Virus record (IMG/VR): IMGVR_UViG_3300017605_000586 | Location: 1 to 36,708 of that record | Strand: one strand, 5' to 3' | Source: a virus | Length of the DNA: 36,708 nucleotides | Shown here: positions 1 to 36,708 of the stretch, piece by piece | Layout: every line of letters starts with the position of its first letter | Position numbering within the stretch: the stretch's first letter is position 1 | Made by a program: the position numbers and the translations under genes | Notes under the pieces: model-generated | Database searches by the model: none | Told to the model about the DNA's origin: nothing | Seen by the model: only the letters and a program-made list of their open reading frames with translations

Positions 1-90
1 CGGACCGTGGCGGAATGGGGCGTGCGGGAGCTAAAGCCCGCGCTCGACGCCGGGACGATGCCGCGCGCGCTCCTCGGGGCGGGCTCGTGA
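1..90 (+). CDS. C-terminal end of an unidentified rightward gene (cut by window start)
   Basis: The first frame is open from the window edge to a TGA at 88-90, giving about 29 residues that end in PRALLGAGS. The stop overlaps the GTG start of the resolvase gene (GTGA), the coupling used throughout this genome, which is the main reason to believe it is coding. Too little is left to assign a function. Its position next to a resolvase and a nuclease suggests the replication/recombination set. Confidence 0.5.
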   Translation, partial: RTVAEWGVRELKPALDAGTMPRALLGAGS

Positions 91-668
91 CGCGCCCTCC
101 GGTCGTGCTCGCGCTCGACCAAGGCGCGGATTGCGGCTACGCGACGAACGGGTCGGGGCGCCTCGAATGGGGACTCCGCCATTTCCGAATACGAGAGTCC
201 GAGCGCGACGACTCGATGCGGCTCCTCCGGTTCTACGATTGGCTCGCCGAAAAGACGAGTCCGCCAAGCGGCCCGCGCGCCGAGCTCGTCGTCCACGAGG
301 GCGTGGTCCGGTTCGTCAAGGACCGGCCGAACCTCGCCGGGCCCGAGTACGTCGCCGCAATCAAACTCTATTGCGCTCGCATGGGAATTCGCCGTGTCGA
401 GGTCCCGCCCTCGAGCTTGAAAGCGTTCGCGCTGCCCACGCCGAAACTCCCCAAGAGGCGCAAGGGCGACCCGCCGAGGCCTCGTCACGACCAAGGCAAA
501 CCCGCCATGACGGCCGCGGCAATGGCCCGGCTCGACGAGGAGCACGCTTGCACGACCCTCGCGTTCGACCTAACGGACGACGAGGCCGACGCCCTTTGGT
601 TGTATTGGTACGCCGTCGCGAAGCTCATTCCAACGGAGGGGGGAGCATGTCTACGGAAACCGATTTGA
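87..668 (+). CDS. RuvC-like Holliday junction resolvase / RNase H-fold nuclease
   Basis: This 193-residue protein has the layout of phage RuvC-like resolvases. A first strand, VVLALDQGADCGYAT, carries the first acidic residue just after the start. An ELVVHEG segment supplies a conserved glutamate near residue 70. The C-terminus has DDEADALWLYWYA, matching the D-E-A-D-A helix that completes the metal site in RuvC/RNase H folds. Such enzymes cut four-way junctions, in phages to resolve recombination or replication intermediates before packaging. I chose GTG at 87 because it overlaps the preceding stop (GTGA) and begins just before the first strand; an ATG at 15 would add an Arg/Ala-rich leader unlike the family. 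The 3' end overlaps the next start by 22 nt. The class is well supported; the substrate is inferred. Confidence 0.8.
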   Translation: MTRPPVVLALDQGADCGYATNGSGRLEWGLRHFRIRESERDDSMRLLRFYDWLAEKTSPPSGPRAELVVHEGVVRFVKDRPNLAGPEYVAAIKLYCARMGIRRVEVPPSSLKAFALPTPKLPKRRKGDPPRPRHDQGKPAMTAAAMARLDEEHACTTLAFDLTDDEADALWLYWYAVAKLIPTEGGACLRKPI

Positions 669-1102
669 TTGGCCGGCTACAGTCGTTGAAAGGCGAAGCT
701 AAGGCGTACGAGAACGAGGCGGGCGGGTTACGCGTGTCGGCGAAAAACCTCGAGAAGCTCGCGCGGTCCAAGCGCGCGGAAATGGACCGGCTACTGTCCG
801 AGTACCGCGCCAACCAATTGAATATGTTCGACGGCTCCGTCACGGCCGCGGACGGCGACCGCGCGGACGTTATCGTCAACCACGCGGGCGAGGTTCTCAA
901 GGACCGGACCGGCAAATACGGGTCGGGTCCGACGACGCTTTCGTCCGGCCTGTACGTCTTGACCGCGGACGGCCTCGACGTCGAGCGGTTCGCCGACTAC
1001 CCGGTCGCTCCGGTCGCGGTCGGCGACCAAACGCTCGTGCGCGAGGCCGAGGAGGCCGAGCCGGCGGAGGTCGCCACGCCGCACGAGGAAACCCCGTTTT
1101 GA
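647..1102 (+). CDS. Hypothetical protein with N-terminal coiled coil
   Basis: A 151-residue protein starting at ATG 647 behind a purine-rich GGAGGGGGGAG. Residues 1-60 are rich in Lys, Glu, Arg and Leu in a heptad-like pattern, suggesting a coiled coil. The middle (about 60-115) looks like a small beta-rich domain, and the tail is acidic (repeated E-A-E-x-A), as in many phage accessory proteins. I recognise no family. It lies between the resolvase and a predicted nuclease, with overlaps at both ends, so it is translated with them. A role as their partner would be a guess. Confidence 0.75.
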   Translation: MSTETDLIGRLQSLKGEAKAYENEAGGLRVSAKNLEKLARSKRAEMDRLLSEYRANQLNMFDGSVTAADGDRADVIVNHAGEVLKDRTGKYGSGPTTLSSGLYVLTADGLDVERFADYPVAPVAVGDQTLVREAEEAEPAEVATPHEETPF

Positions 1103-1683
1103 ACCTCGAAGCTACCGCCGAATGGGCGCTCGGGCAGCGTGGACAAGACGCGCTGGAGGCATGGCTCTCCGCGCGCCGGATTGGGTTCGTCCGGTACTAC
1201 CGCATCGAGGGCGGAGGGGCGCCGTCGGTCCAGGGCATGAACCCCATAGTCCTCCCCGACCTCGGCGTCGTCCACAAGGGGAGGACGTGCGCCGTCGAGA
1301 GCAAGGCAAAGGCGGTCCCTTGGTTCTGGAGGAACCGAGGAATCCTCGTCCATTGCATCGACCAACGGCTATGGAGGGAATACAAGGCGTTCGAGCGGGA
1401 GTCGGGAACGGCGCTCCTCCTCGCCTTTTGGGAGCGGAACGACGCGGCCGACGTCGACCGACTCTACGAGCTCCACGGGCCCTTTCCGCCGACGCATCCG
1501 TTCGCGGCCGGGACGATGCTTTGCGGTTGGCTCGACGAATTGTATTTTGAGCCGTGGAGCACGAACACGGGGGTTTCGGATAGCCGCGTCTCGACGGATA
1601 GGTCGAGCCTCAAACCCTTGGGCGAGGTCCTCGGGGTCGGCGAGCTAGCGCCCCGGCAATTCGGGCTTGGGTTGGAGCCGTGA
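1099..1683 (+). CDS. PD-(D/E)XK-like nuclease
   Basis: A 194-residue protein whose core reads PIVLPDLGVVHKGRTCAVES followed by KAK. This is the pattern P-D, then about 15 residues, then E-x-K, that forms the metal site of PD-(D/E)XK nucleases such as VRR-NUC and archaeal Hjc resolvases. The rest of the central domain (VPWFWRNRGILVHCID, ALLLAFWER) alternates strands and helices as in that fold. Translation begins at TTG 1099, inside the previous stop (TTGA); no better start exists. The last 45 residues are Ser/Thr/Leu-rich and look unstructured. With the RuvC-like gene upstream it gives the locus two different nuclease folds. It could process replication intermediates or degrade host DNA; the motif supports the nuclease class only. 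Confidence 0.65.
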   Translation: MNLEATAEWALGQRGQDALEAWLSARRIGFVRYYRIEGGGAPSVQGMNPIVLPDLGVVHKGRTCAVESKAKAVPWFWRNRGILVHCIDQRLWREYKAFERESGTALLLAFWERNDAADVDRLYELHGPFPPTHPFAAGTMLCGWLDELYFEPWSTNTGVSDSRVSTDRSSLKPLGEVLGVGELAPRQFGLGLEP

Positions 1684-1901
1684 GCGACGGACTTTGGTTC
1701 CCGTCCTCCGAGCCGTTCCATACCCTCATTTTGTCCGCGTGTCGCCGTTGCGGCCGTAGCTCGAGCGCCGAGTACGACCCCGCGGGCGCGCGGATTGGGG
1801 ACGCCGTCTACCGTTGCGCCTGTCCCACGCGGGAGGCGCTACCGCGAACGATTCCTCCGCCCCCGCCATTCCCATTCATCCTCGGCCCGCCTGTCACCTA
1901 G
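1680..1901 (+). CDS. Small cysteine-motif protein
   Basis: A 73-residue protein starting at GTG 1680, which overlaps the upstream stop (GTGA). It has a C-R-R-C pair near residue 21 and C-A-C near residue 49, a spacing that could bind one zinc ion as a ribbon, followed by a proline-rich tail. It is the last gene of the rightward cluster, ending 17 nt before a strong hairpin. No specific family is recognised. Several other small proteins here also carry paired cysteines (27674-27892, 27889-28161, 34173-34457). Confidence 0.65.
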   Translation: MSDGLWFPSSEPFHTLILSACRRCGRSSSAEYDPAGARIGDAVYRCACPTREALPRTIPPPPPFPFILGPPVT

Positions 1902-1918
1902 CGCCCGCTAATGAGTCC

Positions 1919-1948
1919 GGGGAGGCCGTTGGCGCGGCCTCCCCGTTT
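1919..1948 (+). terminator. Hairpin terminator of the rightward cluster
   Basis: A perfect 10-bp stem, GGGGAGGCCG (1919-1928) and CGGCCTCCCC (1935-1944), with a 6-nt loop, is followed on the + strand by GTTT. It lies directly between the last rightward gene and the end of the leftward operon, where a terminator is needed. The U-tract is short, so intrinsic termination may be incomplete. It may also act on leftward transcripts. Confidence 0.7.
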
Positions 1949-1953
1949 CGATA

Positions 1954-2011
1954 GGTCCCGGCTCCGGCTCCCCCGGGGGGATGCAGATTTAGGGGCGCCT
2001 CGGCCGGGACC
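1954..2011 (-). terminator. Long-armed inverted repeat at the end of the leftward operon
   Basis: GGTCCCGGC (1954-1962) and GCCGGGACC (2003-2011) are perfect 9-nt complementary arms around a 40-nt loop, which itself contains the palindrome CCCCCGGGGG (1970-1979). It starts just past the stop of the last leftward gene. As RNA it would fold strongly and could end or protect the late transcript. No U-run follows, so the terminator role is inferred. Confidence 0.4.
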
Positions 2012-2014
2012 CTC

Positions 2015-2161
2015 TCACTCCGCCTTGCGGCTCGGCCACGCCTTGAAAATCCCCAAGAGCGACGCGGCCAACGCGCCCCCGACCGTCCAACCGACGGCGA
2101 GCCCGAACCCGAGGGCGAGCCCGACAACGACCCAATGGACCCAACCCGCGTCGAGGTTCAA
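2015..2161 (-). CDS. Small membrane protein, last gene of the late operon
   Basis: A 48-residue protein starting at TTG 2161 inside the stop of the holin-like gene (TTGA). It reads MNLDAGWVHW, then a glycine- and alanine-rich hydrophobic stretch to about residue 40, then a charged end, FKAWPSRKAE. The hydrophobic part is long enough for one or two short membrane passes. Directly after a predicted holin, endolysin and spanin-like gene, it may be a second holin or antiholin. Codon use matches its neighbours and the coupling is the same, which is why I call it despite its size. Confidence 0.6.
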   Translation of the reverse strand: MNLDAGWVHWVVVGLALGFGLAVGWTVGGALAASLLGIFKAWPSRKAE

Positions 2162-2487
2162 GGGGTCGCCTTTTTCACGCCCGCGCGCTCGAGCGGCCCG
2201 CGGAGGTAGGTTTCATATACGACACTCGCGAGGCTCGACAGGAACAACGAGACGACGACCTTGCCGCCGACCCCGACCTTAGCCGCAATCGCCCCAAAGA
2301 CGCCCGCCTCGGCCGGAGCCGGGCCGAACGCCGTAAAGAACGCGACCAAGGCGTTGAGGAACGGAATTATCACGTTCGGGATTGCCGCCAACCATTTGAT
2401 AGGAACGTACTTGACGAGCAACCCCATTCCAACGAGAACCCCCACGAGCGGCGCCAACGAGTTGAGGATTTGCACGACGGTTTCCAC
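2158..2487 (-). CDS. Holin-like membrane protein
   Basis: A 109-residue protein with hydrophobic segments at about residues 6-27, 33-54 and 78-92 and a basic C-terminus (ERAGVKKATP). The size, membrane topology, short polar N-terminus and position 46 nt downstream of a GH108 endolysin fit a phage holin, which opens the inner membrane to end infection and release the lysin. The start is ATG 2487, preceded on the coding strand by AGGAGGGCG. Holins share little sequence, so the call rests on topology and context. An alternative is a general membrane protein of the lysis cassette. Confidence 0.65.
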   Translation of the reverse strand: METVVQILNSLAPLVGVLVGMGLLVKYVPIKWLAAIPNVIIPFLNALVAFFTAFGPAPAEAGVFGAIAAKVGVGGKVVVSLFLSSLASVVYETYLRGPLERAGVKKATP

Positions 2488-2533
2488 GGTTCGCCCTCCT
2501 GCTACGTGTCCCCGGTCGGGAGTCTCCCGCCCG

Positions 2534-3124
2534 TCACGTCTCCGATTCGAGAAGCTCCCGCTCTATGAACCCGGCCATACGGGCCAAGAGGCCGGCCGCG
2601 AGCTCGGCCGTGTCTGTCACGCCGTCGCGGTCGGCGTCCGTCGTGTCGTTCGTAATCCAGCGTCCGAGGAACCGGACGCGCTCGGCGAGGACCCGGTAAT
2701 AGAGCCGGTCCGAGAACACGGCGCGCACGGCCCGGCGCGTCACGGGTCCGACTATGCCGTCGTCCTTCACGCCGACCGCGCGCTGGAGGAACCGGGCCGC
2801 TTGCTTGGGCCCATGCTGTACGGCGGAGTCGAGCACAAGCTCGAGCGCGTCGGGAGCGGCGAGGAGCGTGTCGGCGCCGGACAGCTCGTAGTATCGAAAC
2901 CGGAGAATGTCTCGAGCCTCGTAGAGCGGGAGCGCGCGGACCTCCTCCGCGGTCGCCGGCCGATGGAGGTTCCGCCAGTCGCCGAGCGTGGCGGCCGTTA
3001 TCCCGTGGTTCGTCGGCCCGCCGCGGTCCTCGGGAATGTCGACGAACCCGCCCTCTCGAGCGAGGACGCCGTCGAGCGCCTTGTTTACGACCGACTCGGT
3101 TGCGGCGAGCTCGTCGGGGGTCAA
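2534..3124 (-). CDS. Endolysin: GH108 muramidase with peptidoglycan-binding domain
   Basis: A 196-residue lysin. Residues 20-42 hold EGGFVDIPEDRGGPTNHGIT, the signature of glycosyl hydrolase family 108: the glutamate of E-G-G is the expected catalytic acid and G-G-x-T-x-x-G-I-T closes the active site. GH108 enzymes cleave the N-acetylmuramic acid/N-acetylglucosamine bond of peptidoglycan. Residues 100-135 (QHGPKQAARFLQRAVGV, GIVGPVTRRAV) match the associated peptidoglycan-binding helices. Residues 163-174, DADRDGVTDTAE, fit a 12-residue EF-hand loop (D-x-D-x-D-G-x-x-D-x-x-E), unusual in this family. There is no signal peptide, so it probably needs the neighbouring holin. The start is ATG 3124, overlapping the upstream stop (ATGA). 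Confidence 0.92.
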   Translation of the reverse strand: MTPDELAATESVVNKALDGVLAREGGFVDIPEDRGGPTNHGITAATLGDWRNLHRPATAEEVRALPLYEARDILRFRYYELSGADTLLAAPDALELVLDSAVQHGPKQAARFLQRAVGVKDDGIVGPVTRRAVRAVFSDRLYYRVLAERVRFLGRWITNDTTDADRDGVTDTAELAAGLLARMAGFIERELLESET

Positions 3125-3492
3125 CGGTTCCTCCTGTATCCGTCGCGGCCGTTGAGCCGCTCGACCTTTGGAACGACGACGTCGAGCTTGTCGTCGACGA
3201 TGCCGACGGCGCGGAATAGGCGCGCGTCTCGAGCGCGGCTCCGCTCGTCGGCTAGCTCTTGTTGATACTCGAGGAGGTCCAAACGGTCGTGTATCCCCGC
3301 GAGGTTTTGCTCGAACCGGAGCGAGTCGATTTTCGCCTCGAGCCGGCCGACGCGTTCGTCAACGTTCTTGGCTTGGCTCCTCGTCGCGGAGACTTGCGTT
3401 GCACCGACCCATCCGAGCGAGACTCCAAGAACAACGAGCTTCGCCCAATTCGGTACCTTGGCCCCATTCATGGCGTGCGCGATGGTCCCCAA
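3121..3492 (-). CDS. Membrane-anchored coiled-coil protein (i-spanin-like)
   Basis: A 123-residue protein with one membrane segment near residues 17-35 (WAKLVVLGVSLGWVGAT) and then a long charged region with heptads (VDERVGRLEAKIDSLRF, DRLDLLEYQQELADERSR), predicted to form a coiled coil. One N-terminal anchor plus a periplasmic coil, next to an endolysin, is the architecture of an inner-membrane spanin, which in Gram-negative hosts helps fuse the membranes. No embedded o-spanin lipoprotein was found, and hosts without an outer membrane would not need one, so the role is open. TTG 3492 is favoured because GGGAGGGG lies just upstream; the internal ATG at 3471 has no ribosome site. Confidence 0.55.
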   Translation of the reverse strand: MGTIAHAMNGAKVPNWAKLVVLGVSLGWVGATQVSATRSQAKNVDERVGRLEAKIDSLRFEQNLAGIHDRLDLLEYQQELADERSRARDARLFRAVGIVDDKLDVVVPKVERLNGRDGYRRNR

Positions 3493-3503
3493 TTCCCCTC
3501 CCG

Positions 3504-4832
3504 TTAGACCTTGAACAATTGGACGTCGTCAATCCAAGCGGCGCCGGTTACGCCGTTGAGGTTCACGTCGATTCGGAGCGCGTCGACGGTCGCGGCGAGA
3601 ACAATGTCCGACTGGTAGAGGGTGAACGTTCCGAGGTTCGTTCCAAAGTCGGCGATTGACCCGTTTTGTTGGGGCGCGACGTCCTGGAAATTGTCGGTCG
3701 ATACGCGGAGCGCCCATTGTCCCGTGGTTGGAGCGCCCGCGAGAGCGCCGTTCGTCTTGACCCGAACCGTCGCCCTCCACGTCTCGCCGGAGACGTACCG
3801 AGCTCGCCGGATATGCCGGACGAACTTTCCCGACAACGCGGCGACTGTCAATTTTTGCGACGCCCTCCCGACGTGGACGTTCGCCGGGTTGTATTCCATC
3901 GCGAATGTTGCGCCGGCCGCGTTCGCCTTGCTCCATCCGTCCGCGAACCCGTCGCCGTCCGAGTCTTGCTCGAACGAGCCGACGCCCGCGACTTGGTTGG
4001 TCGTCTTGGCCGGGACGCTTCGAGGGGCGACCGGGAGGCGGTAGGGTTCGACGGGAATGGTCCTCCAATCCCCTTTGCCGAGGAACGCGTCGTCGTAGCG
4101 GTTGTCGAGCGTGGTCCCGCGACCGTCGACCCAAAGCGACCAAGACGTCTCCGCTTGCGTCGCGTAGACGGACCCCGTCACGAAATACCAATCGTTCGTA
4201 CCGACCCGGAACCTCGAGACGACCGGCGTTGACGCGCCGAGCTTCGCGACGATTGCATGAGTGTCGGCGGGCGTGCCTCCGACCCCGTCCGACCGATGCC
4301 AAACGCCGAACGAGTAGCGGTCCCCGGCCGCGATGGTCGCCGCGGCCGTTTGTAGAATGTAGTCCGTGTCGACGAGCCCGGCATGTTTGACCCGTTGCGT
4401 CGACCCGAAAATCACGGGCGGGAACGGGTCGTCGTTGAGAATGGCCCACGTCGCGACCTTGGCGCCCTGCATGGCCCACGAATCCGCGACCCCGTCGGCT
4501 CCCGCGTCCGTGTCGAATGACGGGTTGAGGAGGAGGTTCGTTGCGGCCGAGCCGTCCGGCGCGACGAGCGCGTAGACCTTGGGTTTGAGGACGAGGTCCT
4601 TACCGAGTCCGAGCCAATCGCATTCGCGGCCCAGGAGCATGAGGTCGAGGAACCCGCTCGACTTTGGAGACACGGGGAGCGCCGCGCGCCGCGCGAGGAG
4701 CGTTCCCGCGTTGTCGTAGACGTACATTTCGACCGCAACGATGGATTGGTCGACCGCGGAACCGTCGTCCTTGGCGCGGAACCGATAGACGGGTCCCGTG
4801 TCGCCGTCGTGGAATCCCGGTAGGTCCCTCAT
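3504..4832 (-). CDS. Tail/fibre protein with two carbohydrate-binding-like domains
   Basis: A 442-residue protein starting at ATG 4832, which overlaps the upstream stop (ATGA). The N-terminal 90 residues (GPVYRFRAKDDGS, VEMYVYDNAGTLL) look like a beta domain that attaches to the virion. Two similar modules follow, each opening with an acidic calcium-type loop and a tryptophan (NPSFDTDAGADGVADSW and SFEQDSDGDGFADGW) and ending in strand-rich sequence (WIDDVQLFKV at the very end). This pattern resembles the CBM4/9 jelly-roll fold used to bind glycans. Between the tail-tip genes and the lysis genes, it is a good candidate for host-surface recognition. The family match is by pattern, not search. 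Confidence 0.6.
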   Translation of the reverse strand: MRDLPGFHDGDTGPVYRFRAKDDGSAVDQSIVAVEMYVYDNAGTLLARRAALPVSPKSSGFLDLMLLGRECDWLGLGKDLVLKPKVYALVAPDGSAATNLLLNPSFDTDAGADGVADSWAMQGAKVATWAILNDDPFPPVIFGSTQRVKHAGLVDTDYILQTAAATIAAGDRYSFGVWHRSDGVGGTPADTHAIVAKLGASTPVVSRFRVGTNDWYFVTGSVYATQAETSWSLWVDGRGTTLDNRYDDAFLGKGDWRTIPVEPYRLPVAPRSVPAKTTNQVAGVGSFEQDSDGDGFADGWSKANAAGATFAMEYNPANVHVGRASQKLTVAALSGKFVRHIRRARYVSGETWRATVRVKTNGALAGAPTTGQWALRVSTDNFQDVAPQQNGSIADFGTNLGTFTLYQSDIVLAATVDALRIDVNLNGVTGAAWIDDVQLFKV

Positions 4833-5179
4833 GGCCGGTCGACGACCTCCCGAATAACAATCGGATGGGACAGCGTGAACCACGCGCGGTCGATGCCGGC
4901 CGGGACGTCGACCGTTAGGTCGGTCGCCTGTAGCTTGACCTCGCCGACCGCGGCGTACTCGTCGCCCTGGGGCGCGTACCGATGCATTCCGTTCGCGCCG
5001 TCCACGAACGCGGCTCGAATGACGTGCGGCGCCGTGTTCGGCCTCCAGAACGAGAGCCAACCGGCATGGCCGACGAGGCTACGAACGACGCGGTCCGCCG
5101 TCGTAAACAAAGGCTTGAGGACGGGCCCCGTGTCGTTCTTATAAACCCGCTCGACGTGGTCCCAACGTACGACCGACAT
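4829..5179 (-). CDS. Small tail-associated protein
   Basis: A 116-residue protein starting at ATG 5179, immediately after the stop of the preceding gene, and ending in an ATGA overlap with the fibre gene. It contains the N-D-T-G-P-V element also seen, as G-D-T-G-P-V, near the start of the next protein, hinting at a shared attachment fold. The rest is mixed polar and aromatic sequence (WLSFWRPNTAPHVIR, RAWFTLSHPIVIRE) typical of beta-rich virion proteins. No family is recognised. Position suggests a baseplate or fibre-adaptor role. Confidence 0.7.
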   Translation of the reverse strand: MSVVRWDHVERVYKNDTGPVLKPLFTTADRVVRSLVGHAGWLSFWRPNTAPHVIRAAFVDGANGMHRYAPQGDEYAAVGEVKLQATDLTVDVPAGIDRAWFTLSHPIVIREVVDRP

Positions 5180-5329
5180 TTACCCGACCTCCATGTCTAC
5201 GAGCACGAGCTCGGGAGCCTCGGCCGCGATGGTTTGGGCGAGGTCCACGTCGAGCACGTCCTCGACTCGTTCGACGACGTCCGCCTCGATTGTCTCGGAC
5301 AAGACAACCCCCAATTCTATTGGCGTCAA
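5180..5329 (-). CDS. Very small acidic protein between tail genes
   Basis: A 49-residue protein starting at TTG 5329, which overlaps the upstream stop (TTGA), and ending in TAA directly against the next ATG. It is acidic and helical in character (ETIEADVVERVEDVLDVDL, EAPELVLVDMEVG). The same frame is open far upstream but reads as Arg/Ser/Pro-rich nonsense there, and only this end has normal composition. It fills exactly the gap between two genes, which supports a real coupled gene. It may be a small chaperone or adaptor for tail proteins; the function is unknown. Confidence 0.55.
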   Translation of the reverse strand: MTPIELGVVLSETIEADVVERVEDVLDVDLAQTIAAEAPELVLVDMEVG

Positions 5330-7269
5330 ATGGACTCCGGTACGGCGGCCTCGATTCGTTGCTCCCATCCGAGCGGCAAGGGGAGGTCGTCGACCATGAT
5401 TGGCGTCGACCCGGCCGCGACGACAGCGAGCGGGAGCGCCACGGTCGCCCGGAGGTCGCAACGTTGCCAGTCTTGCGCTAGGTAATTGCCGGCGACCTCG
5501 TCGAATAGGACCGCCCGAGGGAACCGCGCGAGGATGGTTTGCGACGCATACGTCGGGTTGAAACTCGCATGGCCGACCGGGTTTATTTCCACGGTTAGGA
5601 ATTCGTCGTTGAGTTGCTCCGGCGCCGCGCCCGCTCCGGGCCACTCGCCGGCCGCGAACAAGTCCTCGTTTTGAATCCCAATGCCCGGACCCTGGTACGA
5701 CGCTTTCCCGTTGGCGTCCGTGAATACGTCTTGCACCAAGACGCCCGCGGTCGTCTTGAACCGGACCGGGATTCCGACGAGCGGCGTGTTCGTACCGTCG
5801 AGCCGAACCGTGTACGAGAGCATCCGCCATTCAAACGCGATACCGGAATCGACCTTGTAATTCGGCCCGCCCCAATCAATGCCGACGAGGTCGTACGTTC
5901 CGCCTCCGGTTAGATAGAGCTGCCCGGAATTGGCGCCCCCGACGATTGCCGCGTCGTCCGTGAAATGGAGGCCCGCTATCCGCACTTGACCCGAGACGGT
6001 ATTACGCACGACGTAGAGAACGGACGCGGTCGGCCGGACGTCGAAAATGCATCGGTCGACGTAGGAGTCGCCCGCGCTCGAAATGGTAAACGGGTTAACG
6101 TAGCCAATCGGGACGCCGAGGTCGGTTAGGGGATGAATGGTGAACCGCGTATTCGTGATTCGCCGAATGGCCGTAGGTCCGCCGGCGCCGAGCGGCGTTT
6201 GCGCCGAGAAGCAACCCATAAAAAGACAGCCGTGTATGTCGATTACGTCGACGTTCGAGCGAATGGCCGCGACTTGGTTGTGAGACGCAAAGCGAGGCTT
6301 GCCCATGAACATAACGCCGGCGAGGAGGCCGCCCCAAATAATCGGACCCTTGCCGGGCGAGACGATGCACGAGCCGCCACAATCCAACGTCGGTCGGCTC
6401 GTCGGGGTCGTGACCTCTTTTCCCCAAGAGCATCCGCCCCCGACGTTCGTACGCCCCTCGAGCGAGAACCCGTCGCGGAACCGGAGCACGAAATCCCCCG
6501 GCTCGTACCATCCCGTCGGGTTTGCGCCCGTGCCGTCGTCGCCGCGCTTCAAACCGAAATGGCAATACCAATCCTTGATATACCCGTCGAGGAAATCCTT
6601 GTAGAGCTGATTCGCGAGCGGACCGGCGCCAAGCGGGTTAATGAGCTTGAGCCGCATGTAGTAGTAGGTCCCGGGATTGGCGAGTCCGGGGAGTCCGATT
6701 TGCGCCGGCGTGGCCGCGGCCCAATTGTTCGGGAGCGTCCAGCGTGCGCGTTGGTTGAGGATTCCGCCGGCGCACGTAAAGTCGGGAACGAGCGGCAGAA
6801 CCGGCAAGCCGGGCGGGTTGGCCGAGTAGCCGAGCACGGCCCACGCGGCGCCGTTCCAATACTCGGCGACGAACGCCGGTTGAGCTCCGAGGCCGGCGTC
6901 TAAATGCAAGAGGAGGTCGTCGAACGGGGAGAGCGAACCGAACAAACAAAAGTCGTTCGCCGCGAGGCCGCCGAGCGGGTTGTACCCGACCAAGGAATTC
7001 CAGCGTTGCACGGCGACCGGGACTCCGCCGACAACCTCCTCGATGGTACACGCGGCCCAACCGTTGAACGGGTCGCCTACCTCGACGAGCCCGTCGCGCA
7101 TTACGCCGTTGACGCCAACGCGCCCCATGCACGCCCAAACTTTCGAGAGGTCGTAAGCGTAATAATTCACTTGGTCGCGTTGCGCGTCGGCGTGCGTGTC
7201 CGTGTAGTACGTGAGACGGAGCGCGGGAACGGCCGCGTCTTTGTTTACGCCCTGTCCGATACTCGCCAC
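5326..7269 (-). CDS. Tail fibre or spike-like protein
   Basis: A 647-residue structural protein. An N-terminal part contains AEYWNGAAWAVLGYSA and, about 75 residues later, TYYYMRLKL; this Y-W-N-x-x-x-W module recurs near the end of the large protein at 7811-10681. A cysteine- and glycine-rich middle (about 270-460) has repeated short strands (NVDVIDIHGCLFMGC, DSYVDRCIFDVRPT) suggestive of a right-handed beta-helix, as in phage spikes. Residues about 495-540 (LVGIPVRFKTTAGVLVQD, then FTDANGKASY) look like an Ig-like fold. It starts at ATG 7269. The place after the baseplate hub and before fibre genes fits a tail-tip or spike role. No catalytic motif is identified. Confidence 0.65.
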   Translation of the reverse strand: MASIGQGVNKDAAVPALRLTYYTDTHADAQRDQVNYYAYDLSKVWACMGRVGVNGVMRDGLVEVGDPFNGWAACTIEEVVGGVPVAVQRWNSLVGYNPLGGLAANDFCLFGSLSPFDDLLLHLDAGLGAQPAFVAEYWNGAAWAVLGYSANPPGLPVLPLVPDFTCAGGILNQRARWTLPNNWAAATPAQIGLPGLANPGTYYYMRLKLINPLGAGPLANQLYKDFLDGYIKDWYCHFGLKRGDDGTGANPTGWYEPGDFVLRFRDGFSLEGRTNVGGGCSWGKEVTTPTSRPTLDCGGSCIVSPGKGPIIWGGLLAGVMFMGKPRFASHNQVAAIRSNVDVIDIHGCLFMGCFSAQTPLGAGGPTAIRRITNTRFTIHPLTDLGVPIGYVNPFTISSAGDSYVDRCIFDVRPTASVLYVVRNTVSGQVRIAGLHFTDDAAIVGGANSGQLYLTGGGTYDLVGIDWGGPNYKVDSGIAFEWRMLSYTVRLDGTNTPLVGIPVRFKTTAGVLVQDVFTDANGKASYQGPGIGIQNEDLFAAGEWPGAGAAPEQLNDEFLTVEINPVGHASFNPTYASQTILARFPRAVLFDEVAGNYLAQDWQRCDLRATVALPLAVVAAGSTPIMVDDLPLPLGWEQRIEAAVPESI

Positions 7270-7287
7270 GACCCGCCCTCCTCCCCG

Positions 7288-7542
7288 CTACGGCGCTATT
7301 GCGATTTGCTCGTCCGCGATGTTCTCGTTGACCGTGTCCGCAATAGCTTGTTTGATTGCGTTCTTTTCCGGGTTCGTCAACGCTCGGACCGTCACGAACG
7401 GCGACGTCGCGTCCTCGAGTCCCTCCGGCGCCCCGACGTACTTGTTCCCGACGAGCGACGTTATAAGCTGCCGAATCTTGAAATACCGGCTCTTGACCCT
7501 TTGTTCGAGCGCGACCCACTCCGCGACGGTTTGGTAGCTCAT
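7288..7542 (-). CDS. Small helical protein of the tail-tip cluster
   Basis: An 84-residue protein with a basic, helical first half (WVALEQRVKSRYFKIRQLIT) and a second half ending ADTVNENIADEQIAIAP. Its ATG at 7542 overlaps the stop of the preceding gene (ATGA), and it ends 18 nt before the spike-like gene. I recognise no family. Conserved operon position between baseplate and spike genes suggests a tail assembly factor or minor structural protein. Confidence 0.65.
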   Translation of the reverse strand: MSYQTVAEWVALEQRVKSRYFKIRQLITSLVGNKYVGAPEGLEDATSPFVTVRALTNPEKNAIKQAIADTVNENIADEQIAIAP

Positions 7543-7811
7543 GTCGCCCGCTCGTTCAACGCCGGAGGAATCGCACGAGCTCCAACGATGCGCGACGGAG
7601 CCCGATGGAATTGGAGCCCGCCGATAAGCGCGGCCTTGACGTGCTCGAGCATGGCCGCCGCAACGGCCGGGTGAAGCGTGCCCGCAATCACGAACCCGAA
7701 TTGACCGTCGCCGTTCCGGCCAACATGAACCAACGACTCGACGATGCGGAATGAGTCGTCCTCGGTCGGCCGCGTAACCCCCGTCGCGTCGGGCGTTCCG
7801 TTCTCGCTCAT
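7539..7811 (-). CDS. Small hypothetical protein downstream of the baseplate hub
   Basis: A 90-residue protein starting at ATG 7811, one base into the stop of the hub gene (TAATG). The segment RIVESLVHVGRNGDGQFGFV followed by IAGTLHPAVAAAMLEHVKAA looks like a small alpha/beta domain. The same frame is open further upstream inside the hub gene, but that part is an antisense-like shadow. No family is recognised. Confidence 0.65.
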   Translation of the reverse strand: MSENGTPDATGVTRPTEDDSFRIVESLVHVGRNGDGQFGFVIAGTLHPAVAAAMLEHVKAALIGGLQFHRAPSRIVGARAIPPALNERAT

Positions 7812-10681
7812 TACATAACCTCCTGTAGACGAGCCCGCATGAGCGGGTACTCGTCGATAGAGCCCCCCCCGGGGATTCGAGACGCTTCGAGGACCTCCCA
7901 TAGCCGACCGTACCACGTCGCCGGATAGGTCGGCCTCGAGCTACAGGCCCCCGACCCTGTAGCGGTGTTATATTTCATTCGCAACCAATAGCACGGACCC
8001 GCGACTCCCGCCGTAAATGTTTGCTCGTCCTTCCCCCAAAGCCAAGGCGACGGCCTAGTAAACGAGACGGTTTGCGTTCCCGTCCCCGCCTTGAGCGCGT
8101 CGGCGTTCACGACCCCGGCGAGCGCGACCCAAGCGGGCGTGTCCGGGTTCCAATACTCCCAACCGTTCGCGACGGTCGTATACGCGGCGACCGATTGAAC
8201 GTGGAAATCGACTTGCCCGACTTGTTGCCCGAACCCGAGGTAGATTGCGTCCGTTCCCGCGCTCGGCATATGCGGGTTTCCGGCGACCATGTCCTCGCGT
8301 CCGCTCCCCGCGTCGGTCGTCTTGGTAAAGTAGTAGAGCAAGAGGCCGCAACGGAACAACGTGCAGGGGAGCCCGCGGAGCTCCAGGTCCTTGACTTGGA
8401 GGACGTGCCCGCGCTTTAGCTCGTAGAACTTTTGCCGTAGCTCGAGGGACATGGTCGCGCGCGGCCAACCCTTTTTGCGGCCGAGCCATTTCGCGAGGTC
8501 GACCCCGGCCGTAACCGGAGCGTTCGCTAGATTCGTTTGGGAAATCCACGGCTCGTCGTGCGATAGCGCGTTCTGGAGCCCAAAGTATTTTTGCGAGACG
8601 GGGTTGTCGTAGACGTAGCTCGAGCCCGCCTCGCGGTCCGGGTAGCCGTGGCCGAACGCTACCGTCGCGCGATTGACGAGCCCGTCGAGGTTCGGCGCCT
8701 CGAACGTGACGTTCTGCACGTCCTCGGGCGTGACGTCGACGACGGCCGAGGTCGACCGATAGAACCGCGACGAGTGGGGGTTCATGTCGTCGGGGAGACA
8801 GAGCCAAACGCCGTCCTCCGAATGAATCCGCATCGGGAACCGGGACTCGAGCGAGTCGATTGCCGATTGAGCCGTAACCTCCTCGGAGCCGAACCGGGGC
8901 GCTATCGCCATATTCTTTAGCGCGCCGTAGGTCCTCGGGTCGACCCAATTCCCGAGCGTGCCGGCCGTTACGTTCATGGTCCGCCCGGCGAGCTTGCCGA
9001 GGATATGGTGTGCAATCGTGTTCGGGTAGTCGAGCGTCGAGTTAACGGCGCCCGAATACGTGCCGGCCGTGTCGAACTGGTATTGACCTCGAATGAAAAA
9101 GTCGGTTCCGCGGAGCCGCTCGAGCGCCGACTTGCGACGCTCCAGCGACGTGACTTGTTGGTTTTGCTCGCGGACCCAACGTTGCAACCTCGGGTTGTTA
9201 TGGAGCGCGGCGTACGAGTCGCTCTTAAAATAGCCGGAGCCGAACCAATCGGTCCGCTTGTCGAGCGGGACCCACGGGTATTCGACGGCGACCCAAAACG
9301 CCAACCCGTACAGGCGCGCGCCGTCCTTGGCCGCGGACGTGACCTCCGCGTAGAGCTCGATTGCGGCCTCCGCGGCATCGCCGGCGCTCCGCGAAATGAA
9401 TTTGCCCGCCTTGAATTCCGCGGCCGTGGTCGAGCCCGGCGCCGAAATTGTGTCGATAGGCAACCATGTAATTGCCGCCGGGTTGTTCGAGTACGAGAGG
9501 CTCCGCCCCGTGGCCGTGAGACGCGTTGACGCGACCGACTTGGGCCCGATGTATCCCGGCCCGTAGCGGTCGCGGAGCCCGTACGTCACGGTCCGCGTAC
9601 CGGCCGACACGTTCGCCCAATCGAGAACCATGCCTACCTCGAGCACGTTCCCGACGACCGGAATAGACGGCATCATAAACGACCATTTGAAATCGCCGAC
9701 CGTCGAGTCGATAAAGTCGTTGAGGTCCTTATTTATGAGCTTGTAGAGCGACGTAAAGCCCGCCGCGTTCATGGAGCCGACTTGCGAAGGCTTGAACCAA
9801 AAATAGACCTTGGGCGACCGCTCGACGACAATGTCGACCTTGTTTACGTCGTTCGTGACGGCGTAGCTCGCCGCGTCGACCATGCCGTACGATTGCATTC
9901 CGCCGTCCCAAATCCAAAGGCACCCCTCCTGCGATGGGTCGCCCGCGGCCGGAGCCGCCGTCACGTTGCCGCATGCGTCCGTCCCGTCATTCTTTGCAAA
10001 GCGAATCGTCACCTTGGCGTTGCCTTGGTTCTCGTCTACCACGACGCCGCGGTTCCCGGGCATCGGGAATCCGAACACGCCCGGAGCTCCAGCGGCCGAA
10101 TGCAGTAGGCCGGTATGCTGCCCGTACAGGCGCGGAACCATCGCGTTGATTGATTCGCGCGGCGCGTTGGCGAAATCCGTTTCGTTGACGAGGTCGGACA
10201 GTAGGTCGTTGCTAACCGAAATCGAGAACGACCGGAGCCGGATTCGGACCTCCGCCACGCCTCCAGCGAACGACCCGCGGTCGAGTCCCGCGTACTGCCC
10301 TTTCCATATGAGGTCCTGGGTTGAGTCTTGTTGGTTCCATTGATAGAACGAAAACGTCACGTTCGTTAGGTTTAGCTCGCGGAGCCATTGGCCGACGGTT
10401 AGCTCGGTCGTCCCGTTGGTCGGCACGAGGAGCGCGCCCGCGTCGAGCGTGAGTGTTACGTACGTGACGGGCGCCGCGCCCCCGTCTCCCATGACGTCGG
10501 ACAGCTCGCCCCAACCCGTTACGACCGGGTACACGGGCGGCCCGCCATGAACGTTGGTCGCGTAGTAATGAGCGTCCCCTATGTAGAACGACGGGTCGCC
10601 GTACGGGGCGTCCGTGACAGCGAACGTCGCGTAGACCTTGCCCGCGCCCTCCGCGAACGCCTGTCGTTCTAGGAGCGTCAA
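7811..10681 (-). CDS. Large baseplate hub / tail-associated protein
   Basis: A 956-residue protein, the largest in the window. After a beta-rich N-terminus (SFYIGDAHYYATNVHGG) come long strand-rich regions. Around residues 545-700 it has NTIAHHILGKLAGRTMNV, then SRFPMRIHSEDGVWLCLPDD, sequence like the hub domains of siphovirus tail-tip (Tal/gp27-like) proteins. Near the C-terminus a Y-W-N-x-x-x-x-W element with CYWLRMKYN repeats the module in the spike-like protein at 5326-7269. Its place after tape measure and two tail-tip proteins is where the central hub is expected, the part that closes the tube and carries fibres. The start is ATG 10681, overlapping the upstream stop. I see no clear lysozyme or peptidase motif. 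Confidence 0.65.
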   Translation of the reverse strand: MTLLERQAFAEGAGKVYATFAVTDAPYGDPSFYIGDAHYYATNVHGGPPVYPVVTGWGELSDVMGDGGAAPVTYVTLTLDAGALLVPTNGTTELTVGQWLRELNLTNVTFSFYQWNQQDSTQDLIWKGQYAGLDRGSFAGGVAEVRIRLRSFSISVSNDLLSDLVNETDFANAPRESINAMVPRLYGQHTGLLHSAAGAPGVFGFPMPGNRGVVVDENQGNAKVTIRFAKNDGTDACGNVTAAPAAGDPSQEGCLWIWDGGMQSYGMVDAASYAVTNDVNKVDIVVERSPKVYFWFKPSQVGSMNAAGFTSLYKLINKDLNDFIDSTVGDFKWSFMMPSIPVVGNVLEVGMVLDWANVSAGTRTVTYGLRDRYGPGYIGPKSVASTRLTATGRSLSYSNNPAAITWLPIDTISAPGSTTAAEFKAGKFISRSAGDAAEAAIELYAEVTSAAKDGARLYGLAFWVAVEYPWVPLDKRTDWFGSGYFKSDSYAALHNNPRLQRWVREQNQQVTSLERRKSALERLRGTDFFIRGQYQFDTAGTYSGAVNSTLDYPNTIAHHILGKLAGRTMNVTAGTLGNWVDPRTYGALKNMAIAPRFGSEEVTAQSAIDSLESRFPMRIHSEDGVWLCLPDDMNPHSSRFYRSTSAVVDVTPEDVQNVTFEAPNLDGLVNRATVAFGHGYPDREAGSSYVYDNPVSQKYFGLQNALSHDEPWISQTNLANAPVTAGVDLAKWLGRKKGWPRATMSLELRQKFYELKRGHVLQVKDLELRGLPCTLFRCGLLLYYFTKTTDAGSGREDMVAGNPHMPSAGTDAIYLGFGQQVGQVDFHVQSVAAYTTVANGWEYWNPDTPAWVALAGVVNADALKAGTGTQTVSFTRPSPWLWGKDEQTFTAGVAGPCYWLRMKYNTATGSGACSSRPTYPATWYGRLWEVLEASRIPGGGSIDEYPLMRARLQEVM

Positions 10682-11751
10682 AAGTACGCCTCCGTTTCAA
10701 GCGGGATACGTAGGTCGTAGTTGTCGGGCCCGTTCCATTGGACCTCGTAGTCGTCGGTCGCGCGCACGAGGGCGAGGTTGTCCTTGTTCGTCCCGTTGAG
10801 GAGGCCGTCGTACGCTAGGGCCAACCCTCGCCCCTTACCGTCCAAGTCTTGAAACCGATTGCGGAGGAGGTCGTACATTGCCTCGGACGCCCCGAGGACC
10901 TCCAGGACGATAGGTTGCGAGCCGTAGCCGAATTGAGTCGTTGCGGCCATACCGCCGGGCCCGAGGAGCCGTCCCGTAAATAGACGCTGTCCGAACCGGC
11001 CGGGACCCGGGCCCGTCTTGTTCCCTTGGTTGTCGAGCGAAAGGAAATCGTCCGCGCCGAACATTCCCCAATAGAAAATTCGGGCCGTCTTTTCGCCGGC
11101 GGGCCGGTCGCCTCCGCCGTCCTTCTGCACGAGCTCGTAGCGGCGTTTCGGTAGGTTGTTCGAGTTGCTCGGAATGGTGAACGACGCGTAGTCGATGGTC
11201 GGCCTTGTCTTGTCGAGCGTGAACGTAACGAACGTCGTTGCGGCCGCAAAGTCGTCGGCCGGGAAATACCGGAGGTTCATCGTCACTTGGTCCGCGCCTC
11301 GAGCGTCGTACATGACGACGACGTAGGCCGTGTCCCCGTCGTCGCCAATCCAACCCGTATGGGTAAACGTGCGGAGGACCGGGACGGCATCCGTCCCCGT
11401 GGCGTTCGCGGACATGGTCAACGACGAGTCGCTCGCAATCGCGAGGACGAACGTTCCGCCGGGGATATTGAGCCCCGAAATGGTGTCGCCCTTTTTGACA
11501 TTCCAGAACGCGCCGTCGGACGTGAGCGTCGCCGAGAGGTTCGTAGCCTTGCAACCAAGCGAGCTCGCGCCGCTCTCGCATCGCAAATATTGGTCGCCCG
11601 CCGTCTCGGTCGCTTTCCACCATGTCGAGTAGGACGGGTCCCGTACGTTGTGCATGGACCCCTCGCCGGTCGTCGTGGCCGTAATGATGGAACGGAGCGG
11701 CTCGGCCGCGTGCAGCTTGTCGTTGAGGAATAGCAGGGTTGCCGCCGGCAT
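10678..11751 (-). CDS. Tail-tip protein, paralogue 2 (discoidin-like)
   Basis: A 357-residue protein clearly related to its upstream neighbour at 11752-12600. Both open MPxxTxLxLxDxLH, share a W-K-A/P plus D-(Q/E)-Y-L pair (STWWKATETAGDQYL here), share DK-R-P-T-(I/V)-x-Y, and end in YD followed by PLxTExxF. The first pattern recalls discoidin-type beta-sandwich folds. This copy is longer because of an insert around residues 60-125 (FWNVKKGDTISGLNIPGG), a beta motif seen in phage fibre proteins. Position between tape measure and hub matches distal tail or tip-ring proteins. It starts at ATG 11751, directly after the neighbour's stop. Confidence 0.65.
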   Translation of the reverse strand: MPAATLLFLNDKLHAAEPLRSIITATTTGEGSMHNVRDPSYSTWWKATETAGDQYLRCESGASSLGCKATNLSATLTSDGAFWNVKKGDTISGLNIPGGTFVLAIASDSSLTMSANATGTDAVPVLRTFTHTGWIGDDGDTAYVVVMYDARGADQVTMNLRYFPADDFAAATTFVTFTLDKTRPTIDYASFTIPSNSNNLPKRRYELVQKDGGGDRPAGEKTARIFYWGMFGADDFLSLDNQGNKTGPGPGRFGQRLFTGRLLGPGGMAATTQFGYGSQPIVLEVLGASEAMYDLLRNRFQDLDGKGRGLALAYDGLLNGTNKDNLALVRATDDYEVQWNGPDNYDLRIPLETEAYF

Positions 11752-12600
11752 TTAGAACGCCCCCTCCGTGACGAGCGGGAGAGTCATGTCGTACTCGTCT
11801 TTGACGACGCGCGAGGCGTCCCAACGGTCCGCATCGAGCCGACAGAGTTGGACCCCGTCGACCGCTAGGTTCCGCAACCCCTCGAACACGACATAGAACG
11901 GACGCGCGGCGCCTCCCACGGTTAGGAAATAGGTTAGGAGTTGTTGCCACAATACGCGGTCGCCGGGCGAGAACCGGAGCTCGAACCGTTGCGAGCTGCC
12001 GCCATTGCGGTTCGTCGATACATGCCCGGAGAGCGCGCGGAACGTGCCGACCGCGTCCTGTCCCGCCAGCTTGGTCGGCGCCGTCATGTCGCCGTTGTCG
12101 ATGCCAATTCGGACGACGTCGGCCGGACGGTAGAACGACCAACCGAAAACCCGGCATGTCTTGGTCCCGGCGTTGCGGAGCGCGTTGTTCTGTTCGATGC
12201 GGTAGAACTGTCGGCCGCTCGTGCTCAACGGGAACGTTCCGTAGTGGACCGTCGGTCCGCGCTTGTCGAGCACGAACCCGGCGCGCTTGGTCGCGAACGT
12301 CCCGCCGGAGGCCGTGTCTTGCGAAATCTGGATTTGTCCTTGGTCGCAAAGGCGCGCGTCGACCGCGACCGCGTAGTAAATCGTCGTCCCGCCTGTCGTG
12401 CCGAGCCAACCCGCCGAACCCCCGTCGACCATTAGGTACTCGTCGGCCGTGCCGTCCGCGGGTTTCCATGCGGACGCCCAAGACGGGCGACGCGACGCGC
12501 TAAGGTTGTACCCGTTCGCCGTGCTCGAGGCCGTGACAACGGGCGTCGTGTTCGTGATATGCAATTGGTCGTAGAGGAGGAGGATGGTTTCGGAGGGCAC
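11752..12600 (-). CDS. Tail-tip protein, paralogue 1 (distal tail-like)
   Basis: A 282-residue protein directly after the tape measure, the usual place of the distal tail protein that links tube to baseplate. Residues 1-60 (MPSETILLLYDQLH, SWASAWKPADGTADEYL) and the end (YDMTLPLVTEGAF) align by eye with the next gene, so the two form a tandem pair. The central region (VLDKRGPTVHYGTFPLS) is strand-rich. It lacks the insert found in the longer copy. The distal-tail role is inferred from order; the duplication is visible directly. Confidence 0.65.
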   Translation of the reverse strand: MPSETILLLYDQLHITNTTPVVTASSTANGYNLSASRRPSWASAWKPADGTADEYLMVDGGSAGWLGTTGGTTIYYAVAVDARLCDQGQIQISQDTASGGTFATKRAGFVLDKRGPTVHYGTFPLSTSGRQFYRIEQNNALRNAGTKTCRVFGWSFYRPADVVRIGIDNGDMTAPTKLAGQDAVGTFRALSGHVSTNRNGGSSQRFELRFSPGDRVLWQQLLTYFLTVGGAARPFYVVFEGLRNLAVDGVQLCRLDADRWDASRVVKDEYDMTLPLVTEGAF

Positions 12601-12603
12601 GCG

Positions 12604-14643
12604 CTATCCGTTCCAGAACCGGCCCGAACCCATTTCGTCTCGGAGCGCGGGAACCACGGCGCCACGGACCCAACGCTCCGTTTCGCGCGCGTCCATCCTC
12701 GGGTCGACCGAAAGGCTTATCGACACGTTGTTCGTCGTGGACCCTCGAGCGGCTCCGGCCGAGCGCCCCTCGGAGAGCGAGTCGAGGAGTTGCTCGAAAC
12801 GGTCGTTGCGCCGGACGGAGAGCACGCGCTCGCCCCCTGCAACCAAGGCGTGCAGCGAGTCCCGGCCTCGCATGCCGTTCGTGACGAGTCCCGTGGCCGC
12901 TCCGACGGGCCCGACCTTACCGCCCGCCTCGAACAACGAAAAGACTTGGGAGAATATGGCTCCGATGGGCCCGAGCGCGGGCGCGGCAAGCGACATGACG
13001 GACGCGACCATACTCGCCATGAGGTTTCGGAATTCGCGCCCCGTGAATCCGGCCGCCAACGTTGCTCCGCGTAGGCTCGTGCTCAAGACGTCGAGCGCCG
13101 TACGGAATCCCTCGGTCGCCTTTTTGTTCTTTTCCATCGCGAGCTCGGCGGGCGTCTTGCCGGGTTTCTCGTCGGGCTTGACGTCGCCCTTTGTCTTGCG
13201 GATATTGCCGCGCATTTCCTGCCAAAACTCGTCGTTTTCCTTTTTCGCATCCTCGAACGCCTTGTCCTGTAGTTGTTCCTTGGTCGGGAGCCCGGCGACC
13301 GGGACTCCGGTTATCGTCAAGCCCGCCGTGTTATGAGCAATGGCCGCCGTCTCGAACGCGAGCCGCTCTTGTTCCTGCCGCTCGCGTGCCTTGGTCGCGT
13401 TCGCTACGACCGTATTGTAGTCGCGCTCGTTCGCCTCCCGCTGCCGCGCTGCGGCCTCGATTGCCATTTCGTTCGCCATGCCCTTTGGAATCATGGGGAC
13501 GATGGATTCGAGCGGCGACTTAGCCGGAGACGACCCGGCGGTCGTGGAGCGGTTCTTGTCGAACGGGTCGGTTATGTCCCGACTAAGCCAAGCAATCAAC
13601 GACGTAAACATTTTGACCTTCGGGTCGTTCACAATCTGCAATAGCTTTTTGTGGAATTCGTCGAGCTTGGTAACAATCGGCTCGACCGACACGCCGGCCA
13701 ACGCAATCCATTGGAGCTTGAACGCCTCGACCGTCGCCTTGAGCGAGTCGAGGCTTTCGTCGAGCCGCGTTAGCGTTTTCTCCGTGGCCGGGTCGAGCAC
13801 GGACCCGCGCCGGTTCGCGGCCTCCGCCATATCCTTGAGCGAGGCGGTTAGAATCGAGACGGACCGCGCGCCCCCGCGACCGAAAAAGTCGAACGCTGCC
13901 GCGCTCCGCTCGCTCGCCGTCCCCATGTTCCGAATCTTGGTCCCGACCTCGTCGAGCACGTCCCCGGTCGGGCGAAGCTCTCCGTTCGTATCGCGAATGG
14001 AAATGCTCAACCCCTCGAACGCGGCCACGGCATCGGGCGCCCCTCGAGCGGCGTCCCCGAGGCGTCGAACGAAAAAGTCGACGGCGGGCCGTATGTCGTC
14101 GAAGCTCTTGCCTTGAGCGACGGCGGCCTCTTTGAGTCCGGCGAGCTCGGCGCTCGACAATCCCGTTTGGTCCTTGAGAATGTCGAGCTTCTCGGCGTAG
14201 TTGGCGGCCTGTAGCGCGGCCGTGGCGATTGCCGTTCCAACGGCCGCCGCGACTACGGCGACTCCGGCTAGCGCGGCGACCATCGGCGGGAGCTTCGAGG
14301 CGAGTCCCGTCGCCGCTTGCGCGAGCGTGTCAATCCGGGCCGCTGCCGAGCTCGCCGGGCCCGGTAGCGCGCTCATGGCGGAGGAAACCTCGGAGAATCC
14401 CGACTTGAGGTTCGAGACTCGGTCCTTGAGGTTCTTTGTATTGTTCTCGAGTTGCTTGCTCGCCTTGCCCGCTGCATCGAGTGAGCGTTTCATGTCCTCG
14501 ATGCGGGCCGCGGTCGTTTGGCTAACGTTCCCGTTCGCCTGTATGGATTTGACGAGGAGGTCGAAATCGCGGCGCGCTTGGGCGACGGCCTGTGCATTCT
14601 TATAGGACGTCTCGATTATAATTCCGAACTTAGCGTCCGCCAT
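12604..14643 (-). CDS. Tail tape measure protein
   Basis: A 679-residue protein with the tape-measure profile. The N-terminus is long and helical with heptads (QARRDFDLLVKSIQANG, KQLENNTKNLKDRVSNLKSG). A hydrophobic stretch around residues 116-145 (PPMVAALAGVAVVAAAVGTA) is typical of the part inserted in the membrane during DNA ejection. Ala-rich helices follow and a basic C-terminus. It lies after the two chaperone frames and before the distal tail gene, the standard order. At about 0.15 nm per residue, a rule known for this family, it would set a tail near 100 nm, hence siphovirus morphology. The start at ATG 14643 overlaps the end of the chaperone frame. Confidence 0.9.
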   Translation of the reverse strand: MADAKFGIIIETSYKNAQAVAQARRDFDLLVKSIQANGNVSQTTAARIEDMKRSLDAAGKASKQLENNTKNLKDRVSNLKSGFSEVSSAMSALPGPASSAAARIDTLAQAATGLASKLPPMVAALAGVAVVAAAVGTAIATAALQAANYAEKLDILKDQTGLSSAELAGLKEAAVAQGKSFDDIRPAVDFFVRRLGDAARGAPDAVAAFEGLSISIRDTNGELRPTGDVLDEVGTKIRNMGTASERSAAAFDFFGRGGARSVSILTASLKDMAEAANRRGSVLDPATEKTLTRLDESLDSLKATVEAFKLQWIALAGVSVEPIVTKLDEFHKKLLQIVNDPKVKMFTSLIAWLSRDITDPFDKNRSTTAGSSPAKSPLESIVPMIPKGMANEMAIEAAARQREANERDYNTVVANATKARERQEQERLAFETAAIAHNTAGLTITGVPVAGLPTKEQLQDKAFEDAKKENDEFWQEMRGNIRKTKGDVKPDEKPGKTPAELAMEKNKKATEGFRTALDVLSTSLRGATLAAGFTGREFRNLMASMVASVMSLAAPALGPIGAIFSQVFSLFEAGGKVGPVGAATGLVTNGMRGRDSLHALVAGGERVLSVRRNDRFEQLLDSLSEGRSAGAARGSTTNNVSISLSVDPRMDARETERWVRGAVVPALRDEMGSGRFWNG

Positions 14644-14905
14644 TCCCCTCCGCCTTTCCCGTACTCAAACGCTGTAGCGCCCCGAACACTCCGCCTTGCC
14701 GTTTCTTTTGGAGCTCGTGCTCCTCCCACGTATGCGCCTTGGGCGGACCGTCTCCCGCCGGTTGCTTGGACGCATGGTGCTCGTTGGCGCGTGCGAGTAC
14801 GGTCGCGTCCGTTAGCAAGTCGACCGCGTTGCGCCTCAACCAATCCGACGGGAGGACGCCGTATTGTTGGCACACCCCGTCGACGTGCGCGCAAAAGTCG
14901 CGGCT
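14630..14905 (-). CDS. Downstream frame of the tail assembly chaperone (gpT-like part)
   Basis: This frame has normal protein composition from the stop of the upstream chaperone to 14630, reading SRDFCAHVDGVCQQYGVLPS and DWLRRNAVDLLTDATVLARA, with a charged C-terminus (WEEHELQKKRQGG). It has no well-placed start or ribosome site of its own. It lies where phages encode the extension of a chaperone made by programmed frameshifting (gpG/gpGT in lambda), and it overlaps the tape measure start. To join it to the upstream frame the ribosome must move +1 (or -2) near 14904-14912. The given start marks the first codon after the proposed shift, not an initiation codon. Confidence 0.6.
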   Translation of the reverse strand, partial: SRDFCAHVDGVCQQYGVLPSDWLRRNAVDLLTDATVLARANEHHASKQPAGDGPPKAHTWEEHELQKKRQGGVFGALQRLSTGKAEGNGGR

Positions 14906-14915
14906 AAGAAAGCGA
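14904..14915 (-). other. Candidate +1 programmed frameshift site
   Basis: The upstream chaperone frame ends TCG CTT TCT TAG on the coding strand. A +1 slip on the last sense codons (CTT onto TTT, or TCT onto CTT), favoured by the slow stop TAG, moves into the frame that starts AGC CGC GAC TTT. No classic -1 heptamer can serve, because the -1 frame closes 22 codons further on. The exact slip codon is inferred. Confidence 0.45.
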
Positions 14916-15323
14916 CCTCCGCAATGCTTCGCTCTCGGGCCCGTCGAACGGTCCGCCCGCAAGAACCGCCCCGGCGACGTCGGCAATGTCCGCTTGGAGC
15001 ATCGCCTCGTATGCCATGACGACGAGCGTTCCGTCCGGCTCGACGAGGCCGTCGACGCACGCGCTCCAGATACGCTTGTGCATTTCGATAATCTCGTCGG
15101 GGTTGACGCTTCCCTTTAGAGCGGGGTCCGTGAACGTCGGGAGTCCTCGGTAAATCTCGCCCCAATTCTCCGGCCGGATGCGCCGGACCTGGAACGTAAA
15201 TCCCGAGTCCGTGGTAATGCGGGCGGGCGCGAGGAGCTTTATATACTCCTCGGCCGTCTTGGGAGGCGCGGGAGGCGCCGGGGTCGCCGGCGCCTCCTCG
15301 GTTGTTTCCTTGTGGTCCTGCAT
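14904..15323 (-). CDS. Tail assembly chaperone (gpG-like)
   Basis: A 139-residue acidic protein immediately after the tail tube gene and before the tape measure, the fixed position of siphovirus tail chaperones, which coat the tape measure until the tube polymerises. The N-terminus is a Pro/Ala-rich linker (EEAPATPAPPAPPKTAEEYI), the core reads FQVRRIRPENWGEIYRGLP, and the end is DGPESEALRRSLS. ATG 15323 has a G-rich stretch (AAGGGGG) upstream. A fraction of product probably extends into the overlapping frame (14630-14905). Confidence 0.75.
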   Translation of the reverse strand: MQDHKETTEEAPATPAPPAPPKTAEEYIKLLAPARITTDSGFTFQVRRIRPENWGEIYRGLPTFTDPALKGSVNPDEIIEMHKRIWSACVDGLVEPDGTLVVMAYEAMLQADIADVAGAVLAGGPFDGPESEALRRSLS

Positions 15324-15353
15324 GGTCGAATCCCCCCTTGGGTTCGAGTCGGA

Positions 15354-16454
15354 CTACGTGCCGTGCGTGAACTTGATTAGAAAATCCGTCGACAGCGTCG
15401 TCGGGTACGCCTTGAGTCCAACGGTCGCTTGCATGGGCCCGGCACCCGGAGCCGAGAACTTGAAACGGTCCACGATGCAACCGCGCCCGACCGTGCCCGA
15501 CGCGAACGTCGCCGAGGCGAGAATCTCGAAAATGTCGTTCGCCGTAATGTACGACAGGAAATCGAGGTTGACCGAGTTGCCCGCCGTCCAATCGTCCACG
15601 GCGTCGTGCGCGTCGTACTGCGAGGCCGTAGCGTCCTCAACGTCCATTGTTAGCTCGAGGTCGACGTCCGACGTGTCGCCGCGAACCGGAATGCGGACCT
15701 CTTGCGTCGCCGAGAGCCCGAGCCAAGGCTCGTAACGGATATTGTTTTTGATTGTGAGAACGGCGCGCGAGTAAACGACGTTGTCGGCCGCGACCGGCGG
15801 ATTCGCCGTGCCGATGCGGAGGCCGGAGTTTGCCGTGTTCCGCGCCTCGGCGTACGTATGCAGAGCTCCGAGCGGAGCCGCGAAGGAAACGGTCGTGTCG
15901 TCCTCCGTGAGCCGCGACGCCATGCCCGAGAGTTTCCAACGCGTGACTTGGTCGGGTTCCAGAATGAGTTGGAATTCGTCGATGACCGCGTCCTGTACCT
16001 CATGGACGAAAACGCTCGAGGCCGCGCCCGGCCGGCGGACCTCCTCATGCAGCGTCAACGCGCGGCCGTAGGTCGACGTCGCGGGCGTGCCGTCGATTCC
16101 GCCGTCGACGAGTGGGTCGCTTATGGTAAACGTATTGACGATTGGAGGGCCCGCGGCCGTCATGCAAAGCCCCATCGCCGACGTTAGCCAATCCTTGAGC
16201 GTGTCGTTCGCGGCCGTCGCTCCTATGAGCTCAATCTCGGCCGACCAAGGGAGAATTTTGGGGATATTGTAGAGGTTGTAATACCCCGAAATCGTTTGAA
16301 CGACCGTGTTCCTCGGCCGCTTGAACGGTTGCGGGTCGAAAATCTGCCCGGAGCGAATGGGGACAACCGTTTTGGTCGCGCCGCTCGCCTTGGTTCCGTG
16401 AGCCGTTTGCGCTTTCCACGCTAGGTAATGGTGGAACCCGTTGCCGATAGCCAT
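15354..16454 (-). CDS. Major tail tube protein
   Basis: A 366-residue protein rich in beta strands and small residues. It sits after the tail terminator and completion genes and directly before the chaperones, where the tube subunit lies. Recognisable parts are the N-terminus MAIGNGFHHYLAWKAQTAHG, YYNLYNIPKILPWSAEIEL, and the repeated V-D-(L/V)-E-L-T-M-D-V type strands in the last third. Tube subunits stack as hexameric rings around the tape measure. It is longer than many tube proteins (about 200-250 residues), so it may carry an extra surface domain. The start is ATG 16454. Confidence 0.75.
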   Translation of the reverse strand: MAIGNGFHHYLAWKAQTAHGTKASGATKTVVPIRSGQIFDPQPFKRPRNTVVQTISGYYNLYNIPKILPWSAEIELIGATAANDTLKDWLTSAMGLCMTAAGPPIVNTFTISDPLVDGGIDGTPATSTYGRALTLHEEVRRPGAASSVFVHEVQDAVIDEFQLILEPDQVTRWKLSGMASRLTEDDTTVSFAAPLGALHTYAEARNTANSGLRIGTANPPVAADNVVYSRAVLTIKNNIRYEPWLGLSATQEVRIPVRGDTSDVDLELTMDVEDATASQYDAHDAVDDWTAGNSVNLDFLSYITANDIFEILASATFASGTVGRGCIVDRFKFSAPGAGPMQATVGLKAYPTTLSTDFLIKFTHGT

Positions 16455-16457
16455 TGG

Positions 16458-16691
16458 CTAGACGTCCTCCTCTCCGGCGTCCGACGCGCTCGCGTCCGGG
16501 TCCGCCCAAACCTCTCCGCCGTAGATTGCGGCGACCTTGACGTCTCCGCTCTCATGGCTCCGCCGGTCGCACTCCTCGGCGAATTCGTCGGGAACCTCTA
16601 CCGCTACACCCCTCTCGAAACGAACCGGGCCCACGCCGGGAACGTTGATTGTTAACTCCTCGGCCGGCCCGACATAAACGCGACGCTTCAC
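16458..16691 (-). CDS. Small protein upstream of the tail tube gene
   Basis: A 77-residue acidic protein, MKRRVYVGPAEELTINVPG onward, with a strand-rich core (VRFERGVAVEVPDEFAEEC) and an acidic end (DAGEEDV). I place the start at GTG 16691 because TAGGAGGAGGAGCC lies directly before it; an in-frame start at 16742 would run into the upstream gene and has no ribosome site. The gene lies between tail terminator and tube, and many phages carry a small connector or tail protein here. The function is unknown. Confidence 0.65.
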   Translation of the reverse strand: MKRRVYVGPAEELTINVPGVGPVRFERGVAVEVPDEFAEECDRRSHESGDVKVAAIYGGEVWADPDASASDAGEEDV

Positions 16692-16702
16692 GGCTCCTCC
16701 TC

Positions 16703-17218
16703 CTACCCGCTCGGATACGGGTTCCGGTAGTCGAATTGCCACGAGCTTAGAAACGACTTGCAGCGGACGCCCTCCGCGCCGTCATGGTGGCGGAGGACAA
16801 TCTCGTACCCGGGCGTTTGCCGCGTCGTGATTCCCCAAACGTTCGGAACCGTGCCGTCCGGCCAATCCCTCGAGACGTTTGCGTACATGACATTCCGCAC
16901 GTCGGTAACGAGCTTGAGGAGCTCCTCCTGTAGTCCGTCCCGCCTCTTGACGACGCCCATTACGAGAACCTCGAGCGTCGGCCGGAGGTCGGACGCGTTC
17001 TCGCGCGCGCTCGTTTGCGGAGACGTCCACGCCCATAGATGGATAACGTTGGCGTTCCCGGCTAGGCAACCGTCGTCGTCGAGCGGGGAGTAGTCGGGCC
17101 AGTCGACCGCCTCGACGTCGGTATAGAACCCGGCATCGTTCGCGCGGTTGATTCGCGCGAGGTCGAGCCGCAACGACTCCATGAGCATTACGACATTGGG
17201 CGTTTTCCCGACGGCCAT
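16703..17218 (-). CDS. Tail terminator-like protein
   Basis: A 171-residue protein with an N-terminal helix (VVMLMESLRLDLARIN), strands with LEVLVMGVVKRRDGLQEEL, then a helix and GYEIVLRHH. This resembles tail terminator proteins (lambda gpU type), which cap the finished tail as a ring and join it to the head. Gene order supports this: it follows the tail-completion gene and precedes the tube gene. Only a weak pattern match is visible. Confidence 0.55.
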   Translation of the reverse strand: MAVGKTPNVVMLMESLRLDLARINRANDAGFYTDVEAVDWPDYSPLDDDGCLAGNANVIHLWAWTSPQTSARENASDLRPTLEVLVMGVVKRRDGLQEELLKLVTDVRNVMYANVSRDWPDGTVPNVWGITTRQTPGYEIVLRHHDGAEGVRCKSFLSSWQFDYRNPYPSG

Positions 17219-17221
17219 TCG

Positions 17222-17746
17222 CTACGCTCCCACGAGGGCGCGCTTCACGCTCACGCGCTGCCCTCCTCCGGTTCCCTTGAATACGTTCCGGTCGAAATAC
17301 TTGTGAATCTCGGCGACCCACTCGGCCGCGTCTCGAAGCGTCGGCGAGTAGATTGGCCGGCGCGGCATGCGGCTCGTCCCCTCTTGGTGGAACCCGGCGT
17401 ACGGCACGCGCGACCCCACGAATAGGAACCGCGGGTCCTCGATAACGATTGCGTCGCCCCCGTCTCGAACGAGCGACTCGCGCAACCGGCCGGTCCGCTC
17501 GAGCGTCTTGGTTCCAGGGAACCGGAGCGCCTTGCGGGTCCTGTACGGCTCGGAGAGCGGAGCCCAACGGCCGTCGCGGCCGGAGCCGCCCTCCGTGCGG
17601 AACGAGTCGAGGAGTTGGCGCCGGACGACCCCGAGCACGTTGGGCCAAACGGGGCGCATGTCGCCGTAGAACCCTTGCAGGTTGGCGAACGCTTTCCCAA
17701 TCTCGTCGCCCGCGGCCGTCGAGAATTCGAGGCTAACGCCCGGCAT
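17222..17746 (-). CDS. Tail completion / virion morphogenesis protein (Mu gpG-like)
   Basis: A 174-residue protein with the motif string of the phage virion morphogenesis family. It has RDGRWAPLSEPYRTRKALRF, then LERTGRLRESLVRDG, then VPYAGFHQEGTSRMPRRP, matching the family's W-x-x-L-(S/K)-x-x-Y, L-x-x-(S/T)-G-x-L-x-x-S and Y-A-x-x-H-Q-x-G. These proteins act in head completion or head-tail joining. The N-terminus (IGKAFANLQGFYGDM) is helical. Start ATG 17746 overlaps the upstream gene by 14 nt. This is one of the better-supported connector assignments here. Confidence 0.8.
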   Translation of the reverse strand: MPGVSLEFSTAAGDEIGKAFANLQGFYGDMRPVWPNVLGVVRRQLLDSFRTEGGSGRDGRWAPLSEPYRTRKALRFPGTKTLERTGRLRESLVRDGGDAIVIEDPRFLFVGSRVPYAGFHQEGTSRMPRRPIYSPTLRDAAEWVAEIHKYFDRNVFKGTGGGQRVSVKRALVGA

Positions 17747-18053
17747 AACCCAACCCCCGGAGCCATGAGGAATCGCGCGCCGCTTGCGCCTTGAAATGGT
17801 CGTCGAGCTCGTTGCGGGCCCGCTCGGCCGCGCGAGCGCCTTGCTCGTCGCGTCGCCGGAGGAGCCACTTTTCCAGGTCCATGAGCCGGAGGAATAGAAA
17901 CTCCCCCGTCCTCGTGCCGGCCCACTCGTGCGCGCGCCGACGCTCGAGCCCGTCGCCCCGGGAAACGTACGGCTCGCCCGTGTCGTCGACCCATAGGTAC
18001 AGGCCGGTCGGCGTGACGTGACGGCTCCCGGGGATAATCGAGACGCGCCTCAA
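17733..18053 (-). CDS. Hypothetical protein in the connector cluster
   Basis: A 106-residue protein starting at TTG 18053 inside the stop of the connector gene (TTGA). The first half is strand-rich (TPTGLYLWVDDTGEPYVSRG). The second is a charged helix with many Arg and Glu (FLRLMDLEKWLLRRRDEQG). I recognise no family. Overlaps on both sides and position among connector genes suggest a minor head-tail protein or assembly factor. Confidence 0.65.
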   Translation of the reverse strand: MRRVSIIPGSRHVTPTGLYLWVDDTGEPYVSRGDGLERRRAHEWAGTRTGEFLFLRLMDLEKWLLRRRDEQGARAAERARNELDDHFKAQAARDSSWLRGLGYAGR

Positions 18054-18517
18054 GGGACGTAGTCCTTGGTGAATGACGGGTTCTTACTGTCGCTCGGGTC
18101 CGTCTCGTCGGCGTCTTGCGTGAACGCCCAAACGAGCCCGGCATCCGAAACGGAGCTCGACGCGGCCGTAGCGTCCGGGTTGAGCTTCGCGAGCCGTTCG
18201 AGGAATTCCTCGTGCCAACGCTGGTAGTCCGTTTTCGCGCTGGACGTATTGCTCGAGTTGGTCGGTTGGAACGTACGGGTCCGCGTCGACCAACATTGAT
18301 ACGCGACCTCGCGCGAGACGAGGACCGCCATATCGAGGGCGAGGTCGCCGGCGGCCGGAGCGGCGCCCCCTCCCCCGACGATTGCAACGTCAACCTGCGC
18401 GCCCGCCCGTAGAATCCACGTCGTAACTTGGGCCGACGTCGGTTTCGTCGTGGAGTCGTCGACCTTGAACCCCTCCGGCAACAAGGCGACGACGTCGTCG
18501 AGCGTGCAGTACGGCAT
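18050..18517 (-). CDS. Head-tail connector protein (gp6/adaptor-like)
   Basis: A 155-residue protein opening MPYCTLDDVVALLPE, close to the usual start of adaptor proteins (Y-x-T-x-x-D-v-x-x-x-L-P), followed by helices (TTWILRAGAQVDVAIVG and LALDMAVLVSREVAYQCW) and a Ser/Asp-rich tail. Adaptors of this kind form the ring attached beneath the portal. The location downstream of the capsid gene and upstream of the completion gene is the standard one. Confidence 0.75.
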   Translation of the reverse strand: MPYCTLDDVVALLPEGFKVDDSTTKPTSAQVTTWILRAGAQVDVAIVGGGGAAPAAGDLALDMAVLVSREVAYQCWSTRTRTFQPTNSSNTSSAKTDYQRWHEEFLERLAKLNPDATAASSSVSDAGLVWAFTQDADETDPSDSKNPSFTKDYVP

Positions 18518-18520
18518 GGG

Positions 18521-18985
18521 TTAGCGCCCCCTCGGGTCGTTCTTACTTCCCGGGATAGGCTCGCCAATGGGAGCGACTCCGCCCTCGAGCGCGGCACCCT
18601 TGCCCGCCTTGGCCGCCGGGACGTCCTCGGCACCCGGGGGAGCCTTGAGCGCACCCTCGGCCGCGAGCTTCTCGAGGTTGCCCGCTTGAATGTCCTTCTC
18701 GATTGGGTCGACGTCGAGGACGTTGCCGCCCTTAAGCGCGTCGGCCTCCGCCGCGAGCGTCGCGTTCCCGTCCTTCACGAGCGACGCGGCCTCGCCGTGC
18801 GTGCAATGGAACACGTCGGCCTCGGCGTAGACGACCGAGCCGCGGCCGTCGCTGTGCCCGAAAATTAGCTCCTTCGCCTTGACCTTGACCTTCGGCATTC
18901 CGGCGAACGGGCCCGGCTCCGTCGGAACGAGCGGCTTGTCCGGCGAGGTCGGCGGAGCGAGTCCCTTATCCTTTGGTGCGTCCAT
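18521..18985 (-). CDS. Hypothetical acidic protein between capsid and connectors
   Basis: A 154-residue protein with three parts: a Pro-rich N-terminus (PPTSPDKPLVPTEPGPFAG), a compact central segment (VKVKAKELIFGHSDGRGSVV followed by YAEADVFHC), and a long Ala/Gly/Glu-rich end. I recognise no family. ATG 18985 has an AAGGGGG stretch upstream. An internal ATG near 18898 would give just the compact part onward, so the true start is not certain. It may be a minor virion component. Confidence 0.6.
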   Translation of the reverse strand: MDAPKDKGLAPPTSPDKPLVPTEPGPFAGMPKVKVKAKELIFGHSDGRGSVVYAEADVFHCTHGEAASLVKDGNATLAAEADALKGGNVLDVDPIEKDIQAGNLEKLAAEGALKAPPGAEDVPAAKAGKGAALEGGVAPIGEPIPGSKNDPRGR

Positions 18986-19000
18986 GTCGAACCCCCTTGT

Positions 19001-19360
19001 CTACTGCCACGCGCGCGCCCGCTCGGTTTGTTCCTTGCGGAGCTCGCGCTCGGTTTCATCGTGAACGAACTTGTCGAGGTCCTTCTCGTCCGGGTTCACC
19101 TTGAGGTTGAAAAAGTACGCGAGCACGGTCCGGGCCCGGAACAACGCGACCCATCCTCCCGTGCGCTCGACTCCCGCGACCTCTCGGACCCGGCGGTCCT
19201 CCTCGAGCTTGACTATCCGGTAAAACTCTTGCGCCTCCGGCTCGAATGCCATTTCCTTCGGCTCGAACCGGCGCCCGTCCTTGTGGACGAACGCCGGCCT
19301 CGCCTCGTCGTCGCAAGCGAGCAACCAACCGCGCGGAAGCTCGAGAATCTTGCGAAGCAT
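19001..19360 (-). CDS. Hypothetical protein downstream of the capsid gene
   Basis: A 119-residue protein with mixed alpha/beta sequence (RKILELPRGWLLACDDEARP, VALFRARTVLAYFFNLKVNP) and a highly charged C-terminal helix (DETERELRKEQTERARAWQ). The family is not recognised. It starts at ATG 19360, with a GGGGGG run just upstream, and lies 23 nt after the capsid gene. Likely a minor head protein, by position only. Confidence 0.65.
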   Translation of the reverse strand: MLRKILELPRGWLLACDDEARPAFVHKDGRRFEPKEMAFEPEAQEFYRIVKLEEDRRVREVAGVERTGGWVALFRARTVLAYFFNLKVNPDEKDLDKFVHDETERELRKEQTERARAWQ

Positions 19361-19383
19361 AATCCCCCCCTTAACGGCCGCGG

Positions 19384-20364
19384 TTAGAGAACGGTTCCGA
19401 GAACGTAAATCGAGCGAACCTCGGCGGCAAACTCAATCAACGCCTGGAACGCCTGTACCCATGTTCCGCGCCGCATCGGGTCGTCGAACGACGTCGCTCC
19501 GTAGTAGAGCGGGCCGGGCGACACGCCGTAATTGCTCGTCTCGGGCCCCGGGTCGTCCTCGTTGTAAACGATGTACGCCTCGTCGGCGTCGAAAATGTAC
19601 GTACCGATGGGCGACAACGCGCCTCCGACCGTCGGCGACATGCCCGTCGTCGTGGCCGCCTGTACGCCCTTGGCGAACCGGACCCGGTCGACGTCAAAGA
19701 ACGCGGCGATAAGCGGCTCGTTGATTGCCCGCCCCGTCGCTTGCATGACGTACTTTATGGAGTCCTTGACGATTGCGCCGGCCGAGCCCGTCGTCTCCCT
19801 CGTAATGAGGTCGTCGGCGACCGAGCCGGTAAAGACGATTTTGTTCGCCTCGCGCCCGGTATACTTGAGCGTTTGCGCCTTGCCCGTCATAACGTTGGTA
19901 CGAGGCGCGGGCGCCGTGGAATTCCACTTGTTCGCGCCTCCGAGCGAAGCGTCCGGCGTGATTGCGTCGACGATAGCCTCGGCGCGGACCTCGCGCGCGA
20001 GCCAAACCTTCTCCGTCAACGCCCGTGCGCGCCGGAACGTCAACGGCGTTCCGGGCCCCTGCATGGCGAGAGCTTGCTTTTTGGTGATTAGGCTTTGAAA
20101 GCCCCAATCCTCCGCCATGAACGGAATTGCCTTGCCGCGCATCGAGACGGTCGGGTATCCAATCTCGTCGCCTCCGCGCGCGTCGACCGCGCCCAATGTA
20201 TTGAGCGCCTCGTCGACGTAAATCGACCCGTTGTAGCCGTCGAACGGCACGTACGGGAACAAATCGTCCGCGGCAAAGTAACGCGCGCGGTTCTGCATGT
20301 ACGCCAGTCCAAACGACGTCATAAGCTCGTCGACCGGCGCTACGAACCGAACGTCTCCGGGCAT
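19384..20364 (-). CDS. Major capsid protein
   Basis: A 326-residue protein in the capsid position, after protease-scaffold and decoration genes. The N-terminal part (RARYFAADDLFPYVPFDGYN, then GSIYVDEALNTLG) matches the x-A-D-x-(L/V)-F-P-x-V-P-(V/F) plus G-x-(I/Y)-Y pattern of phage capsids, and the long helix VWLAREVRAEAIVDAI fits the spine helix of the HK97 fold. Length is typical. ATG 20364 has a strong ribosome site, GGAGGATAGAGG. The C-terminus is GTWVQAFQALIEFAAEVRSI followed by YVLGTVL. The upstream protease suggests processing or scaffold clearance; no cleavage site is obvious. Confidence 0.85.
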   Translation of the reverse strand: MPGDVRFVAPVDELMTSFGLAYMQNRARYFAADDLFPYVPFDGYNGSIYVDEALNTLGAVDARGGDEIGYPTVSMRGKAIPFMAEDWGFQSLITKKQALAMQGPGTPLTFRRARALTEKVWLAREVRAEAIVDAITPDASLGGANKWNSTAPAPRTNVMTGKAQTLKYTGREANKIVFTGSVADDLITRETTGSAGAIVKDSIKYVMQATGRAINEPLIAAFFDVDRVRFAKGVQAATTTGMSPTVGGALSPIGTYIFDADEAYIVYNEDDPGPETSNYGVSPGPLYYGATSFDDPMRRGTWVQAFQALIEFAAEVRSIYVLGTVL

Positions 20365-20422
20365 CCTCTATCCTCCGCGTTGATTGTGGTTGTCGTCGAG
20401 AAACCGCTAGGCCGCTACGCCG

Positions 20423-20836
20423 TCAAGCGTACGCGCCCTCGACCGGCCGCCAGAACACGGGGATAAGCCCGTCGCCGTTCGTCGTGAACGCCTCCATCGC
20501 GTAGCCGATAACGAAAAACGCCGTCGTCACGAACGCGCCGGCGAGCGTCGACTTGATAGCGCGCCCCGTGGCGTTCGTCTTGAGTCGGTCGAGGAGCGCA
20601 ATATCCGTCGTCCCGTCGGCGAGGACCCATGCAATCGGGCCGTTACCGAGCTCGGGAGTCCAAACCTGCGCCGTCTCGTTTTGCTTCGGAGCGTTCAAGA
20701 GCACGCCCCAGGGGGGTTGCGTAACCGCGGTCGTAAAGTCGACCGTGTCGAGAGCGGTCGGGTAGACAATCTGCCCGAGCACGCCCTGGGTCGCGTTCCC
20801 CCACTTGAAACCCCTCCATCCTGTCCGCATCGACAT
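20423..20836 (-). CDS. Capsid decoration-type protein
   Basis: A 137-residue protein between protease-scaffold and capsid, the usual place of head decoration proteins, which trimerise on the capsid and stabilise it against DNA pressure. It is strand-rich with many Thr, Gly and Ala residues (TALDTVDFTTAVTQPPWGVL, KSTLAGAFVTTAFFVIGYAM). ATG 20836 has GGAGGAG upstream. The role is inferred from position and composition. Confidence 0.6.
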   Translation of the reverse strand: MSMRTGWRGFKWGNATQGVLGQIVYPTALDTVDFTTAVTQPPWGVLLNAPKQNETAQVWTPELGNGPIAWVLADGTTDIALLDRLKTNATGRAIKSTLAGAFVTTAFFVIGYAMEAFTTNGDGLIPVFWRPVEGAYA

Positions 20837-20886
20837 TTGATTCGCTCCTCCTAGCTATCGAGGGGAGTAACGTGTCTCCCGGTTAT

Positions 20887-21942
20887 TTAGTCGCCGTCCG
20901 AATCCGAGTCGTCGTCGTCTCCGGTCGAGTACCGATGCGCGTTCGCCCGCGCGCGCTGTACCTTGTTCCGCTCGGCGAACAATGCGCGATGTTCGCGGAA
21001 CCCCTTCTCGATTGCCTTGTCGCGCGTGATATGGTCGCGCGCCATGATTGCATCGACCGCCTTGTTGCAACGCGCGTCGATGGACTCCTCGTCCTCCCCA
21101 CCCGTCCCCTTGCGCTCGCCGATGGGAACCACGACCGGAGCGTCCTTCAAGAGTTGCGCGCAAACGTTCTCGCCCGCGCTCTTGAAAACCTTCTCCCACT
21201 TGTCGCGGTTCGCTTCCTTGAACTTGCCCGCGCGCGCCGAGTCGTCGAGGAGCTTCTTCATCCGCACGTCTTTTTCCTTGGAGTCGCGGTCCGCAATTTG
21301 AGCCTTGAGGACCTCGACCTCGTTCTGGAGCGCGATGGTTCCCGAATTCGCGACGCGAAGCTCGACGAGCTCCTTTGTCACGGACGCGTTTTTGTCGATG
21401 TACGTCTTAGCCTCCGTCGCATGCTTGTCGAGGAGCTTCTCGAGTAACGCTACGACGTCCGCCTCGGTCGCTGCCTCGGGTCCGCCGTACTTGCTAAGGT
21501 CCAGAGTCATGTCGTCTCCCTTTGCGAGTTTCCAAATGTCGAACACGCTGTCCGGGTTCGCGGGCCGGTCCACAAGCGAAATCTCGTAGAGCTTCATTTT
21601 CGTTATGCACTTTTTCGCTTTGTCCGACGCCTTGACGAGACACCCGAGCGAGAACCCCTTGTAAACGCCTGTCTCGACTTTTCTCCACGCGGCGTCGTCC
21701 ACGACCTTAGCTCCGAGGTAGAGTCCGACGTCGTCGACCGTGGCGGATACTGCGGTTCCGACGGCCGATGGTTGGTGCATTTCCCGAATGTTCGCGAACC
21801 TCATGTAGTCCGGCAACGCGTCCCGCATCGCGCCGAGCGTGATACGGTCCCCGTCAAAATCGAGCGCCGTGGTCGAGGCATAACCCCAAACCATTCGCTC
21901 CTCGGCAACGACCTTGGTTATCGCGACGAACGCTCGTTTCAA
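20887..21942 (-). CDS. Prohead serine protease fused to scaffold (XkdF / S78-like)
   Basis: A 351-residue two-part protein. Residues 1-135 match XkdF-type (peptidase S78-related) prohead proteases: MVWGYASTTALDFDGDRI, REMHQPSAVGTA with the expected catalytic histidine near 56, VYKGFSLGCLVKA with the serine near 98, and LYEISLVDRPANP, the conserved strand after the active site. Residues 140-260 are coiled coil (EVEVLKAQIADRDSKEKDVR) and the end is very acidic (DDDDSDSDGD), as in scaffold proteins. Protease and scaffold in one chain are known in several phages: the scaffold guides capsid assembly and the protease removes it. It starts at ATG 21942. Confidence 0.85.
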   Translation of the reverse strand: MKRAFVAITKVVAEERMVWGYASTTALDFDGDRITLGAMRDALPDYMRFANIREMHQPSAVGTAVSATVDDVGLYLGAKVVDDAAWRKVETGVYKGFSLGCLVKASDKAKKCITKMKLYEISLVDRPANPDSVFDIWKLAKGDDMTLDLSKYGGPEAATEADVVALLEKLLDKHATEAKTYIDKNASVTKELVELRVANSGTIALQNEVEVLKAQIADRDSKEKDVRMKKLLDDSARAGKFKEANRDKWEKVFKSAGENVCAQLLKDAPVVVPIGERKGTGGEDEESIDARCNKAVDAIMARDHITRDKAIEKGFREHRALFAERNKVQRARANAHRYSTGDDDDSDSDGD

Positions 21943-21952
21943 GGTCGCCCCC

Positions 21953-22237
21953 TTACTCGTAGGACACGGAGCATTGGCCCGCCGTGCTCCCGGTTAGGTC
22001 AACGTAAATGTTCGTTCCGAATGCGATTCCGCGCGGGTAGGCCGCCGGAAACGACCCAGCGCCTCCGAGTCGGATGCTCGCCCGGATGGTCCCGCCCGCT
22101 CCGCCGTCGCGTAAATGGATAATGCCCGGGCCCGTGTCCTGATACACGGCCGAGTAGACGATACCCTTGGCTCCGCCCTTGGCCGTGCCCGACGCGGCGA
22201 TATGTTCGCCGATGCCGCCGTTGACGTCGCTGGACAT
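21953..22237 (-). CDS. Small virion-type protein, tandem copy B
   Basis: A 94-residue protein that aligns along its full length with the preceding gene (22246-22533). Both begin MSSDV, then GIGE, then a basic patch, (I/L)-x-Y-S, a D-T-(G/A)-x-G-(I/V)-I strand, and end in A/F-P-R-G-(I/V)-x-F followed by Y-E. I place the start at ATG 22237 by homology to that copy; longer in-frame starts would overlap it and lack similarity. The strand-rich, small sequence ending in P-R-G-x-x-F resembles small phage head-associated proteins. Located between portal and protease, it is probably on the head. Confidence 0.7.
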   Translation of the reverse strand: MSSDVNGGIGEHIAASGTAKGGAKGIVYSAVYQDTGPGIIHLRDGGAGGTIRASIRLGGAGSFPAAYPRGIAFGTNIYVDLTGSTAGQCSVSYE

Positions 22238-22245
22238 GCCGCCCC

Positions 22246-22533
22246 CTACTCGTACGTCGCCGCAACGTGCGGCGCGGTCGTGGTCGAGAATTCGACGAAA
22301 CACGCGGTCGAGAACACGACCCCGCGCGGGAAAACTAGGTGCGTTCCTCCAGCGGCGCCGAGACGCGCCACGGCCTTAACCGCGCCGCTCGCGTCTATCG
22401 AGTCGTGGCAGAGAATGACGCCGGCCGCCGTGTCGTTGAACGTGAGCGAGTAGAGGATTAGCTTGGCCGCTGTCTTGAACGACCCTTGCGTCGTTCGGAC
22501 CTCGCCAATGCCGGGTTGTACGTCCGAGCTCAT
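22246..22533 (-). CDS. Small virion-type protein, tandem copy A
   Basis: A 95-residue protein, paralogue of the next gene. It starts at ATG 22533 overlapping the portal stop (ATGA) and reads MSSDVQPGIGEVRTTQGSF to FPRGVVFSTACFVEF and a final ATYE. The pair arose by local duplication and has diverged to roughly 35-40 percent identity by eye, with the ends best conserved. Two related copies often form a mixed surface assembly or have split roles. No enzymatic motif is visible. Confidence 0.7.
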   Translation of the reverse strand: MSSDVQPGIGEVRTTQGSFKTAAKLILYSLTFNDTAAGVILCHDSIDASGAVKAVARLGAAGGTHLVFPRGVVFSTACFVEFSTTTAPHVAATYE

Positions 22534-24713
22534 GCGGCCTCCTGTTGGTCGGCCCGCCACGAGAACACGGCCGTACAGCGGCATCGGGGCGGGTAGTCGC
22601 AATTCGGGTTGGGGACTTGGGAGCCGTAGTCCGCGAGGTCAAGCTCCGCGCCGTCCATTGCCGCGCACGCATCGCACGTCCCGTCGTCCATGATTGCCGA
22701 GTAATAGACGGCCGCTATTTGCGATTGCATCCGGTCCGCTTGCTCGACGCGCCCGGTCGTAAACGTTTGGTTGACCGTCCCGGCGAGGTCCGCAATCACG
22801 AGCGGAGTTGACAACGCCGTGAGCGCCGCGAGTACGGCCGCGCGCTTGTCCTCGGTCGGTAGCTCTTGGTCCTGGGCAAGCTGCCCGGCGTTGATTGCCT
22901 CTTGCCAAATGGTCGTAGTCATGTCGAGAGCTTGCCGCTGCCCTAGCCGCTTGACCCATCGCGATTGCGCCGGGGTCGCGTCGGTCGACTCGGGGTCGAC
23001 GGCCTTGGTCGCCTTGGCGCGCTTCGCCTCCGCAACGACGCTCGAGCGGCCCGTCGCGTAGACGTCCGCGAGCCCGGCCGCGAGCGCGTCCCCGAGCTCG
23101 GCGAGTTGCGGTTTCGGTATCTGCCCAAGCGCGAGTTGAGCCTCCGTCGCCGTCGATACCGAGTCCGCGAGCGCCGCAATCTGTAGCTTTCGGATTGGTA
23201 GGACCTCGCGGTAGTAGAGCCGTTTTGGCTCGTCGTCGAGGTACGCCTTCATGGCTAGCCAATCCGTGCCGACCTCGTGGGCCAGCGGGTCGCGACGGAG
23301 GAACGGGCCGGGATAGGAGGCTTTTCGTAACCTCTTGGTCGCCTCGTTCGGCGGCCTATTGTCGGTTGAGCCTTTCCCTCCGTTCGCTCCGTCTCGACCC
23401 GCGTTCGCCGCTGCATCCGCGGTCGCCTTGGCGTTCGTTTCCGCTAGCGCCGCTGCCCTGTCCGCCGGCGACGGCTCGAGCGTGGACTCGTCCTCCGGGG
23501 TCAACCCCAACCGCTCGCGGAAAAAGACGCGGAGCGGTTGGTCGATGCGGATTAGACCGGCCGCGACGAGCGGGCCCATAAGCTCCGCGAGCCGGTCCGG
23601 TTTCATTTGTAGGAACGACTCGCACGCGAGCCGCGGGTAAAACTCTTGCTCTCCGAAATTCGTGTCTATGAGGTCTACGATTGCTTGTTCGGTTAGGACG
23701 TCCTCGAGGTCCTTCGCGACGCCCTGGTACGCTAGGAGCATCATGTCGCTTTGCACGGAGCCGACCGCGAGCGCGCCCTTGTTGCCCGTGCCGAGGCTTT
23801 GGAATTGAGCCGCGGCCGTCCGCTCTATTTGTTGGTCGTGGTACTCAATCGACGTTATAAAGTCGGCCGCGTTCCCGCTCGGAAATAGCGCGTTGAATTC
23901 GTACACGGACGGGATAATCAACCCCTCCCGCTCGTGCATCCTCCAATTGGACATTGCCGACTTGCCCGACTTGGATTGGTCCGGCGTCGGGTTCACGTTC
24001 TCGCGCGTTTGGAGCCAGAAAATTCCGCCGGCGCGTTCCTTTTGTATCGCGTCGAACTTGACGAGGTCGCGCTTCACGCGCCAATGCCAATGGGCCGGGC
24101 GGAGAATCGACTCGCCCCAAAAATTGTCGCCCTCCCGGTTGAACGACCAAACGACGAGCTTTGCGGCCGGGATGCGGACGTCGCCCGAGGTGCCGTTACG
24201 TTTCTGGACGTATTGAACGACCGAGTCGAGTTTCGACGGGCCGCTCTTGGTTAGGTCGAAATAGCGAAGCGAGCTCGCCTTGCGTAGCTCGAGCGACGCG
24301 TAGACTTGCTTCCGGTCGCGCGTGCGGTATCCCCAAACCTTTTCGACGACGGCCGGGCCCGCCCATATCGCGCTCGAGAGGTTGCGGAGCGTTTGGCCCC
24401 AAGGCGTCGACCCGCCGTACCCGTAGGTTTCGCCCGGCATGAGGACCGACCGGACAAAGGCGGCATGTTCCTCGCCCTTGGGGTTGTCCTCGGCCGGGTC
24501 GATGCGCCATTGAGCCGCGCGGAGCGCGTGCAGGAGGTTGTTTATCGTCGCTCGGACTTGGGCGTCGCCCCGGCGCATTTGCTCGTACGTCGCGACCGCG
24601 GATTGAGGCGACGCGAGGTCGACGTTGTATTCGTCCGACCTCCACAATTGGGAGCCGACGAGGTTAAGCCCGGAGCCGCCAATCGGGTTTTGTATGTTCG
24701 CGAGCAACGGCAT
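22530..24713 (-). CDS. Portal protein fused to a MuF/SPP1 gp7-like domain
   Basis: A 727-residue protein. The N-terminal 430 residues resemble DUF935-type portals: YEQMRRGDAQVRATINNLLH with the helical wing, GWG-type linkers, WHWRVKRDLVKFDAIQKERA in the stem, and RLACESFLQMKPDRLAELMG. The portal is the dodecameric channel through which DNA enters and leaves the head. After an Ala/Asp-rich linker (about 435-480), the C-terminus has a head-morphogenesis domain ending in CDACAAMDG, then NCDYPPRCRCTAVF (cysteines near 680, 683, 705, 711 and 713), the zinc-type signature of SPP1 gp7/Mu gpF proteins. These are normally separate genes. It starts at ATG 24713, right after the terminase stop. Confidence 0.85.
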   Translation of the reverse strand: MPLLANIQNPIGGSGLNLVGSQLWRSDEYNVDLASPQSAVATYEQMRRGDAQVRATINNLLHALRAAQWRIDPAEDNPKGEEHAAFVRSVLMPGETYGYGGSTPWGQTLRNLSSAIWAGPAVVEKVWGYRTRDRKQVYASLELRKASSLRYFDLTKSGPSKLDSVVQYVQKRNGTSGDVRIPAAKLVVWSFNREGDNFWGESILRPAHWHWRVKRDLVKFDAIQKERAGGIFWLQTRENVNPTPDQSKSGKSAMSNWRMHEREGLIIPSVYEFNALFPSGNAADFITSIEYHDQQIERTAAAQFQSLGTGNKGALAVGSVQSDMMLLAYQGVAKDLEDVLTEQAIVDLIDTNFGEQEFYPRLACESFLQMKPDRLAELMGPLVAAGLIRIDQPLRVFFRERLGLTPEDESTLEPSPADRAAALAETNAKATADAAANAGRDGANGGKGSTDNRPPNEATKRLRKASYPGPFLRRDPLAHEVGTDWLAMKAYLDDEPKRLYYREVLPIRKLQIAALADSVSTATEAQLALGQIPKPQLAELGDALAAGLADVYATGRSSVVAEAKRAKATKAVDPESTDATPAQSRWVKRLGQRQALDMTTTIWQEAINAGQLAQDQELPTEDKRAAVLAALTALSTPLVIADLAGTVNQTFTTGRVEQADRMQSQIAAVYYSAIMDDGTCDACAAMDGAELDLADYGSQVPNPNCDYPPRCRCTAVFSWRADQQEAA

Positions 24714-26477
24714 TTAGGCGTAGCCTCCTCGAGTCCGTGGGAACGGGCGCATCGGGAGTCCGGCCGGCGCGAGGTCGTCCTCGTCGTCGTCGTCCAATAC
24801 CGACGGCTCGAGCCTTGACGCTTGCGGACTCGCTCCGAGTGGCGTAAAGACGTCGCCCGAACGGTCGAAATTCCCAACCCACTCGCTCGTGGCGAGGTAG
24901 CGGAACCCGTCGGCGTAATGCGACGTCATGTCGTGAACGGGAACGTTAGACCGAATTTCCCCCGTCTTGGGGTCAATCGGTAAACGGTAGTTGGATAGGG
25001 CGTCGAAAAAGTCCGCCTCGAGCTCCTCGCACTCCGCGGCAAACTCGACCATTCCGTTTCGGAGCGCCCAACGGAGGATGCGGTTTCCTTGCGTCACGCT
25101 GCCCGGGCCCACGACGCGCGGGTAAACCCAATGCACGAACCCGGCCGTTTGATACCAGGACAACGGCGGAATGCCCGAACCGGACTCCTCATTCGCGGCC
25201 GAGGGGTCCGGCACGAGCACGACTCGCGCGTCGCCATGCTTGGTCGTGTAGTCGGGAGGGTATAGGCCGGTCAACGCGTGAATCCGCTGGACGAGTCCCT
25301 CGGCGTTGTCCGGCGCGTTGCGATGGGCGCCCGCGTACGCGCCGATAACGCGTAGCTTGCGGCCTCCGGCAAACTGCCCGATAACGCCGGCCGTCTTGCG
25401 CTCCATTCCAAAATCGAGCCCGACCCGGACCTCGAGCGTCGGGTCGTAGAGGAGCACGCCTTTCGGCCGAACGTGGACGTCGCGGCGAAACTCGCGGAGG
25501 ATGCGCCCCTTTTTGGAACGCTGGTAGTTGCGCCCGTACTCCTGTCCGATGCCCTCGTCGTCGAGCGAGGCCGTCGCGCCGACGAACCAATCCGACACGA
25601 AATCCCCATAGCGGTCGCGTTCGAGCTCGCCCTCGGTCGCGCGAATCCCGACCGTATGGCGCGGTTCTTCCTTCCAATCGCATTCCTCGAAGCGCCAACC
25701 CCGAGGCCGAGCCTTTTTGATTCGGGCGAAAAGGTTCGTCGTCCCGTTTACGGTCGACATGTAAACCTTGCCGAACTTGCACGCCGGGTCGATTGCGATA
25801 TGGATTGCGTCGGCCCATTCCAAATGGGCGGCCTCGTCCACGAACACGCGCACGAACCCGCCCCCTCGCCCGGCGTCCTTGGTCGGCGCCCGGCCCATCG
25901 AAAACGAGTCGTTCTCGCGGCACGTCGCCGACATATACGTAAAGTCGACATGCTTGCGGACGTGGTCGGGGAGCCGCTCCCACGAGAACCGCATCCGGCC
26001 GAACATCGAGAAAACTTTCGGGTTCTTGCCGCCGTCGTCGACGTGGTCCTCGCTCTTGGAAATGAGGAGCGACGAGTAGCCGCGAACGAACATGAGCGCC
26101 CATAGGTTGTAATGCATGGCGACCCACGTATGCAGCATCCGGCGGGACTTTTCGTCGTGGACGTTGTGTGGCTCGTTCCGTCCCGTGATTGGGCACGGCC
26201 TCGGCGCATCGAGCGTGCGAATCCAACGGAGCACGTAGGACGGCCCGCCGGGTTCGTGCCAAGGCGTCGAGGGCGTGTCCGCCGGATGGAACGGCGCCGG
26301 TAGGTACTCGACCGCTCCGCCGCGCTCCTCGTCTTGGGTTAGGCAGTAGTTGAATATGAAATACGCGGCAGCGTGGGGGTTGAAACCCGGGTCGCATAGA
26401 CGCGCCTCGAGTCGCAAGTCGCCCCTCGCCGCATGCGCGGCAACGTCGGACGCGGTCCTAGCCGATTCGCCGACCAT
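24714..26477 (-). CDS. Terminase large subunit
   Basis: A 587-residue packaging motor with an ATPase and a nuclease domain. The P-loop position has KSRRMLHTW (residues 110-118), a degenerate Walker A, and VFVDEAAHLE (211-220) is a clear Walker B with the catalytic glutamate. The nuclease has D-x-(D/G) residues in VGLDFGMERKTAG (D355), VPDPSA (D424) and DMTSHYADGFRYLA (D523), the usual RNase H-like triad. It pumps DNA into the prohead and cuts the concatemer. I start it at ATG 26477, with GAGG 8 nt upstream and a 20-nt overlap with the small subunit; an ATG at 26528 has no ribosome site. Confidence 0.92.
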   Translation of the reverse strand: MVGESARTASDVAAHAARGDLRLEARLCDPGFNPHAAAYFIFNYCLTQDEERGGAVEYLPAPFHPADTPSTPWHEPGGPSYVLRWIRTLDAPRPCPITGRNEPHNVHDEKSRRMLHTWVAMHYNLWALMFVRGYSSLLISKSEDHVDDGGKNPKVFSMFGRMRFSWERLPDHVRKHVDFTYMSATCRENDSFSMGRAPTKDAGRGGGFVRVFVDEAAHLEWADAIHIAIDPACKFGKVYMSTVNGTTNLFARIKKARPRGWRFEECDWKEEPRHTVGIRATEGELERDRYGDFVSDWFVGATASLDDEGIGQEYGRNYQRSKKGRILREFRRDVHVRPKGVLLYDPTLEVRVGLDFGMERKTAGVIGQFAGGRKLRVIGAYAGAHRNAPDNAEGLVQRIHALTGLYPPDYTTKHGDARVVLVPDPSAANEESGSGIPPLSWYQTAGFVHWVYPRVVGPGSVTQGNRILRWALRNGMVEFAAECEELEADFFDALSNYRLPIDPKTGEIRSNVPVHDMTSHYADGFRYLATSEWVGNFDRSGDVFTPLGASPQASRLEPSVLDDDDEDDLAPAGLPMRPFPRTRGGYA

Positions 26478-26877
26478 TGCCGTTACCTCGCAAGAGAACA
26501 AGCCCGGCGCTCCCGCCTTGGCGCGCATCGGCCGCGAGGAGCTCGCGGAGCTTCGCGTCCGCCTCCTCGCGTACCCGCTGGAGTCGCTCTATTTCCTCGC
26601 CCTCCGCCGTCGCGGCCGAGCCCTGGACCTCGCCGTCCGCTAGCGGGAGGAATTGGCGAGCGTCCGAAAACGTTACATGCTGGAGTTTCGGTACGGTCCG
26701 CTCGAGTAGGAGCCGAGCCGCGGCGACCCATTGCTTTCGGTCCGCGTTCTCGTCGAGGAGTATTTCCTCGAGCCGTTGAATCGCAATCAACGACAGCGAG
26801 AACACGCGCTCGAGGGCCCGGCCCGCGTTCTTTCGGTCCGCTGGAGTCTTGGGGTCGTAGACGTACGCGTCGCTCAA
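26458..26877 (-). CDS. Terminase small subunit-like protein
   Basis: A 139-residue mostly helical protein immediately upstream of and overlapping the large terminase. ERVFSLSLIAIQRLEEIL, then ENADRKQWVAAARLLLERT and KLQHVTF resemble the helical core of small terminases, which recognise the packaging site as a ring. The last third is charged and coiled (EGEEIERLQRVREEADAKLR) with a basic tail, which could bind the large subunit. No clear helix-turn-helix is visible. Start ATG 26877 overlaps the PA14 gene stop (ATGA). Confidence 0.7.
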   Translation of the reverse strand: MSDAYVYDPKTPADRKNAGRALERVFSLSLIAIQRLEEILLDENADRKQWVAAARLLLERTVPKLQHVTFSDARQFLPLADGEVQGSAATAEGEEIERLQRVREEADAKLRELLAADARQGGSAGLVLLRGNGNGRRIG

Positions 26878-27737
26878 TGGGTAAACGCCTCCATCGGCAC
26901 GACGGCCTTAACTCCGCCCGGAGGCGTCCACGAGAGCCGCGCCATACTCGTACCGTTGTGCGCGAAATACTGCATGAGGAACGCGTACCGAATGCCGCCG
27001 GTCAACGTCGCGTAGCCGGTTCCCTCGTGCTCGTTATTGATAACCCAATCCGAAATGACGAACGTGGAGCCGACCCATAGCTTGCAACCGTCCTCGATGC
27101 GCGCATGAAACGCGTACACGCCGGAGAGCGCCGGCGTTACGTACCCGGTCCAGACAATCGAGAACGTGTCCGGGCCGATGCGCGGGTCCGGCGACCCGAG
27201 GTCCCAATCGAAATCTATGTTCGGGTCGACACGGGTAAACTTGAACCCGCTCGTTATGTCCTCGTTGTCGTAGTACGCGCCCGCGAGTCCCGGCTCGACG
27301 AGCACGGCGGGCAACGCGTACACGTATGACACGGCGCACGACTCGTTTTGGTGCGTGTCGACCGCGCGGACGAACGCCTGTCCCATGCTCCCGGCGAGAA
27401 TGTCAAACGTCGCGGCCATGCTGTCGCACGCGAACCCGGCCGCGGGAACGTCGAGGACGAGCGTATCGAGCGGAAACTTGAACCGCACGAACCGGAACCG
27501 GATTCGGTCGAGGTCGTGAAGCGTCCCGCCGGCCGGACCGTTGCACTTGTCCAGCGAGTCGGCGTTCGTACAGGGGTTCGACCAAGCGAGGGTTAGGTCC
27601 GACGCGCGCGAGAGGCTCGCGAGCAATAGCACGGTCGCAACGAGGAGGATGACCGTTCGGAGCGCGAATAGGATTAGGCTACGGATTTGGCATCGGCTGT
27701 CCTCACGCGGGCCGACGTCGCCCGCTCGCCTCGGCAA
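26874..27737 (-). CDS. Secreted or surface PA14-domain protein
   Basis: A 287-residue protein with a basic N-terminus and a strong hydrophobic signal (RTVILLVATVLLLASLSRAS, about residues 27-46), then a strand-rich region with cysteines. Residues 150-287 form a PA14-type module: PGLAGAYYDNEDITSG, FDWDLGSPDPRIGPDTFSIV, then WTGYVTPALSGVYAFHARIE with DGCKLWVGSTFVISDW, and finally ARLSWTPPGGV. PA14 is a beta-barrel that binds sugars in many surface lectins and glycosidases. A secreted PA14 protein just ahead of the terminase genes is unusual. It starts at TTG 27737, overlapping the previous gene by 156 nt at most allowed starts or 64 nt with its stop; no better start is visible before the signal. 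It might alter the host surface or exclude other phages. Confidence 0.7.
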   Translation of the reverse strand: MPRRAGDVGPREDSRCQIRSLILFALRTVILLVATVLLLASLSRASDLTLAWSNPCTNADSLDKCNGPAGGTLHDLDRIRFRFVRFKFPLDTLVLDVPAAGFACDSMAATFDILAGSMGQAFVRAVDTHQNESCAVSYVYALPAVLVEPGLAGAYYDNEDITSGFKFTRVDPNIDFDWDLGSPDPRIGPDTFSIVWTGYVTPALSGVYAFHARIEDGCKLWVGSTFVISDWVINNEHEGTGYATLTGGIRYAFLMQYFAHNGTSMARLSWTPPGGVKAVVPMEAFTH

Positions 27738-27892
27738 CCGGCGTGCCTGTCACGGAACCGAGCTAGCTTCCGCTGTACCGCCGGGTAACACGTTAACCGC
27801 ATGCGTTCACTACTCCCGCACGACGAGCATAACGCCACGAGGATTTGCGGGTCGGGCGCGCTCAAGCGAAGCGAGCTCGTCGGGTCGTTCAC
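27674..27892 (-). CDS. Small cysteine-rich protein
   Basis: A 72-residue protein starting at GTG 27892 inside the stop of its neighbour (GTGA). Residues 15-52 have normal composition with CSSCG, then TCYPAVQRKLARFRDRHAGC, that is C-x-x-C, C and C, a likely zinc-binding cluster. The same frame is open further upstream but reads as Arg-rich nonsense there, which supports this start. It overlaps the beginning of the PA14 gene by 64 nt, a long overlap for this genome. No family is recognised. Confidence 0.6.
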   Translation of the reverse strand: MNDPTSSLRLSAPDPQILVALCSSCGSSERMRLTCYPAVQRKLARFRDRHAGCRGERATSARVRTADAKSVA

Positions 27893-28161
27893 GACTCGAA
27901 GGACCCATGACGTACGCCGGAGAGGAGGTCGTCGACCGGGCCGGGATGCTCGGTCCGCTCCGTTCCGGCCGCGCCTGGTACGGGCCAATGCTCGAGCTTC
28001 GCGAGCTTCACACTCCCGACGCCAAGAGCTTCGACGAGCGCGAGCGCGGCGCAATCGACGCACCATTTTGCGCCGCATCGGGTGACAATGGCCCCGTCCC
28101 CGTCGTCACGCCCGCATCCGTGGGAGCCGACGCCCTCGACCGTGATTCTGTAGTCCCCCAT
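27889..28161 (-). CDS. Small conserved-type phage protein with Cys/His pairs
   Basis: A 90-residue protein, MGDYRITVEGVGSHGCGRDD, then RCGAKWCVDCAAL, then KLAKLEHWPVPG. The G-V-G-S-H-G-C-G-R element with a following C-x-x-x-x-C-x-x-C cluster is a type I recall from other phage genomes, where it has no known function; the cysteines and histidine could hold a zinc ion. ATG 28161 has GGAGG 8 nt upstream. The C-terminus (DDLLSGVRHGSFES) ends in the GTGA overlap with the next gene. Confidence 0.75.
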   Translation of the reverse strand: MGDYRITVEGVGSHGCGRDDGDGAIVTRCGAKWCVDCAALALVEALGVGSVKLAKLEHWPVPGAAGTERTEHPGPVDDLLSGVRHGSFES

Positions 28162-28346
28162 GCCTCAACCCTCCGAAACTTTGCGGGCCGACGTATCGGT
28201 CGCACGTCGAGTCCGTCGTCCTTGAGTAGACACGCGACCATTACCGCCTCGCGCCGCGTCTCCCATCGGCCGCCGAGCTTGAACCACGGCGACCATTCCA
28301 CTCCGTCACGCTCTCGAAACTCCAAGTCCCATCCGGCGACTCTCAC
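28008..28346 (-). CDS. Small hypothetical protein with a long overlap
   Basis: A 112-residue frame starting at GTG 28346, overlapping the upstream stop (GTGA). Its first 65 residues look like a real tryptophan-rich domain (GWDLEFRERDGVEWSPWFKL, TRREAVMVACLLKDDGLDV). The remainder overlaps the neighbouring gene by 154 nt and has shadow-like Ser/Ala/Arg composition. Either the protein really has this tail, or a base change removed an earlier stop. An alternative frame stops at a TGA just before the next ATG (EGG then stop), as would be expected for an intact shorter gene, but its upstream reading is not convincing. Confidence 0.5.
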   Translation of the reverse strand: MRVAGWDLEFRERDGVEWSPWFKLGGRWETRREAVMVACLLKDDGLDVRPIRRPAKFRRVEAWGTTESRSRASAPTDAGVTTGTGPLSPDAAQNGASIAPRSRSSKLLASGV

Positions 28347-28738
28347 CCGTCCCGGCCGCGACCGGCGCGGATGCTCGGTCCGCCTTGCGCCGCTCGACTC
28401 GGACCGGCCGCGGCAATGGGATTGCTAACTCCTACCGGCTCGTTATGAAAGGAAAAAAGGCAAGATGTTTTTGGGAGGCCCGTGGTTCGATTGCCGACCT
28501 CGAGCCGGGCCCGCTCCTCCCGAGGCATCGCCGCGAACCGCGCGCGTAGCTCGAGGACCTCGCGGACCATGTCGAGCCGCGCGTTCGCGTACCCGCGCGC
28601 GTGCGCGTGCCCGCCGTTGTAGAGGTCCCGAGCGGCGAACAAGGTTAGCCGGAGCCGCCACGCCGGGAGCGCGTAGAGCGCCTCCACGTTGCTCGTCGGG
28701 TGAATCGCCCGGAGCGCGGCGAGCTCGGCGGGTGTCAT
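28343..28738 (-). CDS. Hypothetical helical protein
   Basis: A 131-residue protein starting at ATG 28738, overlapping the upstream stop (ATGA). Residues 1-85 are helical and coherent (MTPAELAALRAIHPTSNVEA, ARLDMVREVLELRARFAAMP). From about residue 90 it crosses an unusually AT-rich stretch (28440-28470) and becomes irregular (SCLFSFHNEPVGVSN). The C-terminal part may be less conserved or the result of a mutation that extended the frame. No family is recognised. Confidence 0.6.
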   Translation of the reverse strand: MTPAELAALRAIHPTSNVEALYALPAWRLRLTLFAARDLYNGGHAHARGYANARLDMVREVLELRARFAAMPREERARLEVGNRTTGLPKTSCLFSFHNEPVGVSNPIAAAGPSRAAQGGPSIRAGRGRDG

Positions 28739-29187
28739 GCCTTTTGGTCGACCGGGCCAAGCTCGACGGGCCAATTCGGCGCGTCGGCCTTGTCGTTGAG
28801 GAACGCTTGAACGCGCCGGAGCCGGTCCTCGTAGTCTTGGACTTTGACGAACAAGGACCCGTTGGAACGCCGAACCTCGAGTAGCTCCCGCTCGAGCGAC
28901 TCGACGCGCTTGGTCGCTTCAACCACGGCCGACCCGTCCCGGTACGCTTCGAGCTTCGCCTCGGCCTCGCGAGCGCGCGCGAGCACGGCCGCGGTCGTCC
29001 GCCTTTGCTGTCCGACCTCGTCCTCGAGCGACCGCGCGCGCCGTTGTTCGACCGAAAGCGCCGCGACGGTCCCACGTAGCTCGTCCTGGAGTCGGCGCAT
29101 CGTCTCCGGCATGGTCGCGGCAATGGCTAGAATTGCCTCGTTGAGTGAGTCCGCGTCGATGGAAATACGAATGTCCGAGCTCGCCAT
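28735..29187 (-). CDS. Coiled-coil protein
   Basis: A 150-residue protein dominated by a coiled coil from about residue 25 to 130 (RRLQDELRGTVAALSVEQRR, ARSLEDEVGQQRRT, VESLERELLEVRRSNGSLF). It begins MASSDIRISIDADSLNEAIL and ends ELGPVDQKA. ATG 29187 shares a base with the stop of the methyltransferase gene (TAATG). No enzymatic motif is present. It might scaffold other proteins or be a helper of the methyltransferase; both are guesses. Confidence 0.7.
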   Translation of the reverse strand: MASSDIRISIDADSLNEAILAIAATMPETMRRLQDELRGTVAALSVEQRRARSLEDEVGQQRRTTAAVLARAREAEAKLEAYRDGSAVVEATKRVESLERELLEVRRSNGSLFVKVQDYEDRLRRVQAFLNDKADAPNWPVELGPVDQKA

Positions 29188-30467
29188 TATCCCCCCTCCT
29201 CAAGTCGCGCCATTAGCTCCCGCCATGCCGTTGCCGCCACGACAGGAACGACTCCGTTGCCGAGTCCTCTAAGTCGGTCCATCCGATTGGAAACCCCATG
29301 AGCCACTCGACGAACCGCGGGTTCAAGGTCCGGCGCTCGGTCGAGGACGGCCCGCCATGCTCGAGCGTCGAGGGGTCCGGGCGGGAATCGCGGCACGTCG
29401 CATCGGTCAAGCTCGTTCCCGGGTTCGACGCTCCGCCCCTCGACCCGCTCGACTTGGAATCCCCCTCCGTCGGCGTCGGCCACGCTTGCGCCGTTCGTCC
29501 AAGGGTCGGCGTGAACGGCCGGTTCCCTTTCGCTCGTTGCTCCTCGCTCTCCCGCTCGTGCGCCTCCGCGCTCCGGTTTTGCTCCGTTGCCGCTGGAGTC
29601 GGCCATAACGCTTTCGCTATCCGGTACGCTTGGCCCGTCAAGAGCGGCTCGTCCGACCTCTCGTTCCCCCTCGACGTATGCCCGCCCGTCGCCGCTCCCG
29701 GCGTTTGCCATAAGCTCGCCGTCGCTCCCAAGTCCTCGCCCCCCGAGCCGCGCGCCGCTCTCCCCTCCCGAGCCTCCGCTCCCCCTGTCGGCGTCTTGGG
29801 CGTCGGCCAACGCGTCGCGACGTTCTGCAATTGGTCCGTCGCATGCGTCTCGTTCACGTTCGGGCCCTTGTCGTCCCGCGCGGCCGGCGTCGGCCAATGC
29901 CTCGTGACGCCCGACAGCGAGTCGCCCCTCGACCCTGGATGGTTCCCGCACGACTCCGAGTCCTCCGCGCGTGCGCTCGGCCAAGACGAATAGCCGTCGT
30001 CGCAAATGGGGAGCGCCAACCTCGGCCGCTGAGAACACGCCCCATTCCGCATCGAACCCGAGTCCGGCCAGCTCTCGCAGTATTCGCCCCATGTCTCGAA
30101 CAAGCAAACCTGAGACGTTCTCCAAAAAGACGAACCGAGGCTCAACGTCGCGAACGATGCGCGCGACCTCGGGCCACAAGTACCGCTCGTCGAGCTCGCC
30201 GCGCTTCGCTCCAGCGGCGCTAAACGGTTGGCACGGGAAACCCGCCAAGACGCAATCAACGACGCCACGCCATACTCGCGCGTCAAAGGTTCCGAGGTCG
30301 TCCCAAATAGGCGCCGAATCCAAGGCGCCTTGTTCCATGCGCGCGACCAAAACTGCCGCCGCATATGCTTCCCTCTCCACGTAACAAACCGTCCTCGCTC
30401 GAGGTTCGGCGAGCCGGACTCCAAGCTCGAGCCCGCCAATCCCGGCGCATAGAGCCAAGACATTCAC
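29187..30467 (-). CDS. DNA (cytosine-5) methyltransferase
   Basis: A 426-residue enzyme with the full motif set in order: motif I NVLALCAGIGGLELG (residues 2-16, S-adenosylmethionine binding), motif IV GFPCQPFSAAG (catalytic cysteine 79), motif VI FLENVSG (E116), motif VIII RRRLFVLA (156-163) and motif X GLGNGVVPVVA (about 401-411). It transfers a methyl group to C5 of cytosine in a target sequence, probably to shield phage DNA from host restriction. The target-recognition region (about 165-375) is low-complexity, Gly/Arg/Glu/Asp-rich with five L-A-D-A or similar words. Start is GTG 30467, behind GAGGAGGGGGC and overlapping the upstream stop; no partner endonuclease is nearby. A second long frame overlaps almost the whole gene. 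Confidence 0.92.
   Translation of the reverse strand: MNVLALCAGIGGLELGVRLAEPRARTVCYVEREAYAAAVLVARMEQGALDSAPIWDDLGTFDARVWRGVVDCVLAGFPCQPFSAAGAKRGELDERYLWPEVARIVRDVEPRFVFLENVSGLLVRDMGRILRELAGLGFDAEWGVFSAAEVGAPHLRRRLFVLAERTRGGLGVVREPSRVEGRLAVGRHEALADAGRAGRQGPERERDACDGPIAERRDALADAQDADRGSGGSGGESGARLGGRGLGSDGELMANAGSGDGRAYVEGEREVGRAALDGPSVPDSESVMADSSGNGAKPERGGARAGERGATSEREPAVHADPWTNGASVADADGGGFQVERVEGRSVEPGNELDRCDVPRFPPGPLDARAWRAVLDRAPDLEPAVRRVAHGVSNRMDRLRGLGNGVVPVVAATAWRELMARLEEGG
29213..30463 (-). CDS. Overlapping +1-frame protein with WPTP repeats (possible dual coding)
   Basis: A 416-codon frame, +1 relative to the methyltransferase, starting at ATG 30463 (4 nt inside the methyltransferase GTG and sharing its ribosome site). 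It reads as a protein type I recall from many phage and bacterial contigs: SSFWRTSQVCLFETWGEYC then ESWPDSGSMRNGAC, five repeats of the W-P-T-P kind (HWPTPAARD, RWPTPKTPT, LWQTPGAAT, LWPTPAATE, AWPTPTEGD), and a C-terminus LNPRFVEWLMGFPIGWTDLE. Each part lies opposite a methyltransferase motif: WPTP over L-A-D-A, GFPIGWTDLE over the motif-X approach. It may be a real overlapping gene or an echo of conserved methyltransferase codons. Long shadow frames are common in this GC-rich DNA, so openness alone is not evidence. Confidence 0.35.
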   Translation of the reverse strand: MSWLYAPGLAGSSLESGSPNLERGRFVTWRGKHMRRQFWSRAWNKAPWIRRLFGTTSEPLTREYGVASLIASWRVSRANRLAPLERSAASSTSGTCGPRSRASFATLSLGSSFWRTSQVCLFETWGEYCESWPDSGSMRNGACSQRPRLALPICDDGYSSWPSARAEDSESCGNHPGSRGDSLSGVTRHWPTPAARDDKGPNVNETHATDQLQNVATRWPTPKTPTGGAEAREGRAARGSGGEDLGATASLWQTPGAATGGHTSRGNERSDEPLLTGQAYRIAKALWPTPAATEQNRSAEAHERESEEQRAKGNRPFTPTLGRTAQAWPTPTEGDSKSSGSRGGASNPGTSLTDATCRDSRPDPSTLEHGGPSSTERRTLNPRFVEWLMGFPIGWTDLEDSATESFLSWRQRHGGS

Positions 30468-30970
30468 GCCCCCTCCTCGCTCGACGGCTCCGGCGTGGGG
30501 TCCCGCTCCGAGCCGGTTTGTTGCATTACCGGAACGGGCTGTACCACGGCCGGAGCCTCGAGCGCGTGTATCGCCGGGTTGTCGGTTGCCGGACTTGCGG
30601 CGACACGGTCGTCGCGCAACGCGTTCCGTGGGTCGTTGACGTAGTACGCCGCGCCCTCGGCCTCGGGAATGAACGCCGGCTCGTCGTAGAACCGGCCCGT
30701 TACCGGCATGAGCCCGGCCTCGACGTCGCCATGCGCGAGGACGAACGAACGATACCCGCGCTTCCTCCACGTCCGGCGCGCGGCCTCGGCGTGCGTCTCC
30801 CCAACAACCACGTCCCGAGCATTCCATCCGCGGAGCGCCGACCGCGCGTGCGGGTTCCATCCGATGCGCCGGCCGAACCGAACCCGAATCGCGAGTAGCT
30901 CGACCGCCCGCCTCCACGCCTTGCGCCGCTCCGCCCGCGTGCCGGGCTTGCCGTCCTGGGCGCGCGTCAT
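30464..30970 (-). CDS. Hypothetical protein upstream of the methyltransferase
   Basis: A 168-residue protein starting at ATG 30970 (ATGA overlap upstream) and ending in the GTGA overlap with the methyltransferase. The N-terminal half is basic (TRAERRKAWRRAVELLAIRV, ARRTWRKRGYRSFVLAHGDV), the middle has AYYVNDPRNALRDDR, and the last 40 residues are Pro/Ala/Glu-rich. The basic half could bind nucleic acid. No family is recognised. Confidence 0.7.
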   Translation of the reverse strand: MTRAQDGKPGTRAERRKAWRRAVELLAIRVRFGRRIGWNPHARSALRGWNARDVVVGETHAEAARRTWRKRGYRSFVLAHGDVEAGLMPVTGRFYDEPAFIPEAEGAAYYVNDPRNALRDDRVAASPATDNPAIHALEAPAVVQPVPVMQQTGSERDPTPEPSSEEGA

Positions 30971-31281
30971 GTCCGGGCCCTCGCGTGCGCCGCGCGCGTC
31001 ACCCGGCGCCCCCGGTAGGTCGTGTATGCCGAGAACAACGACCGCACGAGCCCGAGGTAGTCGCGCCCCTCGAGGTATGCCCGGCTCGCGAGGAACGCGT
31101 GCTCGACGACCGGGGCGAGCTCGGCAAGCTCCTCGGCCTCGGCGACGCTGGACCGGGCGGAGGCGTGGCGGAGGGTTTCGCGGATGCGCGCGACCTCCTG
31201 GAGCGCCGTCTCGGCCTCGGGCGCGGGCGCGGGCGTGGCGTTTGGGACGTCGGGCGTGGTTCGCGTCGGGTCGGCGTTCAT
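30967..31281 (-). CDS. Hypothetical protein, first gene of the late operon
   Basis: A 104-residue protein with a Pro/Ala-rich start (TRTTPDVPNATPAPAPEAE), a helical middle (ALQEVARIRETLRHASARSS, EELAELAPVVEHAFLASRAY) and a basic end. ATG 31281 has GGAGG a few bases upstream (TAGGAGGCCGA). It is the first leftward gene after the control region at 31282-31514. No function is visible. Confidence 0.65.
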   Translation of the reverse strand: MNADPTRTTPDVPNATPAPAPEAETALQEVARIRETLRHASARSSVAEAEELAELAPVVEHAFLASRAYLEGRDYLGLVRSLFSAYTTYRGRRVTRAAHARART

Positions 31282-31514
31282 TCGGCCTCCTACGGGCTTG
31301 TGGTTCGGTTCCGGCCAATTCCTAGCCGGTCGGGCTTTGTACGTTCTACAACGTCGGGAGGTTGGGACACGCGGTCAAGGGCGGACAAGAGCGCGGAGGT
31401 TTTGACAGACAGACACCCCCCCTTTAGGGGGGGGTTGTCCATTTGTCCAAACCTCCAAACCTCGCTTTTGCGGCCATTTTCCAAACCTAGAGCGGTTGAC
31501 GGTATATTCACGGC
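31282..31514. promoter_or_regulatory. Noncoding control region with repeated 13-mers
   Basis: This 233-bp gap between the primase-helicase and the late operon is the largest noncoding stretch in the window and less GC-rich than its surroundings. The 13-mer GGAGGTT(T/G)(G/T)GACA occurs on the + strand at 31357-31369 and 31395-31407, again at 31551-31563 inside the primase 3' end, and on the - strand at 31444-31456. Partial - strand copies lie at 31452-31463 and 31477-31488 (TTTTCCAAACCT). The 14-mer at 31443-31456 and the one at 31551-31564 form a perfect inverted repeat. This fits an operator array or origin iterons. No convincing -10/-35 pair for the late operon was found. Confidence 0.55.
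31412..31439. repeat. C7/G7 hairpin in the control region
   Basis: CCCCCCC (31416-31422), loop TTTA, GGGGGGG (31427-31433), extended after a 2-nt bulge by GACA (31412-31415) pairing with TGTC (31436-31439). It is very stable in single-stranded DNA or RNA. No U-run follows on either strand. It may end primase read-through, protect an mRNA end, or serve as an origin element. Confidence 0.6.
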
Positions 31515-33443
31515 CTAAACTCCTAGTGTTCCTTGGGTTTCCATTGGTTCGGAGGTTTGGACAAGGGCGGGTTGTCCGGCCTGTCCGCGTAGTCCGAGGC
31601 GCGGAGTCGGTTTTTTGCCCTTTCGGCCGTCCCCGAGGTCGCCGACTGGGACCGCCCCTATCAACGCGGCATGACGCTTGACCGTGCGCGTTGACAGTCC
31701 GGTCGTTGCGGCGAGTTGGTCGAGGGTAGCTCCGCCGGAGGGTCCAGCGGCGACGAGGGCGACTCGGACGGCCTCGACGTTCTCGGCCTTTCGTAGCTCG
31801 GGGTCGAAATCGTCCGTGACGACGAACCCGGAGTCCTTGGGTCGCTCGAGGTAGATAGGTGCGATGGGGGAGGCGTTGTTCGTTTTCGGGAACCGGAGGG
31901 CGTAGACGTTGGACGAGGGGTCGCTCTTGACCTCGCGCACGACGGCTAGGCGCATGAGGGACTTACAGTCGGAGCTCATGCGGGAATGCCCGCGCAACGA
32001 GTCCATGTCGTCGCGTTCCTTACCGTCGGGGTTTCCCTTGGGTTCATGGTGGAGCGGGAGGAGCGCGGTTCCTGTCTCGTAGGAAATCTCGTCGAACCGG
32101 CGGAGGACGCGGCCGAAATCGGGTCCCTTGTTCTCGTCGGCGGTATGGGAGCGGGAGAGGGCGTCGATAAAGACGACGTCGAGCGCCTCGTCGGTACACC
32201 AACGGGCGAGGGCGAGGTAGTCGTCGGAGAGCATGTCGACCGCGCCCTTGAGGTCGGGTCGTGCGACGACGTGGACGCACGCGCCTCCCGCGCTCGTGCC
32301 TGTATGGTGCCGGAGCTTGTCGACGCGTTGTTGGAGCCAATAGGCGTCGGTTTCAAGCTCGAGGATTCCGACGCGGACGGGCCCGCCCTCGGGCGCTTGG
32401 AGTCCGAACAAACCCTCTCCGCGGGACCAAGCGTCGGCGAGTTGGAGGAGCAACCAAGTCTTGCCAATTCCAGGGCGGCCGTAGAGGAACGCAAGCTCGC
32501 CGGCGCAAATGAACCCGTTGCCGAGTAACGACCTCGGTTTCTTATACGTTCGGCGCATGAATTCGTCGAGGGTGACGGAGACATGCGAGAAGCGTTGGAC
32601 GGGGAGCACGTACGGGGGAGCGTCGTTGGCGAGGGACTCGAGGTCGTCGCGCGTCTTGTCTTGGAGCCAGTCGGAGACGTCGCCCTTGTCGGGGACGCCC
32701 GGTAGCTCTAGGAGTTTGACGTTCTGTACGTGGGGAGCGAGCGCGTCTCGGACCTCGAGGGCGTGTTTCCTACCGGGCGGGTCGTTGTCGGGGATTATGA
32801 CGACCTCGGCCGCGCCCGTGAGTTGGTCCGTATAGGTCGGGAGCCAAGGGGAGGCCGCGCCTTGCGCTGCCGTGGTCGCGGTCAACCCGATGTTGGCGAG
32901 GTTGTCGGCGTCCTTCTCGCCTTCGACGACATAGATTCGATGCCCGAGTTTCCGTGCGGCCTCGACCTCGGGGAGCCGGTAGAGCACGCGCCTAACTCCG
33001 TCGAGGTTGTATGTAAAGGGTTCGCCGATGCCGGGGTCGGCGTTGGTCGGTCGGCGCTGTCGGAAATTCTTGTGCTCGTCTCGGAGGACTTGGTAGACGA
33101 GGACGTTTCGTTCGTTGACGTAGTCGTAGGTTTTGGTAATACGGCCGAACGGCGGACGGGCCGGTCCGGGCGCCTTGGCGGGAGTCGCGCCCTCCTCTTG
33201 GGAACCGTTCGACCGGGACCCGTTCTCGAATAGGTCGGTCGGGGACGCGTGGAGCTCGGCGAGGATGCGCTCGAGCGAGCACCCGGCGCGGCAAACGACG
33301 AGGACCTTGGCTCCGTCGGCGGATTGCTCGACGTGGAGCGAGGGGTCGTTGTCGTCATGGGCCGGGCATCGGACTCGGAATCCGCGCCCATCCTTGAGCG
33401 GGTTATCGAAGCGTGCGAGAAACGAGTCGAGCGCGAACCCCAA
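31515..33443 (-). CDS. Primase-helicase: zinc finger, TOPRIM and RepA-like AAA domains
   Basis: A 642-residue replication protein. Residues 26-55 hold CPAHDDNDPSLHV and CRAGC, a CHC2-type zinc finger for primer-site recognition. The TOPRIM core has IYVVEGEKDADNL (E174) and VVIIPDNDPPGRK (D219, D221) for primer synthesis. The ATPase has Walker A GRPGIGKTWLLLQLA (322-336), GILELE, and Walker B DVVFIDALSR, as in RepA/DnaB-type helicases. Near residues 575-605, LDQLAATTGLSTRTVKRHAA is a helix-turn-helix. The start is TTG 33443, with AAAGGGA upstream. It is transcribed leftward away from the early cluster. The C-terminal 25 residues overlie one copy of the control-region 13-mer. Confidence 0.92.
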   Translation of the reverse strand: MGFALDSFLARFDNPLKDGRGFRVRCPAHDDNDPSLHVEQSADGAKVLVVCRAGCSLERILAELHASPTDLFENGSRSNGSQEEGATPAKAPGPARPPFGRITKTYDYVNERNVLVYQVLRDEHKNFRQRRPTNADPGIGEPFTYNLDGVRRVLYRLPEVEAARKLGHRIYVVEGEKDADNLANIGLTATTAAQGAASPWLPTYTDQLTGAAEVVIIPDNDPPGRKHALEVRDALAPHVQNVKLLELPGVPDKGDVSDWLQDKTRDDLESLANDAPPYVLPVQRFSHVSVTLDEFMRRTYKKPRSLLGNGFICAGELAFLYGRPGIGKTWLLLQLADAWSRGEGLFGLQAPEGGPVRVGILELETDAYWLQQRVDKLRHHTGTSAGGACVHVVARPDLKGAVDMLSDDYLALARWCTDEALDVVFIDALSRSHTADENKGPDFGRVLRRFDEISYETGTALLPLHHEPKGNPDGKERDDMDSLRGHSRMSSDCKSLMRLAVVREVKSDPSSNVYALRFPKTNNASPIAPIYLERPKDSGFVVTDDFDPELRKAENVEAVRVALVAAGPSGGATLDQLAATTGLSTRTVKRHAALIGAVPVGDLGDGRKGKKPTPRLGLRGQAGQPALVQTSEPMETQGTLGV

Positions 33444-33546
33444 ACCCTGTCCCTTTCCCGTGCGTCTTGTTCGCTTTGGTTCGGTTGTCCTGGGGGAGAG
33501 CCGAGGCGGAACCTACGGCCGGTCGTCGCGGGTCGTCAAGGGTTTG

Positions 33547-33575
33547 TTGCAACGTGGGTCGAAATTCCGTAACGT
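33547..33575 (+). promoter_or_regulatory. Predicted rightward promoter, probably leaderless
   Basis: TTGCAA (33547-33552), 17-nt spacer, TAACGT (33570-33575), with the ATG of the next gene 9 nt after the -10 box. That leaves almost no leader and no ribosome site, as in leaderless transcripts. It lies in the divergent space between primase-helicase and early cluster. Based on consensus only. Confidence 0.45.
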
Positions 33576-33583
33576 GTCGCGCC

Positions 33584-33817
33584 ATGCCAACGCGCTCGCG
33601 AAAGCTCGGACGGTCAAACGGGGCGGCCTCGGCCGGCGCTCGAGCCATGACAGCGGCCCGAAACCGCAAGTTGTCGGCCTCGGAGCGGTCGGAAATCGCC
33701 CGCACGGCCGCTCGGGCCCTCAATGCCGGTATGAGCAAACGACTTAGGGTAGCATCGGCCAAGCGGGCAGCTCGGGCGCGCTGGAAAAAGCGACCGAGGG
33801 GTCAAAAAAAGGTTTGA
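33584..33817 (+). CDS. Small basic DNA-binding-type protein
   Basis: A 77-residue, strongly basic protein. The C-terminal half, KLSASERSEIARTAARALNA with RVASAKRAARARWKKR, resembles the short S-x-x-E-R-S-x-I-A-R-x-A-A-x-A-R-W motif found in many small phage and plasmid proteins. The repeated A-x-x-A-A-R pattern suggests a basic helix that could bind DNA. First gene of the early cluster. ATG 33584 is chosen as it follows a predicted -10 box directly; ATG 33647 would leave just the motif part. It may control the divergent transcripts. Confidence 0.5.
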   Translation: MPTRSRKLGRSNGAASAGARAMTAARNRKLSASERSEIARTAARALNAGMSKRLRVASAKRAARARWKKRPRGQKKV

Positions 33818-33842
33818 CCGCGCTTCCGAGAGCGCGCATACT
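33814..33842 (+). promoter_or_regulatory. Predicted promoter with an inverted repeat in its spacer
   Basis: TTGACC (33814-33819), exactly 17 nt, CATACT (33837-33842), about 49 nt before the ATG at 33891. The spacer holds CGCGCT and AGCGCG around a 6-nt loop (33819-33836), so it could be an operator. Immediately upstream, GTCAAA (33801-33806) and TTTGAC (33813-33818) form a second inverted repeat overlapping the -35 box. The gene ending at 33817 shares its stop with the -35. Confidence 0.55.
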
Positions 33843-33890
33843 GTCGTCGTAGTCGTGGAGTACGTAGCGTCTCCCTTGACAGGAGGAAAC

Positions 33891-34172
33891 ATGAATCGCC
33901 CTCGCTTCTGCTACATAATCGACCCGACGCAAGACGTCGACGCGCATGGCGGGTACGTTCCGAGTCTCGTTCGCGAGGACGAGCCCGGGCATTCGCCTAT
34001 GACGGGCGACCCGGACAAGCTGCAAACGCCGTGGGTTTGGGGACGGGACCTCAAGGTCGCGGAGGCGTGCGCGTCCGACATGAACCGTCGTCTCGGGCTC
34101 TCGGACGAGGACGTTGCCGTTATCGTCACGTCGAGCATGCGGTCGGCGCGGTTCTACGGCGGGCGGTCCTAA
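33891..34172 (+). CDS. Early hypothetical protein
   Basis: A 93-residue protein, MNRPRFCYIIDPTQDVDAHG onward, with WVWGRDLKVAEACASDMNRR and an end SMRSARFYGGRS. The mix of strands and helices suggests a small alpha/beta fold, as in phage proteins of unknown function given as 'D-x-x-x-H-x-x-x-x-P-S-L' types. ATG 33891 has the best ribosome site in the window, AGGAGG with 4-nt spacing. It begins the second early transcript. Confidence 0.75.
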   Translation: MNRPRFCYIIDPTQDVDAHGGYVPSLVREDEPGHSPMTGDPDKLQTPWVWGRDLKVAEACASDMNRRLGLSDEDVAVIVTSSMRSARFYGGRS

Positions 34173-34457
34173 ATGACGACCCCCACGCGTTGCCGTTGCG
34201 GCGAACCCGCCGTCGAGTACGTCCGACTCCCGCTCAAGGTTGGCGAGACGTTCCGCTATCCGATTGGCCCGTACCCATTCCCGTTGGCTATCGTCGAGTC
34301 CCTCCACGTCGACCAATTCGACAAGGCGTACGCGCTCGTCGGGTTTTGGTACATGGGTCGGCAAGAGCACGGGATTAGCACGCGCAAGGCGTACCGGATT
34401 GTCCGGCTATGCGCGGGTTGCGCGACCTCGGCGAAGCAAATCGCGGAGGCGAAATGA
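34173..34457 (+). CDS. Small zinc-finger-type early protein
   Basis: A 94-residue protein starting at ATG 34173 directly after the previous stop. It has C-R-C-G near the N-terminus and C-A-G-C near residue 82, a pair likely to bind zinc, around an aromatic core (FRYPIGPYPFPLAIVESLH, YALVGFWYMGRQEHG). The start, MTTPTRCRCGEP, resembles the cut gene at the window end (MKFCRCG). No family is recognised. Confidence 0.7.
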   Translation: MTTPTRCRCGEPAVEYVRLPLKVGETFRYPIGPYPFPLAIVESLHVDQFDKAYALVGFWYMGRQEHGISTRKAYRIVRLCAGCATSAKQIAEAK

Positions 34458-35290
34458 ACGCGACCCCGCAAGTCAAAATCAACGGCGTTCCGTTGCGCCG
34501 TGTTCGCTGGACGTTCGACTACGAGCACGTTTACGACGGTTGGACGGACAATACGCGCTGGAACGGGTTTCTCAACGTGCATGTCTCCGAGGAAACGCAC
34601 AAGGCGGTAATTGCGGCTATGGACCTCGACGGCGGGAGCCTCGACGAGCAACAAGCGATTGCCGACTTTAAGGGGTTGCCGTCGTTCAAGGCGGACGATG
34701 GAACGGTCCTCATTTCCTATTCGTACGGGTACACGTCGGTCGAGGTTAAGGCGTGTGAGAATTGTGGCGGTCAACCAAAAGGCGAGGACGGCGCGGTTTG
34801 TGACGTATGCGAGGGAACGGGCGTTGTCGAGCCGGACGGCGACGACCTCGACGACATTATCGACGAGCTAACGGGCAAGACGCCGGAGCGGGAGGAGGCG
34901 GACCGACTCCTCGACGAATTCTCGACGCTCGCGCTTCGCCTGTCCGCTGCATGGGAGAAGCTCAACGGCACGGACGACGGCGAATTCGCGGTCGGCTATC
35001 CGTCGTGTCTCCCCTCGTTCGACGAGTTTGCGAACAACCTATCGGCGTGGCGGAATCACGAGGCGGAGGTCCCGCTCCGCATGTATCACGACAAGGGCGT
35101 CGAGCGTTGGTCGTGCGCGGATTGCGTCACGAAACCGGATGCGGTCAAGGACGCGAGCGAGTGGGTCGAGGAGCCGAACGTCGAGCAAGTATCGCGCGAG
35201 TTTACGCCGTCGTCGGGCCCGTTGTATTGCGGCTATTGTGGCCGGTTCGCGATGCACCCCTCCCGCAACATCGACGACGCGACGATATGA
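34454..35290 (+). CDS. Early protein with two zinc-finger pairs
   Basis: A 278-residue acidic protein starting at ATG 34454 (ATGA overlap, GGAGG upstream). Residues 1-95 form a W/Y-rich domain (RVRWTFDYEHVYDGWTDN, DGTVLISYSYGYTSVEV). Then CENCGG, then VCDVCEGTG, a DnaJ-type or rubredoxin-like C-x-x-C pair set, an acidic linker (DGDDLDDIIDELTG), a helical region, and a second pair, CADC and CGYCG, near the C-terminus. Two zinc sites suggest nucleic-acid or protein binding. It is the longest early gene here; function unknown. Confidence 0.75.
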   Translation: MNATPQVKINGVPLRRVRWTFDYEHVYDGWTDNTRWNGFLNVHVSEETHKAVIAAMDLDGGSLDEQQAIADFKGLPSFKADDGTVLISYSYGYTSVEVKACENCGGQPKGEDGAVCDVCEGTGVVEPDGDDLDDIIDELTGKTPEREEADRLLDEFSTLALRLSAAWEKLNGTDDGEFAVGYPSCLPSFDEFANNLSAWRNHEAEVPLRMYHDKGVERWSCADCVTKPDAVKDASEWVEEPNVEQVSREFTPSSGPLYCGYCGRFAMHPSRNIDDATI

Positions 35291-35484
35291 GCGCGTCCAA
35301 GGCGTACAAGGCGAAATGGGAGTTATCGCCCAAGACGTTCCGCAAGTACGACGAGGCGCGCGAGCGCGCGCACGGGATACGGGCCAACGTGGGAACGAAC
35401 GTCCTCCTAACGAAAGCGTTCGACCCGGACGGGCGGGACGTTTGGCTCGTTTGGGTCGACGTCAAAGACGAGCCGAGAACATGA
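35287..35484 (+). CDS. Small early protein
   Basis: A 65-residue basic protein starting at ATG 35287 (ATGA overlap). It reads MSASKAYKAKWELSPKTFRK and ends VWLVWVDVKDEPRT. Helical first half, strand-rich end. No family is recognised. Its place in an overlapping chain and normal codon use support it. Confidence 0.65.
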   Translation: MSASKAYKAKWELSPKTFRKYDEARERAHGIRANVGTNVLLTKAFDPDGRDVWLVWVDVKDEPRT

Positions 35485-35831
35485 GGACAACGGCCGAGGT
35501 CGCGCGTGCGTTCGGGTCATTCGGACTCCGCGCCCGGGAGGATACGGAATACGGGCGACGGGCGTTCCATGTCGCGCGTCAATCCCTCGTAGGACGCATC
35601 GGAGGCGGTCCGCCGTGCCCATGCTGCAAGGGCGAGCAACGAGGGACGCGACGTGTCGGGTACAGCGAGGACCCGTCGGTCAATTCGGCGACGTCGGCGC
35701 TCGTGCGACAGTGTCCAAGGACGGGGCGCACGTTCTATTGGCGCGTCATGGCGGGCGCGTTCGTACCGTGCGAGGCGGAGACGGCGCTCGCGATTGACGA
35801 GACGCGCCGCACGTTCGGGGGGATTGTATGA
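35481..35831 (+). CDS. Early protein with C-x-x-C motif
   Basis: A 116-residue protein starting at ATG 35481 (ATGA overlap). It has PCPCCKGEQRG near residue 45 and single cysteines further on, and ends EAETALAIDETRRTFGGIV. A partial zinc-binding site is possible. The N-terminus (TTAEVARAFGSFGLRARED) recalls helix-turn-helix starts, but no clear second helix follows. Function unknown. Confidence 0.65.
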   Translation: MRTTAEVARAFGSFGLRAREDTEYGRRAFHVARQSLVGRIGGGPPCPCCKGEQRGTRRVGYSEDPSVNSATSALVRQCPRTGRTFYWRVMAGAFVPCEAETALAIDETRRTFGGIV

Positions 35832-35929
35832 GCGCGGTCCTCTTGTTCCTGTATCACGTATGGCGCGCGCTCGCCGCTCTCGGCCGCATCGGTCGTCGAG
35901 GGCGTCGTCGAGGGCGAGGCGATTGGTAA
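35828..35929 (+). CDS. Very small basic protein
   Basis: A 33-residue frame, MSAVLLFLYHVWRALAALGR, then an Arg/Gly tail ending in W and TAA. It overlaps both neighbours (ATGA before, TAATG after), filling the gap exactly. A short hydrophobic stretch plus a basic tail could be a membrane peptide. Small size keeps confidence moderate. Confidence 0.45.
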   Translation: MSAVLLFLYHVWRALAALGRIGRRGRRRGRGDW

Positions 35930-36147
35930 TGGTCGAGCCCTTGTTCCGGTTCAAGGTCGAGGTTTGGTACGGCGAGACGGAGGCCGACGCGCGCCTCGAC
36001 CAACCCCCGGCGCGGACGTTCCATTACGTCGCGGCGACGTCGACCGTGGCGACTCGATGGGCGGAGGGTCAATGTTGGGAGTTGCTCAAGAGCAATCCCG
36101 GCATGTTTTGGCGGGCCGTGGCGACGCGCGGAGCGGTCGTCCGATGA
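35929..36147 (+). CDS. Small early protein
   Basis: A 72-residue protein, MVEPLFRFKVEVWYGETEAD and ending RAVATRGAVVR, with aromatic strands in the first third and TRWAEGQCWELLKSN as a helix. It starts at ATG 35929 within the previous stop (TAATG) and ends in an ATGA overlap. Unknown family. Confidence 0.65.
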   Translation: MVEPLFRFKVEVWYGETEADARLDQPPARTFHYVAATSTVATRWAEGQCWELLKSNPGMFWRAVATRGAVVR

Positions 36148-36482
36148 AAACCAAGACGCTCCGGCCGAAACAAACGGCGCTCGCGTTCGACTCGGCGGCC
36201 AAGGTAGAGGCGCGCGGGTTGACGTACTACGCGGTCGGGGGTTGGCCGGACTACTCGCAATGGGTCGACCCTCGGTCCGTGCCGTTATGCGCGCACGCGC
36301 ACGGGCCGGTTGACCCGGAGCTACAGGCGCGACTCATTAAGCGTTGCCTCGTTCCGCAATTCTTTTGGCGCGCGTGTTTGTGGGTCGAGTGGCGCGGGCA
36401 TCCGGCGGGCTCGTCGTGCATCGTGTACGGGAGTCGGACGTCGGACCGTTTCGACCTATGGGTCGAGCGGGAGGGGGCGTGA
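36144..36482 (+). CDS. Early hypothetical protein
   Basis: A 112-residue protein starting at ATG 36144 (ATGA overlap), KTKTLRPKQTALAFDSAAKV at its N-terminus, then tryptophan-rich sequence (YAVGGWPDYSQWVDP, FFWRACLWVEWRGHP) and FDLWVEREGA at the end. The basic start could bind nucleic acid. No family is recognised. Confidence 0.65.
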   Translation: MKTKTLRPKQTALAFDSAAKVEARGLTYYAVGGWPDYSQWVDPRSVPLCAHAHGPVDPELQARLIKRCLVPQFFWRACLWVEWRGHPAGSSCIVYGSRTSDRFDLWVEREGA

Positions 36483-36691
36483 AAATCCGCGTCGTGTTCG
36501 AGTATGACGAGGCGTTCGCGCGCGCCCTAGCCGCGACGTATGGGGACAAGAGGTCCAAGCGAGCGGACGTGCGGCAATGGTGCGAAATGACGCTCAAGGC
36601 TACGGCCGAGGACGTCGAGGCGTCGCACGCGGACGAGCTAGCGTACGAGGCCGACCTCAAGGCGAGAACCGAGGAGGGGGAGACGATATGA
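36479..36691 (+). CDS. Small acidic early protein
   Basis: A 70-residue protein starting at GTG 36479 (GTGA overlap, behind GAGGGGGC), MKIRVVFEYDEAFARALAAT, then an acidic helical end (DVEASHADELAYEADLKART). It ends in an ATGA overlap with the last, cut gene. Function unknown. Confidence 0.65.
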   Translation: MKIRVVFEYDEAFARALAATYGDKRSKRADVRQWCEMTLKATAEDVEASHADELAYEADLKARTEEGETI

Positions 36692-36708
36692 AATTCTGTC
36701 GATGCGGC
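36688..36708 (+). CDS. N-terminal fragment of a cysteine-motif protein (cut by window end)
   Basis: ATG 36688 overlaps the upstream stop (ATGA) behind GAGGAGGGGGA. Only MKFCRCG is visible; C-R-C-G matches the start of the zinc-type protein at 34173. The remainder lies outside the window. Confidence 0.55.

Follow-up and report, generated by a model that had tools for sequence, protein, structure and literature searches.

The locus and its two reading frames

The window analysed here is the whole 36,708-nucleotide stretch of IMG/VR virus record IMGVR_UViG_3300017605_000586. Its portal (22530-24713), terminase large subunit (24714-26528), major head (19384-20364) and tape measure (12604-14643) genes indicate a tailed phage. 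Downstream of a primase/helicase gene (31515-33443) lies a gene for the catalytic chain of a C5-methyltransferase, here called M, at positions 29187..30467 of the minus strand. M runs for 426 aa from a GTG at 30467 to a stop at 29187, and profile searches matched it to PF00145 (E=4.7e-31) and phrog_363 (E=7.4e-61). The open reading frame listing extends M back to a GTG at 30917; the start was taken as 30467 because the ribosome site and the relatives favour this position.

Nested within M, in its +1 frame, is a second reading frame of 416 aa, here called W (29213..30463, minus strand; ATG at 30463, stop at 29213), which matches phrog_1008 (E=3.5e-31). It comprises an N-terminal part, five xPTP modules and an end that resembles motif IX. 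The W ATG lies 4 nt downstream of the M GTG, and the two frames have a common Shine-Dalgarno sequence, AGGAGGGGG (30469..30477, minus strand), whose AGGAGG is 4 nt from the GTG of M and 8 nt from the ATG of W. The TGA of an upstream open reading frame (30466-30464) sits between the two start codons, so that M and W are positioned for coupled initiation. Among the phage genes checked, no partner endonuclease for M and W was recognised. The phage context, with its portal, terminase, major head, tape measure and primase-helicase genes, would fit an orphan methyltransferase that guards phage DNA.

All positions that follow are on the minus strand. M carries motif I (LALCAGIGGLELG, 30420..30458), motif IV with the catalytic Cys (GFPCQPFSAAG, 30210..30242, including PCQ), motif VI (VFLENVSG, 30108..30131, including ENV), which is overlapped by the W element FWRTSQ, motif VIII (HLRRRLFVLA, 29979..30008) and motif X (LRGLGNGVVPVVAA, 29232..29273), all on one chain. 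This chain lacks a conserved variable, target-recognition region and motif IX. The variable region (29328..29978) holds the xPTP modules in the W frame and LADA echoes in the M linker, and the motif IX-like element (LNPRFVEWLMGFPIGWTDLE, 29267..29326) is in the +1 frame, overlying M residues HGVSNRMDRLRGL.

The W repeats start at 29896 (WPTP), 29809 (WPTP), 29710 (WQTP), 29605 (WPTP) and 29482 (WPTP), and overlie the M residues LADA, LADA, MANA, MADS and VADA, in that order. The TGG codon is constant across the W repeats, while the preceding M residue changes (L, L, M, M, V); the repeats therefore reveal W as the frame that is being held. An earlier note, made from the sequence of the window, had described an intact M frame with a 416-codon +1 frame behind one ribosome site, and five WPTP-like repeats and an end element that overlie elements of M. 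The coordinates confirm both descriptions.

Evidence for dual coding

In prokaryotes and their phages, genes seldom share long conserved overlaps on the same strand, and such cases are usually disputed. When the codons of the window M were shuffled synonymously, the +1 frame acquired a mean of 5.0 stops, and only 0.05% of shuffles had none. The shuffled genes retained a mean of 0.85 xPTP motifs, compared with five in the real sequence, a number reached in none of 2000 shuffles.

Three sets of phage loci were gathered, one with W, one with M and one with just motifs I and IV of M as the query. W occupies the +1 frame in nearly all loci of the three sets, at GC contents down to ~38%. In the 38 loci found by M only, where 137 stops would be expected across the W region, none was seen; this count is biased towards zero because the boundaries of the region came from the W open reading frame. 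A recount therefore used 59 full-length phage genes found by motifs I and IV only (mean GC 48%), with the region fixed from M alone. It gave 38 stops in the W frame, against 426 expected after synonymous shuffling; these amount to about one per affected locus and are mostly W's own terminator. Over motifs V-VIII, 228 nested loci have no W-frame stop, where 482 were expected, and loci that have the modules in the M frame carry +1 stops over the same motifs in 15 of 28 cases. The +1 frame of E. coli dcm has 14 stops.

Scored with a hidden Markov model of W that had been trained on other loci, the true frame outranks each codon permutation in 36 of 38 loci. In 41 of the 59 loci, a W ATG with a Shine-Dalgarno sequence in front of it stands at a fixed position (expected 12.9, maximum 22), which argues for separate initiation of W. 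The DNA of this locus is genuinely dual-coding, and W is not an echo of M. The earlier note had raised true dual coding as one of two outcomes, and both the stop counts and the dual-frame dN/dS support it. As it had predicted for that outcome, distant relatives with an intact M show no stops in the +1 frame, and variation is reduced under the WPTP and GFPIGWTDLE elements.

Selection in the two frames

Selection was compared between the frames along the gene. Across 63 pairs, substitutions before W fall mostly at third positions of M codons (59%); in the variable region they move to the first positions of M codons (42%), equivalent to third positions in W. Dual-frame dN/dS was computed over 194 pairs of relatives; these pairs overlap and are not independent, so the values describe a pattern, without formal significance: 0.18 for M and 1.12 for the +1 frame before W, 0.22 for M and 0.43 for W over motifs IV-VIII, 1.29 and 0.22 in the variable region, 0.34 and 0.20 over motif IX, and 0.19 for M and 1.57 for the +1 frame after W. 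This contrast means that, from motif VIII to motif IX, the sequence is conserved as W and is carried along as a neutral passenger by M. In these relatives W is under purifying selection and the variable region of M is neutral. The N-terminal part of W, which overlies motifs IV-VIII, is also conserved; it has no counterpart in canonical enzymes.

Relatives with the W modules in frame

Several actinophage loci carry the features of W in frame within methyltransferase genes. The single-chain forms, Mycobacterium prophage prophiT49-1 gp22 and Gordonia phage Keitabear gp5, encode motifs I-VIII, LLPTP modules, LNAAF(S/A)EWMM and motif X, in that order and in one frame. In the split pairs, Wizard007 gp76/gp75, RedFox gp42/gp43, Kingsley gp70/gp71 and EdgarPoe gp79/gp80, the first gene stops after motif VIII; modules, motif IX and motif X are on the second gene, which is in the +1 frame. 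The xPTP modules, LNxxFxEWMMG and motif X are co-framed in all of these single-chain and split loci. The actinophage forms constitute one clade (SH-aLRT 98), within which single, split and hybrid forms interchange repeatedly, although the rooting is too weak to single out an ancestral architecture. The end motif is also in the M frame in locus L090, SchottB and a Streptomyces plasmid locus. In L090 (L090:2977-4059), from a low-GC phage, the M frame has taken in the W modules and motif IX, so that a natural single-chain form also exists beyond the actinophages. In Keitabear (L218:763-1539), a LAGLIDADG endonuclease gene is annotated inside the open single-chain methyltransferase frame, between motif VI and the motifs that come after it.

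Comparison of W with the C-terminal halves of the actinophage proteins by hhalign gave a probability of 98.5% (E=3e-15). The C-terminal part of the single-chain relatives aligned in register with Deinococcus Dcm (64%, E=6.6e-5). This part needed a separate comparison, as hhalign with full-length single-chain relatives covered motifs I-VIII of Dcm and nothing more. The W end resembles canonical motif IX to a modest degree, matching a Deinococcus Dcm at 10 of 22 residues. W is unrecognised by Pfam and NCBIfam and has no PDB relative by sequence; when the C-terminal halves were used for profile searches of the PDB, no methyltransferase was returned. The best structural matches of a single-chain relative's model are M.HhaI and M.HaeIII, with the modules modelled at low confidence. 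An AlphaFold2 model of W alone is mostly disordered (mean pLDDT 51.5), and only the motif IX region is confident; neither model shows a folded recognition domain. The alignments with these in-frame relatives identify W as a homologue of the C5-methyltransferase half that holds target recognition and motif IX. On account of this homology, W most likely belongs as a subunit to the enzyme of which M is the catalytic chain.

Distribution, modules and annotation

Hundreds of phages and prophages share the arrangement. When bacterial genomes were scanned for the W end motif, 80 loci in many phyla were recovered, with motifs I-VIII upstream in every one and a freestanding W in none, as far as loci selected by the W motif can reveal. 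A first classification counted 72 of these 80 as nested and having their motif X in frame with M. Under a stricter rule, 153 of 200 loci on viral contigs and 73 of 80 on genome contigs are nested, and most of the others are left unassigned. Nested forms occur in phages of Synechococcus, Acidovorax, Acinetobacter, Pseudomonas, Microcystis and Paenibacillus, and nested relatives are present on Enterobacter and Citrobacter plasmids. The W modules, usually 30-50 aa in length, form recurring kinds, whose combinations differ among unrelated loci.

W-type proteins are already present in databases. PHROG_1008 (labelled 'DNA methyltransferase') and PHROG_27243 are sequence families that contain W, and their labels are silent on the protein being a +1-frame product without catalytic motifs. 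The earlier note was right that such proteins exist as separately annotated hypotheticals: examples include PHROG_1008, XAI96804.1 and gp50 of Paenibacillus phage Diva. In Diva (gp49/gp50, KP296791), the W homologue gp50 is annotated as 'g49 internal gene', with neither a function nor an explanation. In Mycobacterium phage XFactor (L206:2143-2871), the W frame alone is annotated, as gene 67, and the methyltransferase frame is unannotated.

Individual loci depart from the common layout. A phage methyltransferase locus (L064:1900-3320) has an insert downstream of motif VIII that encodes an HNH endonuclease in the third frame; stops break M across the insert and W is open throughout, the reverse of the ShiLan element considered below. 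One locus (L015:2765-3005) has a single in-frame M stop just past PCQPFS, with M and W otherwise intact; sequencing error, a decayed M and recoding are candidate causes. A similar lone M stop is found ahead of motif X in L099. In a Paenibacillus polymyxa plasmid methyltransferase (L205:2599-2746), the motif IX element occurs once more beyond the W stop, suggesting that the end of W was duplicated.

A probable two-subunit methyltransferase and its alternatives

The locus very probably encodes a C5-methyltransferase of two subunits, in which the gene for the catalytic subunit also holds, in its +1 frame, the subunit for target recognition. In M.HhaI, the small domain contains the variable region and motif IX (PMC3404938). 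The two frames split at this domain boundary, which casts M as the large domain and W as the small one. M would thus be the large catalytic domain, with motifs I-VIII, a neutral spacer and motif X, and W the small domain, with variable recognition modules (the xPTP repeats) followed by motif IX. W would be started independently, here via the ribosome site that M also uses, and its translation in the window phage is likely. It would then pair with M to form one enzyme, contributing motif IX and DNA target recognition. Each xPTP module is probably a recognition unit, and the tandem modules perhaps confer several specificities. W would accordingly set which sites in the phage DNA become methylated, and this methylation presumably protects the phage DNA against host restriction.

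We lean slightly towards a broader proposal as well, that the locus belongs to a very widespread class of C5-methyltransferases in phages and prophages. In this class, the recognition domain would be carried in the +1 frame as tandem, swappable modules, open to gain, loss and shuffling with the catalytic chain untouched; this would make the enzyme multi-specific and allow fast retargeting against host restriction.

W might instead be a real overlapping gene with a separate function, such as anti-restriction, regulation or DNA binding, that merely shares its DNA with M. Dual coding alone is silent on the role of W, and a conserved N-terminal part without a canonical counterpart would suit such a gene. 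Against this, the W modules and end motif occur in frame inside methyltransferases or in their second subunit, motifs I-VIII lie upstream in all 80 of the bacterial W-motif loci, and the conserved variable region missing from M is supplied by W. A separate function is therefore improbable. The earlier note's suggestion of an anti-restriction partner is likewise unsupported, given the homology of W to the recognition and motif IX half of C5-methyltransferases.

Less probable still is a ribosomal +1 shift after motif VIII, which would fuse motifs I-VIII of M with the modules and motif IX of W. The order of the resulting elements would be that of the single-chain relatives, and the loci with the end motif in the M frame (L090, SchottB and the Streptomyces plasmid locus) could be cited in its favour. 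A late shift would not require the W frame to be open far upstream of motif VIII, as it is in all 228 nested loci, and would leave unexplained the strong enrichment of the start preceded by a Shine-Dalgarno sequence; the fusion product would also lack motif X. These observations make a shift very unlikely.

The other outcome raised by the earlier note, that a whole protein type is a frame echo, protein-like only through M conservation and GC-richness, has a negligible chance of being correct: permuted M genes do retain some W model score (for example, 55 of 172 bits in locus L089), and the scores of E. coli Dcm and Deinococcus Dcm are not above their permutations, but stops are absent at 38-50% GC, W has a dN/dS of 0.22 in the stretch that is neutral in M, and there are homologues in which the modules are in frame, so that codon permutation, dual-frame dN/dS and homology all reject it. 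A homing-endonuclease insertion was also considered and rejected, as W overlies conserved motifs and has no HNH or LAGLIDADG match.

Implications

The preferred reading, of a catalytic chain and a nested recognition subunit, combines a rare kind of overlap, backed by independent tests on hundreds of loci, with a clear division of tasks between the frames. It accounts for many WPTP-repeat proteins now listed as 'hypothetical' and for families that carry the wrong label 'DNA methyltransferase'. If it is correct, many annotated C5-methyltransferases have no recognition domain on their own chain, and their specificity could not be read from that chain. The recurring modules form a catalogue that could be matched to target sites. 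Since codon-optimising M alone would destroy W, negative results from heterologous expression may merit re-examination.

Comparison with known systems

A C5-methyltransferase with motif IX on a separate polypeptide is already known from M.EcoHK31I and M.AquI. What is new here is that the arrangement spans many phyla, that its modules are tandem and exchangeable, and that it explains PHROG_1008 and the WPTP 'hypothetical proteins'. A search of the open-access literature found no account of how common the arrangement is, of its tandem modules, of a neutrally evolving spacer in M or of what the WPTP proteins are.

By motif layout, the closest known enzyme to M and W is M.EcoHK31I (YGGCCR). Lee, Kam and Shaw reportedly found in 1995 that its smaller polypeptide (~176 aa) is encoded in another frame within the gene of the larger, much as W is nested in the +1 frame of M. 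The larger polypeptide of M.EcoHK31I has motifs I-VIII and X, and motif IX occurs only on the smaller (PMC3404938). The window has the same division, with I-VIII and X on the larger chain and IX on the smaller. In M.EcoHK31I, however, the larger subunit is the one to which the recognition domain has been assigned; here, selection puts recognition in the nested W. Unlike its counterpart, W is 416 aa long, has five tandem modules, starts together with M and is encoded in a phage genome.

In M.AquI, the alpha subunit has motifs I-VIII and the beta subunit IX-X, so that motif X is on beta (PMC3404938). This split between VIII and IX is nearest to that of Wizard007 gp76/gp75 and RedFox gp42/gp43. 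A second subunit with both IX and X is found in the split actinophage loci and not in the window, where the catalytic chain keeps motif X and nearly all of W is nested in its frame-shifted sequence.

A concealed reading frame inside a phage methylase gene has also been described in ShiLan, where an out-of-frame HNH is a homing insertion that codes for an endonuclease (PMC11855218). The window resembles ShiLan in having such a frame. Unlike the ShiLan element, W is no insertion and has no HNH; it overlies the enzyme's own motifs.
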